From a virus: a DNA stretch of 53,379 nucleotides. Below the pieces are notes generated by a model. It saw only the letters and a list, made by a program, of their open reading frames with translations, did no database searches and was not told the origin of the DNA. Shown here one piece after another: positions 1 to 53,379 of the stretch (position 1 is its first letter; every line of letters starts with the position of its first letter). The translations under genes and the position numbers were made by a program. Location of the stretch: the IMG/VR virus record IMGVR_UViG_3300046167_000321, positions 1-53,379 of that record, one strand, 5' to 3'.

Positions 1-779
1 TGCTGCATCACACGTTTGATTGTGCGGCCAGCCATCCCGGCCTCTTCCAATGCCAGCTCGGCCTCGGCTGGGTTGATCTCATTAAGCGCCCAGCGCTGCC
101 AGATGCTCACACGCTCTTTGAACCGCTCGGCCTCGGCTGTCACGAATGCTTTGACCTTGTTAGGATTGAACCCGGAAGTGTGGCGGAATACTGAAGTTTC
201 GAATTCGCCAAACGTCATCCCATTGTCGCAATACCAATCAATGGCCCCGGCATTACAGCGGATCGATGTTCCGCCGAAACCATTGACCACAGCAACCCGG
301 AATTTCAGGGAAGTGCTGCGCCCGGTAAGCTGGCGAATGTCTGCGCCGATCTCAGGAAAAGAATATTCAAACCGGGTAAAACGGCCATTGCGGCTGATGC
401 TTTCCCGCAGCTCGATGTTCTGCAGCGCTCGTGTAGGCAGCGCAGCCTCGCAGCCCTCGGCCAGTTTGGCGGCCAGATCCCCGTTCTGTGCTATTGCGTA
501 CCGTTCACCTACTACACCCAAGGCAGCCAGATTATCTGTGCGGCGGATCAGGCGGCCCACATTCTCAGGAACCCCGGAGAATTCCCCGTGGTGGGTGTCG
601 GTCCCGTTCATCTCATGAAACAGCTCGACAGCCTCGGCTGTGAACCCGGTTTGATCGAGCGCAGGAAACAGGCGGCGCATTGCCGGGCTTGGCTGCTCGG
701 CCTGTTGGCGTTCATGCAGCTTCTGAGCCAGCGAAATAATTTCAGGTGAAAGGTGGCTTAAATTTGTGAAAGTGTTCAT
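1..779 (-). CDS. DUF932 family protein, N-terminal part (cut by window edge)
   Basis: This encodes the first 259 residues of a DUF932 protein, a family common on plasmids and phages whose biochemical role is not established. The start is the ATG at 779, preceded by AGGAGA about nine bases upstream; its frame runs off the left edge without a stop. The text matches family features by recall: an N-terminal helical region, a central part with repeated Gly/Thr motifs (FRVAVVNGFGG, then RCNAGAIDW) and a charged C-terminal helix. The missing C-terminus is found at the right edge (53204-53379), so the gene is probably about 319 aa and spans the circle junction. It lies directly downstream of a hammerhead-like RNA and uses a leader nearly identical to that of the DUF2958 gene. 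Base composition is richer in G+C than in the replication and structural genes. Confidence 0.85.
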   Translation of the reverse strand, partial: MNTFTNLSHLSPEIISLAQKLHERQQAEQPSPAMRRLFPALDQTGFTAEAVELFHEMNGTDTHHGEFSGVPENVGRLIRRTDNLAALGVVGERYAIAQNGDLAAKLAEGCEAALPTRALQNIELRESISRNGRFTRFEYSFPEIGADIRQLTGRSTSLKFRVAVVNGFGGTSIRCNAGAIDWYCDNGMTFGEFETSVFRHTSGFNPNKVKAFVTAEAERFKERVSIWQRWALNEINPAEAELALEEAGMAGRTIKRVMQ

Positions 780-805
780 TTGGTCATTCTCCTAGTTAGT
801 GGCCT

Positions 806-863
806 GTCTCATCAGTGCAGGGTGGCCATTGTCTGCAGACCGGGGCGCTGCCCCGGTTTCGAC
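806..863 (-). ncRNA. Predicted hammerhead ribozyme (type II order), copy 1
   Basis: Read on the minus strand this has all conserved hammerhead core elements in permuted order: GAAA (860-857), stem III, GUC (840-838), stem I, then CUGAUGAG (815-808). Stem III pairs A857-U839, C856-G840, C855-G841 and GGGG 854-851 with CCCC 845-842, loop of five. Stem I pairs UGCAG (837-833) with CUGCA (820-816). Stem II is only three pairs, GUC 863-861 with GAC 808-806, and is open at the outer end. Predicted cleavage follows C838. The element begins immediately after the stop codon of the upstream coiled-coil gene (864-866) and precedes the DUF932 ribosome binding site, so cleavage would separate the two cistrons. 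A second copy at 53140-53202 keeps the core and changes the stems. Confidence 0.8.
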
Positions 864-1481
864 TTAGTGATTAAACAGCCTTGCCCAGAAACCCCGGCCC
901 CGGCATTCGGCCAGACGCTCGGCCATCATTGTAATTTGATCCTCGGCCCGTGCTCGATCAGCCTCTGCCTCTTCCCGGCGCAGATATTCCTGATGCGCTT
1001 CGTTCTGCCATTTGTTGGCTATGCTGGGATCATTTAACCGGGCAATGGCTGCGGCCTCGTTTAGCTGGGCATTGGCCAGATCATGCCGGGCCTCATCCCG
1101 CTGCGCTTCCATAGATTTGCGCCCGGCCTTCTGGCCCTCATAGCTTTCTTCTAAAATGGCCAAACGATTGTTGGCAAAATTTAATTGTGCCTCGGCCTCG
1201 ACTAAACGCCGGGCCAGATCGTTGCGATCCTTCCGGGCTGATACCAGCTCGGCCCGATATAAAGAATGCACCGGGGCGGATGCTTTCAGGATCTTGTAAA
1301 TGGTGGGGATCGATACAGCGTAACTGTCAGCAATTTCTGCCACAGATGCACCGCCTTGCCTTGCCGATCTAATAGACGGGCCGTTAGCCCATGCCACCGC
1401 TGTCTTTTTAGCAACCCATTTTGTAGGGGCTTGGATGGTGTCGAAATTGTTGGCAAATCCTTTGAGTGTGATCTTGTTCAT
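864..1481 (-). CDS. HTH plus coiled-coil protein (KfrA-like architecture)
   Basis: This is a 205-aa protein with a resolvase-type helix-turn-helix at about residues 37-66 (GGASVAEIADSYAVS then PTIYKILK) followed by a long, charged, Ala/Glu/Arg-rich coiled coil from about 75 to 190. That layout resembles plasmid KfrA proteins, which bind DNA through the N-terminus and multimerise through the coil; the resemblance is by architecture only. Start ATG at 1481 follows AACTAGGAG at good spacing, the same ribosome-binding box used by DUF932 and DUF2958. A promoter of the phage's TTAAGTGT class lies at 1531-1566 and a terminator at 1587-1618, so this gene probably starts its own transcript. It could be the regulator of that promoter family, but nothing in the sequence proves this. 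Confidence 0.75.
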   Translation of the reverse strand: MNKITLKGFANNFDTIQAPTKWVAKKTAVAWANGPSIRSARQGGASVAEIADSYAVSIPTIYKILKASAPVHSLYRAELVSARKDRNDLARRLVEAEAQLNFANNRLAILEESYEGQKAGRKSMEAQRDEARHDLANAQLNEAAAIARLNDPSIANKWQNEAHQEYLRREEAEADRARAEDQITMMAERLAECRGRGFWARLFNH

Positions 1482-1530
1482 TTGGTCAGTCTCCTAGTTA
1501 AAATTTGAACAGGCCTCCGGCCCTGCCCCC

Positions 1531-1566
1531 TCTTAACATCCATTTGGTGGGCTTGGCAACACTTTA
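1531..1566 (-). promoter_or_regulatory. Putative promoter for HTH/coiled-coil gene
   Basis: On the minus strand TAAAGTGT overlaps a -35 TTGCCA (1559-1554), followed by a 17-base spacer and a weak -10 TTAAGA (1536-1531). The AAGTGTTGC part matches the promoters at 10025-10060 and 38968-39004. The gene start is about 50 bases downstream. No ACACYTAA box is present in the spacer. Confidence 0.5.
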
Positions 1567-1586
1567 TTAAATCAGGAAACAGAATA

Positions 1587-1618
1587 GCAAAAGCCGCCCC
1601 GGAATTAACAGGGACGGC
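1587..1618 (-). terminator. Intrinsic terminator after the 95-aa gene
   Basis: On the minus strand GCCGTCCC (1618-1611) pairs with GGGGCGGC (1600-1593), eight pairs with one G-U, a ten-base loop, then TTTT. It ends the transcript of the two upstream small genes. Confidence 0.65.
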
Positions 1619-1703
1619 CTCAGTGTTTTATAAAGGGGTCAGGCTAATAAATAGAAGACCAGACCCCAGAAGGTCAAAAATCCCAGAACGGTATATATAG
1701 AAT

Positions 1704-1991
1704 TCACCACCTAATCGCTGCCCGGCCCAGCTCGGTTATCTCGAGGGTGCAATCACCCACCCCTCGAACATTGCGCCAGATCTGTTTGTGATTGGTTGTT
1801 ACCCGGCGGGATAAATAACCCCGGCGCAGCAAACCCTCGGCGGCCTTGTCTAATTCTTCTGGGGTGCGCTGCTTTCGATCCCCGGCCTGTGGCCTCGAGA
1901 TAGTAGGGAAGGGAACCGGGCTGCCATCTGATTTTGTGGCGGCATGTATCAAGAGCATGGTCATGACATCAGGAAGGGAATTATCAGCCAT
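1704..1991 (-). CDS. Small winged-helix-like protein, unknown role
   Basis: I take the ATG at 1991 as start (95 aa) because it has a strong ribosome binding site (GAGGGGGA, eight bases upstream) and overlaps the preceding stop by 8 bp. Longer in-frame extensions would run through the upstream gene. The C-terminal half (about residues 45-95) reads like a winged helix: helix with DKAAEGLLRRGYL, then a strand-rich stretch ending TLEITELGRAAIRW, as in many small transcription factors. No family is recognised with confidence. It is translationally coupled to the 104-aa gene at 1984-2298. Confidence 0.6.
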   Translation of the reverse strand: MADNSLPDVMTMLLIHAATKSDGSPVPFPTISRPQAGDRKQRTPEELDKAAEGLLRRGYLSRRVTTNHKQIWRNVRGVGDCTLEITELGRAAIRW

Positions 1992-2298
1992 TGGATGCGT
2001 CCCCCTCGTTTTCATGGTTGCACCCTTTGTGCTGGCCCTCAGTATTCCCGCCACCCTTGGCCACAGCATAAGCGAAAAATTCATGCTCGATCAGATCATC
2101 CAGATCTGCGGTTTCACAATTTATCTGAATAGATGGGCCATTCATACAGGCGCTGCTAAACTCAGATGACAGGCAGCACATATTGTGCAGCCCGTAATAG
2201 ATGTCGAGGCGGCTGCCAACACGGTTTAACAGTTCACAGATTTGGTTGTTGCTCAGATTATTGGCCAGTTCGCCAATGTCGATTGTCTCAGTATTCAT
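1984..2298 (-). CDS. Hypothetical protein, first gene of the leftward cassette
   Basis: This is a 104-aa acidic protein with several cysteines (CCLSS, SSAC, INCE) and an EHEFFAYAVAKGGG segment near residue 75-85. I do not recognise the family. Start ATG at 2298 is preceded by a weak GAAGGA. It is the most upstream gene of the leftward G+C-rich cassette; the 296 bases before it (2299-2594) contain no gene and should carry divergent promoters for this gene and for the 62-aa gene, although I cannot place a convincing -35/-10 pair there. Confidence 0.55.
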   Translation of the reverse strand: MNTETIDIGELANNLSNNQICELLNRVGSRLDIYYGLHNMCCLSSEFSSACMNGPSIQINCETADLDDLIEHEFFAYAVAKGGGNTEGQHKGCNHENEGDASNG

Positions 2299-2537
2299 TT
2301 GGTCATTCCTTCAAGTTAGATTTGAGCGGAGCCAATCGGCCCCAGCCCGGAAATATCAAAATCATTTCAGGGTGTCCAGAAGAGTGTTCCCAAGCCCGGG
2401 AACTGGGTGCTTTGCGGCGTTGCAGCATGATTGATTCTGCGCTGCAGCATGGGTGTGGCTGGCGGTGTCGGCCCCCAGCACCACTGTGGCTTAGTGTGTG
2501 TATGAATTAAAAACTATGTGTGTTGTAGTTAATTCTT

Positions 2538-2551
2538 GACGTGTCAGTAAA
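2538..2551 (+). repeat. 14-bp direct repeat, left copy
   Basis: GACGTGTCAGTAAA occurs here and again, identical, at 2793-2806. The two copies bracket the 62-aa gene. The flanking TGAC-GT-GTCA is a near-dyad and may be an operator or cassette boundary. Confidence 0.7.
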
Positions 2552-2594
2552 ATTAGTAGAAGTATCACCCTGACATAAATTCAAAGGAGCAGTA

Positions 2595-2783
2595 ATGATA
2601 TTAAAAAAGAGCGAAGCTCAAGAATTAGGAAATGCATTGATTGATGCAATAGAATCTATGTCTGATAATGAAGAAAGCTATTATATATGTAGAATGGACT
2701 CTGGGCAGATTTTTAGTGTTAAAGGTGAAGAGGGAGATGATCATGATAATGGATTTGAAACCCTAGCATTCATTAAACAGTAG
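2595..2783 (+). CDS. Small acidic protein, moron-like
   Basis: This is a 62-aa protein, unrecognised, acidic, with no membrane segment. Start ATG at 2595 has an excellent ribosome binding site (AAAGGAG, six bases upstream). It is a self-contained unit: a 14-bp repeat 44 bp before the start, the same repeat just after the stop, and an intrinsic terminator right behind it. It is much more A+T-rich than the leftward cassette next to it. Such autonomous units in temperate phages are often morons expressed from the prophage; that role is inference. Confidence 0.65.
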   Translation: MILKKSEAQELGNALIDAIESMSDNEESYYICRMDSGQIFSVKGEEGDDHDNGFETLAFIKQ

Positions 2784-2792
2784 TAATACATC

Positions 2793-2806
2793 GACGTGTC
2801 AGTAAA
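2793..2806 (+). repeat. 14-bp direct repeat, right copy
   Basis: Exact second copy of GACGTGTCAGTAAA, 255 bp from the first, lying between the 62-aa gene's stop and its terminator. Confidence 0.7.
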
Positions 2807-2810
2807 TCGA

Positions 2811-2832
2811 GGGGCCTTATGGCCCCTTTTTC
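2811..2832 (+). terminator. Intrinsic terminator of the 62-aa gene
   Basis: GGGGCC (2811-2816) pairs with GGCCCC (2821-2826) around a TTAT loop, followed directly by TTTTTC. Confidence 0.85.
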
Positions 2833-2836
2833 TATG

Positions 2837-2872
2837 AAAAAAGGCCCCGCTAAAAGGAAACAAAGCGGGGCC
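2837..2872 (-). terminator. Leftward intrinsic terminator-like hairpin
   Basis: Minus-strand GGCCCCGCT (2872-2864) pairs with AGCGGGGCC (2851-2843), nine pairs, followed by TTTTTT (2842-2837). No leftward gene ends here, so it may block antisense transcription from the integrase region, or read-through in a prophage. Confidence 0.6.
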
Positions 2873-2905
2873 AGTGAGGCGTTGGATCTAACCAACAGGG
2901 AGGAA

Positions 2906-2927
2906 CGAACTAAGGGAGGTTAGTTCG
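2906..2927. repeat. 8-bp inverted repeat upstream of integrase
   Basis: CGAACTAA (2906-2913) and TTAGTTCG (2920-2927) form a perfect inverted repeat around GGGAGG; a second one, GTTGG/CCAAC, sits at 2881-2896. Either could be an operator or integrase accessory site. Function unknown. Confidence 0.5.
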
Positions 2928-2985
2928 CATAAACACCCTATCAAACACCCATCAAGGTGTCCACATATATTTTACCTTGACTTAG

Positions 2986-3020
2986 TTAAGTGTCCCATGC
3001 ATGTTGGCGGGGCTTATAAC
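2986..3020 (+). promoter_or_regulatory. Putative integrase promoter with TTAAGTGT box
   Basis: TTAAGTGT (2986-2993) is followed 21 bases later by TATAAC (3015-3020). The -35 overlapping the box (TCCCAT) is poor, so activation through the box is likely if it works. The box sits in a partial dyad (ACTTA-GT-TAAGT). The integrase start is 17 bases downstream. Confidence 0.45.
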
Positions 3021-3036
3021 TACGTGAGGTAAAGGA

Positions 3037-4128
3037 ATGAAGAGACACTATAAGTATATGCAAAAGGTCAAACTGAAACACGGTATGATCTGGGTCATCA
3101 ACCCATCGAAGGCAGTCAGGAAGGCGCTGGGCGTTGGGTACGAGAAGTACGATACATATCAAGAGGCCAAAGAAAGATCAGTTCAGATAGAGTTGGCCTT
3201 CGATGATTACAAAAGAACACAGCGTCCTACTAAGAAGCTGCACATAGAGGAAGACACAGTGGATTCACTGTTTCAGTTCTACACCAGCCGGGATGCATTC
3301 CAGAGTCTGTCTGAAAACAGCAAGAGAACGTACAGGTTTCTGTACAAGACAGCATCTGATCTGCGTATAGGTCAGTCCAACATACCATTTGGGCGCATGC
3401 TTATTAAAAGTGTGAATGCTAAGACTGCAGACGATCTGTTCTTAACACTGAGAACAGAGAAGAGTGATCATCGTGCCAATAGTGTGGTCAAGGTTCTTCG
3501 TAGAGTATGGTTCGTAGGCCGTAGAGGTATCTTAGGTGATGGTGCATCTAATCCATTCCAACAGATGGGCCTAAAGAAGCTAAACATCAGGCGCACAAGA
3601 TGGATGCCCGAGGACGTGGATGCATTTGTGTCTAAAGCAGATGAACTAGGCTATCAGTCTATAGGTACACTAGCCCTGTTATGCTATGACCTGTGCCAAA
3701 GGCCCGGAGACATGCGTAAGATGGTCTGGGGTAACTTCGATGGTGAGGTCTTTGCCTTCACTCAGGAGAAGACAGAAACTCCACTGACACTAGAATTATC
3801 TCCACGCCTCAGTAATCGGTTTGCTGATATAGTACGAGGCAAGGATGATGAATACATCGTCAAGTATGAGGCCACAGGTAGGCCATACGACATGCGTATG
3901 TATGCCAAGGTGGCACAGCATGTAAGAACCAAAGCCAAGTTAAGCTCCGATCTACAGATCAGGGATCTTAGACGCAGCGGAGCCACAGAGATGGGTGAGG
4001 CTGGATGTACTGAGGATGAGATTGCCGCAGTCACTGGCCACACATCACGCCAAATGCTTGAAATATACGTTAACCCTACACGGAAGATAGCTTCCCGGGG
4101 AATGCAGAAGAGGTGGCAGAATGCATGA
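3037..4128 (+). CDS. int: Tyrosine recombinase / phage integrase
   Basis: This 363-aa protein should catalyse site-specific recombination between attP and a host tRNA gene. The N-terminal half (to about residue 180) is the DNA-binding/core-binding part. The catalytic half shows the first Arg in LCYDLCQRPGDMRKM (about residue 225), the box II RDLRRSGAT (about 310), and TGHTSRQMLEIYVNPT near residue 335-350 with the His and the nucleophilic Tyr. The usual His of the HxxR box is replaced by Arg (RDLR), a tolerated variant. Start ATG at 3037 follows AAAGGA. A 42-nt tRNA-fMet remnant at 5190-5231 is its probable substrate. The next small gene overlaps its 3' end by 8 bp. Confidence 0.93.
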   Translation: MKRHYKYMQKVKLKHGMIWVINPSKAVRKALGVGYEKYDTYQEAKERSVQIELAFDDYKRTQRPTKKLHIEEDTVDSLFQFYTSRDAFQSLSENSKRTYRFLYKTASDLRIGQSNIPFGRMLIKSVNAKTADDLFLTLRTEKSDHRANSVVKVLRRVWFVGRRGILGDGASNPFQQMGLKKLNIRRTRWMPEDVDAFVSKADELGYQSIGTLALLCYDLCQRPGDMRKMVWGNFDGEVFAFTQEKTETPLTLELSPRLSNRFADIVRGKDDEYIVKYEATGRPYDMRMYAKVAQHVRTKAKLSSDLQIRDLRRSGATEMGEAGCTEDEIAAVTGHTSRQMLEIYVNPTRKIASRGMQKRWQNA

Positions 4129-4300
4129 CGTAAATGTGGCTCGGGCAGAGTTTCAACGTGAGTTAGAAAAGATAACAGGATGCAATCAAGTCCAAAGCTC
4201 TCAACTCACAGAACGATTAATAGATCTGTTTAGCACATTGCGAACTGAGATCAGAAAGGTTGACAGTGGCAGAAGCAATCCCCCCGTCGATAATCCGTGA
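4121..4300 (+). CDS. Small hypothetical protein overlapping int
   Basis: A 59-aa ORF beginning at ATG 4121 with a good ribosome binding site (AGAGG, seven bases upstream) inside the integrase 3' end. It encodes a helical, charged peptide (QRELEKITGC, then TERLIDLFSTLRTEIRK). Unrecognised. Its stop overlaps the next small gene, giving a compact coupled run int - 59 aa - 54 aa - thyX. Confidence 0.55.
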   Translation: MHDVNVARAEFQRELEKITGCNQVQSSQLTERLIDLFSTLRTEIRKVDSGRSNPPVDNP

Positions 4301-4430
4301 GTTAGAGTTCTTAGGTGTACTGGTCCACATGCCACCCTACACCAAGCTGAAACCTGACTTTGATCGTAATAAACCGAAGTATGAATATAAACCAGTTGTA
4401 CTGGATGAGAATGGAGAACCACCCTTTTGA
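4266..4430 (+). CDS. Small hypothetical protein upstream of thyX
   Basis: A 54-aa ORF; I chose GTG 4266, six bases after AAAGG. The product ends with VVLDENGEPPF and contains HMPPYTKLKPDFDRNKPKYEY, a short basic/aromatic stretch. Unrecognised. Its stop TGA overlaps the TTG start of thyX (TTGA), so the two are translationally coupled. Confidence 0.5.
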   Translation: MAEAIPPSIIRELEFLGVLVHMPPYTKLKPDFDRNKPKYEYKPVVLDENGEPPF

Positions 4431-5110
4431 TACAAGTAACATATAAAGACCACATGGGTTCAGATCTATCAGTTGTGAATGCAGCTCGTGTATCGTTTGG
4501 CAAGGAGAGGAAGGCATTAGGGTACACCAGCATTGGCGGTGGTCCTAGTATTCCTGTAATCCATGATACAGATAAAAACCTGATAAAATATCTAGCAGAT
4601 CATAGGCATATGTCTCCCTTTGGTCATGCCTTTGCATCTTTCCATTGTCGTGTGCCTTTGTATGTACACGCTCAGTTAGAGAAGCATAAGTTCCTGCGAG
4701 TTAATACCATCAGCCGCCGCTACGTTGATAGTACACCTGACATCTATATGCCTAATCCTTTCCGCTACAAGGCTAAAGACAAGAAGCAGGGAAGCACAGG
4801 CAATGCTAACAAGGCAGTGATGCATGATGGGTTTGATCAACGTCTGGCTGAACACATGGATCAATCTAAAGAGTTATATCAGGAGATGATTGATCGTGAT
4901 ATAGCTCCTGAGTTGGCCCGAGGGTGGCTGCCTCAGGCTACCTTCACTGAATTTATCTGGTCAGGAAGCCTCGATGCATTTTCTGATATGTGCAAACTAA
5001 GATGTGCTAATGATACTCAACTAGAATCTCGCATGGTTGCAGATGAGATATCAATGAAGATGGAAGAACTGTTTCCTGTGTCTTGGGAATCATTAATAAA
5101 TAGCTATTAA
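4427..5110 (+). CDS. thyX: Flavin-dependent thymidylate synthase ThyX
   Basis: This 227-aa protein makes dTMP from dUMP with methylene-tetrahydrofolate, NADPH and FAD, supplying thymidine for phage DNA. It shows the ThyX opening (VTYKDHMGSDLSVVNAARVSF), the HMSPFGHAFASFHCRVPLYV segment and the signature region QLEKHKFLRVNTISRRY at about residues 85-101. The signature is normally RHR-x7-S; here it is KHK-x7-S, a conservative variant at the FAD/nucleotide site. The C-terminal region has QATFTEFIWSGSLDAF and LRCANDTQLE, as in the family. Start TTG 4427 overlaps the previous stop; the N-terminus matches family alignments from there. Phage thyX is typical of marine podoviruses of the HMO-2011 type. 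Confidence 0.93.
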   Translation: MIQVTYKDHMGSDLSVVNAARVSFGKERKALGYTSIGGGPSIPVIHDTDKNLIKYLADHRHMSPFGHAFASFHCRVPLYVHAQLEKHKFLRVNTISRRYVDSTPDIYMPNPFRYKAKDKKQGSTGNANKAVMHDGFDQRLAEHMDQSKELYQEMIDRDIAPELARGWLPQATFTEFIWSGSLDAFSDMCKLRCANDTQLESRMVADEISMKMEELFPVSWESLINSY

Positions 5111-5189
5111 TTTTGTTGAGGGATAAAAAAGACAAAATATGTCAACACAACACAAAACCAGAGACAGAAAGTCAATAATATCAGTGCTT

Positions 5190-5231
5190 TGGTTGCGGGA
5201 GTAGGATTTGAACCTACGACCTTCAGGTTAT
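5190..5231 (-). other. attP: attP core: 3' end of an initiator tRNA-fMet
   Basis: On the minus strand 42 bases match the 3' part of an alphaproteobacterial tRNA-fMet: the AT of the CAT anticodon, the rest of the anticodon arm, variable loop, a perfect five-pair T arm (GTAGG TTCAAAT CCTAC), the 3' acceptor strand TCCCGCA, the discriminator A and encoded CCA. Position 72 is A, as expected for the unpaired 1-72 of bacterial initiator tRNAs. The 5' half of the tRNA is absent, so this is not a functional tRNA but an integration core that would restore the host gene on integration. It lies about 1 kb from the integrase, in a 270-bp gap between thyX and the primase gene. Confidence 0.85.
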
Positions 5232-5252
5232 AGGTCTATTTAATGATTTCAA

Positions 5253-5268
5253 TAGGTTATATAACCTA
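5253..5268. repeat. 16-bp perfect palindrome beside attP
   Basis: TAGGTTATATAACCTA is a perfect palindrome 22 bp from the tRNA remnant, and its half AGGTTATA also occurs at the end of the attP core (5225-5232). It may bind the integrase or an accessory protein. Confidence 0.6.
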
Positions 5269-5338
5269 GATGATTGTGTTCCGATAACTCGGTGTCTAAT
5301 TTAACACTAGACAGATGGTTTTTTCTTGATATAAGTGA

Positions 5339-5354
5339 GGGGCCGCTAGGCCCC
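5339..5354. other. GC hairpin before primase gene
   Basis: GGGGCC-GCTA-GGCCCC, a six-pair stem with four-base loop, without a following T-run, 28 bp before the primase start. It may affect translation or end transcription weakly between attP and the primase gene. Confidence 0.4.
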
Positions 5355-5381
5355 GAACTAACCCCGATAGGGTGTATAACA

Positions 5382-6164
5382 ATGAACTATACTAGAAGTG
5401 ACCAAATAAGCATAATCAAGTCTATAACCCTTAGAGAAGGTGATAGTAAGACACTAGACTGTCCTTTCTGCTATGGACGTAAGAAGTTCACAATCAGTAA
5501 GATAGATGGACGTACAATATGGAATTGTTATAGAGCATCCTGCAGAATTAAAGGTGCATATAATACGGGGCGGTCATTAACCGCTATTCAAAACAATCTA
5601 AATGGTACTGTTAAGAGTACGATTAAGAAGACTAATCAAATACCGCCAATATTATCTGGTATAGATAACAACCCTGATGCAGTTGAATATCTGAAGTCTG
5701 TTAACTCCTATGATGCATACAAGCAGGGACTTATAAGAATACAATACTACCCTGCCCGTAACCGTGTTCTATATTTCAACAACGATAACACAGGTGCGGT
5801 AGGAAGATCATTGGATGGAAGTAATCCTAAGTGGATGAGCTTTGGTAATACCGAGGGTGGAATACAAGTAGGTGATTCTAAGACCGCTGTAGTAGTTGAA
5901 GACGTAGCATCAGCCTGTTCAGTAAGTAGAGTTAAGGGTGTGTGTGGCTATGCCTTACTAGGTACAAACATTACAGCACCTATTAAATCTAAGCTAAGAC
6001 ACTTTAGCTGTGTAATAATAATTCTTGACAAAGACGCTAGTTCCAAGGCATTACGGTTAGCGAAGAGCTTACAATCTCATTTAAATGTTAAAGTGAAGCT
6101 CACAAATGAAGACTTAAAATGGTTAAATGTAAAGGAAATTGAGAATACACTATGTACTTTATAA
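5382..6164 (+). CDS. DNA primase-like protein (zinc-binding plus TOPRIM)
   Basis: This 260-aa protein resembles the primase half of T7 gp4. An N-terminal zinc ribbon is visible at about residues 26-50 (CPFC ... CYRASC), followed by a linker and a TOPRIM-like core: YYPARNRVLYFNN, VGRSLDGSNPKWM, VVVEDVASACSVSR (catalytic Glu), then VIIILDKDASSKAL (DxD). Its role would be primer synthesis with the separate helicase at 6661-7881. I chose ATG 5382 because it places the zinc ribbon at the usual distance; an in-frame TTG at 5274 would extend the protein across a GC hairpin next to attP. The split of primase and helicase into two genes differs from T7. Confidence 0.8.
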   Translation: MNYTRSDQISIIKSITLREGDSKTLDCPFCYGRKKFTISKIDGRTIWNCYRASCRIKGAYNTGRSLTAIQNNLNGTVKSTIKKTNQIPPILSGIDNNPDAVEYLKSVNSYDAYKQGLIRIQYYPARNRVLYFNNDNTGAVGRSLDGSNPKWMSFGNTEGGIQVGDSKTAVVVEDVASACSVSRVKGVCGYALLGTNITAPIKSKLRHFSCVIIILDKDASSKALRLAKSLQSHLNVKVKLTNEDLKWLNVKEIENTLCTL

Positions 6165-6253
6165 AAGGATGTAAAAATTTAGAAGGATCATGCTTTGGGA
6201 GAAAAGCATCAGATTGGTCAGACCCACATCAGGCTCCACCTATTGAAATGTAA
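6152..6253 (+). CDS. Very small ORF overlapping the primase gene end
   Basis: A 33-aa ORF from ATG 6152, overlapping the primase stop by 13 bp, with AAAGGA about 15 bases upstream. The peptide contains two Cys (GCKNLEGSC) and ends APPIEM. Unrecognised; only the overlap and ribosome binding site support it. Confidence 0.35.
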   Translation: MYFIKGCKNLEGSCFGRKASDWSDPHQAPPIEM

Positions 6254-6348
6254 TTGATGATTTTTATAGGCGCAGAGGAAAACTGCGGTAACAACAACCA
6301 ACCGTCTAAGCTGCCAGTACAGACGTTAAAGTAAAGGGAATGGCCACA

Positions 6349-6549
6349 ATGAAAGCAAGGGCAATAATACTTATAGACCTAGAATTTCCTAGTTTTAGGG
6401 AAGCAGGTTTGTTTCAAGACAAAATGGATGATGCATTAGAAACACTGATCAAAGACAATAATCATGTTGTAACTACGCAAATGGATTTGAAGGAACGAAG
6501 GGGAGATCATGCTCCTGACATCAAGAAGATGAAGTTCAGAAATAACTAG
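6349..6549 (+). CDS. Conserved-looking small phage protein
   Basis: A 66-aa protein starting MKARAIILIDLEF, with a helical middle (FQDKMDDALETLIKDNNHV) and basic C-terminus. It looks like small hypotheticals that begin MKAKAIIxIDFE in marine phages, but no function is known. I chose ATG 6349 because AAAGGGA lies nine bases upstream; ATG 6340 is also in frame but is too close to that site. A strong terminator follows. Confidence 0.6.
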   Translation: MKARAIILIDLEFPSFREAGLFQDKMDDALETLIKDNNHVVTTQMDLKERRGDHAPDIKKMKFRNN

Positions 6550-6573
6550 ATAATTCAAACTAAAAACGGAATG

Positions 6574-6605
6574 AAAGCCCTGTCTTCGGATGGGGCTTTT
6601 TTTTT
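6574..6605 (+). terminator. Intrinsic terminator with UUCG tetraloop
   Basis: AAAGCCCTGTC and GATGGGGCTTT pair along eleven positions (two G-U) around a UUCG tetraloop, followed by a run of nine T. It separates the integrase/thyX/primase block from the replication operon. Confidence 0.9.
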
Positions 6606-6660
6606 GATTTGATCCGTGTTACTAGGGACACCTAACAATACTAAAAGGGAGTCTAACTAG

Positions 6661-7881
6661 GTGGACCAATCATTACTAAAGAACCTACTATCGAGCGAAT
6701 TCTACAACGACAACAAGTCTAAATTAAAGCGATCCCTGTTTTCAGATGAGGCGGCAGACCTCTATGGGATACTGTGTGATGCACACGAAAAGTATCAACA
6801 TGACCTTTCAACCAAAGAGCTGATGATCTTGTTTGATCTCAATTACCCTGTGGCTACTCGAGCCGAGAAAGAGGTAATTGAAGACCTGATTGGAAGCATA
6901 CAGACCGCCCCGGATGTTTCTCCTGACGTGGCACATGATGCTATCGAGAACCTGTGGCGCAGAGAGATTGGGCGAGAAATTGCCGACGAAGGCATCAACA
7001 TGACCAATGGTCACTACGAAGCCATGAACAGAGTCCGTAGCCTAATTGAAAGATCTATTGATGGATATCTACCAGATGACTTTGGTGATCCTACCACAGA
7101 TGATCTTGATGAGCTTCTAGCTGAAACAGGTGATGATGCTCGATGGGCGTTTAACATTCCTACATTAAGCAGGAGTGTCTACGGCATTGGTGCTGGTGAG
7201 TTTGGCATTATCTTCGCCACACCTGAAACAGGTAAGACTGCCTTTGCTATCAGCCTGATTGCTGGTCCCGGCGGATTCTGTGAGCAAGGTGCTAAAGTTC
7301 TATACCTCGGCAATGAGGAGATAACAAAGCGGACTAAGCTACGTGCCTATCAAGCGTGGACAGGTATGACCCGTGACAGCATCGTGCAGAACCCTGACGA
7401 AGCCAAGCGTAAGTACACCGCTATTAAAGACAGACTGATAATGAAGGACACCCAAGATTGGGATCTAGATCGTATCGAGTCATACATTGAGAAGATCAAT
7501 CCTGATTTGATCTGTATCGATCAGGCGGACAAGGTTCAGATTGCTGGTCAGTATAATGCAGGTCATGAACGTCTGCGGGAATTGTATAGGCGTTTGCGTG
7601 AGACATCCAAAAGGTTCGAGTGTGGCCTACTGGCAGTATCCCAAGCCAGTGCAGATGCGGATGGTAAGACACGACTGACCTATACCATGATGGAAGGTTC
7701 CAAGATTGGTAAGGCAGCGGAGAGTGATCTTATTTTGGGTCTGGGGCGTCATTCTGGTGAGAATGAAGACAACAAACCAGACAACACCAGATTCATAACG
7801 GTCAGTAAGAACAAGCTATCAGGTTGGCATGGCACAATAGTATGCAGCATCGAGCCTGAGGTATCCCGTTATGTTGCATGA
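6661..7881 (+). CDS. Replicative DNA helicase (DnaB/T7 gp4-like)
   Basis: This 406-aa protein is a RecA-fold hexameric helicase. Residues 1-150 form a DnaB-type helical N-terminal region. The motor shows Walker A ATPETGKT (about residue 187), LYLGNEE, and Walker B PDLICIDQADKV (about 285), then LLAVSQAS, which matches the helicase H3 sensor, and DLILGLGR near the end. It should unwind the fork ahead of the family A polymerase. The GTG start at 6661 has AAAAGGGAG about nine bases upstream. Its last 11 bases overlap the polymerase gene. A related promoter-like sequence (TTACTA, 17 bp with GGGACACCTAAC, TAAAAG at 6619-6647) precedes it but is weak. Confidence 0.88.
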   Translation: MDQSLLKNLLSSEFYNDNKSKLKRSLFSDEAADLYGILCDAHEKYQHDLSTKELMILFDLNYPVATRAEKEVIEDLIGSIQTAPDVSPDVAHDAIENLWRREIGREIADEGINMTNGHYEAMNRVRSLIERSIDGYLPDDFGDPTTDDLDELLAETGDDARWAFNIPTLSRSVYGIGAGEFGIIFATPETGKTAFAISLIAGPGGFCEQGAKVLYLGNEEITKRTKLRAYQAWTGMTRDSIVQNPDEAKRKYTAIKDRLIMKDTQDWDLDRIESYIEKINPDLICIDQADKVQIAGQYNAGHERLRELYRRLRETSKRFECGLLAVSQASADADGKTRLTYTMMEGSKIGKAAESDLILGLGRHSGENEDNKPDNTRFITVSKNKLSGWHGTIVCSIEPEVSRYVA

Positions 7882-10048
7882 TGGATGGTTGGTACTGGAC
7901 CTAGAAACTACAGTAGAGAAGCGTGATAACAAATGGGACAACAGCCCTAAGAACCCTAACAATAAGATTGTATCAGCGCATTACGGGTGGCTTGGTGAAA
8001 CGAGTGTAGAAGACGTTCAGCATGACTTTTACTATCATAATGAACTCACCACCCCTGCTGATCCTAAGAAGCTGCAGGGATACTTAGATAAAGCTAAAGG
8101 TCTAATCTTTCACAATAGTAAGTTCGATGCCTTTTGGTTGATCGAAGCCGGGTTTAGTATCCCAGATATTATATTCTGTACGATGATTGCAGAATATATC
8201 TTAGGCAAAGGGCGTAACACTGAAGTCGTTAAAGATGAGGATGGTAAGGACCAAGTAGTACGCCGGGAGATATCCCTAAAAGCAACAGCACAACGTCATG
8301 ACGTTACTCGCAAGAAGAGTGAGCTAGTCGATGAACTGTTTAAGTCTGGTACGGGCTTTGAGGCCATGCCTATCGAGGTGGTACGGGAATACGCTGAAGC
8401 GGATGTTGTTAGCTGTGGGGAGATATACTTATCTCAACAGGAGATATTCAACACTGATCCTAATAAGCCTTTACTGAACATAGTCCGTCTGATGAATGAG
8501 ATGACTTGGTTCCTTCTCGAGATAGAAGGCAACGGCTGCAAGATCGATATGGATGTTCTTAATCAAGTTGAGAGTGACTTCCGTACAGAGAAGGCAGAAC
8601 TAGAGAAAGCCCTTAACCAAATCGTTACAGAGGTAATGGGCGACACGGTTATAAACCTAAACAGCGGACAAGACATGACCAAGGTTGTGTATTCCCGTCA
8701 GGTATTAGATCGTGAGAAGCACAGGTCTACTTGGAATATAGGTGTGAACTCGAAGGGTAAGCCTTTGATGCCGCCTCGTATGAACCGAAGCCAGTTCAAC
8801 AGATCTGTTCGAGCTACCACACAGAAGGTATACAGAACTATAGCTATGTGCTGCCAGTTGTGCAGCGGTCACGGTACTATACAGAAGTACAAGAAGAATG
8901 GTGATCCTTGGAAGATACGCAGTAAGTGCAGCCTGTGTGAGGGCCGGGGCGCTATCTACGTTCCACAGAGCAAAGTAGCAGGGCTGAAGCTAAACCCTAC
9001 TGTACCCTCTGACGCAAGCATCAATGGTTTTAAGACAGATAAGCTCACTATCGGGCGTCTTATAGATCAGGCTAGGGAAAAGGATAACCTCACTGCTATT
9101 GAGTTCCTGACCAAGATCAAACGCCTCAATGCTATCAACACCTACCTTGATAGTTTTATATCGGGGATACAGACATGGACCAGACCATCAGGCCTACTGC
9201 ATTCTACCTTTAATCAGTGTGTCACTGCTACCGGGCGTCTGTCATCCACTAATCCTAACTTCCAAAACTTACCTAAAGGCAACAAGTTCGAGGTCCGTAG
9301 GGCTATTGTAAGCAGGTTCCCCGGCGGGAAAATCGGAGAAATGGATTTCAGTGGCCTTGAATTTAGAGTCGCAGGGATGCTGTCCCGGGATCAGCAGATC
9401 ATAGATGACGTACTGAATGGCAAGGATGTTCATAAACAAACCGCATCAATCATACTGCAGAAAACAGAAGAAGAGGTGACTAAAAATGAAAGGTCTGAGG
9501 CAAAGGCTTTTACGTTCCAACCATTATATGGCGGAGGCTCAAACGGAAAAGCAAGTCACATCAAAGCCTACTTCGACTCCTATTTCAATATCTACGAAGG
9601 ACTGTCTAGATGGCACAAAAGCCTCGGAGACGAAGTTATCAACCGAGGATATATTCAGACTCCAAGTGGTAGACAGTTTGCGTTCCCCGGAGCAAAACGG
9701 CTTGGGTCTGGACGAGTTACCAACCACACCCAAGTGGTTAACTTCCCCTGCCAGAGCTTTGCAACGGCTGATATCGTACCCCTTTCGTGTATTCGTGCGC
9801 TTAAAAGGTTTCGTGATGATGGTCTTCAATCGAAGCTAATCCTCACAGTACACGATTCTATTGTCGTGGATATACATCCAGATGAAGTTGACGCCGTAGG
9901 TATTGCCCTCGAGTGGTCCATGTCAGGCGTGGATGAAGAACTAAAAGATAGATTCAATTACCAATCAGTCCTACCCCTAGACACCGAGTATTCAGTGGGA
10001 TCAAATTGGATGAATTTAGAAGAGTTAAGTGTTGCTTTAGACACCTAA
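7871..10048 (+). CDS. polA: Family A DNA polymerase with DnaJ-type zinc finger insertion
   Basis: This 725-aa replicative polymerase has an intact 3'-5' exonuclease: Exo I LDLETT (residue 9-14), Exo II HNSKFDAFWL, Exo III YAEADVVSC. The polymerase part has motif A MDFSGLEFRVAGML (about 490), motif B RSEAKAFTFQPLYGGG (about 540-555) and motif C TVHDSIVVD (about 658). The residue equivalent to E. coli F762 is Phe. Between exonuclease and palm, at about 325-365, lie CQLCSGHG and CSLCEGRG, two CxxCxGxG knuckles like the DnaJ central domain; this insertion is known from HMO-2011-type phages. The start overlaps the helicase stop. The SSB-type promoter at 10025-10060 lies inside its 3' end. Confidence 0.95.
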   Translation: MLHDGWLVLDLETTVEKRDNKWDNSPKNPNNKIVSAHYGWLGETSVEDVQHDFYYHNELTTPADPKKLQGYLDKAKGLIFHNSKFDAFWLIEAGFSIPDIIFCTMIAEYILGKGRNTEVVKDEDGKDQVVRREISLKATAQRHDVTRKKSELVDELFKSGTGFEAMPIEVVREYAEADVVSCGEIYLSQQEIFNTDPNKPLLNIVRLMNEMTWFLLEIEGNGCKIDMDVLNQVESDFRTEKAELEKALNQIVTEVMGDTVINLNSGQDMTKVVYSRQVLDREKHRSTWNIGVNSKGKPLMPPRMNRSQFNRSVRATTQKVYRTIAMCCQLCSGHGTIQKYKKNGDPWKIRSKCSLCEGRGAIYVPQSKVAGLKLNPTVPSDASINGFKTDKLTIGRLIDQAREKDNLTAIEFLTKIKRLNAINTYLDSFISGIQTWTRPSGLLHSTFNQCVTATGRLSSTNPNFQNLPKGNKFEVRRAIVSRFPGGKIGEMDFSGLEFRVAGMLSRDQQIIDDVLNGKDVHKQTASIILQKTEEEVTKNERSEAKAFTFQPLYGGGSNGKASHIKAYFDSYFNIYEGLSRWHKSLGDEVINRGYIQTPSGRQFAFPGAKRLGSGRVTNHTQVVNFPCQSFATADIVPLSCIRALKRFRDDGLQSKLILTVHDSIVVDIHPDEVDAVGIALEWSMSGVDEELKDRFNYQSVLPLDTEYSVGSNWMNLEELSVALDT

Positions 10049-10060
10049 CCGTAGTATAAC
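10025..10060 (+). promoter_or_regulatory. Promoter with TTAAGTGT and ACACCTAA boxes
   Basis: TTAAGTGT (10025-10032) overlaps -35 TTGCTT (10032-10037); a 17-bp spacer contains ACACCTAAC; -10 is TATAAC (10055-10060). TTAAGTGT and ACACCTAA form an imperfect inverted repeat across the -35. The design closely matches the capsid promoter at 38968-39004. It should drive the ssDNA-binding protein and downstream nucleotide-metabolism genes. Confidence 0.7.
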
Positions 10061-10088
10061 TAAGAACCAAATAATTGAGGAGAGCCGA

Positions 10089-10925
10089 ATGGCCGAACTA
10101 CAAACTACATCAACAATGTCGCTGGCTGAATTACACCAGACATTGGGTATCAATGATAAGCCACAATCAGGCAGTGGCACACGTCTTCCAGAGCTGAAGA
10201 TATCGTCTCAGCGTAAGGATAAAGAGGGCAACGACATCCGTAAATTTGAGGGTCAGTTCTTTCTGAAGAACTACGATCAAGAGGTATATGCTGAAACAGT
10301 ACGAATACGTGTACTATCTCAGCTATTTCAGTGGATCGATTATGATCCAGATGAGAACCGTGTGCGTAATAAGACACTCCTGATTCCTTTTATGAGCCAT
10401 GAAGCTCGTGATATGCAGGGTGGTATTCGATGCGGTAAGCCAACATCTCGTGAGATGAAGAACTGGTCACCTGAACAGAAGTCTAAGTATAAGAGCATTA
10501 CTTTGTTTAGACAGCTTCGGTGCTTAGTTTCATACGAAGGCGTTACTGCCTCTGGAGAGAAGGTTAAGGTAGAAAACGTACCATCAATCATTCTCAACAA
10601 GAACTCATCTTATATGAACTTCGAGGATGAAGTTGTTAAGAAGTTGAATGGCCGTAACTATAGTGATGTGTGGGTAGACCTATCTAGTCAGGAACATCAG
10701 AACGGTAGCGTGACCTACTACACATGGCATTACACACCAGACATTAAGAACCCGGTCCCATTGGATGACAAGACAATGGAAACTATGGTTCATTTTGCTG
10801 GTCTAGTTAAATCTGAAAATGAACGTATCGACAGCTCCTATGAGCGGTCACTGAAGGATCGTGTGATGGATGATGATGCCATCGATGCTCTTGAAGATGA
10901 TCTAGATGCGGATCTGATGGATTGA
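10089..10925 (+). CDS. Putative ssDNA-binding protein
   Basis: This 278-aa protein has a strand-rich core and a very acidic C-terminal tail (last 18 residues, with DDDAIDALEDD and ending DLMD), the hallmark of phage ssDNA-binding proteins such as T7 gp2.5, whose tail contacts polymerase and helicase. It sits right after the polymerase and has its own promoter, consistent with a protein needed in quantity. No family match can be claimed from sequence alone; assignment rests on tail and position. GAGGAG lies just before the ATG at 10089. Confidence 0.55.
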   Translation: MAELQTTSTMSLAELHQTLGINDKPQSGSGTRLPELKISSQRKDKEGNDIRKFEGQFFLKNYDQEVYAETVRIRVLSQLFQWIDYDPDENRVRNKTLLIPFMSHEARDMQGGIRCGKPTSREMKNWSPEQKSKYKSITLFRQLRCLVSYEGVTASGEKVKVENVPSIILNKNSSYMNFEDEVVKKLNGRNYSDVWVDLSSQEHQNGSVTYYTWHYTPDIKNPVPLDDKTMETMVHFAGLVKSENERIDSSYERSLKDRVMDDDAIDALEDDLDADLMD

Positions 10926-11782
10926 TATTAGAAGCCAAAATCCACCAAATCATGGAAAGGCTTTCCAACAACGAGTCTGATCAACTTGAGATTAAGAAAG
11001 AGTGGATCGACGAAGCTGTTGAAATGGTCAGGGAAGGGCTTGAAAGACAGCTCTTCCGTGAACAGGAACCTTTCCGGGTACGGATGTCCAACATATCCAA
11101 GCCTACCTGTCAGCTCCATATGGAAAAGCAAGGTAAGCCTAAGTCCAGAATGCCTTACAATCACATTATGCGGATGATGCATGGTGATATGATCGAGGCC
11201 ATCATGCAACTGATACTTCGTATCTCCGGTGCTAACATCACTGGAGGTAAGAATAAGGTAAAGCTGGATGTAGCTGGGACTGAGGTAAGAGGCGAAGACG
11301 ATATCGAGATTGATCATAAGGTCTTTGATACTAAGTCAGCCTCTCCTTGGGCCTTTGGTAACAAGTGGTCAAAGGGCTTTGCTGGATTACAAGAGTCTGA
11401 TGACTTCGGCTATATAGGTCAACTGGTAGGATATTCTGCAGCTCAGAATAAAGAACCGGGCGGATGGATTGTTGTAGATAAGAGTAGTGGTCAGGTCAAA
11501 GTTGTTGAAGCTGATCTAAAGAAGCGTGACATCAAGAAGATCCTCGGGAACATGAGTACCGCAGTGAAATCACTGGATGGTGAATTCAAGCGTTGCTTTG
11601 AGCCTGAAGATGAGTTGTTCCGCCGAAAGCCTACAGGTTCCAAACGGCTATCAGCCACCTGTGGGTTTTGCTCTTTTCTGGGGTCCTGTTGGCCTAATGC
11701 TCAATACCTACCACAGACGGGATCTCAAGCTAAAGAGCCTCGCCACTACTGGTACACAGAGTATGAGGGCAATAAACTTTAA
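10922..11782 (+). CDS. PD-(D/E)XK exonuclease, Cas4/RecB-like with Cys cluster
   Basis: This 286-aa protein shows a RecB/Cas4-type nuclease core: GEDDIEIDHKVFDTKSAS at about residues 125-142 (Asp, then D-x-K), preceded by a helical domain with NHIMRMMHGDMIEAI. A C-terminal CGFCSFLGSC (about residues 247-256) plus one N-terminal Cys (TCQLH, about 61) gives the four Cys of an iron-sulfur nuclease of the Cas4/AddB type. A role in 5' resection or recombination is likely. The TTG at 10922 overlaps the upstream stop (TTGA), the same coupling used by thyX. An ATG at 10952 is possible but lacks a ribosome binding site. Confidence 0.7.
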   Translation: MILEAKIHQIMERLSNNESDQLEIKKEWIDEAVEMVREGLERQLFREQEPFRVRMSNISKPTCQLHMEKQGKPKSRMPYNHIMRMMHGDMIEAIMQLILRISGANITGGKNKVKLDVAGTEVRGEDDIEIDHKVFDTKSASPWAFGNKWSKGFAGLQESDDFGYIGQLVGYSAAQNKEPGGWIVVDKSSGQVKVVEADLKKRDIKKILGNMSTAVKSLDGEFKRCFEPEDELFRRKPTGSKRLSATCGFCSFLGSCWPNAQYLPQTGSQAKEPRHYWYTEYEGNKL

Positions 11783-12138
11783 TGCCCATCAAGACCTCGA
11801 GCGCCAAGAGCAAAGGACGTAAGCACCAGCAGTGGACACGGGACAGGCTCCTAGAGCTTTTCCCTACGCTCGAAAAGGATGACATCCGATCAACATCAAT
11901 GGGAGCTGGCGGGGAAGATCTACAATTCTCGCCAGCAGCCCGTAAGCAAATACCCATTAGCGTAGAGTGCAAAGCATACAAAGCCTTCGCAATTTACAAG
12001 GTAATGGACCAAGCCGCAGAAAATTCCAAAGAAGGAATAGAGCCTGTGGCGGTCATAAAGGCGGACAGACGAACTCCGTTGGCAGTGGTTGATGCTCAGT
12101 ATTTCTTTAAACTTCTAGCTAATTCGGAGACAAAATGA
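11782..12138 (+). CDS. Small PD-(D/E)XK endonuclease, resolvase-like
   Basis: This 118-aa protein has the layout of phage Holliday-junction-type nucleases: a basic N-terminal region (KSKGRKHQQWTRDRLL), then GAGGEDLQFSP and PISVECKAYKAF, giving the D...E-x-K catalytic set at about residues 45-65, and a helix followed by VAVIKADRRTPLAVV. It would cut branched DNA or host DNA, as T7 gp3 does; the exact substrate is unknown. Its start directly abuts the preceding stop, and the next gene overlaps by 4 bp. Confidence 0.65.
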   Translation: MPIKTSSAKSKGRKHQQWTRDRLLELFPTLEKDDIRSTSMGAGGEDLQFSPAARKQIPISVECKAYKAFAIYKVMDQAAENSKEGIEPVAVIKADRRTPLAVVDAQYFFKLLANSETK

Positions 12139-12464
12139 ACCCGGACGAACTGCCTAATAATTCCATGATGTTGCTTGTTCAGATGAATGACGATGGAGAG
12201 ATGTCCATCCTATCTGGTAGTAACCTCGATGAGGACAACGACGAGAAAACCCTAGAGTACCTAAACGATGTGATGACCGGATTGTTCCTGTCTTTCGACA
12301 ACATGATCAACCTGTTTGCATATATCGGTCATATGGCCCGTACCTCAGAGGAGCTGTACGATGAGCTTCAAGGACAAGAGGCACACTTCGAGCCAGATGA
12401 AGAACTCCTGAAAGCCATTAGGGATAGCAAGGTTATCCCCTTCGACAAGAAGAAGCTCAACTGA
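12135..12464 (+). CDS. Hypothetical acidic protein
   Basis: A 109-aa acidic protein, mostly helical after residue 35 (EKTLEYLNDVMTGLFLSFDNMINLFAYIGHM). I do not recognise it. The ATGA overlaps at both ends (with the nuclease upstream and the DUF3310-like gene downstream) tie it into the nucleotide-metabolism operon. Confidence 0.6.
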   Translation: MNPDELPNNSMMLLVQMNDDGEMSILSGSNLDEDNDEKTLEYLNDVMTGLFLSFDNMINLFAYIGHMARTSEELYDELQGQEAHFEPDEELLKAIRDSKVIPFDKKKLN

Positions 12465-12745
12465 TGGCAAAGTGGAAAGAAGTACCGCTTGCGGCGGAAG
12501 CATGTGATCGAACTAAGATAGCATCAGACGGACTGTCTACGTCCTACTATGAGCTTCCAACTCACGCCACAGAGCTACGTCACTTGATCAGTCATAAGGG
12601 CATGAGCAAGAGCCGGGGAGATATCTTCAAGGCTTGCTACCGCCTCGGTGAAAAGCAGGGCACAGACACGCTCTACGATCTCAACAAGATGAAGTTCTTC
12701 ATTGAGGATTTAATAGAAATGCATAAGCGTGGAGAGCTTTTATGA
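12464..12745 (+). CDS. DUF3310-like protein
   Basis: A 93-aa protein whose C-terminal half follows the DUF3310 pattern often found beside phage replication genes: YYELPTHATELRHLI, then GDIFKACYRLGEKQGTD, then DLNKMKFFIEDLIE. Function unproven; the family is sometimes called nucleotide kinase-related without firm evidence. It is coupled to the MazG-like gene by a 4-bp overlap. Confidence 0.6.
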   Translation: MAKWKEVPLAAEACDRTKIASDGLSTSYYELPTHATELRHLISHKGMSKSRGDIFKACYRLGEKQGTDTLYDLNKMKFFIEDLIEMHKRGELL

Positions 12746-13068
12746 ACATGCAAGATTACCAAACCCAAGCATCTAAAACCGCAATATACAATGATGCGGA
12801 TGTAATAATTTACCCGGCTCTAGGCCTATTCAGTGAAGCTGGCGAAGTAGCTGGAAAAGTGAAGAAGGTCCTGCGGGATAAGAATGGCCATTTTGATCCC
12901 ATTGAGAGGGACAAAATAGCTGATGAGGTAGGTGATGTTCTTTGGTACATCGCTGCCCTTTGCACCGACTTAGGTGTGGGTATGGAAACCATAGCCCAAA
13001 ACAATCTCAACAAACTTAATAGCAGGATGTCACGTAATGTCATCCAAGGTTCAGGCGATAATCGATAG
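12742..13068 (+). CDS. MazG-like nucleotide pyrophosphohydrolase
   Basis: This 108-aa all-alpha NTP-PPase has the EXXE(12-28)EXXD metal site: EAGEVAGKVKK (Glu pair, residues 33-36) and DEVGDVLWYIAAL (about 67-79). Phage MazG proteins hydrolyse nucleoside triphosphates or ppGpp and are thought to prolong host metabolism or recycle host DNA. It is directly before the ribonucleotide reductase gene, so a role in nucleotide supply fits. Confidence 0.88.
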   Translation: MNMQDYQTQASKTAIYNDADVIIYPALGLFSEAGEVAGKVKKVLRDKNGHFDPIERDKIADEVGDVLWYIAALCTDLGVGMETIAQNNLNKLNSRMSRNVIQGSGDNR

Positions 13069-13076
13069 GGAAAATA

Positions 13077-14762
13077 ATGAGCAGTTTTAAATCAAACCTA
13101 AATCCAGCATTCAGATCAAAGTTTAGCGAGGATATCTTTAACCATAAGTATAAGCATGAAGGTGCTGAAACTTGGGATGCATTGGCTAAAACACTAATTG
13201 ATGATGTATGTGGTGATTTTTTACCACAAGAGGAGTTAGACCAGCTCACACAATATGTACGTGAGATGAAGTTTATTCCGGGTGGACGTTACTTGTATTA
13301 TGCAGGGCGTCCAAACAAGTTCTTCAACAACTGTTACCTTCTGAAGGCAGAAGAAGATACTCGTGAGGATTGGGCTAACTTATCATGGAAAGCTGAGAGC
13401 GCACTAATGACAGGTGGAGGCATTGGTGTAGACTATTCTGTATATCGTGCCAGTGGATCTCCTATCGCTAAGACAGGTGGTCAGGCCAGTGGGCCTATCC
13501 CTAAGATGAACATGCTCAATGAGATTGGCCGCCGTGTAATGCAAGGTGGATCACGCCGCAGTGCTATCTATGCATCCTTGAACTGGAAGCATGGGGATAT
13601 CCATGAGTTTTTGGGGGCCAAGGATTGGGCAAATATGCCTGTAGGTCAAACAGGAAAGACATTGTGGGACATTAAGCAGGATGACTTTAACTTCCCTGCC
13701 CCTCTAGACATGACCAACATCAGTGTAAATTACGATACTGAATGGCTGCTGAATTATTATAAGACAGGTGACGTAGGCGAAGTGTTCATGAAGAACGTGC
13801 GTCAGGCTATGCAATCTGCCGAGCCGGGATTCTCCTTTAACTTCTTTGATAAAGAGAACGACACATTACGCAACGCCTGTACTGAGGTTACATCAGCGGA
13901 TGATAGTGATGTCTGCAACCTTGGGTCTATTAACATGGGCCGAGTAGAAGACATCGATGAGATGGCAGATATTGTGGCGTTAGGTACTAAGTTCCTTATC
14001 TGTGGGACAATGAAGGCCAAACTCCCTTACGACAAAGTGTATGAAACCCGTGAGAAGAACCGTCGGTTGGGTCTTGGTCTGATGGGTATGCATGAATGGT
14101 TAATCCAGAGAGGGTCTAAATATGAAGTTACTCCAGAACTGCATTCGTGGTTACAAGTATATAAAGGTGTCAGTGATAAAGTATCGAGAGAAACAGCAGA
14201 TGAGTTCTCAATATCACGACCCGTGGCCAACCGTGCCATTGCACCCACTGGAAGTATTGGCATATTGGCTGGCACCTCGACTGGCGTTGAGCCTATATTT
14301 GCTGTTGCTTATAAGCGCCGTTACTTAAAGGGCAATACTAGATGGGTATACCAATACGTTGTTGATAGTGCTGCACAAGAGCTTATTGACAGATATGGCG
14401 CACAACCTGATAATGTCGAAAGTGCTTTGGATCTGGCGTCTGATTATGAACGGCGCATGGCATTCCAAGCTGACGTACAGGATTACGTTGATATGTCGAT
14501 CTCCTCGACAATTAACCTTCCTGCATTCGGGAGCAAGTTGAACAATGAAAATACGGTTGAAACCTTCGCTAATACGTTGGCTAAGTATGCACCAAGACTT
14601 CGTGGCTTCACTTGCTATCCTGATGGTAGTCGTGGTGGTCAGCCTCTCACTTCCGTACCATATCACGAAGCCGTAGAGAAGCTAGGCGAAGAGTTCGACG
14701 AACATATCGAAACTCATGACATCTGTGACATCTCTGGAACCGGGGGTAGTTGCGGGGTTTGA
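13077..14762 (+). CDS. nrdJ: Class II (B12-dependent) ribonucleotide reductase
   Basis: This 561-aa enzyme reduces ribonucleotides to deoxyribonucleotides. It shows NNCYLL (first redox Cys, about residue 83), TGGGIGVDYS, QGGSRRSA, the NACTEV active-site loop near 262 with the radical Cys, CNLGSIN, and the phosphate loop APTGSIGILAGTSTGVEP (about 383). The C-terminal tail ends GGSCGV, a redox Cys. No NrdB-like radical subunit gene is present, and the length and motifs fit the adenosylcobalamin class found in marine podoviruses. Start ATG 13077 follows GGGAAAATA. The next gene starts on the TTGA overlap with its stop. Confidence 0.88.
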   Translation: MSSFKSNLNPAFRSKFSEDIFNHKYKHEGAETWDALAKTLIDDVCGDFLPQEELDQLTQYVREMKFIPGGRYLYYAGRPNKFFNNCYLLKAEEDTREDWANLSWKAESALMTGGGIGVDYSVYRASGSPIAKTGGQASGPIPKMNMLNEIGRRVMQGGSRRSAIYASLNWKHGDIHEFLGAKDWANMPVGQTGKTLWDIKQDDFNFPAPLDMTNISVNYDTEWLLNYYKTGDVGEVFMKNVRQAMQSAEPGFSFNFFDKENDTLRNACTEVTSADDSDVCNLGSINMGRVEDIDEMADIVALGTKFLICGTMKAKLPYDKVYETREKNRRLGLGLMGMHEWLIQRGSKYEVTPELHSWLQVYKGVSDKVSRETADEFSISRPVANRAIAPTGSIGILAGTSTGVEPIFAVAYKRRYLKGNTRWVYQYVVDSAAQELIDRYGAQPDNVESALDLASDYERRMAFQADVQDYVDMSISSTINLPAFGSKLNNENTVETFANTLAKYAPRLRGFTCYPDGSRGGQPLTSVPYHEAVEKLGEEFDEHIETHDICDISGTGGSCGV

Positions 14763-14953
14763 GCAAGACAGGCATGATCATAGCATATAGCCGGGGAAAG
14801 GATGCCTTCCGAGAGGGCATCTTCTCCTCACCCTATGCCCCAGAAACAATCAAACACAAGGAATGGCAGAGAGGCTTCGATGAGGCCTTCTGTAAGCATA
14901 GAGAGGTTAATGATGTACAAGGAATTCAACTACCAGATTCACTCGAGGTATGA
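14759..14953 (+). CDS. Ribosome modulation factor-like small protein
   Basis: A 64-aa protein with YSRGKDAFREGIFSSPY near residue 10-26 followed by KEWQRGFDEAF, the spacing of G..AF..G...NPY...W..G(F/W) seen in RMF-family domains found in phages and alphaproteobacteria. Host RMF dimerises and silences ribosomes; a phage copy might manage translation, but this is inference. Start TTG 14759 overlaps the previous stop; ATG 14774 is a reasonable alternative. The 3' end overlaps the next gene by 41 bp. Confidence 0.55.
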   Translation: MSKTGMIIAYSRGKDAFREGIFSSPYAPETIKHKEWQRGFDEAFCKHREVNDVQGIQLPDSLEV

Positions 14954-15335
14954 TGAGGCTGCTAGATCTAAAGCAAAGATGTTTTGGAAGGATAATGGTT
15001 ATCAGTGTGACGATAACGAAGACATATATGGAGTTGATCTTGTTGTTGAAGGCAAGGGACGTAAGTTTAACTGTGAAGTAGAGGTTAAACAGACGTGGCA
15101 TGGTTTAAAGTTCCACTATGACACCTTACATATACCAGTACGCAAGGCTAAGTTCCTTACTGACCCAACCACCTTCATGGTATTCAACGCTGGCCTACAT
15201 CGAGTAGCTGTAGTTGGGCGAAAAGCTGTACGGGAAGCCCCAAAAGTAGAAGTTCCTAACCGTGAGATAGCGTTTGGTGAACGATTTTTCGATGTGCCTG
15301 TATCTCAGGCCAAATTCTTCACGATAGGAGCATAA
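14913..15335 (+). CDS. Putative PD-(D/E)XK-fold protein
   Basis: A 140-aa protein with a possible nuclease core, DIYGVDLVVEGK then NCEVEVKQTW (D...E-V-K at about residues 35-55), followed by VRKAKFLTDPTTFMVFNAG. This resembles the sheet of small restriction-type nucleases but motif support is partial. ATG 14913 has AGAGG seven bases upstream; ATG 14910 is adjacent and equally possible. It lies at the end of the replication operon. Confidence 0.5.
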   Translation: MYKEFNYQIHSRYDEAARSKAKMFWKDNGYQCDDNEDIYGVDLVVEGKGRKFNCEVEVKQTWHGLKFHYDTLHIPVRKAKFLTDPTTFMVFNAGLHRVAVVGRKAVREAPKVEVPNREIAFGERFFDVPVSQAKFFTIGA

Positions 15336-15336
15336 T

Positions 15337-15582
15337 ATGACTGAAGAAACAAACCAAGTGACGAAGGCACTGAATGATGCCATTGAGGCAAACCTTCAAG
15401 CAGTAGTAGTATCCGGTGTGGATGCTAATGGACAGATGTTTATGACCAGCTCTAATTCATCCCTACCTTTCATGCACTGGACACTAAATCGATCAGTGTT
15501 TGAGTTGGGATTATTTGAGAAAAACAATGCCGACAACGCAAAAAAAGACCCGGAGTCTGTTGACCCCGAGCCTAAAAAATAA
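15337..15582 (+). CDS. Hypothetical protein, last gene of the rightward operon
   Basis: An 81-aa acidic protein with an N-terminal helix and strand pattern (AVVVSGVDANGQMFMTSS) reminiscent of small phage proteins of this length near operon ends; C-terminus is Lys/Asp/Pro-rich. Not recognised. Directly followed by a hairpin and the bidirectional terminator. Confidence 0.55.
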   Translation: MTEETNQVTKALNDAIEANLQAVVVSGVDANGQMFMTSSNSSLPFMHWTLNRSVFELGLFEKNNADNAKKDPESVDPEPKK

Positions 15583-15593
15583 TACAACACTTG

Positions 15594-15659
15594 AGAATGG
15601 TTTGGTCACCATTCTAGTTAGATAAGAATAAACCCTCAGTTAAATGCTGGGGGTTTTTT
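15594..15659. terminator. Bidirectional terminator between converging operons
   Basis: A first hairpin pairs AGAATGG (15594-15600) with CCATTCT (15609-15615). The main terminator is CCCTCAG (15633-15639) with CTGGGGG (15647-15653), extended by A-T pairs, followed by TTTTTT on the plus strand. On the minus strand it is followed by TTTATT. It separates the rightward replication operon from the end of the leftward structural operon. Confidence 0.85.
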
Positions 15660-15661
15660 CG

Positions 15662-18600
15662 TTACTGAGGTATTGCTTTCTCTGTTTGTTCATCAACGCT
15701 TTCAGCACCAAGATAAGCGCCCCGTAATGCAAGCGGTGTCTGATCTGATACAAAGCTGGCCATTCTACCAAATAGATTCATTGCTTGTTTGTCCTTACCA
15801 TCAGCGACTAGCTGTAGCATTCGGTCAAACTCATCAGGACGGGCTACTAGGATATCCATAGTTTCCTGCGCCACATTCTGAATGTCATCTATCATTGGCT
15901 TTAGTACAGCCTTGCTTATGTTTCTAGCAATAGTGGCCTTAGTATTAAGGACGCCATAACGAAGAGTAATAAGCCTATCTGTGAGTTTAGTTAACTCCGT
16001 ATCATACGCTGTGTTAGAACCAAATGCTTCTCCTTTAATGGATCTAGATCCGGTAGAGATGTCCTGAAGTTCTAACATATGTAAGAACTGTGTCTTACGT
16101 TCAGGATTATTCTTAAATATGATATCCAAGCTATTTCTAAATGGGTTAGCAGGATTATTCAGCAGGTCTTGTATTTGTCTACTGGATACATCGTTAACTG
16201 CCCCGGTAGTGTTTCCTTCCGTAAGTGCTATTTTTCTAGACAGGAATACTTTATTACGCAGGAACTCAAGGTATGCCACCTGTATGCCAGATGTAATTAG
16301 ATCACCATCTGGTGATTGAGCCGCCCTCTTCATCAACTCATCTATCGTATTACCTTGACCTGCAACCTTGCCAAATATCTCATTGAATGCAGCCTGAGGT
16401 TCCTGTGTGATCTTAGGTGTTTTTCCCGGTATAAGGTCATCGATGAACTTTGCAGCGGCGTCTGTACGTGCTGAAGCTATAAAGTCAGAATGCTCTTTGG
16501 TAAGTTTTGCCGCCACTGTTTCAGCATCTGTTAAACCTGCTTCCAAGTTCTTCAGATCTCCTACTACAACACGGAATCTTTCCACAACATCAGGTGCTAC
16601 ATTTTCTAAAACAGCTAACTGTGGCTCTAACGCATTGATCATATCCACAGCTCTAGGAGCTTGTCCTGCCTCTAGGTTACGGGCCATGAAGTTCATGGAC
16701 ATACCAAGGTAGGCCTGTGCCATTTCAGCGGTTACGTTTTCATCAGTGCCTGATTGTAGTGCTGCTATGAATGCTTTCTGGTAATCATCTACGCCCTCCA
16801 TAGAGGAACTTAGAGCTACCTTACCTGCTGCATATGCATCAGCCATGCCGGGAGTAACTCCCGTTACTGTAGCAACCTGTCCTTCTTTCCTAAGTGCTAT
16901 CTTCGCTTTGTCCTCAAAAGCTCTAAGAGGTTCTGTGGTACGGAAGGTAGTGTCATGCTTACGATATAGGTCTAGCGCCTCGGTAAATGCAGGATCTCCT
17001 ACATTGTCAGCAATCTGATCTATACCTCGAACAAAGTTTCGTAGCTGTTCACCCTGCTGAGATGTAAGTGGATTGTTATATAATGCGTCTGCACGGAGTG
17101 CCAGTTGGCCACGTAAGTCTGTAAAGACTTCGGCCATAGTTACACCCTGCATCTCAAGACGTGCCAACATTTCTTCTACAGACTCATACACCAGATCACC
17201 ATTAGGGGCTTGAGCCACCCGAGGTGTCATCTTTTCAATCAGCCTGTTGATAGGATCTGCTACTGTCCCGGTCTGCGTAATTGTTTTTAAGAAGTTAGGC
17301 CACTCTTCCGCTGGCACGAATGATGTTGTTAATTTGTGAAATTCTTCTACAGGCAGTTCAACATCCGTGGGTAAGTTATCCCAAGCAGATTTGTATGTGC
17401 TAAAAGACTTCTTCCATGCTTCGTACAACTGAGGCCCACTCATACTGTTGAGCGCCCTGCGTTCAGCGGCATTAGAACCTAGCTGATTGTTTCGTGCGGC
17501 ATCCATAAAGAATCCCAGAACATCATTGTTATTCTGGAATTGATCTAATTCTGAGCTAATAGCCTCTACTGTATTTCCTGCATTGGCAGCCTTAAATGAT
17601 TTGTCTGTTGCTTCCGTAACAATATCACCAGCCAAACCGCTGGCGGCTGCGTCTACTGCATCAGCCCCGCCTAATCCTTCGGCGGTATTTGTCATTGCAT
17701 TCTGAAAACCCTCAACTACTGCAGCGTCTGCAGTTCTCACGGCCTGACTCTGCAATCTACTACGATGCAAGTCGATCATCTTTAGGGACATTGTGTTTGC
17801 TAAGTCATCTGCAAACTTCTCGTAGGCTTCTTCTCCCATTAATGATTTCTGCCATACATATGCACGATCAACGTAATCACGTACGCCTTGACGTACGGCG
17901 TCCACAGAAGTCCGAGGTATGGTAGTATTCCCTAATAATGGGAAGAATGACTCTGAGTTCTCACGGATAACCTCTCCAAGTATAGAAGCACGTTCAGCAA
18001 ATATCTCAGCAGGTACACCAGCAAGATTTGGATCTAGCTCATTTAATACTATTGCGCCTACGTCACGCTCAATACCCGCTTTAGTTAAACCTGAGGTACC
18101 TTTAAATAATGCCTTGATGGGTCTTTTAGCAAGTCCAGCAATTTTGCCTAAGGTCATTAGTCCGCCAGAGAATGCTACGTTGTCTGCGAAGTTAGCAATG
18201 TTACGATTTTCTTCGGCATCAAAGCCCAGCGCCTCGGCAATATTATCACCGAATAAAGGCTTGGCTTCCTGTGGTGTAGTGGCTGTAGTACCAATGTTTG
18301 CGCCTGTACCTAGTATAAACGTCTTTGAGAATATACGGGCAGCATCAATCATCTCTTCAGGCTTCTTCTTGCCTACTTTGGACCATGCCTGTGCTACATA
18401 CCGAGCCATTTTAGGAGATAGGTTGTATGCTTTCTCCAGCTTACTAGCTAAACCTACGCCGCCTACAGAACCAATAAGCATAGAAATAACTTCTTGGCCG
18501 ATAGCATCATAGTCGTTTGTTGGTGGTACTGTAGGGAAGTTCTCTTTAACGTAATCCGTTTCTGGATCTGTTCCTATTAATCCTCCAGTAAGCTCGCCAA

Positions 18601-19165
18601 TCTTATCTGTGATGCCTTCGCCTACTCGGGCAATACCTTTTATAGCCTGTGCTCCGCCACCCGCAATAGTGTTAATTAATTTGGAGTTTGGTGCATTTGG
18701 GTTTGGTACAATGAATGTTTGCTTATTACCCTCGGCATCTTTGGATACCTGAGTACGCATAGCCTCGCCACCTAGACCTTCAATAACGGCTTGCTTACCA
18801 TCGCCCTCAACTGCGGTACCTGTCTGCTGGTAGATCTTCTCGTTACTATCATCAACCGCCTGAATGAACTTATCACGCTTCTCGGAAGGATCTAAGTTCG
18901 CAAACGAAGGATCAGTCATCAATGCTTTATAGATAGGATGCTCAGTATCAATACCTGTGTAGCCCATCCTATTTAAGAAGGAGGGCCTATCATAGTAATC
19001 TGATATGCTTAATGGTGGTTTTTCGTCAGGCTCTGCTTGGTTGCTATCAAAGATTGAAGTGAAATCTTCAATAGTCATATCATTAGACTCGGAGCCTTCC
19101 TCATCAGAAACCGACTGCCCTTGGTTAAACAGGGCTTCAAAGTCTACTACTTGTTCTTCGGCCAT
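15662..19165 (-). CDS. Large internal virion protein, T7 gp16 position
   Basis: This 1167-aa protein is the last gene of the leftward structural operon, the position of T7 gp16, the ejection-channel protein. The N-terminal 60 residues are acidic. Segments around 230-245 (VISMLIGSVGGVGLASKL) and 325-345 are Gly-rich and hydrophobic, which could insert into membranes during genome entry; the rest is long amphipathic helix. I see no lytic transglycosylase motif, unlike T7 gp16. Assignment is from size, position and helix content only. Confidence 0.6.
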   Translation of the reverse strand: MAEEQVVDFEALFNQGQSVSDEEGSESNDMTIEDFTSIFDSNQAEPDEKPPLSISDYYDRPSFLNRMGYTGIDTEHPIYKALMTDPSFANLDPSEKRDKFIQAVDDSNEKIYQQTGTAVEGDGKQAVIEGLGGEAMRTQVSKDAEGNKQTFIVPNPNAPNSKLINTIAGGGAQAIKGIARVGEGITDKIGELTGGLIGTDPETDYVKENFPTVPPTNDYDAIGQEVISMLIGSVGGVGLASKLEKAYNLSPKMARYVAQAWSKVGKKKPEEMIDAARIFSKTFILGTGANIGTTATTPQEAKPLFGDNIAEALGFDAEENRNIANFADNVAFSGGLMTLGKIAGLAKRPIKALFKGTSGLTKAGIERDVGAIVLNELDPNLAGVPAEIFAERASILGEVIRENSESFFPLLGNTTIPRTSVDAVRQGVRDYVDRAYVWQKSLMGEEAYEKFADDLANTMSLKMIDLHRSRLQSQAVRTADAAVVEGFQNAMTNTAEGLGGADAVDAAASGLAGDIVTEATDKSFKAANAGNTVEAISSELDQFQNNNDVLGFFMDAARNNQLGSNAAERRALNSMSGPQLYEAWKKSFSTYKSAWDNLPTDVELPVEEFHKLTTSFVPAEEWPNFLKTITQTGTVADPINRLIEKMTPRVAQAPNGDLVYESVEEMLARLEMQGVTMAEVFTDLRGQLALRADALYNNPLTSQQGEQLRNFVRGIDQIADNVGDPAFTEALDLYRKHDTTFRTTEPLRAFEDKAKIALRKEGQVATVTGVTPGMADAYAAGKVALSSSMEGVDDYQKAFIAALQSGTDENVTAEMAQAYLGMSMNFMARNLEAGQAPRAVDMINALEPQLAVLENVAPDVVERFRVVVGDLKNLEAGLTDAETVAAKLTKEHSDFIASARTDAAAKFIDDLIPGKTPKITQEPQAAFNEIFGKVAGQGNTIDELMKRAAQSPDGDLITSGIQVAYLEFLRNKVFLSRKIALTEGNTTGAVNDVSSRQIQDLLNNPANPFRNSLDIIFKNNPERKTQFLHMLELQDISTGSRSIKGEAFGSNTAYDTELTKLTDRLITLRYGVLNTKATIARNISKAVLKPMIDDIQNVAQETMDILVARPDEFDRMLQLVADGKDKQAMNLFGRMASFVSDQTPLALRGAYLGAESVDEQTEKAIPQ

Positions 19166-19167
19166 GA

Positions 19168-22044
19168 TTACTCCTGTTCAGAATCTGCTGTGGGAAATAG
19201 GAAGGGCATCTCTTGCTTAATGTATTCGATTTCGTAACCCATAGAAGTTAAGGACAACAACGCCTTATCTATTGTACTCTGACTAGGTTTTTCCCCTACA
19301 GCAGACTTGTAATTTGTAATGGTCTGAGCATTAAACTTAGCCAAACCTTCACCCGGTTGAATTAATTCAACTGCATCTGTTGTTACAACTTCGGGAGCTG
19401 CATTAACATTTTGTACTTCAATCTTTACTGTACCTTGTGCCCAACCATACGTGTCAGGTGTATTGGTTAGAACCTTACGGATGTTAGCAAAATACTCTTC
19501 GGCTGTAGCAAGTTCGTTACCAAACTCTGCACCATAGCTCCTTGCTTCCTTAATGAGCGTTTGATCTCTAAGAGTGACAGCAGCCCTACTTGCTTCACCC
19601 ATACGATCCCTAGCAAACTTCTGAAGACCTGCAGCAAATGTTTCGATATTGTTGCTGGTAAGAAGTGAGTTTCGGATGTTTTTGTAGTCTTGGTTAGAGA
19701 AGCCATTGCCTGTCTGTCCCAGAGCTTTACCTGCAGCAAAGATGTACTGGATAGATGCACCCATGAACTGTTGATAAACAGAAGCTGTTTCCCTATTCAT
19801 CACGCCGCTAGAAACAGCATTGTCTAGGTAATCAGTGATCTGATTAACCAACGTACCTTCATTGATATTATCATCTCCAGAAGCACTACCTACTATATCA
19901 AGCATAGCTGATAGCTCGTTACGTCCAGATACAAACAGGGCGTTTACTTTCCCTGCAGAAGTCAGAACGTATGGGTTTCTCCTTGCTAATTCTTCTAGCT
20001 TATATCCCATGACAGCTACGTTGGTAGCCGCACCCATTAACTTGGTTTGATCTGAAAGTAAATTAGATGCGCCACGGACTGATGCCGCTCTACTCTTATC
20101 TAGTTCTTCTGTCTGAATGTTCTTAGGATTTTCTATTACTTCACCTGTAGCAATGTTGGTATAAACTGTCTCGCCTTTATCATTTACACTCTGTCTTGCT
20201 GATACAATCAGACCCGGTTCAGTAGTAACCGCATATGTCTGGTCATTACCCCCAGCCTCGGAGGCTATGATAGAAGACATCTTAACTGGGTATATGTTTT
20301 TCAGATAGTTATTTGCTTCTGCCACTATTTTTGGATCACTAGATGTGAGAGCTAAAGTAGCTTCTGCGTGTTCAGCACTCAAGTTAGCTCTTGTAAGTGT
20401 GCTTGATTTAGACCCATCCAAGTTTGCTTTGGCTGCCGCAATCATTTGTTGCTGCTTTTCAGGTGTAGCCTTCTTCCATGCATCTTGCTCCATTAGAACT
20501 GATACAGATAGCTCTGCAAAGCTGGTAGGAACCTTCTCATCATCAGTCATGTTATAGATGTCTACAAGTGCTTTACCTTCTGTAGATTGCCACAACGCCC
20601 ATGCAGCGTCTTTATCTTCTTGTGTCTCATATATTTTATCATTAGCATATATTTCCTTACGGGCATTAAATGCTATGGTCTTTAGGCTGTTTTCATCAAA
20701 CACAAAGTCTTTTTGCTCTTTAGCTAATTCTAGATCTTTTAGAACCTTAATTCTTGAGTTAAGTGTATCTCTATACACTTTAGATGCAGTCATCTTTTTA
20801 CCCTTTAGCTCTGCTAAGATAGCCTCGCCTTCTTGAGAGGTGGAAAAGGTAAGAGATGGAAGTGCTGTATTTAGTATATCTGTCTGATAATCGATTGCAC
20901 GACCTATCATGGTTTTTAGAATTACAGGGGATACGTTAGCATACTTTGGATTATTCTTAGCATTAGTGATAAACTCATTAAGCTGGTTTTGATTCATTCC
21001 GCCTATATCAGGAAATACCTGTAGATCTTTTTGAAGTGCCTCTAGCTGAGTACGCATAGCCACGACTTCAGGATCTTGCTGATTTTTCTCCAGATTCAGT
21101 GCGGCCAGTGCAGCCAAAACCTTTTCCGAGTCAGTTACCTTACTTATATCGATGCGCTCTGATAGCGTCTTAGTGGTGTCTTTAGGGTCTTTAGGAATAA
21201 TCATCAAAGTACCAACAGCATCACCTACGGCATCCAGAGGGGCTACCCCGCTGTTGCTTGCTGCATCTACTTCAGTTGTGATGCTAGGTGACGTATTATC
21301 ACTTGCAGTAAGCCCGGAAGCAGAGGTAACATTACGCCCTGTCATTTCTTTCCATCTATCTACTCGTGCATTAACTCGATTAAGCCTTTGATCCGCCTGT
21401 CTTTGGCGTACACGATCAATCCAGCTATCACCTATCCCGGCCTCTTGGTATGGCTCGAATGATAGATCTTCATCCGTATCTACGTTTTTAGTAGATAGGC
21501 TGGACAGTAACAGTTCGCTGCTATTGTCTTCAGACTGATTGGAACTCAGAACAGTTTCTGTTTGAGTATCTAAAGCTGATGTTTCCTCGTTATTAACCTC
21601 AGATTCTGGCTTTACTTTAGGTTCTGTTGCTTCCAGAGGGTTAGTAATCGTACCATCCGGGGCCTGAAACCTAATTCTGTTTTCTTTAATACCTAATTGT
21701 AGGTCACTTACAATTTGATTTGCAGTCATCCCACCCACAAGGTTACGATAAATCGTAGCTTCTATTCCGGGTAAATTAGGATAGTTCGCAGCCAGAGATG
21801 CGGCCTGAGATCTATAATTTGTAGTCTTAGCGGCTGCTTTAGCTTTAGCTTTTTCACGGTCCTGTATATCTGAAACAGCTAACTTAAACAGATCATCATC
21901 TGCCTTGTTACGGGCAGCACGAGCTGCAGTAAATGAGGATGAAAACGAGTCAGCAAATCCAGTGGCAAAGCCTACTAGGGCGTCACTAGGGCCATCATCA
22001 TAATACTTACGAAAATCACCAAACTTATATTCACTGTAGCTCAT
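19168..22044 (-). CDS. Large internal virion protein, T7 gp15 position
   Basis: This 958-aa, strongly helical, charged protein lies between a gp14-like and a gp16-like gene, the place of T7 gp15. It opens with an Ala-rich segment (FATGFADSFSSSFTAARAARNKADDD), then a low-complexity Ser/Glu/Asp stretch at 150-290, then long helices. No enzymatic motif is visible. It probably forms part of the core or the ejected trans-envelope channel. Its start overlaps the 190-aa gene by 14 bp. Confidence 0.55.
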   Translation of the reverse strand: MSYSEYKFGDFRKYYDDGPSDALVGFATGFADSFSSSFTAARAARNKADDDLFKLAVSDIQDREKAKAKAAAKTTNYRSQAASLAANYPNLPGIEATIYRNLVGGMTANQIVSDLQLGIKENRIRFQAPDGTITNPLEATEPKVKPESEVNNEETSALDTQTETVLSSNQSEDNSSELLLSSLSTKNVDTDEDLSFEPYQEAGIGDSWIDRVRQRQADQRLNRVNARVDRWKEMTGRNVTSASGLTASDNTSPSITTEVDAASNSGVAPLDAVGDAVGTLMIIPKDPKDTTKTLSERIDISKVTDSEKVLAALAALNLEKNQQDPEVVAMRTQLEALQKDLQVFPDIGGMNQNQLNEFITNAKNNPKYANVSPVILKTMIGRAIDYQTDILNTALPSLTFSTSQEGEAILAELKGKKMTASKVYRDTLNSRIKVLKDLELAKEQKDFVFDENSLKTIAFNARKEIYANDKIYETQEDKDAAWALWQSTEGKALVDIYNMTDDEKVPTSFAELSVSVLMEQDAWKKATPEKQQQMIAAAKANLDGSKSSTLTRANLSAEHAEATLALTSSDPKIVAEANNYLKNIYPVKMSSIIASEAGGNDQTYAVTTEPGLIVSARQSVNDKGETVYTNIATGEVIENPKNIQTEELDKSRAASVRGASNLLSDQTKLMGAATNVAVMGYKLEELARRNPYVLTSAGKVNALFVSGRNELSAMLDIVGSASGDDNINEGTLVNQITDYLDNAVSSGVMNRETASVYQQFMGASIQYIFAAGKALGQTGNGFSNQDYKNIRNSLLTSNNIETFAAGLQKFARDRMGEASRAAVTLRDQTLIKEARSYGAEFGNELATAEEYFANIRKVLTNTPDTYGWAQGTVKIEVQNVNAAPEVVTTDAVELIQPGEGLAKFNAQTITNYKSAVGEKPSQSTIDKALLSLTSMGYEIEYIKQEMPFLFPTADSEQE

Positions 22045-22603
22045 CTAAAGGTCCCTCTTCTGCATTTAAGCCAAGCATCTCTGCTTGCATATCTTGGTCT
22101 GCGGGTTCCCCTGCTAAATCAGCTTCTGGTGCCATTAGGCCCATCTCTTCTTCAGCCGCCTGTTCTTCTTCTGGTACATCCTCTTGTTCAGGATCAACCT
22201 CTACTAACCCATCACGTTCAATTAGATCAGCAATGTGTTGTACATCTTCTTTTGTTGGGACTTCTGTGTTGTCCTCAAAGCCCATCTCATAGTCGATGCC
22301 GAGCTGTACGCACATAAGTTCGATTGCCCGGGCGGTAGGACCAGCCATCAGGATTCCGAAGTCTATTGAAATTAAACCGTCCATGATGGAACGGCTTATG
22401 AAGAAGTCTGTCATCGTGGTTACGGAGACACCGCTAGACACCAATGTATCCAAGCCTGTTTGTGTCTGTGGCTTCTTAAATGTCTTATCTACATACTTTA
22501 AGAACTGATCTGGATGATCATATTCTGGTGGCCTATGCCATGATTGATTTCGTGTATCGGAGAGGAAGTTCTCACCGGGGATAGGGATATCAAAGTTCTG
22601 CAT
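22031..22603 (-). CDS. Structural-operon hypothetical protein, acidic C-terminus
   Basis: A 190-aa protein with a helical N-terminal part (LKYVDKTFKKPQTQTGLDTLV) and a very acidic C-terminal 60 residues (DPEQEDVPEEEQAAEEEMG). It is unrecognised. I chose ATG 22603, which has GGAGGG at normal spacing; a TTG one codon upstream is less likely. Genes of this kind between internal virion proteins are probably minor virion or chaperone proteins. Confidence 0.55.
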   Translation of the reverse strand: MQNFDIPIPGENFLSDTRNQSWHRPPEYDHPDQFLKYVDKTFKKPQTQTGLDTLVSSGVSVTTMTDFFISRSIMDGLISIDFGILMAGPTARAIELMCVQLGIDYEMGFEDNTEVPTKEDVQHIADLIERDGLVEVDPEQEDVPEEEQAAEEEMGLMAPEADLAGEPADQDMQAEMLGLNAEEGPLDELQ

Positions 22604-22808
22604 CAACCATACCCTCCTCTTCCATTAGTTCATCATCAAGACGCTCACCGGATTCATCACCCTTAGTGTCTTCCATGATTTCATCTTCTAGTTTGATAAA
22701 ATATTCAGGCGTATATTTCATATCGGGAAACTGTTCCATGAACTCTTCGGGTAGGTTTCCGGTATAATATTCCCGAACAGACGCCCGGATTGCTGCTTCT
22801 AAATTCAT
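22590..22808 (-). CDS. Small acidic protein in internal-virion-protein block
   Basis: A 72-aa protein starting MNLEAAIRASVREYYTG, then acidic with EDEIMEDTKGDESGERL. Unrecognised. It overlaps its neighbours on both sides (4 bp and 14 bp), indicating coupled translation with the gp14-like and 190-aa genes. Confidence 0.5.
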   Translation of the reverse strand: MNLEAAIRASVREYYTGNLPEEFMEQFPDMKYTPEYFIKLEDEIMEDTKGDESGERLDDELMEEEGMVDAEL

Positions 22809-24685
22809 TGCAACCTCTCATAATTAACTGCTAAGTATCCGTTTGGATGTACGTGGACAGCATGCGGGAACTTCTCTTTGGCCTCATCAGCCATAATACC
22901 TACGTTGTTTTGGGAGCCAGCACCCAGCTTTTTAGCTGTGTCATTCCAATCCCATTTGTATAGGGCAAGACCTGAACTGTGGGTTCCAATACGGCGTATA
23001 TTTGTTTTTAGATCTGGATCAGACAGGAACGGCAGGAATGAAGCCATTGTGGCCATAAATCCTGTACCCCCGGCTGCGGCTGCTGCTGTACCCCCGGCTG
23101 CGGCTGCGCCCCCGGCTGCGGCAGTGCTGGCACCAAACATGCCCCCGGCACCAAACATACTTCCCAGTACGCTGCCTCCTATTTGACCTATAGCACCAAA
23201 CAAGGCATTTTTCTTAGACGCCTTGGCTTTCATAGCCGCAATCTGTGCTTCCATTTTCATCTGGAACATCTTCAGGTCACGGTCCTTCTGGCTTTCAGAG
23301 GATGTGGCTAAGTAGTTAAACTGCATATCAGCACGATTCCATAGGCGGTTGTGCTGTTCTGATGTAATGCCGAGTATAGTCTTGGCATCCATCTGTGCGG
23401 CGGAGAATGCCATCTGTGTGTTAGTATTCATTACTTGTCTGCGCCAACCAACATTATCCTGATCAATCTGATGTTGGTGTGTCTTCTCAAATTCAAACAT
23501 ACGCATCTCAGCGGCCTGATTTGCCCGTGCTGTTGCGTTGATTTCGCCTAAGTTAAACTTCTCAAATGCATCTTTCATCTGAGAAATGGCAAGCCCAGTG
23601 TTAGTGGATAATGTTGTGTACCACTGTTCACGGTCTAGCTCATTTGTAATATCAAATCGCTTACCTAAGTTAGTTTCCTTGGCATCCTCAAATAAAGCTA
23701 AATACCTTTGGGACGCATTAAGCATACCAGCTTGCTGTTGGTTAGCTAAGTTAGCTAAGTCTAGGTTCTTAACAACAGTAGCGTTATATGTAAGTGCCTG
23801 TGTCTTTGCATCTGCGTTTGCTATCTTGAGCTGCGAAAGGATACGAGCCTTCTGCATAAACTGAGCATTCTTGGCAGTCATATTCTCCGAAGCAATACCG
23901 TTCATGATATTTGCTTCTTTGTCAGCAATTCCTACGAGGTTAGACATCATTGCAGTAGCCAGCTTGGCTGTGATCTGCTGAGAGTCTGCCCCTTTAATAT
24001 TCAAAGATCCCTTAATGGAGTTGGCCATATCAGCCATAAACCCGGGGATCTTGTATTCGCCTGTGTTAGGATCTACGAAGTGTTTCTGTAGAAGGTCTAG
24101 CTGACCTACAACTGTCCTCTTACTATCAACAAATCCAAATTCACCTAAATCACGGGCAACTAATTTACCTGCAATAGTGCTTGTGTCTAATACATTTGAT
24201 GTGTTGTACATCGCTACATCATTTAGACTGTCAGTTGCAGCATCACCCTCGAGGGACATCTGCGTTTCATCTACATCTACTAACGATCCTGATGATGCTG
24301 TAGCTGTGGATGCATTAGCACTTGTACCTGTTTCATTAATAGCGTTGGTTACTGAAGCGGAGTTGTATCCTGTCTGGGCTGTAGGAGCCTCGGGCATAAG
24401 ATTAGCCCCGGCTGCCGTAGTACCCGTAGCTGCAGTAGTATTAAATTGATTTGTACTTCCGTAGTTTACCTGAGTGCCTTGAGTTCCACCAGCATTGGAA
24501 TCCATAAAAGGTACTTGTTGGCCTACCAACATACCTTGATTAGCAGCGTAGCTAGTAGGATCATCCAGTATCTTCTGTGCTTCTAGCACCACATCACTGT
24601 TTCCTACACGTCTGTCACTATACTGCTGACCCATAAATCTGCGGCCACCAGTTAGACCTCCGGGTGAAGTTACATTAATCGCCAT
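22805..24685 (-). CDS. gp14-position virion protein with C-terminal S74 autoprotease domain
   Basis: This 626-aa protein has a Gln/Ala/Asn-rich helical body (residues 180-480), a Gly/Ala hydrophobic stretch at about 500-555 (FGAIGQIGGSVLGSMFGAGG, then poly-Ala/Gly), and an Ala/Gly codon repeat region at 23065-23130 in DNA. The last 70 residues look like a Peptidase_S74 intramolecular chaperone: SDPDLKTNIRRIG carries the Ser and Lys five residues apart that form the catalytic dyad, then LALYKWDW, GIMADEAKEKFPHAV, GYLAVNYERL. S74 domains normally cap trimeric fibres and cleave themselves off, so its presence on a protein in the T7 gp14 position is unusual. Confidence 0.65.
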   Translation of the reverse strand: MAINVTSPGGLTGGRRFMGQQYSDRRVGNSDVVLEAQKILDDPTSYAANQGMLVGQQVPFMDSNAGGTQGTQVNYGSTNQFNTTAATGTTAAGANLMPEAPTAQTGYNSASVTNAINETGTSANASTATASSGSLVDVDETQMSLEGDAATDSLNDVAMYNTSNVLDTSTIAGKLVARDLGEFGFVDSKRTVVGQLDLLQKHFVDPNTGEYKIPGFMADMANSIKGSLNIKGADSQQITAKLATAMMSNLVGIADKEANIMNGIASENMTAKNAQFMQKARILSQLKIANADAKTQALTYNATVVKNLDLANLANQQQAGMLNASQRYLALFEDAKETNLGKRFDITNELDREQWYTTLSTNTGLAISQMKDAFEKFNLGEINATARANQAAEMRMFEFEKTHQHQIDQDNVGWRRQVMNTNTQMAFSAAQMDAKTILGITSEQHNRLWNRADMQFNYLATSSESQKDRDLKMFQMKMEAQIAAMKAKASKKNALFGAIGQIGGSVLGSMFGAGGMFGASTAAAGGAAAAGGTAAAAAGGTGFMATMASFLPFLSDPDLKTNIRRIGTHSSGLALYKWDWNDTAKKLGAGSQNNVGIMADEAKEKFPHAVHVHPNGYLAVNYERLQ

Positions 24686-24929
24686 TTTTATCTCTTTCCT
24701 TCTGACAGGCCTTCACTTCATCCCGTAGTTTCACATAGTCAGAAACAACCATTGGAATGGCCGTATACCCATCCTGCAGAACATCTAGTTCTACCGACAG
24801 CTCTTCGTTAAATTCTTGGGAATACTGTTTTAGCGGGGGGCAGTAGACTTCTAACTTAGTCCTATAGACCGTCTCGGCGCAGCCTTTTAATAAGGCCATC
24901 CCGGCTATTAACAGAAGTATCTTCTTCAT
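24675..24929 (-). CDS. Outer-membrane spanin (Rz1-like lipoprotein)
   Basis: From ATG 24929 this is an 84-aa lipoprotein: MKKILLLIAGMALLKGCAE, a lipobox with Cys near residue 17, then a helical soluble part. Its 5' end lies inside the i-spanin gene in another frame (68 bp overlap), the classical nested Rz/Rz1 arrangement. It would sit in the outer membrane and with the inner spanin fuse the two membranes at lysis. An in-frame upstream start (24989) exists but would put the signal peptide internal, so I reject it. Confidence 0.75.
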   Translation of the reverse strand: MKKILLLIAGMALLKGCAETVYRTKLEVYCPPLKQYSQEFNEELSVELDVLQDGYTAIPMVVSDYVKLRDEVKACQKERDKNGD

Positions 24930-25104
24930 GCTTTGCCATCGCTTTGTAAAAATCTGAAGACCGTTTCTGGGCCTGTAATTCGTCGGCAAGAACTTTACCT
25001 TTTTCTATCTTCTTGCCATCCTTGCGCCCTAAGACGTAGAGAATAGGAAGCAATAGAGCTAAACCAGCAATAAGGTAGAGTTTGATCTTGCCGAAGATAA
25101 ACAT
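24862..25104 (-). CDS. Inner-membrane spanin (Rz-like)
   Basis: An 80-aa protein with one N-terminal membrane helix (about residues 7-26, KLYLIAGLALLLPILYVLG) and a charged periplasmic helix ending GLIKRLRRDGL. This topology fits an i-spanin, although it is shorter than lambda Rz. Its start overlaps the stop of the 114-aa gene (TAATG), and the o-spanin gene begins inside it. Confidence 0.7.
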   Translation of the reverse strand: MFIFGKIKLYLIAGLALLLPILYVLGRKDGKKIEKGKVLADELQAQKRSSDFYKAMAKHEEDTSVNSRDGLIKRLRRDGL

Positions 25105-25448
25105 TAACGAGCGCCTACGTTTGTATTTCGTGCGATATACTTTAGCTCATTCTCCAAAAGAGCTATGCGCTGTTTGATGTCATTGATTTCAGATATGGCT
25201 TTTGTCATTGCAGACATATCATCCCACACTTCATCTAAGTCATCACGAACACGATTAAGTTCGTTTTGGTTCTCTTTAACATCACGTTTTGTATTGATTG
25301 TATCCTCTAGGGCCATGCGTGATCCTAGTGTGCTCACGGTTTCTTCAAGACCTGATATGGTTGTGGCCTGTTGGCTAACCCACCAGATTCCCCCAGCTAA
25401 CTGAATAACCATAGCAAAAACCAACGTTAGGGGTATCTTCTTTTCCAT
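25104..25448 (-). CDS. Membrane-anchored coiled-coil protein, candidate holin/lysis factor
   Basis: A 114-aa protein with one hydrophobic N-terminal segment (about residues 5-24, IPLTLVFAMVIQLAGGIWWV) followed by a long coiled coil. It lies between the endolysin and the spanins, so a role in lysis is likely; a signal-anchor or pinholin type is conceivable. No holin family is recognised, so the function stays open. Confidence 0.55.
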   Translation of the reverse strand: MEKKIPLTLVFAMVIQLAGGIWWVSQQATTISGLEETVSTLGSRMALEDTINTKRDVKENQNELNRVRDDLDEVWDDMSAMTKAISEINDIKQRIALLENELKYIARNTNVGAR

Positions 25449-25451
25449 GAT

Positions 25452-26180
25452 CTAGTGAATACCTTCCTTATTGTCCTTCCAACGGGCGTAAGCCGCAAGA
25501 GCTATCCCGCCAATGGCACATAGTAGGAAGACTGTCTTGAGCATGGGCGCATAAGCTACAAGGCCTTGGATCTGCCCAGCGACTTCATTCAAGCCTGTTG
25601 CAGCTCCTGCAATACCCGCCCCAGCCATTGTCTTAGATTTAGCTAATGACTTAGGTGCTTCCTGTGTAGGCTTCTGAGTCATCAGATCCCCACCATCAGA
25701 AGCTAGTATAGCATCCATCGAGAATAATGCGCCTTCAGCAGCCCGGCGGCGTGTCAGACCACGTAGAGGAGTTAGTTTCCCATCTACTCTGGCCTTGTTC
25801 CACCTATTCAGTTGCTCTGGTATTTCGTCGTACAGACCCTTGTTCAATTTCTTGAGCAAGGTGCTGGATTTGAAGTTACCTTCGCCTACGTTGAAAATCC
25901 ACGAGGTTAAACTGTCGTACTGATTTTGGGATAATGGGACATGGACGTAGCGGTGAATAGCTTTAGCGTGAGACTCAATGTCATCAATCAGTAGCTGTTC
26001 TGCTTCAGCAGGAGTGATCTTCATTCCTGATCGAACACCCTTGCATGAACCATAACCTATGGTCCACTTCCCAGCCACACAGCGGTAACTGTGGATAAGG
26101 CCATCGTCTCCTACTTTATGTAGACCCTCAAACTTCTTGATAAGGTCTACGCCTGTCTGGCTTACACTTGTTGGTATCAT
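25452..26180 (-). CDS. Endolysin: GH24 lysozyme with C-terminal membrane segment
   Basis: This 242-aa enzyme hydrolyses peptidoglycan. The GH24 catalytic residues are visible: Glu in IKKFEGLHK (about residue 18), then SYRCVAGKWTIGYG where the usual Asp is Cys and is followed by the catalytic Thr (the E-C-T triad of P22-type lysozymes). The domain ends near 155 (RRRAAEGALF). The C-terminal 85 residues contain a Gly/Ala-rich segment (AGAGIAGAATGL) and a clear membrane helix (KTVFLLCAIGGIALAAYARW) before a basic tail. A membrane anchor at the C-terminus of an endolysin suggests release or activation control, discussed in the findings. Confidence 0.85.
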   Translation of the reverse strand: MIPTSVSQTGVDLIKKFEGLHKVGDDGLIHSYRCVAGKWTIGYGSCKGVRSGMKITPAEAEQLLIDDIESHAKAIHRYVHVPLSQNQYDSLTSWIFNVGEGNFKSSTLLKKLNKGLYDEIPEQLNRWNKARVDGKLTPLRGLTRRRAAEGALFSMDAILASDGGDLMTQKPTQEAPKSLAKSKTMAGAGIAGAATGLNEVAGQIQGLVAYAPMLKTVFLLCAIGGIALAAYARWKDNKEGIH

Positions 26181-26191
26181 ATATGTTACCT

Positions 26192-27703
26192 CTAAGTTCG
26201 AGCATATGGACTACGGTTCACCGCTGGTGAAAGAAGTCCTGTATTTGCTATTGAACTACCCTGTACTGATCCAAGCATTCCCATCATATCTTCGATGTTA
26301 TAACCTACTTGGTTGATACGGTTACCTTGAGCATCAAAAGATGAAACCAGAAGGTTACCATTTTGATCAATGTCTCGCTGTACAGCCATGCCCATGTCAT
26401 TCACGTCATTGCGGATGAGTTTACCATTGTCATCAAAGGCACTTGTCATAGCACGGAAGCCTTGGGTGGTATTTGCATCCAGACCTTCCATTCCGCTATT
26501 AACGAAACTCTCCATGTTACCCAGACCTGTCATGAACTCTTGTCGAGCCAACTGTGCATCAGCAGATGTAGCATCAAATCCTTGTGCAATTTCGTAGGCA
26601 GCGTTGTTGACCGCACCCTTAACGGTGCCAAAGCCATCGTCCATGCCACCTATTACCGCATTTTCTACGTCACCTAGAGCGCCCCGGGTTGAAATACCTT
26701 GACCGGAAATTTCACCAGTTAGTGCAGCTCCTGTGTTGCCTACTTGCTCACGAGTAGCTTCACCTTCACCACCAATAGCTCCTGCTAGGTTGTTTTCAGT
26801 GATGCCCAGAGCCTGTGATAGGTCATTACGAGCACGATTAGCCAACATAGTGTTGTCATCATAATCAGAACGGAAACCAGAGAAGTCACCCTGAAGACCA
26901 GTGACCTGATCAGAAATGCCTGTCTGTCCTTCTGACAATGTTCCGAAGTAATCCGTTGCATTGGCATTACCTGAGTCTACTGCACTCTGGATGTCTGATT
27001 GACCTGCACCTAAGTCTGAACCGATTGTATCCAGTGTATTAGTTGTACGAGTATCAAAGTCTGAGATGTCTTCACGAGTATCTACAGCTTCGTCTCCTAC
27101 CTTTTCCATGATGTCACTACGGTTGGTGCTAAGTTTATCAACTAGGTCCGTAAAATATGAGGCTGCCTGAGTTGTAAGACGGCCCTCTGCATCAATGATT
27201 TCATCATTGGTATCAGAAAACGCCCTACCAAGATCAATATCTTGTTGATCAATCCGATCCGTAATATCAGATCGTGTAGTAGCTCCCGCAGACGTTACAT
27301 CAGACGATAAATCATCCATCCGTGTCTTACGGTCAGCTTGGGCGTCATCAAATCCTTCACCCATATCTGCAAATCCAGATGTAATGTCACGCTGAACATT
27401 ACCTACATCACTACTTACATCACCAATGTCACCAGTTAGGGCACTAAAATCATCAGTTATATTTGTTTCGGCAGTGCCAATACGTGATAGGCTTCGGTCT
27501 AAGGCATCACCAATGTCATCTTGAATATCGCCTTGGCCCCCAAATACATCATCAAACTTAGGATTACCGTATTCGGATACGGCTGTCTTAATTTCATCTA
27601 GGCTGGGGCCGCCACCGCCGCCGCCGCCCGTAAAAGTAATTAACCCAGAACGCCGTGAATGAACGTAGCGCATGGGTCCAAATTGTTCCATGAATGGATT
27701 CAT
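26192..27703 (-). CDS. Repetitive coiled-coil virion protein
   Basis: A 503-aa protein with a Gly-rich linker at about residues 25-33, then some 400 residues of heptad-like Asp/Ser/Thr/Ile repeats with units such as DVSSDVGNV, DDLSSDVTSAG and TTRSDITDRIDQQ. This looks like a long trimeric or rod-like virion part. Its place upstream of the endolysin and next to the gp13-like gene suggests a tail or internal structural role; no family is recognised. Confidence 0.5.
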   Translation of the reverse strand: MNPFMEQFGPMRYVHSRRSGLITFTGGGGGGGPSLDEIKTAVSEYGNPKFDDVFGGQGDIQDDIGDALDRSLSRIGTAETNITDDFSALTGDIGDVSSDVGNVQRDITSGFADMGEGFDDAQADRKTRMDDLSSDVTSAGATTRSDITDRIDQQDIDLGRAFSDTNDEIIDAEGRLTTQAASYFTDLVDKLSTNRSDIMEKVGDEAVDTREDISDFDTRTTNTLDTIGSDLGAGQSDIQSAVDSGNANATDYFGTLSEGQTGISDQVTGLQGDFSGFRSDYDDNTMLANRARNDLSQALGITENNLAGAIGGEGEATREQVGNTGAALTGEISGQGISTRGALGDVENAVIGGMDDGFGTVKGAVNNAAYEIAQGFDATSADAQLARQEFMTGLGNMESFVNSGMEGLDANTTQGFRAMTSAFDDNGKLIRNDVNDMGMAVQRDIDQNGNLLVSSFDAQGNRINQVGYNIEDMMGMLGSVQGSSIANTGLLSPAVNRSPYART

Positions 27704-27705
27704 GT

Positions 27706-28155
27706 TTATATCTCCATATCGTATACTTGATACAAGTGCCTGTAGCTACGTCCCGTATCGTTGGTTAAATTTTGAAGCCGCCGTTGCCAGCCTTTTCGGC
27801 CCCATATTTGAATCGAACTACACCTGTTATCCTGTGCAAACTTGACTAGGGTATCGTGATGTGCAGTCCATGCGTCCCATTCTTCGACGGAGCCGCCGCA
27901 AGTCTGGATCAACATTGTTTTACGTCTGGTTTCTTCTATAAACCGGGTGACGATTACTGAGGCTATGCTGTCGTTTTGATCGACTGTAAGCCAAATGTGT
28001 GCTTTTTCTATCATAGCTAATAGTGCTATGTCGAAAGATGTCATCTCTCCTACCGAGTGGCCTAAAGCTGACTCAACGTGAGGCTCAAGGATATGCCACT
28101 TTTTAAGAATGTCTTGGGGTTTCAGGAGGGATGACCGATATTTATTCTCAATCAT
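27706..28155 (-). CDS. GNAT-like protein, T7 gp13 type
   Basis: A 149-aa protein with the fold pattern of the T7 gp13-like internal protein family: strand-helix pattern ending QDNRCSSIQIWGRKGWQRRL and a C-terminal YRHLYQVYDMEI. In podoviruses this protein helps assembly of the internal core and is GNAT-related without proven acetyltransferase activity. The start ATG 28155 has no ribosome binding site and lies only four bases after a -10 (28160-28165). It is either translated from an unusually short leader or leaderless, or the true start is further in. Confidence 0.6.
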   Translation of the reverse strand: MIENKYRSSLLKPQDILKKWHILEPHVESALGHSVGEMTSFDIALLAMIEKAHIWLTVDQNDSIASVIVTRFIEETRRKTMLIQTCGGSVEEWDAWTAHHDTLVKFAQDNRCSSIQIWGRKGWQRRLQNLTNDTGRSYRHLYQVYDMEI

Positions 28156-28159
28156 CTAT

Positions 28160-28189
28160 ATTATACCGCATTTTATGCCACTAAGGCAA
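28160..28189 (-). promoter_or_regulatory. Putative proximal promoter of gp13-like gene
   Basis: Minus-strand TTGCCT (28189-28184), 18-bp spacer, TATAAT (28165-28160). The start codon follows almost at once, so the mRNA would be leaderless. Confidence 0.5.
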
Positions 28190-28199
28190 CATAGGGTGC

Positions 28200-28228
28200 A
28201 TTATAGACACTTAGCTAAGTGTTGGCAA
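28200..28228 (-). promoter_or_regulatory. Promoter with perfect palindromic operator in spacer
   Basis: Minus-strand TTGCCA (28228-28223), 17-bp spacer, TATAAT (28205-28200). The spacer holds the 16-bp perfect palindrome ACACTTAGCTAAGTGT (28207-28222). This is a near-consensus promoter under a likely repressor or activator site. It should drive the gp13-like, lysis and internal-virion genes. Confidence 0.75.
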
Positions 28229-28233
28229 GAAGA

Positions 28234-28449
28234 TTATGCAGCTTCTTCTACTGCTTCATCTAAGCTCTTAGTAAGCATATCAACAAACGCCTGTTTGCCT
28301 ACGCTTAGCTGATCTAAGTTAAACTGAGTAGTACCCATCTTACGATCTAAGTCTGCAACATGATTTACCATAATCTTTTGCTGATCAGTAAGCTGATCCT
28401 CAGTGTATTCTTTGTCGTTGATGACAATGGTTTTTTTGTTTTCTGCCAT
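28234..28449 (-). CDS. DUF6447-like small protein
   Basis: From ATG 28449 this is 71 aa: KKTIVINDKEYTEDQLTDQQK, then helices with AFVDMLTKSLDEAVEEAA. The strand-helix opening and length fit a small family I recall as DUF6447, frequent next to fibre genes in marine phages; that assignment is from memory. Ribosome binding box TAACTAGGAGA is the same as in the DUF932 cassette. Confidence 0.6.
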   Translation of the reverse strand: MAENKKTIVINDKEYTEDQLTDQQKIMVNHVADLDRKMGTTQFNLDQLSVGKQAFVDMLTKSLDEAVEEAA

Positions 28450-28474
28450 TGCTTTTCTCCTAGTTAAGTTAAAA

Positions 28475-28825
28475 TTAAGCCGCCCACGGGGTTCCTGTGG
28501 CTTCGGCTGTCTTACGGGCAACCTGTGCCGTAACCTTACCTTGGCGGTTTGTTTCGATACGAGCCTTTGCTTCGTCGGCTGTTTCTTCGCCTTCGATCAA
28601 GCTGTTATACACCCAGCCTAGCACTGTGGCTTCGGTCAGGTCAGCATATGCTACAAAGTCAGACGCATCAGGATCAGGCTCAAGACGTAGCTTACCGCCT
28701 TCTACTGCACTGCATTCTGAGTGATCATCGTCTTGTACACGACATTCCCAATACACGGTTTTTACGCCGCCTGTAGCATCGTCACGAACCATGTCGTTGA
28801 TCTTCCATGTTGTTGTTTGTGCCAT
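28475..28825 (-). CDS. Conserved phage tail-region hypothetical protein
   Basis: A 116-aa protein starting TTTWKINDMVRDDATGGVKTV, with YWECRVQDD and a C-terminal EGEETADEAKARIE helix. It resembles small tail-accessory hypotheticals found with fibre genes of cyanophages and pelagic phages. No function is known. Confidence 0.6.
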   Translation of the reverse strand: MAQTTTWKINDMVRDDATGGVKTVYWECRVQDDDHSECSAVEGGKLRLEPDPDASDFVAYADLTEATVLGWVYNSLIEGEETADEAKARIETNRQGKVTAQVARKTAEATGTPWAA

Positions 28826-28856
28826 TGTTTGTTTCTCCTTTATGGCTGGGGGATTA

Positions 28857-29579
28857 TTAGTTACAAATTCTCATTACACTCCAAGAAATGTTAGCCCCAG
28901 TAAATATTGATTGGTTGACTTGAAGGTTAGCCCCAGACATTCGCAAATCACAGCGATTTCCCAAAAGAAGATCAGTATATTTGGACGATGGGCCAGCTTG
29001 GATATGTGCAATACCCGTAGTGTTATCCTCTACATTACCTGTACCACTACCTCTAGCACTAACTATAAAGTTTCCTGAGTTGGCTTCAAATGTATATATA
29101 GTTATCCAAGTATTTACGGCGAGGTTTGTTGCAGTACCCCATTTTGTAGCAAATCTACCCGCAACTAAAGGCATAAAGTTTGTAGTTGCACCTTCTGTAT
29201 TGCTTGTACCTACCGCTACCGAATTATTATTCCCATCTACAAATATTGCATGGGCATTACTGTTGCTCTCAACACGGAAGTCATGGTCATGGGACGTTTC
29301 ATTAAACGATGTCATCGCCTGTGTTTGCGTCATAACCTCATTCGGGCCAAGCCAAGTTGATCTTTGTGAGGGTATCCCTATCGAATTATTCGGTGCGCTA
29401 GTCGAACCTGTATTAACAACATTTTCAGTCCATGAACCGCCTGTCACAACTGTGTGTGATGTGGATTCGTAGTTTCCTAACTGGACGTAGATTTCAAACT
29501 CATAATTTCCGTTTGGCACATAACGAACTGATTGACGATGGTACACTGCTATTATCCCCTTCAGCATAAAATACCGCAT
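28857..29579 (-). CDS. Tail fibre-like protein, C-terminal fragment (third piece)
   Basis: A 240-aa reading frame that continues the fibre-like protein read in two other frames upstream. It carries SVRYVPNGNYEFEIYVQLGNY, then one more copy of the DFRVESNxNxxxxFVDGxxNxVxVGTS repeat and a C-terminal beta-rich end (GRFATKWGTATNLAVNTW). The first about 15 residues predicted here are probably not real: deleting one G in the GGGG near 29540 joins this frame to the middle piece. Together the three pieces give about 670 aa. It would form part of a receptor-binding fibre. Confidence 0.6.
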   Translation of the reverse strand: MRYFMLKGIIAVYHRQSVRYVPNGNYEFEIYVQLGNYESTSHTVVTGGSWTENVVNTGSTSAPNNSIGIPSQRSTWLGPNEVMTQTQAMTSFNETSHDHDFRVESNSNAHAIFVDGNNNSVAVGTSNTEGATTNFMPLVAGRFATKWGTATNLAVNTWITIYTFEANSGNFIVSARGSGTGNVEDNTTGIAHIQAGPSSKYTDLLLGNRCDLRMSGANLQVNQSIFTGANISWSVMRICN

Positions 29580-30243
29580 CTAGCATACTTGCGTTTGTGC
29601 CACCTCTAAGAAGTATTGTTAGTTTTCCTACGTTTGTACCGCCAGAAGAATACCCCGGTTTTGCACCGTGCATTACAATCTCAGCCCCATACGGCCCCGG
29701 AAGGTACATGTTGCCAAGTTTCCAGTAATTATTGTTGTTAGAACTCGTTTGTGAGGTAGGTGAGTGAGGATAATAATAAGTTGGTCTAAAGTTTCCGTTT
29801 ACTTCAAGAGTTGATCCGGGGTTTGAGGTGTTTATTCCGACTTCGTTTTGATCTGCATCAACGAAAATCATGTGAGTTGAGTTATTACTCTCAACACGGA
29901 AGTCTTGGTCATGGCTATCTTCGTTTATAACAATTCCAGTTGTACCCCGATACATTGTCATGGGTGTGCGGAAATTATTTGTTTTATCATCATCCGCATA
30001 AAGAAAGTTAAGTGCGCCGCCAGAATTTTGGAAACCCCAAAGCCTTGTGTTGCTTGTTGCGTCACTGTCTTTCAACCAAAGCTGAGTTGTTCCAGTGCTT
30101 TGAAAAGTTGGCCCTGATGCGTGGGTGTTTAAAGTTTGCACCATCATTACACCACCATTAGGGTCTGGTGAATTAGTGCCTATACAAACAGCGTCTGCAC
30201 CCGCATCAACAAAAAAGCATATTAGCGTTGCTGTCACTCTCAA
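29500..30243 (-). CDS. Tail fibre-like protein, middle fragment (second piece)
   Basis: A 247-aa frame with TQLWLKDSDATSNTRLWGFQN and one copy of the DQDFRVESN / MIFVDADQNEVGINTSNPGSTLEVNG repeat, a beta-strand repeat common in phage fibres. It overlaps the C-terminal frame by 80 bp and the N-terminal frame by 38 bp in different phases. The predicted start (MRVTATLIC) is an artefact of the frame break at 30215-30225. Confidence 0.6.
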   Translation of the reverse strand: MRVTATLICFFVDAGADAVCIGTNSPDPNGGVMMVQTLNTHASGPTFQSTGTTQLWLKDSDATSNTRLWGFQNSGGALNFLYADDDKTNNFRTPMTMYRGTTGIVINEDSHDQDFRVESNNSTHMIFVDADQNEVGINTSNPGSTLEVNGNFRPTYYYPHSPTSQTSSNNNNYWKLGNMYLPGPYGAEIVMHGAKPGYSSGGTNVGKLTILLRGGTNASMLDAVFYAEGDNSSVPSSISSLCAKRKL

Positions 30244-30874
30244 TGCGGAAGTCTACATTCTTACTGTTTTGGTTGAAGACCACCTCATTAAGAGGACGAA
30301 ACGTCAGAGCAGAATGTGCGTTCGTACTGTCGTAAATAAAAAACTGCTCTAAGTTGTCGATACCCGCTGACCATTGATTACTTGCATTTTTATATTGAAT
30401 CTGAGCAGTCGAGTCTGATGTTGTTTCAAAACGAAACTGAATGTCTCCAGAAGATTGTGCATGTATGAATGTCGATGGATTTGAGGTTCCGATCCCTATG
30501 CGATCAGTACCGCCATTAACAAAAAACATATTAGAGTTGTTGTCACTCTCAATGCGGAAGTCCGTATTCTGACTGTCTTCATTAAAATTTACTTCAGTGT
30601 TGCTAATGACCATTCTGTCTTGGTTATTTGTAAGAACCGCAACGCTATCGGCGGCTGGACGATAAATCGCCGCTCCAACATTTGGCTTAGATAAATTGCC
30701 AGTGAATTGGATGTGGTTCGTGTTCATTAGCAGAACACCACTTTGCGTTGTCGTACCAGTAAAAGTAGGAGAAGCCGTAGGAGCAGCGCCAACGACTTCT
30801 GCAACGGAAATCTGTCCGTCAGCTAACTCTGCGTTGTCTGATATCAGGTTAGCGAGTGTTCTTGCTTTGCTCAT
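30206..30874 (-). CDS. Tail fibre-like protein, N-terminal fragment (first piece)
   Basis: A 222-aa frame with the genuine start (ATG 30874, MSKARTLANLISDNAEL). It has two copies of the DFRIESDxNxNMxFVxGGxDRIGIGTSNP repeat, the second ending abruptly at NANMLFC-stop. Removing one T from CTTTTTT near 30215 gives NANMLFVDAGAD, restoring the repeat in the middle piece. So the fibre is either frameshifted, translated by slippage, or mis-sequenced at a homopolymer. Confidence 0.65.
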   Translation of the reverse strand: MSKARTLANLISDNAELADGQISVAEVVGAAPTASPTFTGTTTQSGVLLMNTNHIQFTGNLSKPNVGAAIYRPAADSVAVLTNNQDRMVISNTEVNFNEDSQNTDFRIESDNNSNMFFVNGGTDRIGIGTSNPSTFIHAQSSGDIQFRFETTSDSTAQIQYKNASNQWSAGIDNLEQFFIYDSTNAHSALTFRPLNEVVFNQNSKNVDFRIESDSNANMLFC

Positions 30875-30889
30875 AGCTAGTCCTTTAAA

Positions 30890-31150
30890 TTAGGGTGTTT
30901 CTTGTGCAGCTAGATGAGCCGCATATGCGTCTTTGACCGCTTGGGTGAATACTGATGCACATATGTCTGCTACGTCTGCGTCTTCGTCATCTAGAACAGC
31001 GTCAGGCATGACTACATGACGGTGAAAGTTGCGGCTGATTTCTTCGCCATCACGCTTGATGATGTTCGCTGTACGAACCTGCACGACAGGAAATGTGCCG
31101 TTGTGAACGACTTCGATTTTGTCGTTTAGTGTGCTTTCTGTTAGTGCCAT
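30890..31150 (-). CDS. Small conserved tail-region protein
   Basis: An 86-aa protein: DKIEVVHNGTFPVVQVRTANIIKRDG, then FHRHVVMPDAVLDDEDAD and an Ala-rich C-terminal helix. This beta-then-helix pattern recurs in marine phage fibre regions as a small protein of unknown role, possibly a fibre assembly or attachment factor. It lies between the two fibre loci. Confidence 0.6.
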   Translation of the reverse strand: MALTESTLNDKIEVVHNGTFPVVQVRTANIIKRDGEEISRNFHRHVVMPDAVLDDEDADVADICASVFTQAVKDAYAAHLAAQETP

Positions 31151-31201
31151 CGTTTATCTCCTGTGATGGTTGGACTGTCCGACCCAAAGCTATGCAGTGG
31201 G

Positions 31202-34200
31202 TTATGAATCTGTTACATAACTAAATGATACTGTGCCTTCTATTGCTCCAGTAGTATCAGCATTTGAATCTACGGCTGAAATAGTGGTGCTTCCTGTGGT
31301 CTGTTGAAAAAATGTACCTGTTGTTGATTGATGACCAAAAGACATAAAGTGTGAAGCTACATTAGAGGCTGAATCTCCTCTTAAAAGAACTGGAACTTGA
31401 AATGAACCATTACCACTGCTTGGGTGGTTTGATGTTGCAAATGGAAATCCAGTTATTTGAAGATTACCCTGTGGAGAGTTTCGACCACTATTAAGGGCTT
31501 CAAAACGAACTTGAATATGAACAACTCGTCCTACTTTAGTATACCTACCTGTTGCATACCCTGTTCTTGAAGTCCAACCGCCACTGGTTCCTCCCGCAAG
31601 TGTATAAGTAAAAGTACCTTCTTCGTAGTCATTAAGTAGTTCAGAATGTTCAGTACTAGAACCGTTGCTAGTAGCAGAGAAGTCGATGCCTAGACCGTTG
31701 CCCATGACCACATTGCCAGAGGGAACTACATTACCGCCAGCGTATATTCTTAAATCGTGACTGTTGCTGCTATCTGTAATGTAAGAATATTGGCTATCGG
31801 CCTGTACGCCTATGCTCATTAACCTAGCAGTACTGTTTCCGCTGTTTCTCCCAATTATCGTAATATATGGGTTGGTAAGAGCCGAATCGTTAACACCTAT
31901 CTCCATCTGCTTAGAGACATTTTTGTTTCCAAGTATTAAGGGAGTTCCGCTAGTATCTCCTAACTGTCCAGAATCATAAATTCTGACCGCACCGTCTGGC
32001 CTGATACGCATACGTTCTGCGCCAGCGGTGGAAAACGATATTGTGTCAGAAGCACTCCGATACATACCCGTGTTAGGATCATCAACAAATCTAAAGCCCG
32101 GAACAACCGCACTTCCATCAGAGGCAGAAATTAATCCACCATTGTTAATTGATGCTTTTTTGGTGCCAGAAAACTTAAACTGGATGTCATCACCATTGGA
32201 TGACGCAAATATTTGAGTGTTCGTTCCGACTAAGTTTAATGATCCTGATGTAGCAATAACATTTCCATCGTTGTCGATGCGCATTTTCTCGCTGTTATCA
32301 ACATTAAACTGAATGCGTGAAGAAACTGCTGCGCCTCCCACATCAGCATTAAATGAAAGCCCTGCGTCACTAATCGTTTCAATAACACAATACATTGAGG
32401 TGTTTTGGCTATCGACAAGTCTTATTTGATTGTTGCTTGATTGAATTTGTAAAGGTGAACTAGGCGAACTCGTCCCAGTCCCAATCCCAACGCCAGTATT
32501 CGTAGCGTGTAAAATATTTGTTCCGCTAGGCTTCAGTGAGATAGAACCTGACGCACTGGAAATAGATAAATCACCTGATTGCTGATAAACAGTGTTACCT
32601 GTGTCTGCACCAGAAATCCTTAGCCCATTTAAGTATGAATATGCATTAGTAGTCACACCGCCAGTAATATCTACACCTGTGCTGGTGGTGGCGAGTTTGG
32701 CATTACCGCTGTAAGAAAGAGTAGAAGAACCTGAAGTATTTACTGTAAATAATTCCGTGCCATCTCCTTTTTGAAAAGATATGCTTGGCCCGTTGGACTT
32801 TAAAATTAACTCTCCTGCGGCAGTATCTTGCACATAACTATTAGACCCATCGTGGTAAATCTGTAGGTCAGACCCTGCACCAAAGATGGCTTTGTCGTTG
32901 TCACCAAATGACAAGTTGCCTGTCATGGTATCGCCAGCCACTTGCACATAACGTGCATCTGATTGTGTCTGTGTGAGGTGATCCGATAAGACGAATGTGC
33001 CGTAGCCTACGATCTCAACAATATCATTTACCGTGGTTCCACTGGCAAATACTACTGAGGTTCCTGACGTAGCGGTTACGTCTGTGCCGACCAACTGCTT
33101 CACGCCGTTCAAAAATACGTCTACATATCCAGAGTCATATGTGGCAGCAAATACTGTCTGACCCGCAGTAGCTGTATAGCTGTAGCGATTTGTTGTGCCG
33201 TTGACTGATGAACCCGCATTCGTCCAACCGTTAGCGGAGTACACTTTCATAGCACCCGCTGTGGTATCAAAATACAGATCACCAACATCCAAAGCTGACC
33301 CATCTGGATCGGCTGTTGGGGCGCTGCCTTGTGCGCCTAGATATTGGTTTTGGAATGTTGCTAAAGATGTTGCCGCTGCATTTTTGCTAGTTAAGGCTGA
33401 CGCCGCTGAATTAGATGCATTAGTAGCCGAAGTTGCAGCATTGGATTCTGAGGTTGCTGCGTTAGAAGCCGAAGTAGCCGCAGCAGTAGTGCTTTGGAAT
33501 AATCCGTCCACATAAGTCTTTGTAGTAGCATCTGTAGTAGCAGTAGGTGTAGCAAGACCAGTAATCTTATTGTTGCCCATAGCTAATGCACCAGACATCG
33601 TATCGCCAGATTTAGCTACACGGGTATCACGCTGCGTGTCTGTATATACTTTTGTAGCTACATCCTGTGCGCTTGTGGGATCACCTACCCCAGTAATCTT
33701 ATTGGTAGACATGGCAATAGCGCCTGTCATTGTTCCACCAGCTTTTGGTAGTTTAGTCGCAATGGAGTTGGTTACTGTAGTGCTGAATGCATCATCATCA
33801 TTTAGAGCATCAGCTAATTCGCCAAGTGTATCTAGCCCTGCACCAGCATCGCCAATAAGAGTAGATATTTCATCGTCTACATACTTTTTAGTTGCAGCAT
33901 CAAGGTCTGCACTTGGTGCTGTTAGATTAGTAATAGTAGCAGATGTACCAGCATTCATATTAAGATTGCCGTTAACTACTACGTTAGTGAATGTAGATGT
34001 ACCAGAACCAGCGGTTACGTTACCTGTTAGGTTACCTGTGACGTTGCCCGTAACACTTCCTGTATGTACCCCTGCCGTGTTACCTGTTACGTTTCCTGTT
34101 AGTGCGCCTGTAATGCCGCCACTAGCCGTTACTGTAGTGAATGCACCACTTGATGCTGCAGTAGCACCAATCGTAGCACCATCTATAGCTCCGCCATTGA

Positions 34201-35107
34201 TATCTACAGATGCTAATGTAGCTTGTCCTGCAGAAGAAATGGTAGTGAAGCTACCTGCCACTGCGGAGTTAGCACCAATAACAGCACCATCAATAGCACC
34301 ACCATCGATGTTCACTGAGTTCAGTGTTGCTAGACCCGTGGATTCAAGAGTGGTGAACTTACCTGTGCTGTGTGAGTTTGCACCTACTGTAGCGCCATCA
34401 ATAGAACCACCATTAATATCTGCCGTGGCTGCTGTTAAAGATGTTGTAGCACTCAGTGTGGTAAACGTACCCGCTGCCGCTACAGTTGTACCAATAGCAG
34501 CATTGTCGATTGCGCCAGAGGCTACATCAATGTTGCTGATAGTTGTTGTCGTGCCTACGTTAAATATGGCGTTAGCATTAACAGTAAGAATACCTCCGAG
34601 ATATGTTGTAGTGGCTACGTTTAAGCTACCATCAATATCCGCATTCCCGGAAAGGAACAAATCCTTCCAACGCTTTAAAGTATGTCCTAGATCTTTAGTA
34701 TTATTTGCATGAGGAGCAAAATCCCCACTTGAATTAATGAATCTGTTTTCTAACCAGACTGCAGCGCCAGCCGCATTGTACACACATACATAATAACGAT
34801 CATCTGGAACATTATACCAGACAGAACCAACAGCATATCCATCATTGATATCGTCACCTACAGAAGGATCAGAAGTTGCTGAATAGTTATTTTTACCACC
34901 AAGACCACCGTTTGCAGCAGGTAAAAACCCGCTTACCGAAGTAGCGAGGTCTATCTTAGGTCCGTTGCCTGTAGTACCATCATGAGCATGGCCTGTAGTG
35001 CCATTGAATGCATCTTGAAGTGTGTTGAATTCAGCATTGATTGGGGGGGCGGTAATGTTCTCACCGTTAATAATCGATGCTGCGGACTGTCTGGTATATC
35101 CAGCCAT
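31202..35107 (-). CDS. Large tail fibre protein
   Basis: This 1301-aa protein carries a short N-terminal virion-attachment module (SAASIINGENITAPPINAEFNTL) and then Ser/Thr/Ala/Gly-rich strand repeats. Units such as NGGAIDGATIGA and FTTxxxxGxATLxSVDI repeat at about residues 180-340, and TGAIAMSTNKITGVGDP / SGALAMGNNKITGLATP at about 460-540 resemble collar-fibre joints. A stretch near 560-590 is Ala/Ser/Asn coiled coil. The C-terminal 120 residues (SYVTDS end) form a beta-rich head domain (GGWTSRTGYATGRYTKVGRVVHIQV). It should bind the host surface. Confidence 0.8.
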   Translation of the reverse strand: MAGYTRQSAASIINGENITAPPINAEFNTLQDAFNGTTGHAHDGTTGNGPKIDLATSVSGFLPAANGGLGGKNNYSATSDPSVGDDINDGYAVGSVWYNVPDDRYYVCVYNAAGAAVWLENRFINSSGDFAPHANNTKDLGHTLKRWKDLFLSGNADIDGSLNVATTTYLGGILTVNANAIFNVGTTTTISNIDVASGAIDNAAIGTTVAAAGTFTTLSATTSLTAATADINGGSIDGATVGANSHSTGKFTTLESTGLATLNSVNIDGGAIDGAVIGANSAVAGSFTTISSAGQATLASVDINGGAIDGATIGATAASSGAFTTVTASGGITGALTGNVTGNTAGVHTGSVTGNVTGNLTGNVTAGSGTSTFTNVVVNGNLNMNAGTSATITNLTAPSADLDAATKKYVDDEISTLIGDAGAGLDTLGELADALNDDDAFSTTVTNSIATKLPKAGGTMTGAIAMSTNKITGVGDPTSAQDVATKVYTDTQRDTRVAKSGDTMSGALAMGNNKITGLATPTATTDATTKTYVDGLFQSTTAAATSASNAATSESNAATSATNASNSAASALTSKNAAATSLATFQNQYLGAQGSAPTADPDGSALDVGDLYFDTTAGAMKVYSANGWTNAGSSVNGTTNRYSYTATAGQTVFAATYDSGYVDVFLNGVKQLVGTDVTATSGTSVVFASGTTVNDIVEIVGYGTFVLSDHLTQTQSDARYVQVAGDTMTGNLSFGDNDKAIFGAGSDLQIYHDGSNSYVQDTAAGELILKSNGPSISFQKGDGTELFTVNTSGSSTLSYSGNAKLATTSTGVDITGGVTTNAYSYLNGLRISGADTGNTVYQQSGDLSISSASGSISLKPSGTNILHATNTGVGIGTGTSSPSSPLQIQSSNNQIRLVDSQNTSMYCVIETISDAGLSFNADVGGAAVSSRIQFNVDNSEKMRIDNDGNVIATSGSLNLVGTNTQIFASSNGDDIQFKFSGTKKASINNGGLISASDGSAVVPGFRFVDDPNTGMYRSASDTISFSTAGAERMRIRPDGAVRIYDSGQLGDTSGTPLILGNKNVSKQMEIGVNDSALTNPYITIIGRNSGNSTARLMSIGVQADSQYSYITDSSNSHDLRIYAGGNVVPSGNVVMGNGLGIDFSATSNGSSTEHSELLNDYEEGTFTYTLAGGTSGGWTSRTGYATGRYTKVGRVVHIQVRFEALNSGRNSPQGNLQITGFPFATSNHPSSGNGSFQVPVLLRGDSASNVASHFMSFGHQSTTGTFFQQTTGSTTISAVDSNADTTGAIEGTVSFSYVTDS

Positions 35108-36948
35108 TATCGTCTCCCTGATTGCGTGTATTCGATAACTAGACCCTGAATTGAGTAGGGATCAAAATCACCGATAGTCACGTATGTAGCTCTGACCGAG
35201 AAGCCACTGCCTTCTACTGCCGTGCTTATGATTGGTTTGTCGGAGCCACCGTATAAAATGCCCGAGGCTGCGTATGTAACATTTTGGCCCCGGTACTGAA
35301 CCGGACGCCCTTCAATTTCTTCCACGTAGTTTGCTGGGTTGAATGTATCTGCAGCAAACCAATCGTAGGTTAGACCTAAGTTAATGGTCATAGGACCCTC
35401 GGCCCTCACGAATGTGTTTATTCGTCTAATGTGTTTTCTTACTTCGGTATCACCAAAGTCAAAGAATGGTGTTGAATACACCGCTACAATGTCTGATCCA
35501 TCGAAGTTAGTACCACGTTCTTGCTGGTACACTTTGCCATTGTAATCGCCGTGAAGGACTACCTCAGACCCGTTTATAAAGTCAGAGGTAGCACAGTTTG
35601 CTCTCATGCCGAGCATTTCACCAAACTCCCAGCCTAATTGCTGGTCCGCTGTTCTAAGTCCACCGATAATCCCGAATGCTTCAGAGACAGTGGATTCATC
35701 TCCGCTCACTAAATACCTTAATTGTGATTTAGTACGGACAACAACACCTACTAGATCGTCCAAGTCGTAATTATCACCAAGTGTTGATAGAAGCGTTTGT
35801 ACCGCTTTGGAGATTGTTTCGATCTCCACATCACCCACACGGGAAGTTCCAGCCACAGGACGAACACCATCAGGTGCTAGAAATGCAAGATCACCTCCAA
35901 TTTCAACAACGGAGTCCCGGGCAACACATCCCATGTTAGCCGTGACAGGTTCCAATATAAAAATAAGATCAGATTCTTCTACGGCCTTTTTGATTTGGTT
36001 TCGGCCAAAGATAAACAAGTCTTTTCGGAAAGGGGCAAGTTGTACTACATCAAAGCCTACACGAAGTATGCTTGAGTTTGTGGCAGGGTCAAAGTTTAAA
36101 TCGTTTCGTGTATCAGAGAAAGCTACAGCATCTTGGCTGACCTGATCTCCACCTAGAAACAAGTAACCCTCAAAGGCATTTACCAATTCAGGTCTTGCTG
36201 GGACATTAGAGCCACCCGGAGATCCTGATGCGCCTGTGTTGGTAGGACTTAAATACGTCCATGTAATTCCGTTGAATACTACAGCGTTGTTAATTCCATC
36301 TACTAGACATATTTTACCGCCACCACCGAAGTTGTACTTAGCTGACCGGATTCTTTTGATCTCTCGGTCTGCTGTAGGTGTGGCGGTGTTATGAATAAGT
36401 CCAGTTGTATACTTGGACCATGAACCTGCTGTAGTTCCTCGGTAAAATGAATATTGTTGGTTATCTATTGTAACCACATTATTCTGAACTGGGGCAGTAG
36501 AAAATGATACTGTGTTTCCTACTATATTGTAAGCAGAAGATGGTTGAACATTACCGTTTACTCGGACCACTACATTGGTTGGGTTTGTTATAGTCAAAGT
36601 GCGGCTGTTATCATCCGCTCCAGTGTAATTACTTTGTGCTGAAGAGGTGACAGTGAACTTATATACACGATCCTTACGTGCAGCGATTACCTCTGATGCA
36701 GATGTGTTTTCGTTGAAGAATATCTCAAGTCCTAATATTGGACCTTCGGCATCATTGCCACCTACTTCTACGTTTTGACCATAGTTAGTAAATCCATCAA
36801 TCCTACGGTAACCACCAAACAAACTTGGCTCGTAGTTTACCAGACGTGTAGCAACACCCGGCGACTCTTCACTAAGCTGTAAATGGTTTTGGGTAGCGTT
36901 TAAGCCACCCACTGATAATACTTTGTATGATTGAATATTATCTGGCAT
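35107..36948 (-). CDS. Tail tube/stabilisation protein, T7 gp12 or P22 gp10 position
   Basis: A 613-aa protein opening with VGGLNATQNHLQLSEESPGVATRLVNYEPSLFGGYRRIDGF, the pattern of head-tail plug proteins that start GGLN..., with RR in the first 50 residues. The middle is beta-rich and contains YLFLGGDQVSQDAVAFSD, common in tail-nozzle beta propellers. Assigned as nozzle (tail tubular protein B) by position after the gp11-like gene; it overlaps the gene upstream by 1 bp. Confidence 0.6.
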   Translation of the reverse strand: MPDNIQSYKVLSVGGLNATQNHLQLSEESPGVATRLVNYEPSLFGGYRRIDGFTNYGQNVEVGGNDAEGPILGLEIFFNENTSASEVIAARKDRVYKFTVTSSAQSNYTGADDNSRTLTITNPTNVVVRVNGNVQPSSAYNIVGNTVSFSTAPVQNNVVTIDNQQYSFYRGTTAGSWSKYTTGLIHNTATPTADREIKRIRSAKYNFGGGGKICLVDGINNAVVFNGITWTYLSPTNTGASGSPGGSNVPARPELVNAFEGYLFLGGDQVSQDAVAFSDTRNDLNFDPATNSSILRVGFDVVQLAPFRKDLFIFGRNQIKKAVEESDLIFILEPVTANMGCVARDSVVEIGGDLAFLAPDGVRPVAGTSRVGDVEIETISKAVQTLLSTLGDNYDLDDLVGVVVRTKSQLRYLVSGDESTVSEAFGIIGGLRTADQQLGWEFGEMLGMRANCATSDFINGSEVVLHGDYNGKVYQQERGTNFDGSDIVAVYSTPFFDFGDTEVRKHIRRINTFVRAEGPMTINLGLTYDWFAADTFNPANYVEEIEGRPVQYRGQNVTYAASGILYGGSDKPIISTAVEGSGFSVRATYVTIGDFDPYSIQGLVIEYTQSGRR

Positions 36949-37637
36949 TAAAAGTTGACCCTCGTATCAAGCACATTTTGGTACTTGTTTATCAAGACGG
37001 TCTGCATCTCTTTAATGCCGAGCATATATTGGGCCATAGCAACATTAGCTGCTTCTGTGTTATCACGGAACATATACATATGGTACATGCCACCATCGAT
37101 AATAACGTGATCGTAAATCGTAGGAACTCGGGTTTCATCCGTGGTTGCCTGTAGATTTGAATGAGTGATGAAATATCTGAATTTTATTGTGTAGGCTTTG
37201 TCGGGAGAAGGCGTTACGCCATACCCGTTACCATGACTTGGGAATACATAATCTGGAATGGACACGCCACTTGACCCTGCATCTTGGTCTGCGGATCTAA
37301 AACTTCTGTAGTAATGATCACGCTCGATAAACTGTAATGCTTTAGTGTTAGTTCCTACAGCAGCATCCTTTTGGATCTGGAAGGAATTCCACTCTGCGCT
37401 TTTAAAGAAGTCTGGCCAGCTATATTCCTCAACGCCCTGAATAAGCACTTGTGTGTTTTCAGCAGCGTTAAATGGCCACTCAAATTCTGCTGAGTTAATT
37501 TTGGCAATAGATGCCCTGATAGCATCCTTGGCCAATGCCTGTACTCCACGGGCACCTACAAAGTCTGCTTCCGCCAGCTCAACTTCATTGAGTCTGCGGA
37601 GTAAGGTATTCGTCAGGTTGATAAATGTAGTAGGCAT
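36948..37637 (-). CDS. Head-to-tail adaptor/tail tubular protein A-like
   Basis: A 229-aa protein: FINLTNTLLRRLNEVELAEADF, then AENTQVLIQGVEEYSWPDFFKSAEWNSF and an end of MAQYMLGIKEMQTVLINKYQNV. It is of the size and position of T7 gp11 (tail tubular A) and follows the capsid gene. The C-terminal part is a helical ring-forming domain as in adaptor proteins. Confidence 0.65.
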   Translation of the reverse strand: MPTTFINLTNTLLRRLNEVELAEADFVGARGVQALAKDAIRASIAKINSAEFEWPFNAAENTQVLIQGVEEYSWPDFFKSAEWNSFQIQKDAAVGTNTKALQFIERDHYYRSFRSADQDAGSSGVSIPDYVFPSHGNGYGVTPSPDKAYTIKFRYFITHSNLQATTDETRVPTIYDHVIIDGGMYHMYMFRDNTEAANVAMAQYMLGIKEMQTVLINKYQNVLDTRVNF

Positions 37638-37691
37638 ATGTAACCCTAATCAAAGTTTATGGGGGACCGTTAAGCCCCCCACAATATCTAG

Positions 37692-38756
37692 TTATGCAGC
37701 GTTATATACTGCGGTCATGATAGCTTCAGGGCGCAATATCTTGCGACCATATAATTGCATGCCCCTGACCTGATCACTAAATGTAGTTGGTGAACGGAAT
37801 GTTTCCGTTTTTGCCAACTGCTGTGCAGATGCGATAGATGAGTCATGTCCAGCAACAATCACGCCGAAGTTCGTTTCAGAACCCGCTGCCGCATTTGTGT
37901 CTGGTCCAGTGCCCAAGTAAGGCAAGTTGTTGGATTTGTAGACACGCAGACCACGGAGTACACCGCTGCCCATGCGACCATTCCGCAACTCATCTCCGCC
38001 ACCGAAGTCAGCGTTAATGAATTTGGAATCTTCGTCCATCAACATTTCTACAAACACAGGATCTACTACAACCCAGCGACCATCTTGGTCTACGTTTGCT
38101 TGATCCATCTTACGTGCGATACGGTTCAACAACGCCAAAGGTGAAGTGATAGCGCCAGCGCCACCTCCTGCTGCCATTGGAATTGATGTAACTTCACCAA
38201 CATTACCTAAATCAGATCCACCAAATTCTGTAATATTCAGTGAGTTTGCTGCAAGCAATTCATCATTACCTGCGCCTGAGTTGGCTTTAGTGCCGTTAGT
38301 ATCACCGGAAGCTGAACGCCGTGCCCATGATCCTGCGCCACCTTTCCAGCCTGACAAGTAACCCAATACTTCTGAGTCAAATGTATCAGCTAGACGATAA
38401 GCTGCACGGTCTGTTGCCAGATCCATGAAGTTAACGTGGCTGTGTGCCGCTTCGATATCATCGATTGCAAACTGGAAGTAGTTCGCTTGATCGACAACCA
38501 TTGTGAAGTCGGCGTCTGCGAGATCTTGAGTAGCCAGAGTTGTACCACGCTCATATGTTGAGACTGTGATTTCAGGCTCCTTAATAATTCTCACACTGTC
38601 GCCAAATTGGCTGATCTCACCTGTGTAATCAGTATTAGTGATGTCTTCACAGACGGAAGTTTTGCGGAATTCCTTCATCACTTTTTGACTGTAAATTACA
38701 GGTGAGAAGTTTCCGTTTGGTAGGTTGGTATACCCACTTGCTTTTGCGAATGCCAT
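37692..38756 (-). CDS. Major capsid protein
   Basis: A 354-aa HK97-fold-like capsid protein: an N-terminal region SPVIYSQKVMKEFRKTSVCED, IIKEPEITVSTYERGTTLATQDL, then FQFAIDDIEAAHSHVNFMDLAT, and a C-terminal ALINxxR-like region with RVYKSNNLPY. It sits directly after the scaffold gene, has a dedicated strong promoter with a structured 205-nt leader, and lies in the order scaffold - capsid - tail tube of T7-like phages. Ribosome binding site AAGGAG precedes ATG 38756. Confidence 0.88.
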   Translation of the reverse strand: MAFAKASGYTNLPNGNFSPVIYSQKVMKEFRKTSVCEDITNTDYTGEISQFGDSVRIIKEPEITVSTYERGTTLATQDLADADFTMVVDQANYFQFAIDDIEAAHSHVNFMDLATDRAAYRLADTFDSEVLGYLSGWKGGAGSWARRSASGDTNGTKANSGAGNDELLAANSLNITEFGGSDLGNVGEVTSIPMAAGGGAGAITSPLALLNRIARKMDQANVDQDGRWVVVDPVFVEMLMDEDSKFINADFGGGDELRNGRMGSGVLRGLRVYKSNNLPYLGTGPDTNAAAGSETNFGVIVAGHDSSIASAQQLAKTETFRSPTTFSDQVRGMQLYGRKILRPEAIMTAVYNAA

Positions 38757-38909
38757 TGTATTTCTCCTTGTGAAATGGCGGCCCCGAGGGGCTGGTCAGA
38801 TCAGAAGAGAGCTATTAAGTGGCAGTAAGGTACCGAGGGTGCGTATACACTGCCGTATATACGGGCCTCACCTAACTGGTGGACTAATCGTCTATATTCT
38901 TCTGGGGGG

Positions 38910-38961
38910 ATCAAACAAACTAAGTAGCTTCTAGGAAGGGTCAGTTTGTGTTTTGTTTGAT
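38910..38961 (-). promoter_or_regulatory. 5'-terminal stem in the capsid mRNA leader
   Basis: Minus-strand ATCAAACAAA (38961-38952) is perfectly complementary to TTTGTTTGAT (38919-38910), with a 32-base loop. The 5' arm begins at the transcription start predicted from the promoter at 38968-39004, so the capsid mRNA would start with a ten-pair stem. Confidence 0.55.
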
Positions 38962-38967
38962 GCTTCT

Positions 38968-39004
38968 GTTATACCATCATTAAGTGCTTTTTGCAACACT
39001 TAGG
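38968..39004 (-). promoter_or_regulatory. Strong capsid promoter with TTAAGTGT-type box
   Basis: Minus-strand CTAAGTGT overlaps -35 TTGCAA (38996-38991), 17-bp spacer containing GCACTTAA, then -10 TATAAC (38973-38968). Aligned with the 10025-10060 promoter it agrees at the box, at TTGC, at CACYTAA in the spacer with the same six-base distance to the -10, and at TATAAC. Confidence 0.75.
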
Positions 39005-39007
39005 TGG

Positions 39008-39781
39008 TTAACGTGCGGCACCAGACATATCGTATTCGAACTCGCCACGCTTGATTGATTCAAGAATAGCGTCTTCATTCTTCTCGAACTCTGCTGATGA
39101 CATTGCATCAACTTGGCTTTCTTTAAATCTTGCCCGAGTTCCGCTGTTAGGTGCTGCAGACGAGGAACGTCCTACTGATGCTGCTGCACTCTTATTAACA
39201 CCCTTCTTGCCGAGATCTGCTTTGAATAGATCAATAGCACGAGCTGCTGCATGAGGGTCATTAACATTCTTATATAATGCATCCTGAATATACTTAGGCT
39301 GTACTTTAGCCCACTTATGGAATGCTGGGTTAGCTCGAATCTTATCGAAGTCAGGATGTGCCTGACGCAATAGTGTTTCTGCTTTACCTCGGGTGATTTC
39401 GCTTTCCAACTTTTTCAAGTTTTCCATCTTCTTTTCACCCATCGCCAGAGCCTCTAATGAACGCTTCTGTGCGATTGTATCGATGATGTTTGCCACATCA
39501 GGATACTTGCGTACCCACTCCGCTACTTCTTTCTGTGAAGTTGGGAATCGAATCTGTTGTTTAGTTGCTGCAGCAAGCTGTTGCTTCATCTGCTGAACTT
39601 CACGATCTTTCTCGGACATCTGCATTTGAGTATGCCGCCGTAGATCTCCATATCGTTTCTGCCAGCTTTCATCGTCGCCTGATACAGATTGAGGAGAAGG
39701 CTGTTGTTCTGCCATCTCTTCTGAATACGGTTTTTCTTCTGCGCCGAGTTCTTCTCGGTACGCACCTTGATATTTAGCCAT
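39008..39781 (-). CDS. Scaffolding protein
   Basis: A 257-aa highly charged helical protein with a Gln/Lys coiled coil (SEKDREVQQMKQQLAAATKQQ) at about residues 55-80 and a basic C-terminus (RGEFEYDMSGAAR). It lies immediately upstream of the capsid gene, the standard scaffold location in podoviruses, and has no enzymatic motif. It should direct procapsid assembly and be lost on maturation. Confidence 0.75.
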   Translation of the reverse strand: MAKYQGAYREELGAEEKPYSEEMAEQQPSPQSVSGDDESWQKRYGDLRRHTQMQMSEKDREVQQMKQQLAAATKQQIRFPTSQKEVAEWVRKYPDVANIIDTIAQKRSLEALAMGEKKMENLKKLESEITRGKAETLLRQAHPDFDKIRANPAFHKWAKVQPKYIQDALYKNVNDPHAAARAIDLFKADLGKKGVNKSAAASVGRSSSAAPNSGTRARFKESQVDAMSSAEFEKNEDAILESIKRGEFEYDMSGAAR

Positions 39782-39857
39782 TTCTGGGTTCCTTCTGGGG
39801 GCCGAAAGTAGCCGAGTCTAGCTCGGGGTTTGCGGGTAGCCCTTCCCACGCAAAGGG

Positions 39858-42800
39858 TTATCGGATGAAGGCAACTTTCGGCGTAGACTTAAATGCGTAG
39901 CTAACCGTTGTAGCTTCCTCATCTTCGTCTTCGTCTAAGACTTCTTCTTCCGTGTCCACCGTAGCAACTTCTACATCATTGCCTTCCGGTGTCTCATATT
40001 CTTCTTCCCCTTGTTCTTCCTCTTCCTCATACTCTTCACCAGTGCCTTCGGTGTCGTGTAACTGCCCCATCATATCCATAGACATTAGGCCAGATTTAGC
40101 TTCAACCATCATATCCTGAATGTGCTTTAGTCCATGCCAGCGCACTACATCTGCAGGTAACACATATTCACCTTCAGACAGTAAGGCTGAGATATCATCT
40201 GATACTTCTTCAGGTAGTGAACCTACTGGAACAGGATTTCCTGTCTCCTCTTCGGTGTCATAATATGACCCGGGCATCATACCTTCTTCGTATGACTCAG
40301 ACATCATACCTTCGCCGCCACATGATCCATCACAGTCGCCTTCACAGCCGCAAGGCATTCCACCGTGATATGCTTTCATAGGTTCGTCATCTTTAATTGC
40401 TTTTTGCACGGCCTCGCCCCTCGCTTGTTCGTAACTGCTAAGTTTACCATCGTTGTTTAAATCTGCTTTAGCCCTATCCAGACGAAACTTTTCGTCAGCC
40501 ATAGATTGGCCTTCTATGGACATGATGCCCTTCTCACTCTCGGAATTATCTAGGAACCCACCACGAGCAAGTTGTGGTTGATCTTCTCCGTCACTCATAA
40601 GCCCAGCGCCTGTGGCTGCACCAAATAAGGACAGAACTGGTATTTCCTTGTTTAAGAGCTTTTTAAACACGCTCTCCTTGCTCTCATTCATAGCCTGTGC
40701 AGTTACGTCAATGCGCTCATCGAGTAGACGGGCTACAGACTTCAGCTCTGAGGCTAGTCCTGTACTGTCTCCAGATCCAAACCAACCCATAGATTGTGCT
40801 TCAGCAGGAGATACACCTAGCTTCTCAGCAGTTAGGCGGTAGATGTCTGAGAATACTGCATACTCTACCTGTTTACTCTGCCCTTTGGTTGTCTGGGATT
40901 TTATTGAGTCATCAATCATAGTTGCAGGATTTAATGATAGAGGATCAGCTTTATACTGATCTCTATACTTTGCTTTAATAAAATCAATCGGAATGCTTCC
41001 CGGTTCAATCTCATTCATTGCGTCTAAAGCCCCACGCACAGCATGAGTATCAACCGTGACACCATCTAAGTTACCGTACACATTTTCAGCAAACGTAGCG
41101 GGTTTAGGGTTGGTATCTGGGTTTATTCCACCAGCATCCACATCCTCTTTTAACTTTCTGTGAATACCATCTGAAACTAATGGCTTAACTACACCATCCT
41201 TTTCAACGAGATCGCCCTTGCGGCCAATCATCATGGGGTATCCCCGCTCATTGATGCCTGTACCGCCGGGGCCTACAATGTCATCTAAATCTAGTCCTAG
41301 CTGACGCTTGGTCATTACCAAGGTAGCATTGCGGATGTTCTGTGCAGTTTCTGTACGTGGGCTAGTTGCAGCGTAAGCCTCTGCAAACTCCTTCATCCAA
41401 TCGTATATTTCTTCCTTCTTGAAACCCATAGACATGGCTTTGTCTACAATCGGACCTGTGTGGTAAAAGTATTGTGCCTCAGTCCCTAACCAAGGCCTCA
41501 TACGCTCTGCTAGGCGGTCTGCTATCTTGTCCATAGCCTCGCTTACTGGGCGTCCACGATCATTTCCGGGTAAAGGTTTGTTAGTACCAGCATCCTGTCG
41601 GGGTACATATGTTTGTTTTTGGTCAGGAAGCGTTTTAGTGTAACTTTCGGGGGACAAATCAAACAACGGATTCTCACCACTAGGCTGAATACGGTCTGCT
41701 GTAGATAAATCCATCTGAGCCGCACGAATATCTAATACGGCCTGTGCAGCAGAAGAATCGGTTTGAGGTGTGTCAGATTGTGAGTATGGGACACGAGGCA
41801 TATCAGAACCAAACTTACCCGCAGCCGAGTTTATTGCCTCTACCTCTGCATCGTCTAATACACGATTAACTTTTATGTTTCCGCTAATTAACCATTCCCC
41901 GGTCATATTGGGGTTAGTCTTATATCTGTAGTACCCGCCAAAAGGTATTTCATCAGTAATATGTGCGGTCTTAGCTTCAGGCTGACCGTTCTTCATAATA
42001 CGAGCGTTAGCATCAGCCTTCTTCTGCCAATCCACACCCGCTGGCATCTCTACTTCAGCCCATACAGTATCCTCTGCACGTAAACGCTCAAAGTATTCTA
42101 CTTCGCCAGTTTTGCTGTTTTTCTTACTAAAGATATTGTTAGCACCATCAGCTTCGAGTTTCTTAGCTTGTTCTGCTGTAATCTTATGAGTAGGCCCAAT
42201 ATGTGTAGCAATAGGAAGATCCCCTGCATGCCAGCCCGGACGGAATGCCAAGTCACCAATAGAGGATTTAACTTTACCTGTTTTAGCGTTTAAATCACCC
42301 GCAACAGCTTCAATCCAGTTTCCCGGTTTAATTCCTGTCTTTGCATCTACATACAAAGGAAACAACTCTCCGGGGCGGTTAGGATCTATACGAAATAACT
42401 TATATGCAGTTACCGTATTGTTGTAATTCATGTTGGTTGTTTTAGGGGTAAGGGTAAGCTCTTCAGTTAGCGTATCCACAGCTTCATCTGTGGCATCGTC
42501 TACTGTATTAGGCTTTAGCCTCAGATTGCCACCACTCATACCCACAGTGTTAGGGTCTACTTCTATTCGTTTAGCTAACTCGTATAAGCTACCTGCACCC
42601 GCTTTAAGTGGTTTTATAACTGCCTTTGTAAGTGGAATTGCTTCTGCAACATTGAGAATACCCTCACCTACTGCAAGTCCCATCCCAAGTTTGTCATCGT
42701 TTCCTTTGGCAATCCTGAAGTCTCGCTTCGCTTCCTGCGTTCCGAATCCAGCACCAGCAGGAGTGAAATCTAGTAGACCTATACCACCATTATCCCATGA

Positions 42801-43316
42801 CGCATTTTCGTTTCCGGTAAACTTTTCGGCTAACTTATTAGCGTTGTAGTTCTCAACACCGAATGTATCCTGAAAGAAATCAGATATCGCATACTTGGTT
42901 TTTTCTCGCCATGTCGGAATGTAGTTAGATAGCTCTGCTGTGTTCTCATCTTCAGGAAATGGTAATCCACTATCCCTAGACCAGTAGCTTTCGTCCAAAA
43001 GAGATGCATTGAACATATTGTCACTACGCCACTGAGCGTATTTGTCAGCTTCTTCAGTCGATTCAAATACAGGTAACTTCTCGCCTGAGTATGGATCTAC
43101 ATTACCGTTGTTCTTGTACCAATCAGTTAGGTATTCCCGATCATAGGGATCTCCTGTTTCTGGATTAATGGTAGGCATAACCATGAAACCTTCGCCCAGA
43201 GGTATTGTTTCAGTAACCTCTGAATAACTTTCGCCTGTCTCATCGTCAGTAAATACAGGTTTACCAAATACGGTAATGCCCTGTTCAACTAAGTAAGGAT
43301 TATCCTCAACTGCCAT
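39858..43316 (-). CDS. Large multidomain 'polyvalent' virion-locus protein
   Basis: A 1152-aa protein between portal and scaffold, where T7 has none. Visible parts in order: an N-terminal module (1-110) with repeated ETGE(S/P) turns; a linker with LDFTPAGAGFGTQEAK; a region at about 295-500 with TVTAYKLFR, LAFRPGWHAGDLPIATHIG and TVWAEVEMPAGVDWQ, which I recall from large mobile-element polyvalent proteins; a domain at about 600-890 of DUF7178 type (HTGPIVDKAMSMGFKKEEI, AYAATSPRTETAQNIRNA, VTVDTHAVRGALDAMN); an EF-hand-like loop DLNNDGKLSSYE near 975; a Cys cluster (CGCEGDCDGSCGG) near 1000; LSEGEYVLPADVVRWHG; and a very acidic tail. It may be injected or act in capsid assembly; the exact role is unknown. 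Confidence 0.6.
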   Translation of the reverse strand: MAVEDNPYLVEQGITVFGKPVFTDDETGESYSEVTETIPLGEGFMVMPTINPETGDPYDREYLTDWYKNNGNVDPYSGEKLPVFESTEEADKYAQWRSDNMFNASLLDESYWSRDSGLPFPEDENTAELSNYIPTWREKTKYAISDFFQDTFGVENYNANKLAEKFTGNENASWDNGGIGLLDFTPAGAGFGTQEAKRDFRIAKGNDDKLGMGLAVGEGILNVAEAIPLTKAVIKPLKAGAGSLYELAKRIEVDPNTVGMSGGNLRLKPNTVDDATDEAVDTLTEELTLTPKTTNMNYNNTVTAYKLFRIDPNRPGELFPLYVDAKTGIKPGNWIEAVAGDLNAKTGKVKSSIGDLAFRPGWHAGDLPIATHIGPTHKITAEQAKKLEADGANNIFSKKNSKTGEVEYFERLRAEDTVWAEVEMPAGVDWQKKADANARIMKNGQPEAKTAHITDEIPFGGYYRYKTNPNMTGEWLISGNIKVNRVLDDAEVEAINSAAGKFGSDMPRVPYSQSDTPQTDSSAAQAVLDIRAAQMDLSTADRIQPSGENPLFDLSPESYTKTLPDQKQTYVPRQDAGTNKPLPGNDRGRPVSEAMDKIADRLAERMRPWLGTEAQYFYHTGPIVDKAMSMGFKKEEIYDWMKEFAEAYAATSPRTETAQNIRNATLVMTKRQLGLDLDDIVGPGGTGINERGYPMMIGRKGDLVEKDGVVKPLVSDGIHRKLKEDVDAGGINPDTNPKPATFAENVYGNLDGVTVDTHAVRGALDAMNEIEPGSIPIDFIKAKYRDQYKADPLSLNPATMIDDSIKSQTTKGQSKQVEYAVFSDIYRLTAEKLGVSPAEAQSMGWFGSGDSTGLASELKSVARLLDERIDVTAQAMNESKESVFKKLLNKEIPVLSLFGAATGAGLMSDGEDQPQLARGGFLDNSESEKGIMSIEGQSMADEKFRLDRAKADLNNDGKLSSYEQARGEAVQKAIKDDEPMKAYHGGMPCGCEGDCDGSCGGEGMMSESYEEGMMPGSYYDTEEETGNPVPVGSLPEEVSDDISALLSEGEYVLPADVVRWHGLKHIQDMMVEAKSGLMSMDMMGQLHDTEGTGEEYEEEEEQGEEEYETPEGNDVEVATVDTEEEVLDEDEDEEATTVSYAFKSTPKVAFIR

Positions 43317-43317
43317 A

Positions 43318-43533
43318 CTATTCAGCTTCCTTCATTACTTCTTCACGAAGAGTTTTGAACCTTTTGAGTTCTTGGATGGAACCTTGTATCTGACGTACAC
43401 GATCCATATCCTTTGCAGTTTCTAACTGACCACGAAGTATATCTATGCGATTACCAACATATTCATGTAGTAAATCCATATGAGGCTTATCGTTAACCAT
43501 GATAAGCAATCGTCGGTAAAACAGTTTATCCAT
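43318..43533 (-). CDS. Small helical protein after portal
   Basis: A 71-aa charged helical protein (GNRIDILRGQLETAKDMDRVRQIQG). Its ATG 43533 immediately follows the portal stop codon, so it is translated by coupling; ATG 43500 is an alternative. Unrecognised; possibly a head-assembly factor. Confidence 0.55.
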   Translation of the reverse strand: MDKLFYRRLLIMVNDKPHMDLLHEYVGNRIDILRGQLETAKDMDRVRQIQGSIQELKRFKTLREEVMKEAE

Positions 43534-45645
43534 CTATTGTGCGGGACCTTGTGGTGCTTGAGGTGGCGGATTGCCACCATTGTCTCCACCACCAGCTCCA
43601 GTGAATCCCGGTGCTCCCGGTTCTGGTGCATTACCCGGTACTGCCTGACCTCCGCCGTTATTGGTAGGATCAGGAGCCTGTGGTTGGCCCTGTGGTGCGG
43701 CTTGTTGTGGCATTAGAGCTGCCATCTCAGCCATTAGTTTAGCTTGTACCATAGCTTCTCGAGGATCATTCATGATGTAATCTTCATCAAGATCCATAGA
43801 AGCCGCTATTTCTTTTAGAACGTAATCAAACTTAATGAATGGTGCCATTGCCGGGTTACCAGACAACTGCATAAACTGAATAAGTCGTTGTGACCTAATT
43901 TCGTTACGCATTAGGCTTTCAGTGCCACGAGCAACCACATCTAAGTCACCCTGAAGGTCTTCGTTGTAGTTGAACTGCATGTTAAATGCGAAGAGTGATT
44001 TACCCAAAGGAGCAAGAAGGTAATCATCGATGTTCTTAACCACGGACTTAATGCCTTGTGCGGCTGCGCCCATGAGCATCGACATACCAGAAGCTGTTCT
44101 ACCCACACCCGTAACTCCAGTAGAGCCGTGAGCAAACGAAGGCATACCTGTGCTTTCATCCGATAGCTGTCGAGCCTTATCAAACATCATGATTAACTCT
44201 TGGCTTACGTTAGGGAACTTGGTGCCAAAAATCGCCTGTCCGGGTGCGCCAGCCTGTCTCCGAAACACTTTGCCGGGGTAAATGGACATATCTTGTCCCG
44301 GGACCAAATTCGTCTCATCAACTTCAACTAGAAGGTTGCCTGATAGCGCAGCGTTGTCCACTGCCATCCGCATAAAACCGTTCATGAGAAGCTGCGTGTC
44401 TTCCATGTTCTCTGCAACGCCGATTCCGAAAAATCCGTAGGGATTAAGCTCGAATGGTACTGCAGAATAAGGAATACGAGTAGGAGTAAATGGGTTCATC
44501 ACTAAGCGCAGGATCTGTCCGTTACAAATCCAAGCATTTACGTGTATTTCGTCACGATCACTTAGTTCATCCGGTATATCTAGGTCTGCTGCTTCGGCTG
44601 TCTCGCTATCAACAACACCCCAGTATTCTAGTACCTCAAAACGCTCAATATCTGATTGTGTTTGGTTATCTTCTAAGATTTCTTCCCAATACTGCTGGGT
44701 ATAGTCTGCGCCAAACTCAATCGCTAGTTCAATGCTTTCCTCACGGAAGAATGGGCGGTTTTTAAGCGCACGTATTTGTGTACGGCTCATTCTGTGACGT
44801 TGAACAACATACTCAGCATCATGCATGCTACGTGCATCAGGATCTGGGTACATATTCCAGATAGAGACGGATTCTACCTTTGGAATAGTCTTAAATGTAG
44901 GATCATACTCGCCTTTGTCGTTCCAGCGAGGGTATTCTTTGTCTGCTGCAAACGGACCCTTTAGAATACCTGTACCAAACAGAGAACACTCGAATGCTAC
45001 AGAGCGTAAGTGCTTATCAGCGTCAGATTCCTCGAGCTGATCATGTATCATGCCTTCCATAAGTCGTGCAGACTTCTTGGCAGGTTCAAATGTAGCAGAC
45101 GTAGGTGTAGCACCCGGCCCATCTTGCAAAGAATCCTTAACTGGATCTAGCCTGTCTTTATATGGACCTGCCTGTTCCAATAACTCGGGGCGAGGACTAA
45201 TAGGACGTAGAGGTGATTTACCATCTGGACCAGTTTGTGTCTGTGCCTCAAAGTGCATGGACTTAACAGCCCCTTCGGGATACCGAGATGCCTCAATACC
45301 AATAGGAAACTTGCTGCCAGCAAAGAGTACGTCAGTAACCTGTGCATAAGCAGCCAAAACCTTGGTCTTCGTAATTTTAATAAATGCTTTGGACTTCTCT
45401 GTGTCCGTAAATTGTACTTCTGGGCCATATATACCACGGTAATTGCGGTAGGCCATTAGCCATCGATCTTCGTCGGATTCACGTCTTGTTTTAGAACGCT
45501 CGTAGCGTTCCCGGACATGAGCAACCAGACCAGAAAACTCGATGTTTTCTTCTTCTACGTTACCATCTTCTTCCAGAGCCACAACATTAGTATTTTCTGT
45601 AGGTGTATCTGGTGAGATATCTTCCGGTCTAGTCATTAAAGCCAT
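43534..45645 (-). CDS. Portal protein
   Basis: A 703-aa portal: RYERSKTRRESDEDRWLMAYRNYRG at about 48-72, SKAFIKITKTKVLAAYAQVTDVLF at about 84-107, YGFFGIGVAENMEDTQLLMNGFMRMAVDN, then TGVGRTASGMSMLMGAAAQGIKSVV, the wing and helix signature of T7-like and marine podovirus portals, and a Pro/Gln/Gly-rich C-terminal tail (last 55 residues). It forms the dodecameric DNA channel at the vertex and follows terL closely. Confidence 0.9.
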   Translation of the reverse strand: MALMTRPEDISPDTPTENTNVVALEEDGNVEEENIEFSGLVAHVRERYERSKTRRESDEDRWLMAYRNYRGIYGPEVQFTDTEKSKAFIKITKTKVLAAYAQVTDVLFAGSKFPIGIEASRYPEGAVKSMHFEAQTQTGPDGKSPLRPISPRPELLEQAGPYKDRLDPVKDSLQDGPGATPTSATFEPAKKSARLMEGMIHDQLEESDADKHLRSVAFECSLFGTGILKGPFAADKEYPRWNDKGEYDPTFKTIPKVESVSIWNMYPDPDARSMHDAEYVVQRHRMSRTQIRALKNRPFFREESIELAIEFGADYTQQYWEEILEDNQTQSDIERFEVLEYWGVVDSETAEAADLDIPDELSDRDEIHVNAWICNGQILRLVMNPFTPTRIPYSAVPFELNPYGFFGIGVAENMEDTQLLMNGFMRMAVDNAALSGNLLVEVDETNLVPGQDMSIYPGKVFRRQAGAPGQAIFGTKFPNVSQELIMMFDKARQLSDESTGMPSFAHGSTGVTGVGRTASGMSMLMGAAAQGIKSVVKNIDDYLLAPLGKSLFAFNMQFNYNEDLQGDLDVVARGTESLMRNEIRSQRLIQFMQLSGNPAMAPFIKFDYVLKEIAASMDLDEDYIMNDPREAMVQAKLMAEMAALMPQQAAPQGQPQAPDPTNNGGGQAVPGNAPEPGAPGFTGAGGGDNGGNPPPQAPQGPAQ

Positions 45646-45648
45646 ATT

Positions 45649-47514
45649 TTAATATCCAAATACTGAGTCAGAGGGTTGCCACCTGTTTATGGGTTTGTCT
45701 CCAAAATCAAATGGTGAGAATGCTTTAGGACGGGACATGATGCCGTAGCGTATCGAGTCGTAAGCGTGGTCAGAGGCATATCTAGGATCGATATCGTCTG
45801 TACCTTTGGGGTCTGTAGGAATGACAGGTAGATCTGCAATGATCTGTCGGCAGTTGTTGAAAAATACTATGCCGGGTATTTCTGTCTCTTCATCTACTTT
45901 TAGTAATTCATGTAATCTGTTCTTGCCAGCTACCCTAGCCCCTGCAGATCGATCAGATGGACGCCATCGACATCCTTCGGAAATCATTTCTTCTGCAATA
46001 CTAGGACCAATTTGACCTCGGTTATGCCAACATGAACTGTCTAGGATTCCGTACTGTATGTTATCGCCTTCTTCAGCACTTAGTACGGCTTTAGCTAAAT
46101 CCCTACCAGTGTGCTTACTAAGGTACAGTTCACGGTAAACATAAAGTGTTTCGTAACTGGGGTCAATAGCAAACCAGTGTACCGCACTATAAGAACTGTA
46201 ACCGAAGTCTGCGGACCTAAATCTGCGCCACTCGTGTGGTATCTCAAACGGTTCGCATACATGAGTTAACTGTCTAAACTCGCTGAACGCAGCCCCGTCA
46301 GCCATCGCCCAATCGCCATCTAGTAATTGCCGCCTTTGCATTTCAGGCAGAGATAACAAGTTGGCTTCGTATGTACCTTCTTTGTATAGGTACGGGTTAT
46401 CTTTAAGTGTTGCAGGAATAAACCTACGTTGAAATAAAGGCTGCCCTGCCTTTTCGTGACTATCCGGGTATCTTAGAACTTCACCCGATTCAATATCAGT
46501 AGCATTAAAAGCACTACCAGCGGGGGCAGGATCTACAAAGGCCTTTTTAACCCATTGATGACCGGGGCCGCCCGGGTTGCTTGTAGCCCGAAGAAATACG
46601 GGCAGGTCAGGATTAGTTGTACGAAGTCGTGATCGAAGATATTGCCACGAAAATGGGGTGGCGTATTGTGTGAGTTCGTCCACTCCGATGTAACTAAATG
46701 CCTGACCCTGATATCTTAGAACGTCTTCATCACGTTCCAGATATGTCATCCATAACTTAGCTCCACTTGGGAACGTCCATTGGCTTTTCTTCTCCGCCCA
46801 TTTCGCTCCCGGGTACGCTTTCGGATACAGCTCTTGGCTCTTCCATACCAATTCACGGAGTTCGTCATTCGTCCTTCTAAGGATGAGTCCGTTGAAATCA
46901 GGTACTGAAAAATATCGTAAGGGATCTGCGAGGAGTCCGTATGACTTACCGCCTCCTGCTGCCCCGCCGTAGAGCACTTCTCTTTCCGGTGCCGCCAAAA
47001 ACTCTGTCTGTGGTCCGGGGTTTGGTTTGAATATGACTTCACGTTCTTGAGGTGTGGCCTCAAAGTCTAATCCTTCACTGACGCCTTGGTAGGGTTGCAT
47101 CAAGCCCTCTTCAGGCTTTTGTTTTTCCTTCAGCTTGTTCTCAGCCATAGTTCTCATACGCTTGGCGTCTGAAATTCTACGTTTAAGTTTAGCTTCAGCT
47201 TTATCTGATGCAGTCTTAGGCTTGCGTTTCCGGTTCTGTTTGTTCAGATCCTTCTGACGCTTGCTATCCCCACCTTTATGCATCCGCCATAAGTTGCTGA
47301 TGCCCTGATGGGAAATCCGTACCCCTGTCTGTTCAGAAACCCAGTGTGCAGTTTCTCGTAGGGAGTGTCCGTTTTCAAGGTAAACGAAGGCCTGTTCTAC
47401 TACCTCTACCTGTTCTTGGTCAGGGAGTAATACTAGAGGATCATCTTCACTTGCCTTATAGGCGTAAGGTATCTTTGCGGTAGGATTGTGCCTACTCTTC
47501 TGTTCCCATTTCAT
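45649..47514 (-). CDS. terL: Terminase large subunit with N-terminal HTH extension
   Basis: A 621-aa packaging motor. The ATPase begins near residue 165: APEREVLYGGAAGGGKSYG carries Walker A, YIGVDELTQY Walker B, LRATSNPGGPGHQW the coupling motif. The nuclease part has VHWFAIDPSYETLYVYREL and ILDSSCW, then YASDHAYDSIRYG near the end. Residues 1-150 are an extra module: QVEVVEQAFVYLENGHSLRETAHWV and VRISHQGISNLW form a helix-turn-helix of recombinase type, followed by a long basic coil. This may bind DNA, a job usually done by the small subunit. Its start overlaps terS by 23 bp. Confidence 0.92.
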   Translation of the reverse strand: MKWEQKSRHNPTAKIPYAYKASEDDPLVLLPDQEQVEVVEQAFVYLENGHSLRETAHWVSEQTGVRISHQGISNLWRMHKGGDSKRQKDLNKQNRKRKPKTASDKAEAKLKRRISDAKRMRTMAENKLKEKQKPEEGLMQPYQGVSEGLDFEATPQEREVIFKPNPGPQTEFLAAPEREVLYGGAAGGGKSYGLLADPLRYFSVPDFNGLILRRTNDELRELVWKSQELYPKAYPGAKWAEKKSQWTFPSGAKLWMTYLERDEDVLRYQGQAFSYIGVDELTQYATPFSWQYLRSRLRTTNPDLPVFLRATSNPGGPGHQWVKKAFVDPAPAGSAFNATDIESGEVLRYPDSHEKAGQPLFQRRFIPATLKDNPYLYKEGTYEANLLSLPEMQRRQLLDGDWAMADGAAFSEFRQLTHVCEPFEIPHEWRRFRSADFGYSSYSAVHWFAIDPSYETLYVYRELYLSKHTGRDLAKAVLSAEEGDNIQYGILDSSCWHNRGQIGPSIAEEMISEGCRWRPSDRSAGARVAGKNRLHELLKVDEETEIPGIVFFNNCRQIIADLPVIPTDPKGTDDIDPRYASDHAYDSIRYGIMSRPKAFSPFDFGDKPINRWQPSDSVFGY

Positions 47515-47896
47515 CTATATCGGTCTTCTTTGGGGGCAAGATGAACAGTCCGTTCTCCGGTCCTGTTACCTCGACTTGCTCTTTCTTAACCAAACCAGTG
47601 CGGTCTAGAATTTCACGAGCTGCTGCAACTGAGTTCCGTGCGCCCATAGCACTCGGATCGTCTAACACTCCCACAATACCAAAGGCTGCTTTTGGCGCAT
47701 TCATCGCCAGAACCATAGATGCCTTCTCAGTAATCTGTTCTTTAAGTGGACCTACGACTTCTGCGATCTTTGTAGTGTCCGAGTATCCAGCCATTCGCAT
47801 GGCTTCCCTGATGTTCCCTTTGGCATCTGTAATCAATGCATCTAGGAATATCTCCTGCTTCTCTGTCAGTTTCTTTTCTTTAATTAATGGTGTCAT
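47492..47896 (-). CDS. terS: Terminase small subunit
   Basis: A 134-aa protein from ATG 47896: MTPLIKEKKLTEKQEIFLDALITD, GNIREAMRMAGYSDTT (helix-turn-helix), then VVGPLKEQITEK and a C-terminal RNSVAAAREILDRTGLVKKEQVEV. The 'LTEKQ..F...' opening and the RLxAAREILDRxGL segment are typical of TerS. It recognises the packaging site and directs TerL. It is directly upstream of terL and coupled to it. Confidence 0.85.
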   Translation of the reverse strand: MTPLIKEKKLTEKQEIFLDALITDAKGNIREAMRMAGYSDTTKIAEVVGPLKEQITEKASMVLAMNAPKAAFGIVGVLDDPSAMGARNSVAAAREILDRTGLVKKEQVEVTGPENGLFILPPKKTDIDEMGTEE

Positions 47897-48168
47897 CCTA
47901 TCGTCCTCATATAAACGAAACAGGCTCCTATTGTTGCTGTGAACACTATCCACCAGATTCGCTCGAAGAATTGGAGCTTGTGACCTCGTGTAGCAGTCAG
48001 TTCATCCAACTTCTGGATACGCTCCCACATCATCTTTTGCTGATCATCAATATTGTCCATGCGCTTAAAAACGGTAATCATCCGCTCTTCCATACGGGCG
48101 AGAGTTACAACTGCGTTTGAAAGTGCGTCCAATTTGTCCTCAATTCGTGTGAGGCGATCATCGCTCAT
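47893..48168 (-). CDS. XhlA/holin-like coiled-coil membrane protein
   Basis: From ATG 48168 this is 91 aa: DDRLTRIEDKLDALSNAVVTL, a coiled coil to about residue 60, then one C-terminal membrane helix (FFERIWWIVFTATIGACFVYM). The layout matches the XhlA haemolysin/holin-accessory family. It could take part in lysis although it is located beside the terminase genes rather than the endolysin. Its stop overlaps the terS ATG by 4 bp. Confidence 0.7.
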   Translation of the reverse strand: MSDDRLTRIEDKLDALSNAVVTLARMEERMITVFKRMDNIDDQQKMMWERIQKLDELTATRGHKLQFFERIWWIVFTATIGACFVYMRTIG

Positions 48169-48410
48169 GATTTCTTCCTTTTCGGTTTCCAATTTACCTT
48201 CTTGGAAGAAGTTTTTCTCTTGGTAGCGGCTTTACCTGCCTTAGATTTGCATTGAGCCATAGTAGGCCTACACGCAGGATAAGAGCCACCGCTCTTCTTT
48301 GACTTACGGCCACAAGGACCACCTGTCTTACAATTTACCCAACCTTTACCACCATTCTGGCTAAACCACTTCTTCAGGCCGCCACTGGATTTACTTTTTT
48401 TTGCTGCCAC
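48165..48410 (-). CDS. Very basic Cys-containing small protein (DUF5872-like)
   Basis: An 81-aa, Lys/Arg/Gly/Ser-rich protein: SGGLKKWFSQNGGKGWVNCKTGG, PCGRKSKKSGG, YPACRPTMAQCKSK, ending WKPKRKKS. The LKKWF ... W..C ... CGRK ... YP.C pattern resembles DUF5872 proteins of cyanophages and pelagic phages and may bind zinc and DNA. Its start overlaps the next-upstream small gene by 20 bp. Confidence 0.7.
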   Translation of the reverse strand: MAAKKSKSSGGLKKWFSQNGGKGWVNCKTGGPCGRKSKKSGGSYPACRPTMAQCKSKAGKAATKRKTSSKKVNWKPKRKKS

Positions 48411-48555
48411 TTTTCTTGCCGCCTATCTTATAGTTCTTTGCACCGACTTTGCGGCACTTAACCATGTGACCACTACGGTAAGCTGAGTTTTGTGGCATCG
48501 CTCGTGCTACCTTCTTGTAACAAGCGTCCTTTTTAGTCTTTTTCTTAGCAGCCAT
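48391..48555 (-). CDS. Very basic small protein, 54 aa
   Basis: Between two similar basic genes there is a complete 54-aa frame: MAAKKKTKKDACYKKVARAM, PQNSAYRSGHMVKCRKVGAKNYK, ending GSKKK. The start ATG 48555 overlaps the stop of the gene upstream (TAATG). It has the same composition (about a third Lys) as its neighbours and two Cys. It probably binds nucleic acid; its role is unknown. Confidence 0.6.
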   Translation of the reverse strand: MAAKKKTKKDACYKKVARAMPQNSAYRSGHMVKCRKVGAKNYKIGGKKSGSKKK

Positions 48556-48800
48556 TACTTTCTCCTCGACTTCTTACCGGAACATTTCCATTTCTTCCGA
48601 GATAGACGTAATGGACTATTAGGATCTTTAGCTGCCTTGGGATGCTTCTTCATCTGACCCGCAGATCGAGCACAGTAGGAGTCACCCTTCTTAGTACCCG
48701 GGGATATCTTGTATCCCTTGGCACCATATTTCACGGTCTTCTTGCGTCCTGTCTTTGGATTCTTGACCGTCTTGGAAAATTTCTTATCGCCTTTAGCCAT
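48555..48800 (-). CDS. Very basic small protein (DUF6321-like)
   Basis: An 81-aa protein with KKFSKTVKNPKTGRKKTVKYG, GTKKGDSYCARSAGQMK and DPNSPLRLSRKKWKCSGKKS. I recall this pattern (KNPKTGR.K.VKYG ... GDSYCARSA ... SPxxLSRKKWKC) as DUF6321, common in marine phages. It may package with DNA or bind nucleic acid. Part of a run of four adjacent small genes. Confidence 0.7.
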   Translation of the reverse strand: MAKGDKKFSKTVKNPKTGRKKTVKYGAKGYKISPGTKKGDSYCARSAGQMKKHPKAAKDPNSPLRLSRKKWKCSGKKSRRK

Positions 48801-49066
48801 TATGCCACCACAAAATCTACGATCTGACCGTCAGGCATTCTCAGCTTATTAGGGTCAGGATTATACGCATACCGCTGATCAACTAACTTCAAGTTCTCAA
48901 CGGGAGTATGTTCATCTATTGGCTCTACTGATCCAGCGTGGCCAGCCCGTGCCTTCTTCTCAACCTCTTCACCTCTGCCACTCTCAAAGATCACATTCAC
49001 ATGAGTTTGGAACGGCATGCTGGGCAGGGGAAAATGACTTATGAGAGTTTCACCGGCCACTTGCAA
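48800..49066 (-). CDS. Small hypothetical protein
   Basis: An 88-aa frame if started at TTG 49066, or 72 aa from ATG 49018 (PFQTHVNVIFESGRG). The N-terminal start is not decided: neither has a strong ribosome binding site. The product is polar, with EPIDEHTPVENLKLVDQRYAYNPDPNKLRMPDGQ. Unrecognised. The stop abuts the start of the DUF6321-like gene. Confidence 0.55.
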   Translation of the reverse strand: MQVAGETLISHFPLPSMPFQTHVNVIFESGRGEEVEKKARAGHAGSVEPIDEHTPVENLKLVDQRYAYNPDPNKLRMPDGQIVDFVVA

Positions 49067-49520
49067 TCCAAGCCCACCATATCAGCCCAGCGCATCCACC
49101 GAGAACGATTGTTACAACTATACCCCACTGGAATACTTCCATTAGGAATGCTCGTGCCTTGGCTTGTTCTTCGGCTTCTTGTCTTTTGCGAACCCGCTCT
49201 TGGGCCTGAAACTTTACCCAATCATCATAGAGGCCCGGACGCCCATATAGGCGCATATGGCTTTCGATTTCCTTACGAGCTTGCTTGAGCTTGTCGAGTT
49301 CTAGGAACTCCTCGAAGCTGTTTTCATCTTTGCCCATAGCGGCAGAGAATAAACTCTTCTTCCTGCGGTCACCTTGTGCCTTTAAGGTTTCTTCAGCAGT
49401 CAGGATTGCTCCCAACTGCTTTCCCATAGATCCTATCTCTCGACCATGCCCAATCAGGGTTTTAACCTGTGAAATTGCGGCATTGGCGGCTCCTACAACC
49501 GCCAGAGTTTCTGCTATCAA
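49050..49520 (-). CDS. Membrane-anchored structural-operon protein
   Basis: A 156-aa protein with an Ala-rich N-terminus (MIAETLAVVGAANAAISQVK), a long charged helix (KQARKEIESHMRLYG ... RVRKRQEAEEQAKAR), and a C-terminal membrane helix (FQWGIVVTIVLGGCAGLIWWAW). Conserved-looking in marine phages but unnamed. It may be an ejected or membrane-associated virion protein. Confidence 0.55.
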   Translation of the reverse strand: MIAETLAVVGAANAAISQVKTLIGHGREIGSMGKQLGAILTAEETLKAQGDRRKKSLFSAAMGKDENSFEEFLELDKLKQARKEIESHMRLYGRPGLYDDWVKFQAQERVRKRQEAEEQAKARAFLMEVFQWGIVVTIVLGGCAGLIWWAWIASGR

Positions 49521-49542
49521 AGCCGTTCCTCCCGAACCGCTA

Positions 49543-49686
49543 TTAGTCGCCGTATACCCTCTGTCTTAACTCACCCCGGGTTACCCCGATGTCTTTGAGT
49601 TGTTTGTCAGTCATGTTCTGAAGAACAAAGTAGGCAGCTCTACGCTCCTGTGTACGAGCTATGGCTTTAAAGATTTTGTTGAACAT
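49543..49686 (-). CDS. DUF1127 small protein
   Basis: A 47-aa protein from ATG 49686: FNKIFKAIARTQERRAAYFVLQ, NMTDKQLKDIGVTRGELRQRVYGD. The Arg-rich helix followed by (M/L)(T/S)DxxLxDIGVTRxxL is the DUF1127 (YjiS-like) signature. In alphaproteobacteria these small Arg-rich proteins act in RNA turnover and phosphate/stress control. A good ribosome binding site (GGAG) and a promoter at 49720-49743 precede it. A phage-encoded copy is unusual. Confidence 0.8.
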   Translation of the reverse strand: MFNKIFKAIARTQERRAAYFVLQNMTDKQLKDIGVTRGELRQRVYGD

Positions 49687-49719
49687 AATTATCTCCATTG
49701 TTGATGTTCTATGGAGTTA

Positions 49720-49743
49720 ATTATATCACACCCTATTAGGTGT
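49720..49743 (-). promoter_or_regulatory. Extended -10 promoter with operator palindrome
   Basis: Minus strand: ACACCTAATAGGGTGT (49743-49728, arms ACACC/GGTGT) followed by GA and TATAAT (49725-49720) with an upstream TG (extended -10). No good -35. Downstream is the DUF1127 gene at 49686. Confidence 0.6.
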
Positions 49744-49768
49744 TACTTCGGACAATACGGTATACCCG

Positions 49769-49969
49769 TTATGTGTTCTCGCCATCCATCTTAACAGGGA
49801 TGCAAGAACCTACAGCAAAGACATTCCGTTCTCTAACAGTTTTTAGCTGCTTTTTGAGTTCTACATTGCAATCGCTTTCAGACGCCGTAATAACGGGGCG
49901 CACTGCATATCTGCAATCAGAGGCCAAAGGGCCTATGCACATCAAAGCAACTGCAACGAAGTAGGTCAC
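49769..49969 (-). CDS. Small secreted or membrane protein
   Basis: A 66-aa protein starting at GTG 49969 (overlapping the previous stop, GTGA). The first about 18 residues (TYFVAVALMCIGPLAS) look like a signal peptide, followed by Cys-containing sequence (DCRYAVRP, ESDCNVELKK, VGSCIPV). Unrecognised. Could be periplasmic. Confidence 0.5.
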   Translation of the reverse strand: MTYFVAVALMCIGPLASDCRYAVRPVITASESDCNVELKKQLKTVRERNVFAVGSCIPVKMDGENT

Positions 49970-50121
49970 TTCTTCTTTTTCTTAGCGTAACCGCCGCCGT
50001 AGGCTTCCATCTCACGATCTTTGCGCTTCTTAGGCGCAGCCATCTTGTTAGACATCAGACCACCGTTGTATGCCTTAACGCTGGCACCACAGTTAGCTTT
50101 TTCAATCTTCATCTTCTTCAT
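49966..50121 (-). CDS. Small basic protein, 51 aa
   Basis: A complete 51-aa frame from ATG 50121: KKMKIEKANCGASVKAYNGG, LMSNKMAAPKKRKDRE, MEAYGGGYAKKKKK. Its start overlaps the upstream stop (ATGA) and its stop overlaps the next start. Composition fits the other small basic proteins. Function unknown. Confidence 0.6.
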   Translation of the reverse strand: MKKMKIEKANCGASVKAYNGGLMSNKMAAPKKRKDREMEAYGGGYAKKKKK

Positions 50122-50375
50122 CTGGTATTCTCCATTAAACGCAGGGCTAGGTTGATATCTTCCTTAACATCCTGCGGATCTTCTTGCAGATTTTGGGAAG
50201 TCGCATCGTCCATCCAATAGTACTCAGAGTAACCTCTAAATTCGTAGGCATCATCACCGTCTGTGATCATCCCTTCTTCAATGAGATACTTCTTCGTTTC
50301 TTTTAGGGATAGACGTATTCCGGTGTTTGCCTCGATGGCAGCACGGACATAGTACAAATTTACTGGGGAGGACAT
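50118..50375 (-). CDS. Small hypothetical protein
   Basis: An 85-aa protein: SPVNLYYVRAAIEANTGIRLSL, ETKKYLIEEGMIT, EYYWMDDATS, ending LALRLMENTR. Helix-turn-helix-like (VRAAIEANTGIRLSLKETKKYLIE) in its first half, so it may bind DNA; weak evidence. Has a consensus-type promoter at 50413-50442 and a leader of about 30 bases. Confidence 0.5.
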   Translation of the reverse strand: MSSPVNLYYVRAAIEANTGIRLSLKETKKYLIEEGMITDGDDAYEFRGYSEYYWMDDATSQNLQEDPQDVKEDINLALRLMENTR

Positions 50376-50412
50376 AATAGTGCCTTAATACTACAGCGTC
50401 CTGTCTCTAACT

Positions 50413-50442
50413 GTTATACCATATAGGCAATAGTTAGGTCAA
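50413..50442 (-). promoter_or_regulatory. Promoter of the small-gene block
   Basis: Minus-strand TTGACC (50442-50437), 18-bp spacer, TATAAC (50418-50413). Same -10 as the promoters at 3015, 10055 and 38968, but without the TTAAGTGT box. About 40 bases before the start at 50375. Confidence 0.65.
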
Positions 50443-50525
50443 CATGCGAGTAGTAGTTATCGAATTCGCTTGCCAAGAAGCAAATTACATGTTAAAACTT
50501 ATTTGGATGCGAAGCAGACAAATAC

Positions 50526-50957
50526 CTATAGCATGGTCATCTGTTTATATACGGGGCGCTCGATAAGGGCGTCCTTTTTCGTTTCTAGCCAATAAACAAC
50601 CTTCCTAACCTCTTCCAGACTCGCATCGTTCTTAATCCGGTTCGCTCGGTTAGATATAATGGTTACATTCCCTCGGACATAACCCAATGATGGGTCCAAT
50701 CTGTCTATAGAGGGAGCATGATCTACTACAGCCCGGGCATCAGCTAACCAATCCAACTGAATTCCTAAAACAGGGCAGTATAACGGGAAGGGAGCCAGAT
50801 CCTCTACCTCAATATCAAAAGGTATGTCTGAATCCTTGCATCTATGTTTAGCTGAGTGCAGATTCCAGCTCATTCTCTTCCGAATATGGTATTCCAACAG
50901 GTCTACCTTCGATACATGGTCTAGATCTTCTTCATTCCACATCTCTAGATCGCCCAT
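50526..50957 (-). CDS. HNH-type endonuclease-like protein
   Basis: A 143-aa protein from ATG 50957 (GAGGA eight bases upstream). CPVLGIQLDW then VVDHAPSIDRLDPSLGYVRGNVTIISNRANRIKNDAS matches the compact His-Asn-His group I intron/homing-type nucleases common in phages. It lies as a free-standing gene between two small genes, overlapping the one upstream by 26 bp. It may be a homing endonuclease. Confidence 0.75.
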   Translation of the reverse strand: MGDLEMWNEEDLDHVSKVDLLEYHIRKRMSWNLHSAKHRCKDSDIPFDIEVEDLAPFPLYCPVLGIQLDWLADARAVVDHAPSIDRLDPSLGYVRGNVTIISNRANRIKNDASLEEVRKVVYWLETKKDALIERPVYKQMTML

Positions 50958-51267
50958 CAAAAAGATCCTCTGCTGCAGACAGGCTATCTTCCATCTGTCC
51001 TGCTACTGTACGCATCTCTTCCGCTGATCGAGCCAGCTCATGGGCTATCGAATAAAGGGATTGGTACATCTCAACACCAAACTCACGGTGTGTGTCTATC
51101 ACTAGCTCAGTGACCGCCTCGAATGGTATCCGAACTTCAATAGGATCATCCTCATCACCCAAAAACATAAGGGTGACTAGGGTACATACCCCTTCATCAT
51201 TAACTTCTAAGTCATTTTCAAGGTAACACTGTATTGGTAGTGATACATCCACGCCATTGGAATCCAT
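50932..51267 (-). CDS. Hypothetical protein
   Basis: A 111-aa acidic protein. I chose ATG 51267 (GAGGTA six bases upstream) over the GTG at 51282. It has EVNDEGVCTLVTLMFLGDEDD, then IPFEAVTELVIDTHREFG and helices. Unrecognised. First gene downstream of the promoter at 51318-51358. Confidence 0.55.
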   Translation of the reverse strand: MDSNGVDVSLPIQCYLENDLEVNDEGVCTLVTLMFLGDEDDPIEVRIPFEAVTELVIDTHREFGVEMYQSLYSIAHELARSAEEMRTVAGQMEDSLSAAEDLFDGRSRDVE

Positions 51268-51317
51268 AAGTACCTCTATCACTGGCGCATGTCCGATCTA
51301 AACCGGAGAATAACGTC

Positions 51318-51358
51318 ATCTTAACCTACATATTGTACCCGAGTCAATAGCTAGGTGT
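51318..51358 (-). promoter_or_regulatory. Promoter with upstream ACACCTAGCTA box
   Basis: Minus-strand ACACCTAGCTA (51358-51348) immediately precedes -35 TTGACT (51347-51342), 18-bp spacer, TAAGAT (51323-51318). The box is a half of the palindrome seen at 28207-28222. Start codon of the next gene is about 50 bases downstream. Confidence 0.5.
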
Positions 51359-51998
51359 TATATACGGTGCTCTCATCCACACTTTGTTGACATTTACAAC
51401 CAATATAATCCCAGAATAACCACGAGGGCTTTGACATTCCTGTAGGCTGGTCCATACCCCGGCTCTATTTACAGTGCTTAAATTCCAATCTCGGGTAGGG
51501 TTTGTATACGAGTACGGGTACCCCCCCGGGTGGCACTCGCCCCGGCCCGGATCAGCCCGAAACCCGTTAAAAGCATGGCCGAAACCCCTTGTTTGTATGG
51601 TTTTTCTGGGATCGATCCCGTTTTATGTTGGCTGTTCTGTTAACTGTTAGTTATCCGCCCCGACAACACGCTGTAGCACCCTATCCCCCCGGGGTGCGGT
51701 GGCCGATTGCTGCCCTGCAGAATATCTTGACGGGATTATAAAACGGGCGGAGGCGTCCCGGTTGAGCACCAAACAAACACCAGTAGGAACCCCGGCCAGA
51801 TCCTATCCCTGATCGATCACACACCCGGGCATTGTCTCAGCCTCGATCCCGTGCAGATCCGCCCTCGATCCGGGGCGCTGTTCCTGTGTGCCTCTGTGCT
51901 GCGTTTTAAGAGGCCATAAAGACACCTAGCTAACCTGCCCTACCGGGCGGAATAGATCACCCCTCTGTGCGTGGCTCTGTGTGGCTCTCAGGCATAAG
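51359..51998. other. Long non-coding region, possible origin or packaging site
   Basis: No credible gene. It switches from moderate to high G+C near 51470 and contains a run of C followed by GGG (near 51526), the perfect palindrome GGGATCGATCCC (51608-51619), several GATC/CTCGATCC words (51798-51870) and an ACACCTAGCTAAC box at 51922-51934. It separates the two leftward blocks. Such features fit a replication origin, terminase site or regulatory region; none is proven. Confidence 0.5.
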
Positions 51999-52024
51999 AA
52001 AAGGCCCGGGGGTTAACCGGGCCT
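51999..52024 (-). terminator. Leftward terminator at end of the mobile-type cassette
   Basis: Minus-strand AGGCCCGG (52024-52017) pairs with CCGGGCCT (52009-52002), eight pairs, loop of seven, followed by TTTTC. It ends the leftward cassette that starts near 2300 and passes through the window edge. Confidence 0.8.
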
Positions 52025-52050
52025 CTGACGTTGCTTTGTGGTGGTGGCTG

Positions 52051-52266
52051 TTAGCTGTGTGTGTACCCGTCCGCCTCGATGGCCAGCCACATGCCGGGAA
52101 CCTGAACCACCACAGCATCATCCATGCCAAAGGTGCTTTTCACATCCCGGCGGAATTCCCGGTAAGATCCGGTCAAACCGGGGCGGCTGCCGTTGCTTTC
52201 ATGCCAACGCTGCCAGACCGCATAAACGGCCCGGCGCTGCGCTTTGGTGAGTTGAACCCCGGCCAT
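52051..52266 (-). CDS. Small hypothetical protein, last of the cassette
   Basis: From ATG 52266 this is 71 aa (GVQLTKAQRRAVYAVWQRWHE, then GSYREFRRDVKSTFG). Its start lies right behind the upstream stop (TAAGATG). Longer in-frame extensions run into the upstream gene and are rejected. Basic, Trp-rich, G+C-rich. Unrecognised. Confidence 0.55.
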   Translation of the reverse strand: MAGVQLTKAQRRAVYAVWQRWHESNGSRPGLTGSYREFRRDVKSTFGMDDAVVVQVPGMWLAIEADGYTHS

Positions 52267-52267
52267 C

Positions 52268-52762
52268 TTACCAGCTCGCCTGATAGTGAACGCTGCGCCA
52301 TTGTGCATGCGATCCGCTGGGGTGCTTTGGTGAAGCCTCGAGCCACCGGGCGGCTGCCCGGATCTTGTCCGCATGCTGTGCAGCCTCGGCCCGGTATTCA
52401 TCCCAGCCCTCACCTGATCCAAAAAAGAACCCACCACAATCATCATTAGATGGCAGGGCATCATCAGTTAAGGCCACGGCGATCTTTTCCAGATCATCCT
52501 CATCCAGACAGATCCGCTGGCATTCATCCACACCCTCGGCAAAGGTCTTCACGATGTATTCATGCAGCGGTGCAAACTTGCGCCAATAGCCCAGCTCGTG
52601 CTGGGTGCTGCAAACAGGCTCACCATCATCATCAACAGGCTTGCCCAGTGCACGGGCCTCTTCGAAGCTCGGGCGTTCTTTCCCGGCCTCATATTCATCC
52701 TGCAGGGTTTTATAATCTGGCACGAAATACTTTTCGCCTGAAAGGTACATATCCAATCCCAT
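52268..52762 (-). CDS. MGLDMYL-type conserved phage protein
   Basis: A 164-aa protein beginning MGLDMYLSGEKYF, with ELGYWRKFAPLHEYIVKTFAEGVDEC in the middle and GFFFGSGEGWDEYRAEAAQHADKIR late, the pattern of a family widely found in phages and prophages but of unknown function (some database names such as phosphoglycerate kinase are not supported). Ribosome binding site AAGGGGGA before ATG 52762. It belongs to the G+C-rich cassette. Confidence 0.75.
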   Translation of the reverse strand: MGLDMYLSGEKYFVPDYKTLQDEYEAGKERPSFEEARALGKPVDDDGEPVCSTQHELGYWRKFAPLHEYIVKTFAEGVDECQRICLDEDDLEKIAVALTDDALPSNDDCGGFFFGSGEGWDEYRAEAAQHADKIRAAARWLEASPKHPSGSHAQWRSVHYQASW

Positions 52763-52776
52763 GATCTTATCCCCCC

Positions 52777-53112
52777 TTATGCTGCTATGCAGCCATCAGC
52801 CCGGGCGGCTGCGGCATACTGTGAAATAGTTTTATCAGCGGTGAAATACATATCCCGCTCGATCCCGATCCCCAGCGGCCCCTGTACTGCTTCCAGCTCT
52901 GTGATCGATACGCTGCCCAGCTCCGGGGAACCCATGCCCAGATCACACAGGCCGAAAGCAATATCGCCCTCGATCTCGGTCAGCAGCCACGTTGCAGCCC
53001 CGGCAGGATTAAAGAGCTTTACCACCGGGCGGTGATCGTCTTCGCCTTCAATCTCAGTCTTCCGGGCGTTTGCCTCGAGCTTCGTGCGGATCTCTTTTGT
53101 GATTAGTTTCAT
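52777..53112 (-). CDS. DUF2958 family protein
   Basis: A 111-aa protein: MKLITKEIRTKLEANARK, then VVKLFNPAGAATWLLTEIEGD, FGLCDLGMGSPELGSVSITEL, GPLGIGIERDMYF and YAAAARADGCI. These are the DUF2958 landmarks. The family is abundant on plasmids and integrative elements, often close to DUF932 genes, and its function is unknown. Start ATG 53112 is preceded by the cassette leader with ACTAACTAGGAGA, and a hammerhead-like RNA lies just upstream. Confidence 0.88.
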   Translation of the reverse strand: MKLITKEIRTKLEANARKTEIEGEDDHRPVVKLFNPAGAATWLLTEIEGDIAFGLCDLGMGSPELGSVSITELEAVQGPLGIGIERDMYFTADKTISQYAAAARADGCIAA

Positions 53113-53139
53113 TTTGGTCAGTCTCCTAGTTAGTGGGCT

Positions 53140-53202
53140 GTCTCATCAGTGACCCTTGCCCAAGGTGGCCAGACGCCCGGGGATTAGCCCGAGCGTTTCG
53201 AC
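53140..53202 (-). ncRNA. Predicted hammerhead ribozyme (type II order), copy 2
   Basis: Same order as copy 1: GUC stem II strand (53202-53200), GAAA (53199-53196), stem III of nine pairs (53196-53188 with 53181-53173, one G-U) closed by a six-base loop, GUC (53174-53172), stem I UGGCC (53171-53167) with GGUCA (53154-53150), then CUGAUGAG (53149-53142) and GAC (53142-53140). Cleavage expected after C53172. Stems I and III differ in sequence from copy 1 but pair in both, which is compensatory change. It begins one base after the DUF932 stop and precedes the DUF2958 leader. Confidence 0.82.
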
Positions 53203-53203
53203 T

Positions 53204-53379
53204 TTATGCAGCCATGCCGATCCGGGCCATCGCTGGGTGGCTTATGATCTGGCCCACCTCACGCTCCCGGCGATCTAATACCTCGGCCACGTTGTCGATG
53301 TTCGAGCTGTTACGAACCGGGAACAATTCGCTATTGTGGCTCGAGCGCTGTGTGAGCGCTGAATATACGGCCCACGTTG
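53204..53379 (-). CDS. DUF932 family protein, C-terminal part (cut by window edge)
   Basis: An open frame enters from the right edge and ends at TAA 53204: TWAVYSALTQRSSHNSEL, VRNSSNIDNVAEVLD, ending MARIGMAA. W..Y(S/N)A.T is the usual C-terminal landmark of DUF932 proteins. The N-terminal part is at 1-779. The frames of the two parts join only if 2 bases are missing (or one is surplus) at the cut, so the complete gene would be about 319 aa. Confidence 0.8.
   Translation of the reverse strand, partial: TWAVYSALTQRSSHNSELFPVRNSSNIDNVAEVLDRREREVGQIISHPAMARIGMAA

Follow-up and report, generated by a model that had tools for sequence, protein, structure and literature searches.

What would a self-cleaving RNA do between two genes of a phage? 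The question is raised by the window, the whole 53,379-nt stretch of virus DNA analysed here, in which a preliminary description had noticed a second hammerhead-like RNA at 53140-53202. The presence of this element (HH2 hereafter, the other copy being HH1) is confirmed by its core, its stems, its GUC triplet and an independent covariance model.

Two hammerheads around a DUF932 gene

The window is an IMG/VR record related to Roseobacter phages CRP-212 and CRP-3, the latter an HMO-2011-type subgroup II phage (PMC6918029). Both of its ends lie inside one DUF932 gene: aligned with CRP-3 gp57, the stretches 779->3 and 53377->53204 follow one another directly, except for 32 bases that are absent between them relative to CRP-3. 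Judging from the sequence, the window represents nearly the whole of a CRP-3/CRP-212-like Roseobacter phage genome, a 'linear' record opened at the DUF932 gene. Because the ends fall within this gene, HH1 and HH2 bracket it once the ends are joined, giving the minus-strand order 205-aa gene, HH1, DUF932, HH2, DUF2958. The N-terminal 259 codons of the DUF932 gene (minus strand, 3..779, continuing at 53377; PF06067, E 1.6e-6) are 92% identical to CRP-3 gp57, and the C-terminal 57 codons with the stop codon (minus strand, 53204..53377) are colinear with its C-terminus, this short piece alone giving no match in a Pfam search. The 205-aa gene (864..1481, minus strand) ends at HH1 and has homologues in all hammerhead-bearing relatives, and its product belongs to no family in Pfam or PHROGs. 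The DUF2958 gene (52777..53112, minus strand; PF11171, E 9e-42) has its start codon 59 nt beyond the HH2 cleavage site. HH1 follows the stop codon of the 205-aa gene and HH2 that of DUF932, and the leaders after the two copies are nearly identical in their ribosome-binding stretch (CUAACUAGGAGA.UGACCAAA), each running up to a start codon. Counts of promoters and terminators near the operon were not clearly above those in shuffles.

The minus-strand segment 53203-53134 (HH2) is a complete type II (stem-II-open) hammerhead. It reads AGUC GAAA C GCUCGGG CUAAUC CCCGGGC G UC / UGGCC ACCUUGGGCAAG GGUCA CUGAUGA GAC A GCCCA, with the slash marking the cleavage site. Its 5' and 3' ends both lie in stem II, a helix of 3 bp between GUC (5' strand, 53200..53202) and GAC (53142-53140). 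The stem III hairpin (53173..53196) has 9 bp, the first being the core A-U pair, and a CUAAUC loop, while stem I (53150..53171) has 5 bp and a large loop. The core is at consensus throughout, with GAAA at 53199-53196 and CUGAUGA at 53149-53143 corresponding to the CUGANGA ... GAAA of type II; the GUC cleavage triplet (53174-53172), an instance of NUH, sits at the junction of stems III and I, so that the core position predicts cleavage after it, between C 53172 and U 53171. In addition, UGGGC in the stem I loop (53162-53158) pairs with GCCCA behind stem II (53138-53134), forming a pseudoknot of 5 bp.

HH1 (minus strand, about 798..864) is likewise of type II and follows the same plan in other letters. 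Its stem III is CCGGGGC/GCCCCGG, its stem I UGCAG/CUGCA, and its pseudoknot pairs UGGCC (828-824) with GGCCA (804-800), the core position placing the predicted cleavage site between 838 and 837. In both copies stem I has 5 bp and stem II 3 bp (GUC/GAC). Much of the preliminary description agrees with these structures. All core nucleotides that it reported as kept in HH2 (GAAA, CUGAUGA and GUC) are present, the sequences bear out that stems I and III differ between the copies yet still pair, and the element does start one base after the DUF932 stop codon (UAA at 53206-53204, stem II from 53202). Its extent was correctly located but too short, since the pseudoknot had been missed and the element reaches on to 53134. 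The count of nine stem III pairs against seven is right for HH2, but HH1 has eight if A15.1-U16.1 is counted in both copies, the discrepancy arising from mixed counting conventions. For both copies, the minimum free energy structure from ViennaRNA is a non-hammerhead fold (z = -1.4 and -2.2); because this program models neither the pseudoknot nor the non-canonical core, we judged the result uninformative.

Family models recognise both copies. Against RF02276 (Hammerhead_II) of Rfam 15, HH1 scores 37.7 bits, above the gathering score of 37, and HH2 scores 34.8 bits, slightly below it (E 2e-5 in a 480-base search, E 0.0022 in the window). We attribute the shortfall to the longer stem III and stem I loops of HH2, the core of which is intact; orthologues in CRP-3 and in contigs L005, L010, L011 and L012 pass the cut-off. 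A covariance model, R1, was built from 50 hammerheads of other phages with this phage group excluded, and it nevertheless recognises HH1 (69.3 bits, E 1.8e-14) and HH2 (51.4 bits, E 4.8e-10; 215 kb searched), in agreement with the earlier hammerhead reading. A descriptor comprising the core, stem III of at least 4, stem I of at least 3 and stem II of at least 2 pairs matches the window exactly twice, at HH1 and HH2. The 400 dinucleotide shuffles of the window yielded 20 relaxed matches in total (0.05 per window), none as strong as the two copies, so that the earlier judgement of a chance match as unlikely holds. No third hammerhead was found in the window by an Rfam scan at E<=1, by the descriptor or by R1 (next best E 0.84). 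Matches to NEAT1_2, SorX, anti-hemB and ryfA lay far below the cut-offs and were set aside as chance.

Covariation and placement among relatives

A pattern scan of IMG/VR that fixed only the core and stem II matched at least 119 stretches, and the type II family is larger than the matches gathered here. Among 148 pattern matches listed, 137 also form a stem III of at least 5 and a stem I of at least 4 pairs, compared with 0 for shuffled inserts. The relative set consists of the 171 distinct hammerheads among the matches listed, 166 of which carry the GUC cleavage triplet. Covariation was computed for the structure given above on 50 distinct sequences from other phages. Paired cells amount to 90.6% vs 66.0 in shuffles, and cells changed on both sides to 232 vs 66.6; the covariation score is 0.638, compared with 0.167 +/- 0.012 for shuffles and at most 0.107 for slid registers. 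Stems I, II and III and the pseudoknot all covary across these 50 diverse phage relatives. The pseudoknot helix alone displays both-side changes at 6/6 pairs, and swapping its strands among sequences lowers the mean complementarity from 4.9 to 3.0 bp (maximum 3.3 in 300 trials). Stem II in the relatives occurs as GUC/GAC, AUC/GAU, GGAC/GUCC and AUUC/GAAU. Shared ancestry is not fully removed by the controls, but with an effect of this size and such varied pair types the structure is, as far as sequence comparison can tell, almost certainly supported by covariation. The alignment of homologues that had been suggested as a check on HH2 thus revealed a conserved core and covarying stems.

These data bear directly on whether the elements are ribozymes at all. 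A hairpin close to a stop codon, acting as terminator or stabiliser and resembling a hammerhead by chance, could be imagined from the plain GC hairpins that contig L008 carries at the same intergenic places. Such a hairpin is contradicted by the full core, the GUC triplet, the covarying pseudoknot, the E-values of the models and the shuffles, and a terminator additionally by the lack of a T-run behind stem III. We regard this explanation as hardly credible.

The position of the hammerheads between genes is as regular as their structure. Hammerhead positions were scored against same-strand open frames of 60 codons or more, with random positions from the same loci as the control. In 80% of the 171 distinct relatives among the matches listed, the element starts -6 to +12 nt from the end of a stop codon, compared with 6% of random positions; offsets of -1 to 3 account for 116/171. 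Downstream, again in 80% of these 171, an ATG with a purine triplet resembling a ribosome-binding site follows, as against 29% of random positions, the ATG lying at a median of 25 nt after stem II among the matches listed. The contrast with random positions is large despite the crude ORF calling. In most relatives the stop codon overlaps or directly adjoins stem II, which would place a ribosome terminating there on top of the ribozyme. This proximity could point to a regulated or destabilising switch, in which cleavage, as in glmS, reduces or adjusts how strongly the neighbouring genes are expressed, possibly gated by ribosomes at the stop codon touching stem II. Such a switch is unlikely, however, as the surroundings of the element revealed no conserved ligand-binding or switch domain and the associated genes are varied, mostly small unknowns.

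Hammerheads frequently occur in series. Among the 121 hammerhead-bearing locus strands listed, 34 have at least two copies, including two strands with eight, and among the matches listed successive copies mostly surround one ORF. The bracketed genes are mostly small unknowns, along with ArdA, BRO/antirepressor, RusA-like resolvase and DUF932. The two rows of eight type II hammerheads lie at L042 8127-11317 and L096 3313-6699, most of them bracketing one small gene. Up to six hammerheads in a row are found in L180 and L133, which belong to the bacterial symbiont genome of the Bathymodiolus japonicus methanotrophic symbiont.

Pairs of neighbouring copies also allow for a different product. The RNA released by the two cuts would begin with the 3' half of HH1 and end with the 5' half of HH2. 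Through stem II (GAC/GUC), these two parts could rebuild a hammerhead and ligate, yielding a circular DUF932 mRNA of ~1.1 kb. In the window, the GAC of HH1 and the GUC of HH2 do pair, with stems I and III self-contained; at least 3 cross pairs are kept in 43/56 neighbouring hammerhead pairs of relatives among the matches listed, and hammerhead-made circular RNAs are known from plant retrozymes (PMC4918200). Where neighbouring stems II differ, however, as in CRP-3, L030, L089 and L129, pairing within each hammerhead is retained, and usually only 1-2 bp of cross pairing are left. Moreover, a search for circular products by Perreault et al. 2011 (PMC3088659) was negative, and we consider circularisation very unlikely.

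Patchy presence and gene reordering

Orthologous hammerheads are found in the cultured phages CRP-3 (two) and CRP-212 (two), the GenBank records of which hold CDS features only, and in the IMG/VR contigs L009 (two), L010 (three), L011 (two), L012 (one) and L214 (three). They are absent from the whole genome of CRP-235, from half of CRP-345 including its DUF932 region, from the DUF932 regions of HMO-2011 and MJing1, and from contig L008. This patchy presence indicates that the DUF932 locus can do without the element. Where relatives carry hammerheads, L008 has plain GC hairpins in its intergenic regions (around 5980 and 7000), and so offers a natural ribozyme-less comparison.

Gene order varies as well. 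The order 205-932-2958 is shared by the window and the distant L214, the DUF932 protein of which is 36% identical, and the order 932-205-2958 is found in CRP-3, CRP-212, L009, L010 and L011. When the order changes, the hammerhead stays with the preceding gene: the CRP-3 hammerhead behind DUF932 matches the 5' half of HH2 at 94% identity, and the L011 hammerhead behind the 205-aa gene matches the 5' half of HH1 at 88%. One stem I module, UGRCCACCUUGGGCAAGGGYCA, recurs at four positions with differing stem III (window HH2, CRP-3, L010 5924 and L214 2648), so that halves of the ribozymes appear to recombine too. Near-identical translation leaders (CTAACTAGGAGA.TGACCAAATG) precede three adjacent genes (window 763-817, 1477-1500 and 53105-53145), and a leader resembling these three is also present in hammerhead-less relatives (L008). 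These leaders are possible recombination sites for gene swaps.

DUF932 is bracketed by hammerheads in at least two lineages outside the CRP group (L116/L187 and L029/L197-L199), which is an observation rather than an enrichment statistic, as the L116 and L029 lineages were found via their hammerheads and the counts are therefore biased. Across L187-L199, a hammerhead lies directly upstream of DUF932, and often another downstream, with covarying stem II (GGAC/GUCC, GUC/GAC). A weak hammerhead (27.5 bits) with a CUGACGA core and a mismatched stem II is located just upstream of a distant DUF932 gene at L228 2458-2522, and is possibly decaying.

One way to read the reordering is that the hammerheads are passengers, conserved borders for swapping accessory genes with little selected RNA function. 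The varying gene order, with each gene keeping the hammerhead behind it, and the single stem I module in four positions with different stem III would both fit. Neutral passengers, however, would not keep the core, three stems and the pseudoknot by compensatory change over such divergence, and the equal drift of core and flanks expected of them was not seen, which makes this reading quite unlikely. Tentatively, a gene and its 3' hammerhead may instead form a cassette, the unit in which phage accessory regions exchange and reorder their genes. With an RNA-cutting 3' end of its own, each cassette would yield a separate mRNA wherever it is inserted; DUF932 might have used this device repeatedly in unrelated phages.

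Proposed processing and known systems

HH1 and HH2 are probably cis-acting ribozymes that split a polycistronic phage mRNA into one-gene messages. Both would be transcribed together in one leftward polycistronic Roseobacter phage transcript, and each would cut itself once, co-transcriptionally, just after GUC. The cistron of the 205-aa gene would then end at 838 and that of DUF932 at 53172, each with the GC-rich stem III hairpin and a 2',3'-cyclic phosphate behind its stop codon. The DUF932 cistron would start at 837 and the DUF2958 cistron at 53171, each with a 5'-OH, the stem I hairpin and the pseudoknot, and with a leader of about 58 nt containing its own ribosome-binding site. The middle RNA, from 837 to 53172, would measure about 1.08 kb.

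If the ribozymes are active in vivo, as we infer, the single-gene mRNAs would have hairpin-capped ends and would lack the 5' phosphate sensed by RNase E. When proteobacterial mRNA is degraded, RNase E favours 5'-monophosphate ends, and stable hairpins make 3' exonucleases stall. Hammerhead-made ends should therefore be stable, and the likely benefit of separate cistrons would be a stability and translation of their own for each. We know of no direct test of mRNA stabilisation by phage hammerhead ends. Cistron separation is the most economical reading, and the locus is well suited to examine it. The hammerheads sit in a compact operon, and CRP-3 or CRP-212 can be cultured with the host strain FZCC0040. 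As some close relatives have no hammerheads (CRP-235, L008) and some relatives have a swapped gene order, the processing hypothesis is open to direct test.

Our literature search for hammerheads in roseophages found no earlier report, the CRP-3 genome paper (PMC6918029) does not mention ribozymes, and the records examined for HMO-2011-type subgroup II roseophages carry no ribozyme annotation. Type II hammerheads with a loop I pseudoknot, flanking single genes or short blocks in prophages, were described by Perreault et al. 2011 (PMC3088659). These authors observed in vitro cleavage for three gene-flanking arrays and cleavage in E. coli for one, and already proposed that single-gene mRNAs are the outcome. 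In 2017, a review (PMC6155905) still counted what prokaryotic hammerheads do among the open questions. The arrangement in the window is thus real and conserved, but of the kind described in 2011. Its less familiar parts, in this marine phage group, are the cassette-like behaviour and the repeated bracketing of DUF932.

With the type II family (RF02276, PMC3088659), HH1 and HH2 share the core, the open stem II permutation, the short stem II, the pseudoknot between loop I and the 3' tail, and the prophage location with several copies flanking single genes. As in its gene-flanking prophage arrays, with at least two same-strand copies around one gene or short block, HH1 and HH2 lie around DUF932; HH2 differs in scoring slightly under Rfam's cut-off. 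The triple hammerhead around ardA in Agrobacterium tumefaciens (PMC3088659) likewise consists of ribozymes bracketing small phage genes in an operon. There, the bracketed gene is ardA and cleavage in vivo was shown in E. coli, whereas the window brackets DUF932 and the 205-aa gene, with hammerheads known from their sequence. Retrozymes and viroids similarly use two hammerheads to delimit an RNA unit, but these are of type I or III topology and serve the replication of circular RNA, in contrast to the type II elements of the window, which delimit protein-coding phage cistrons.
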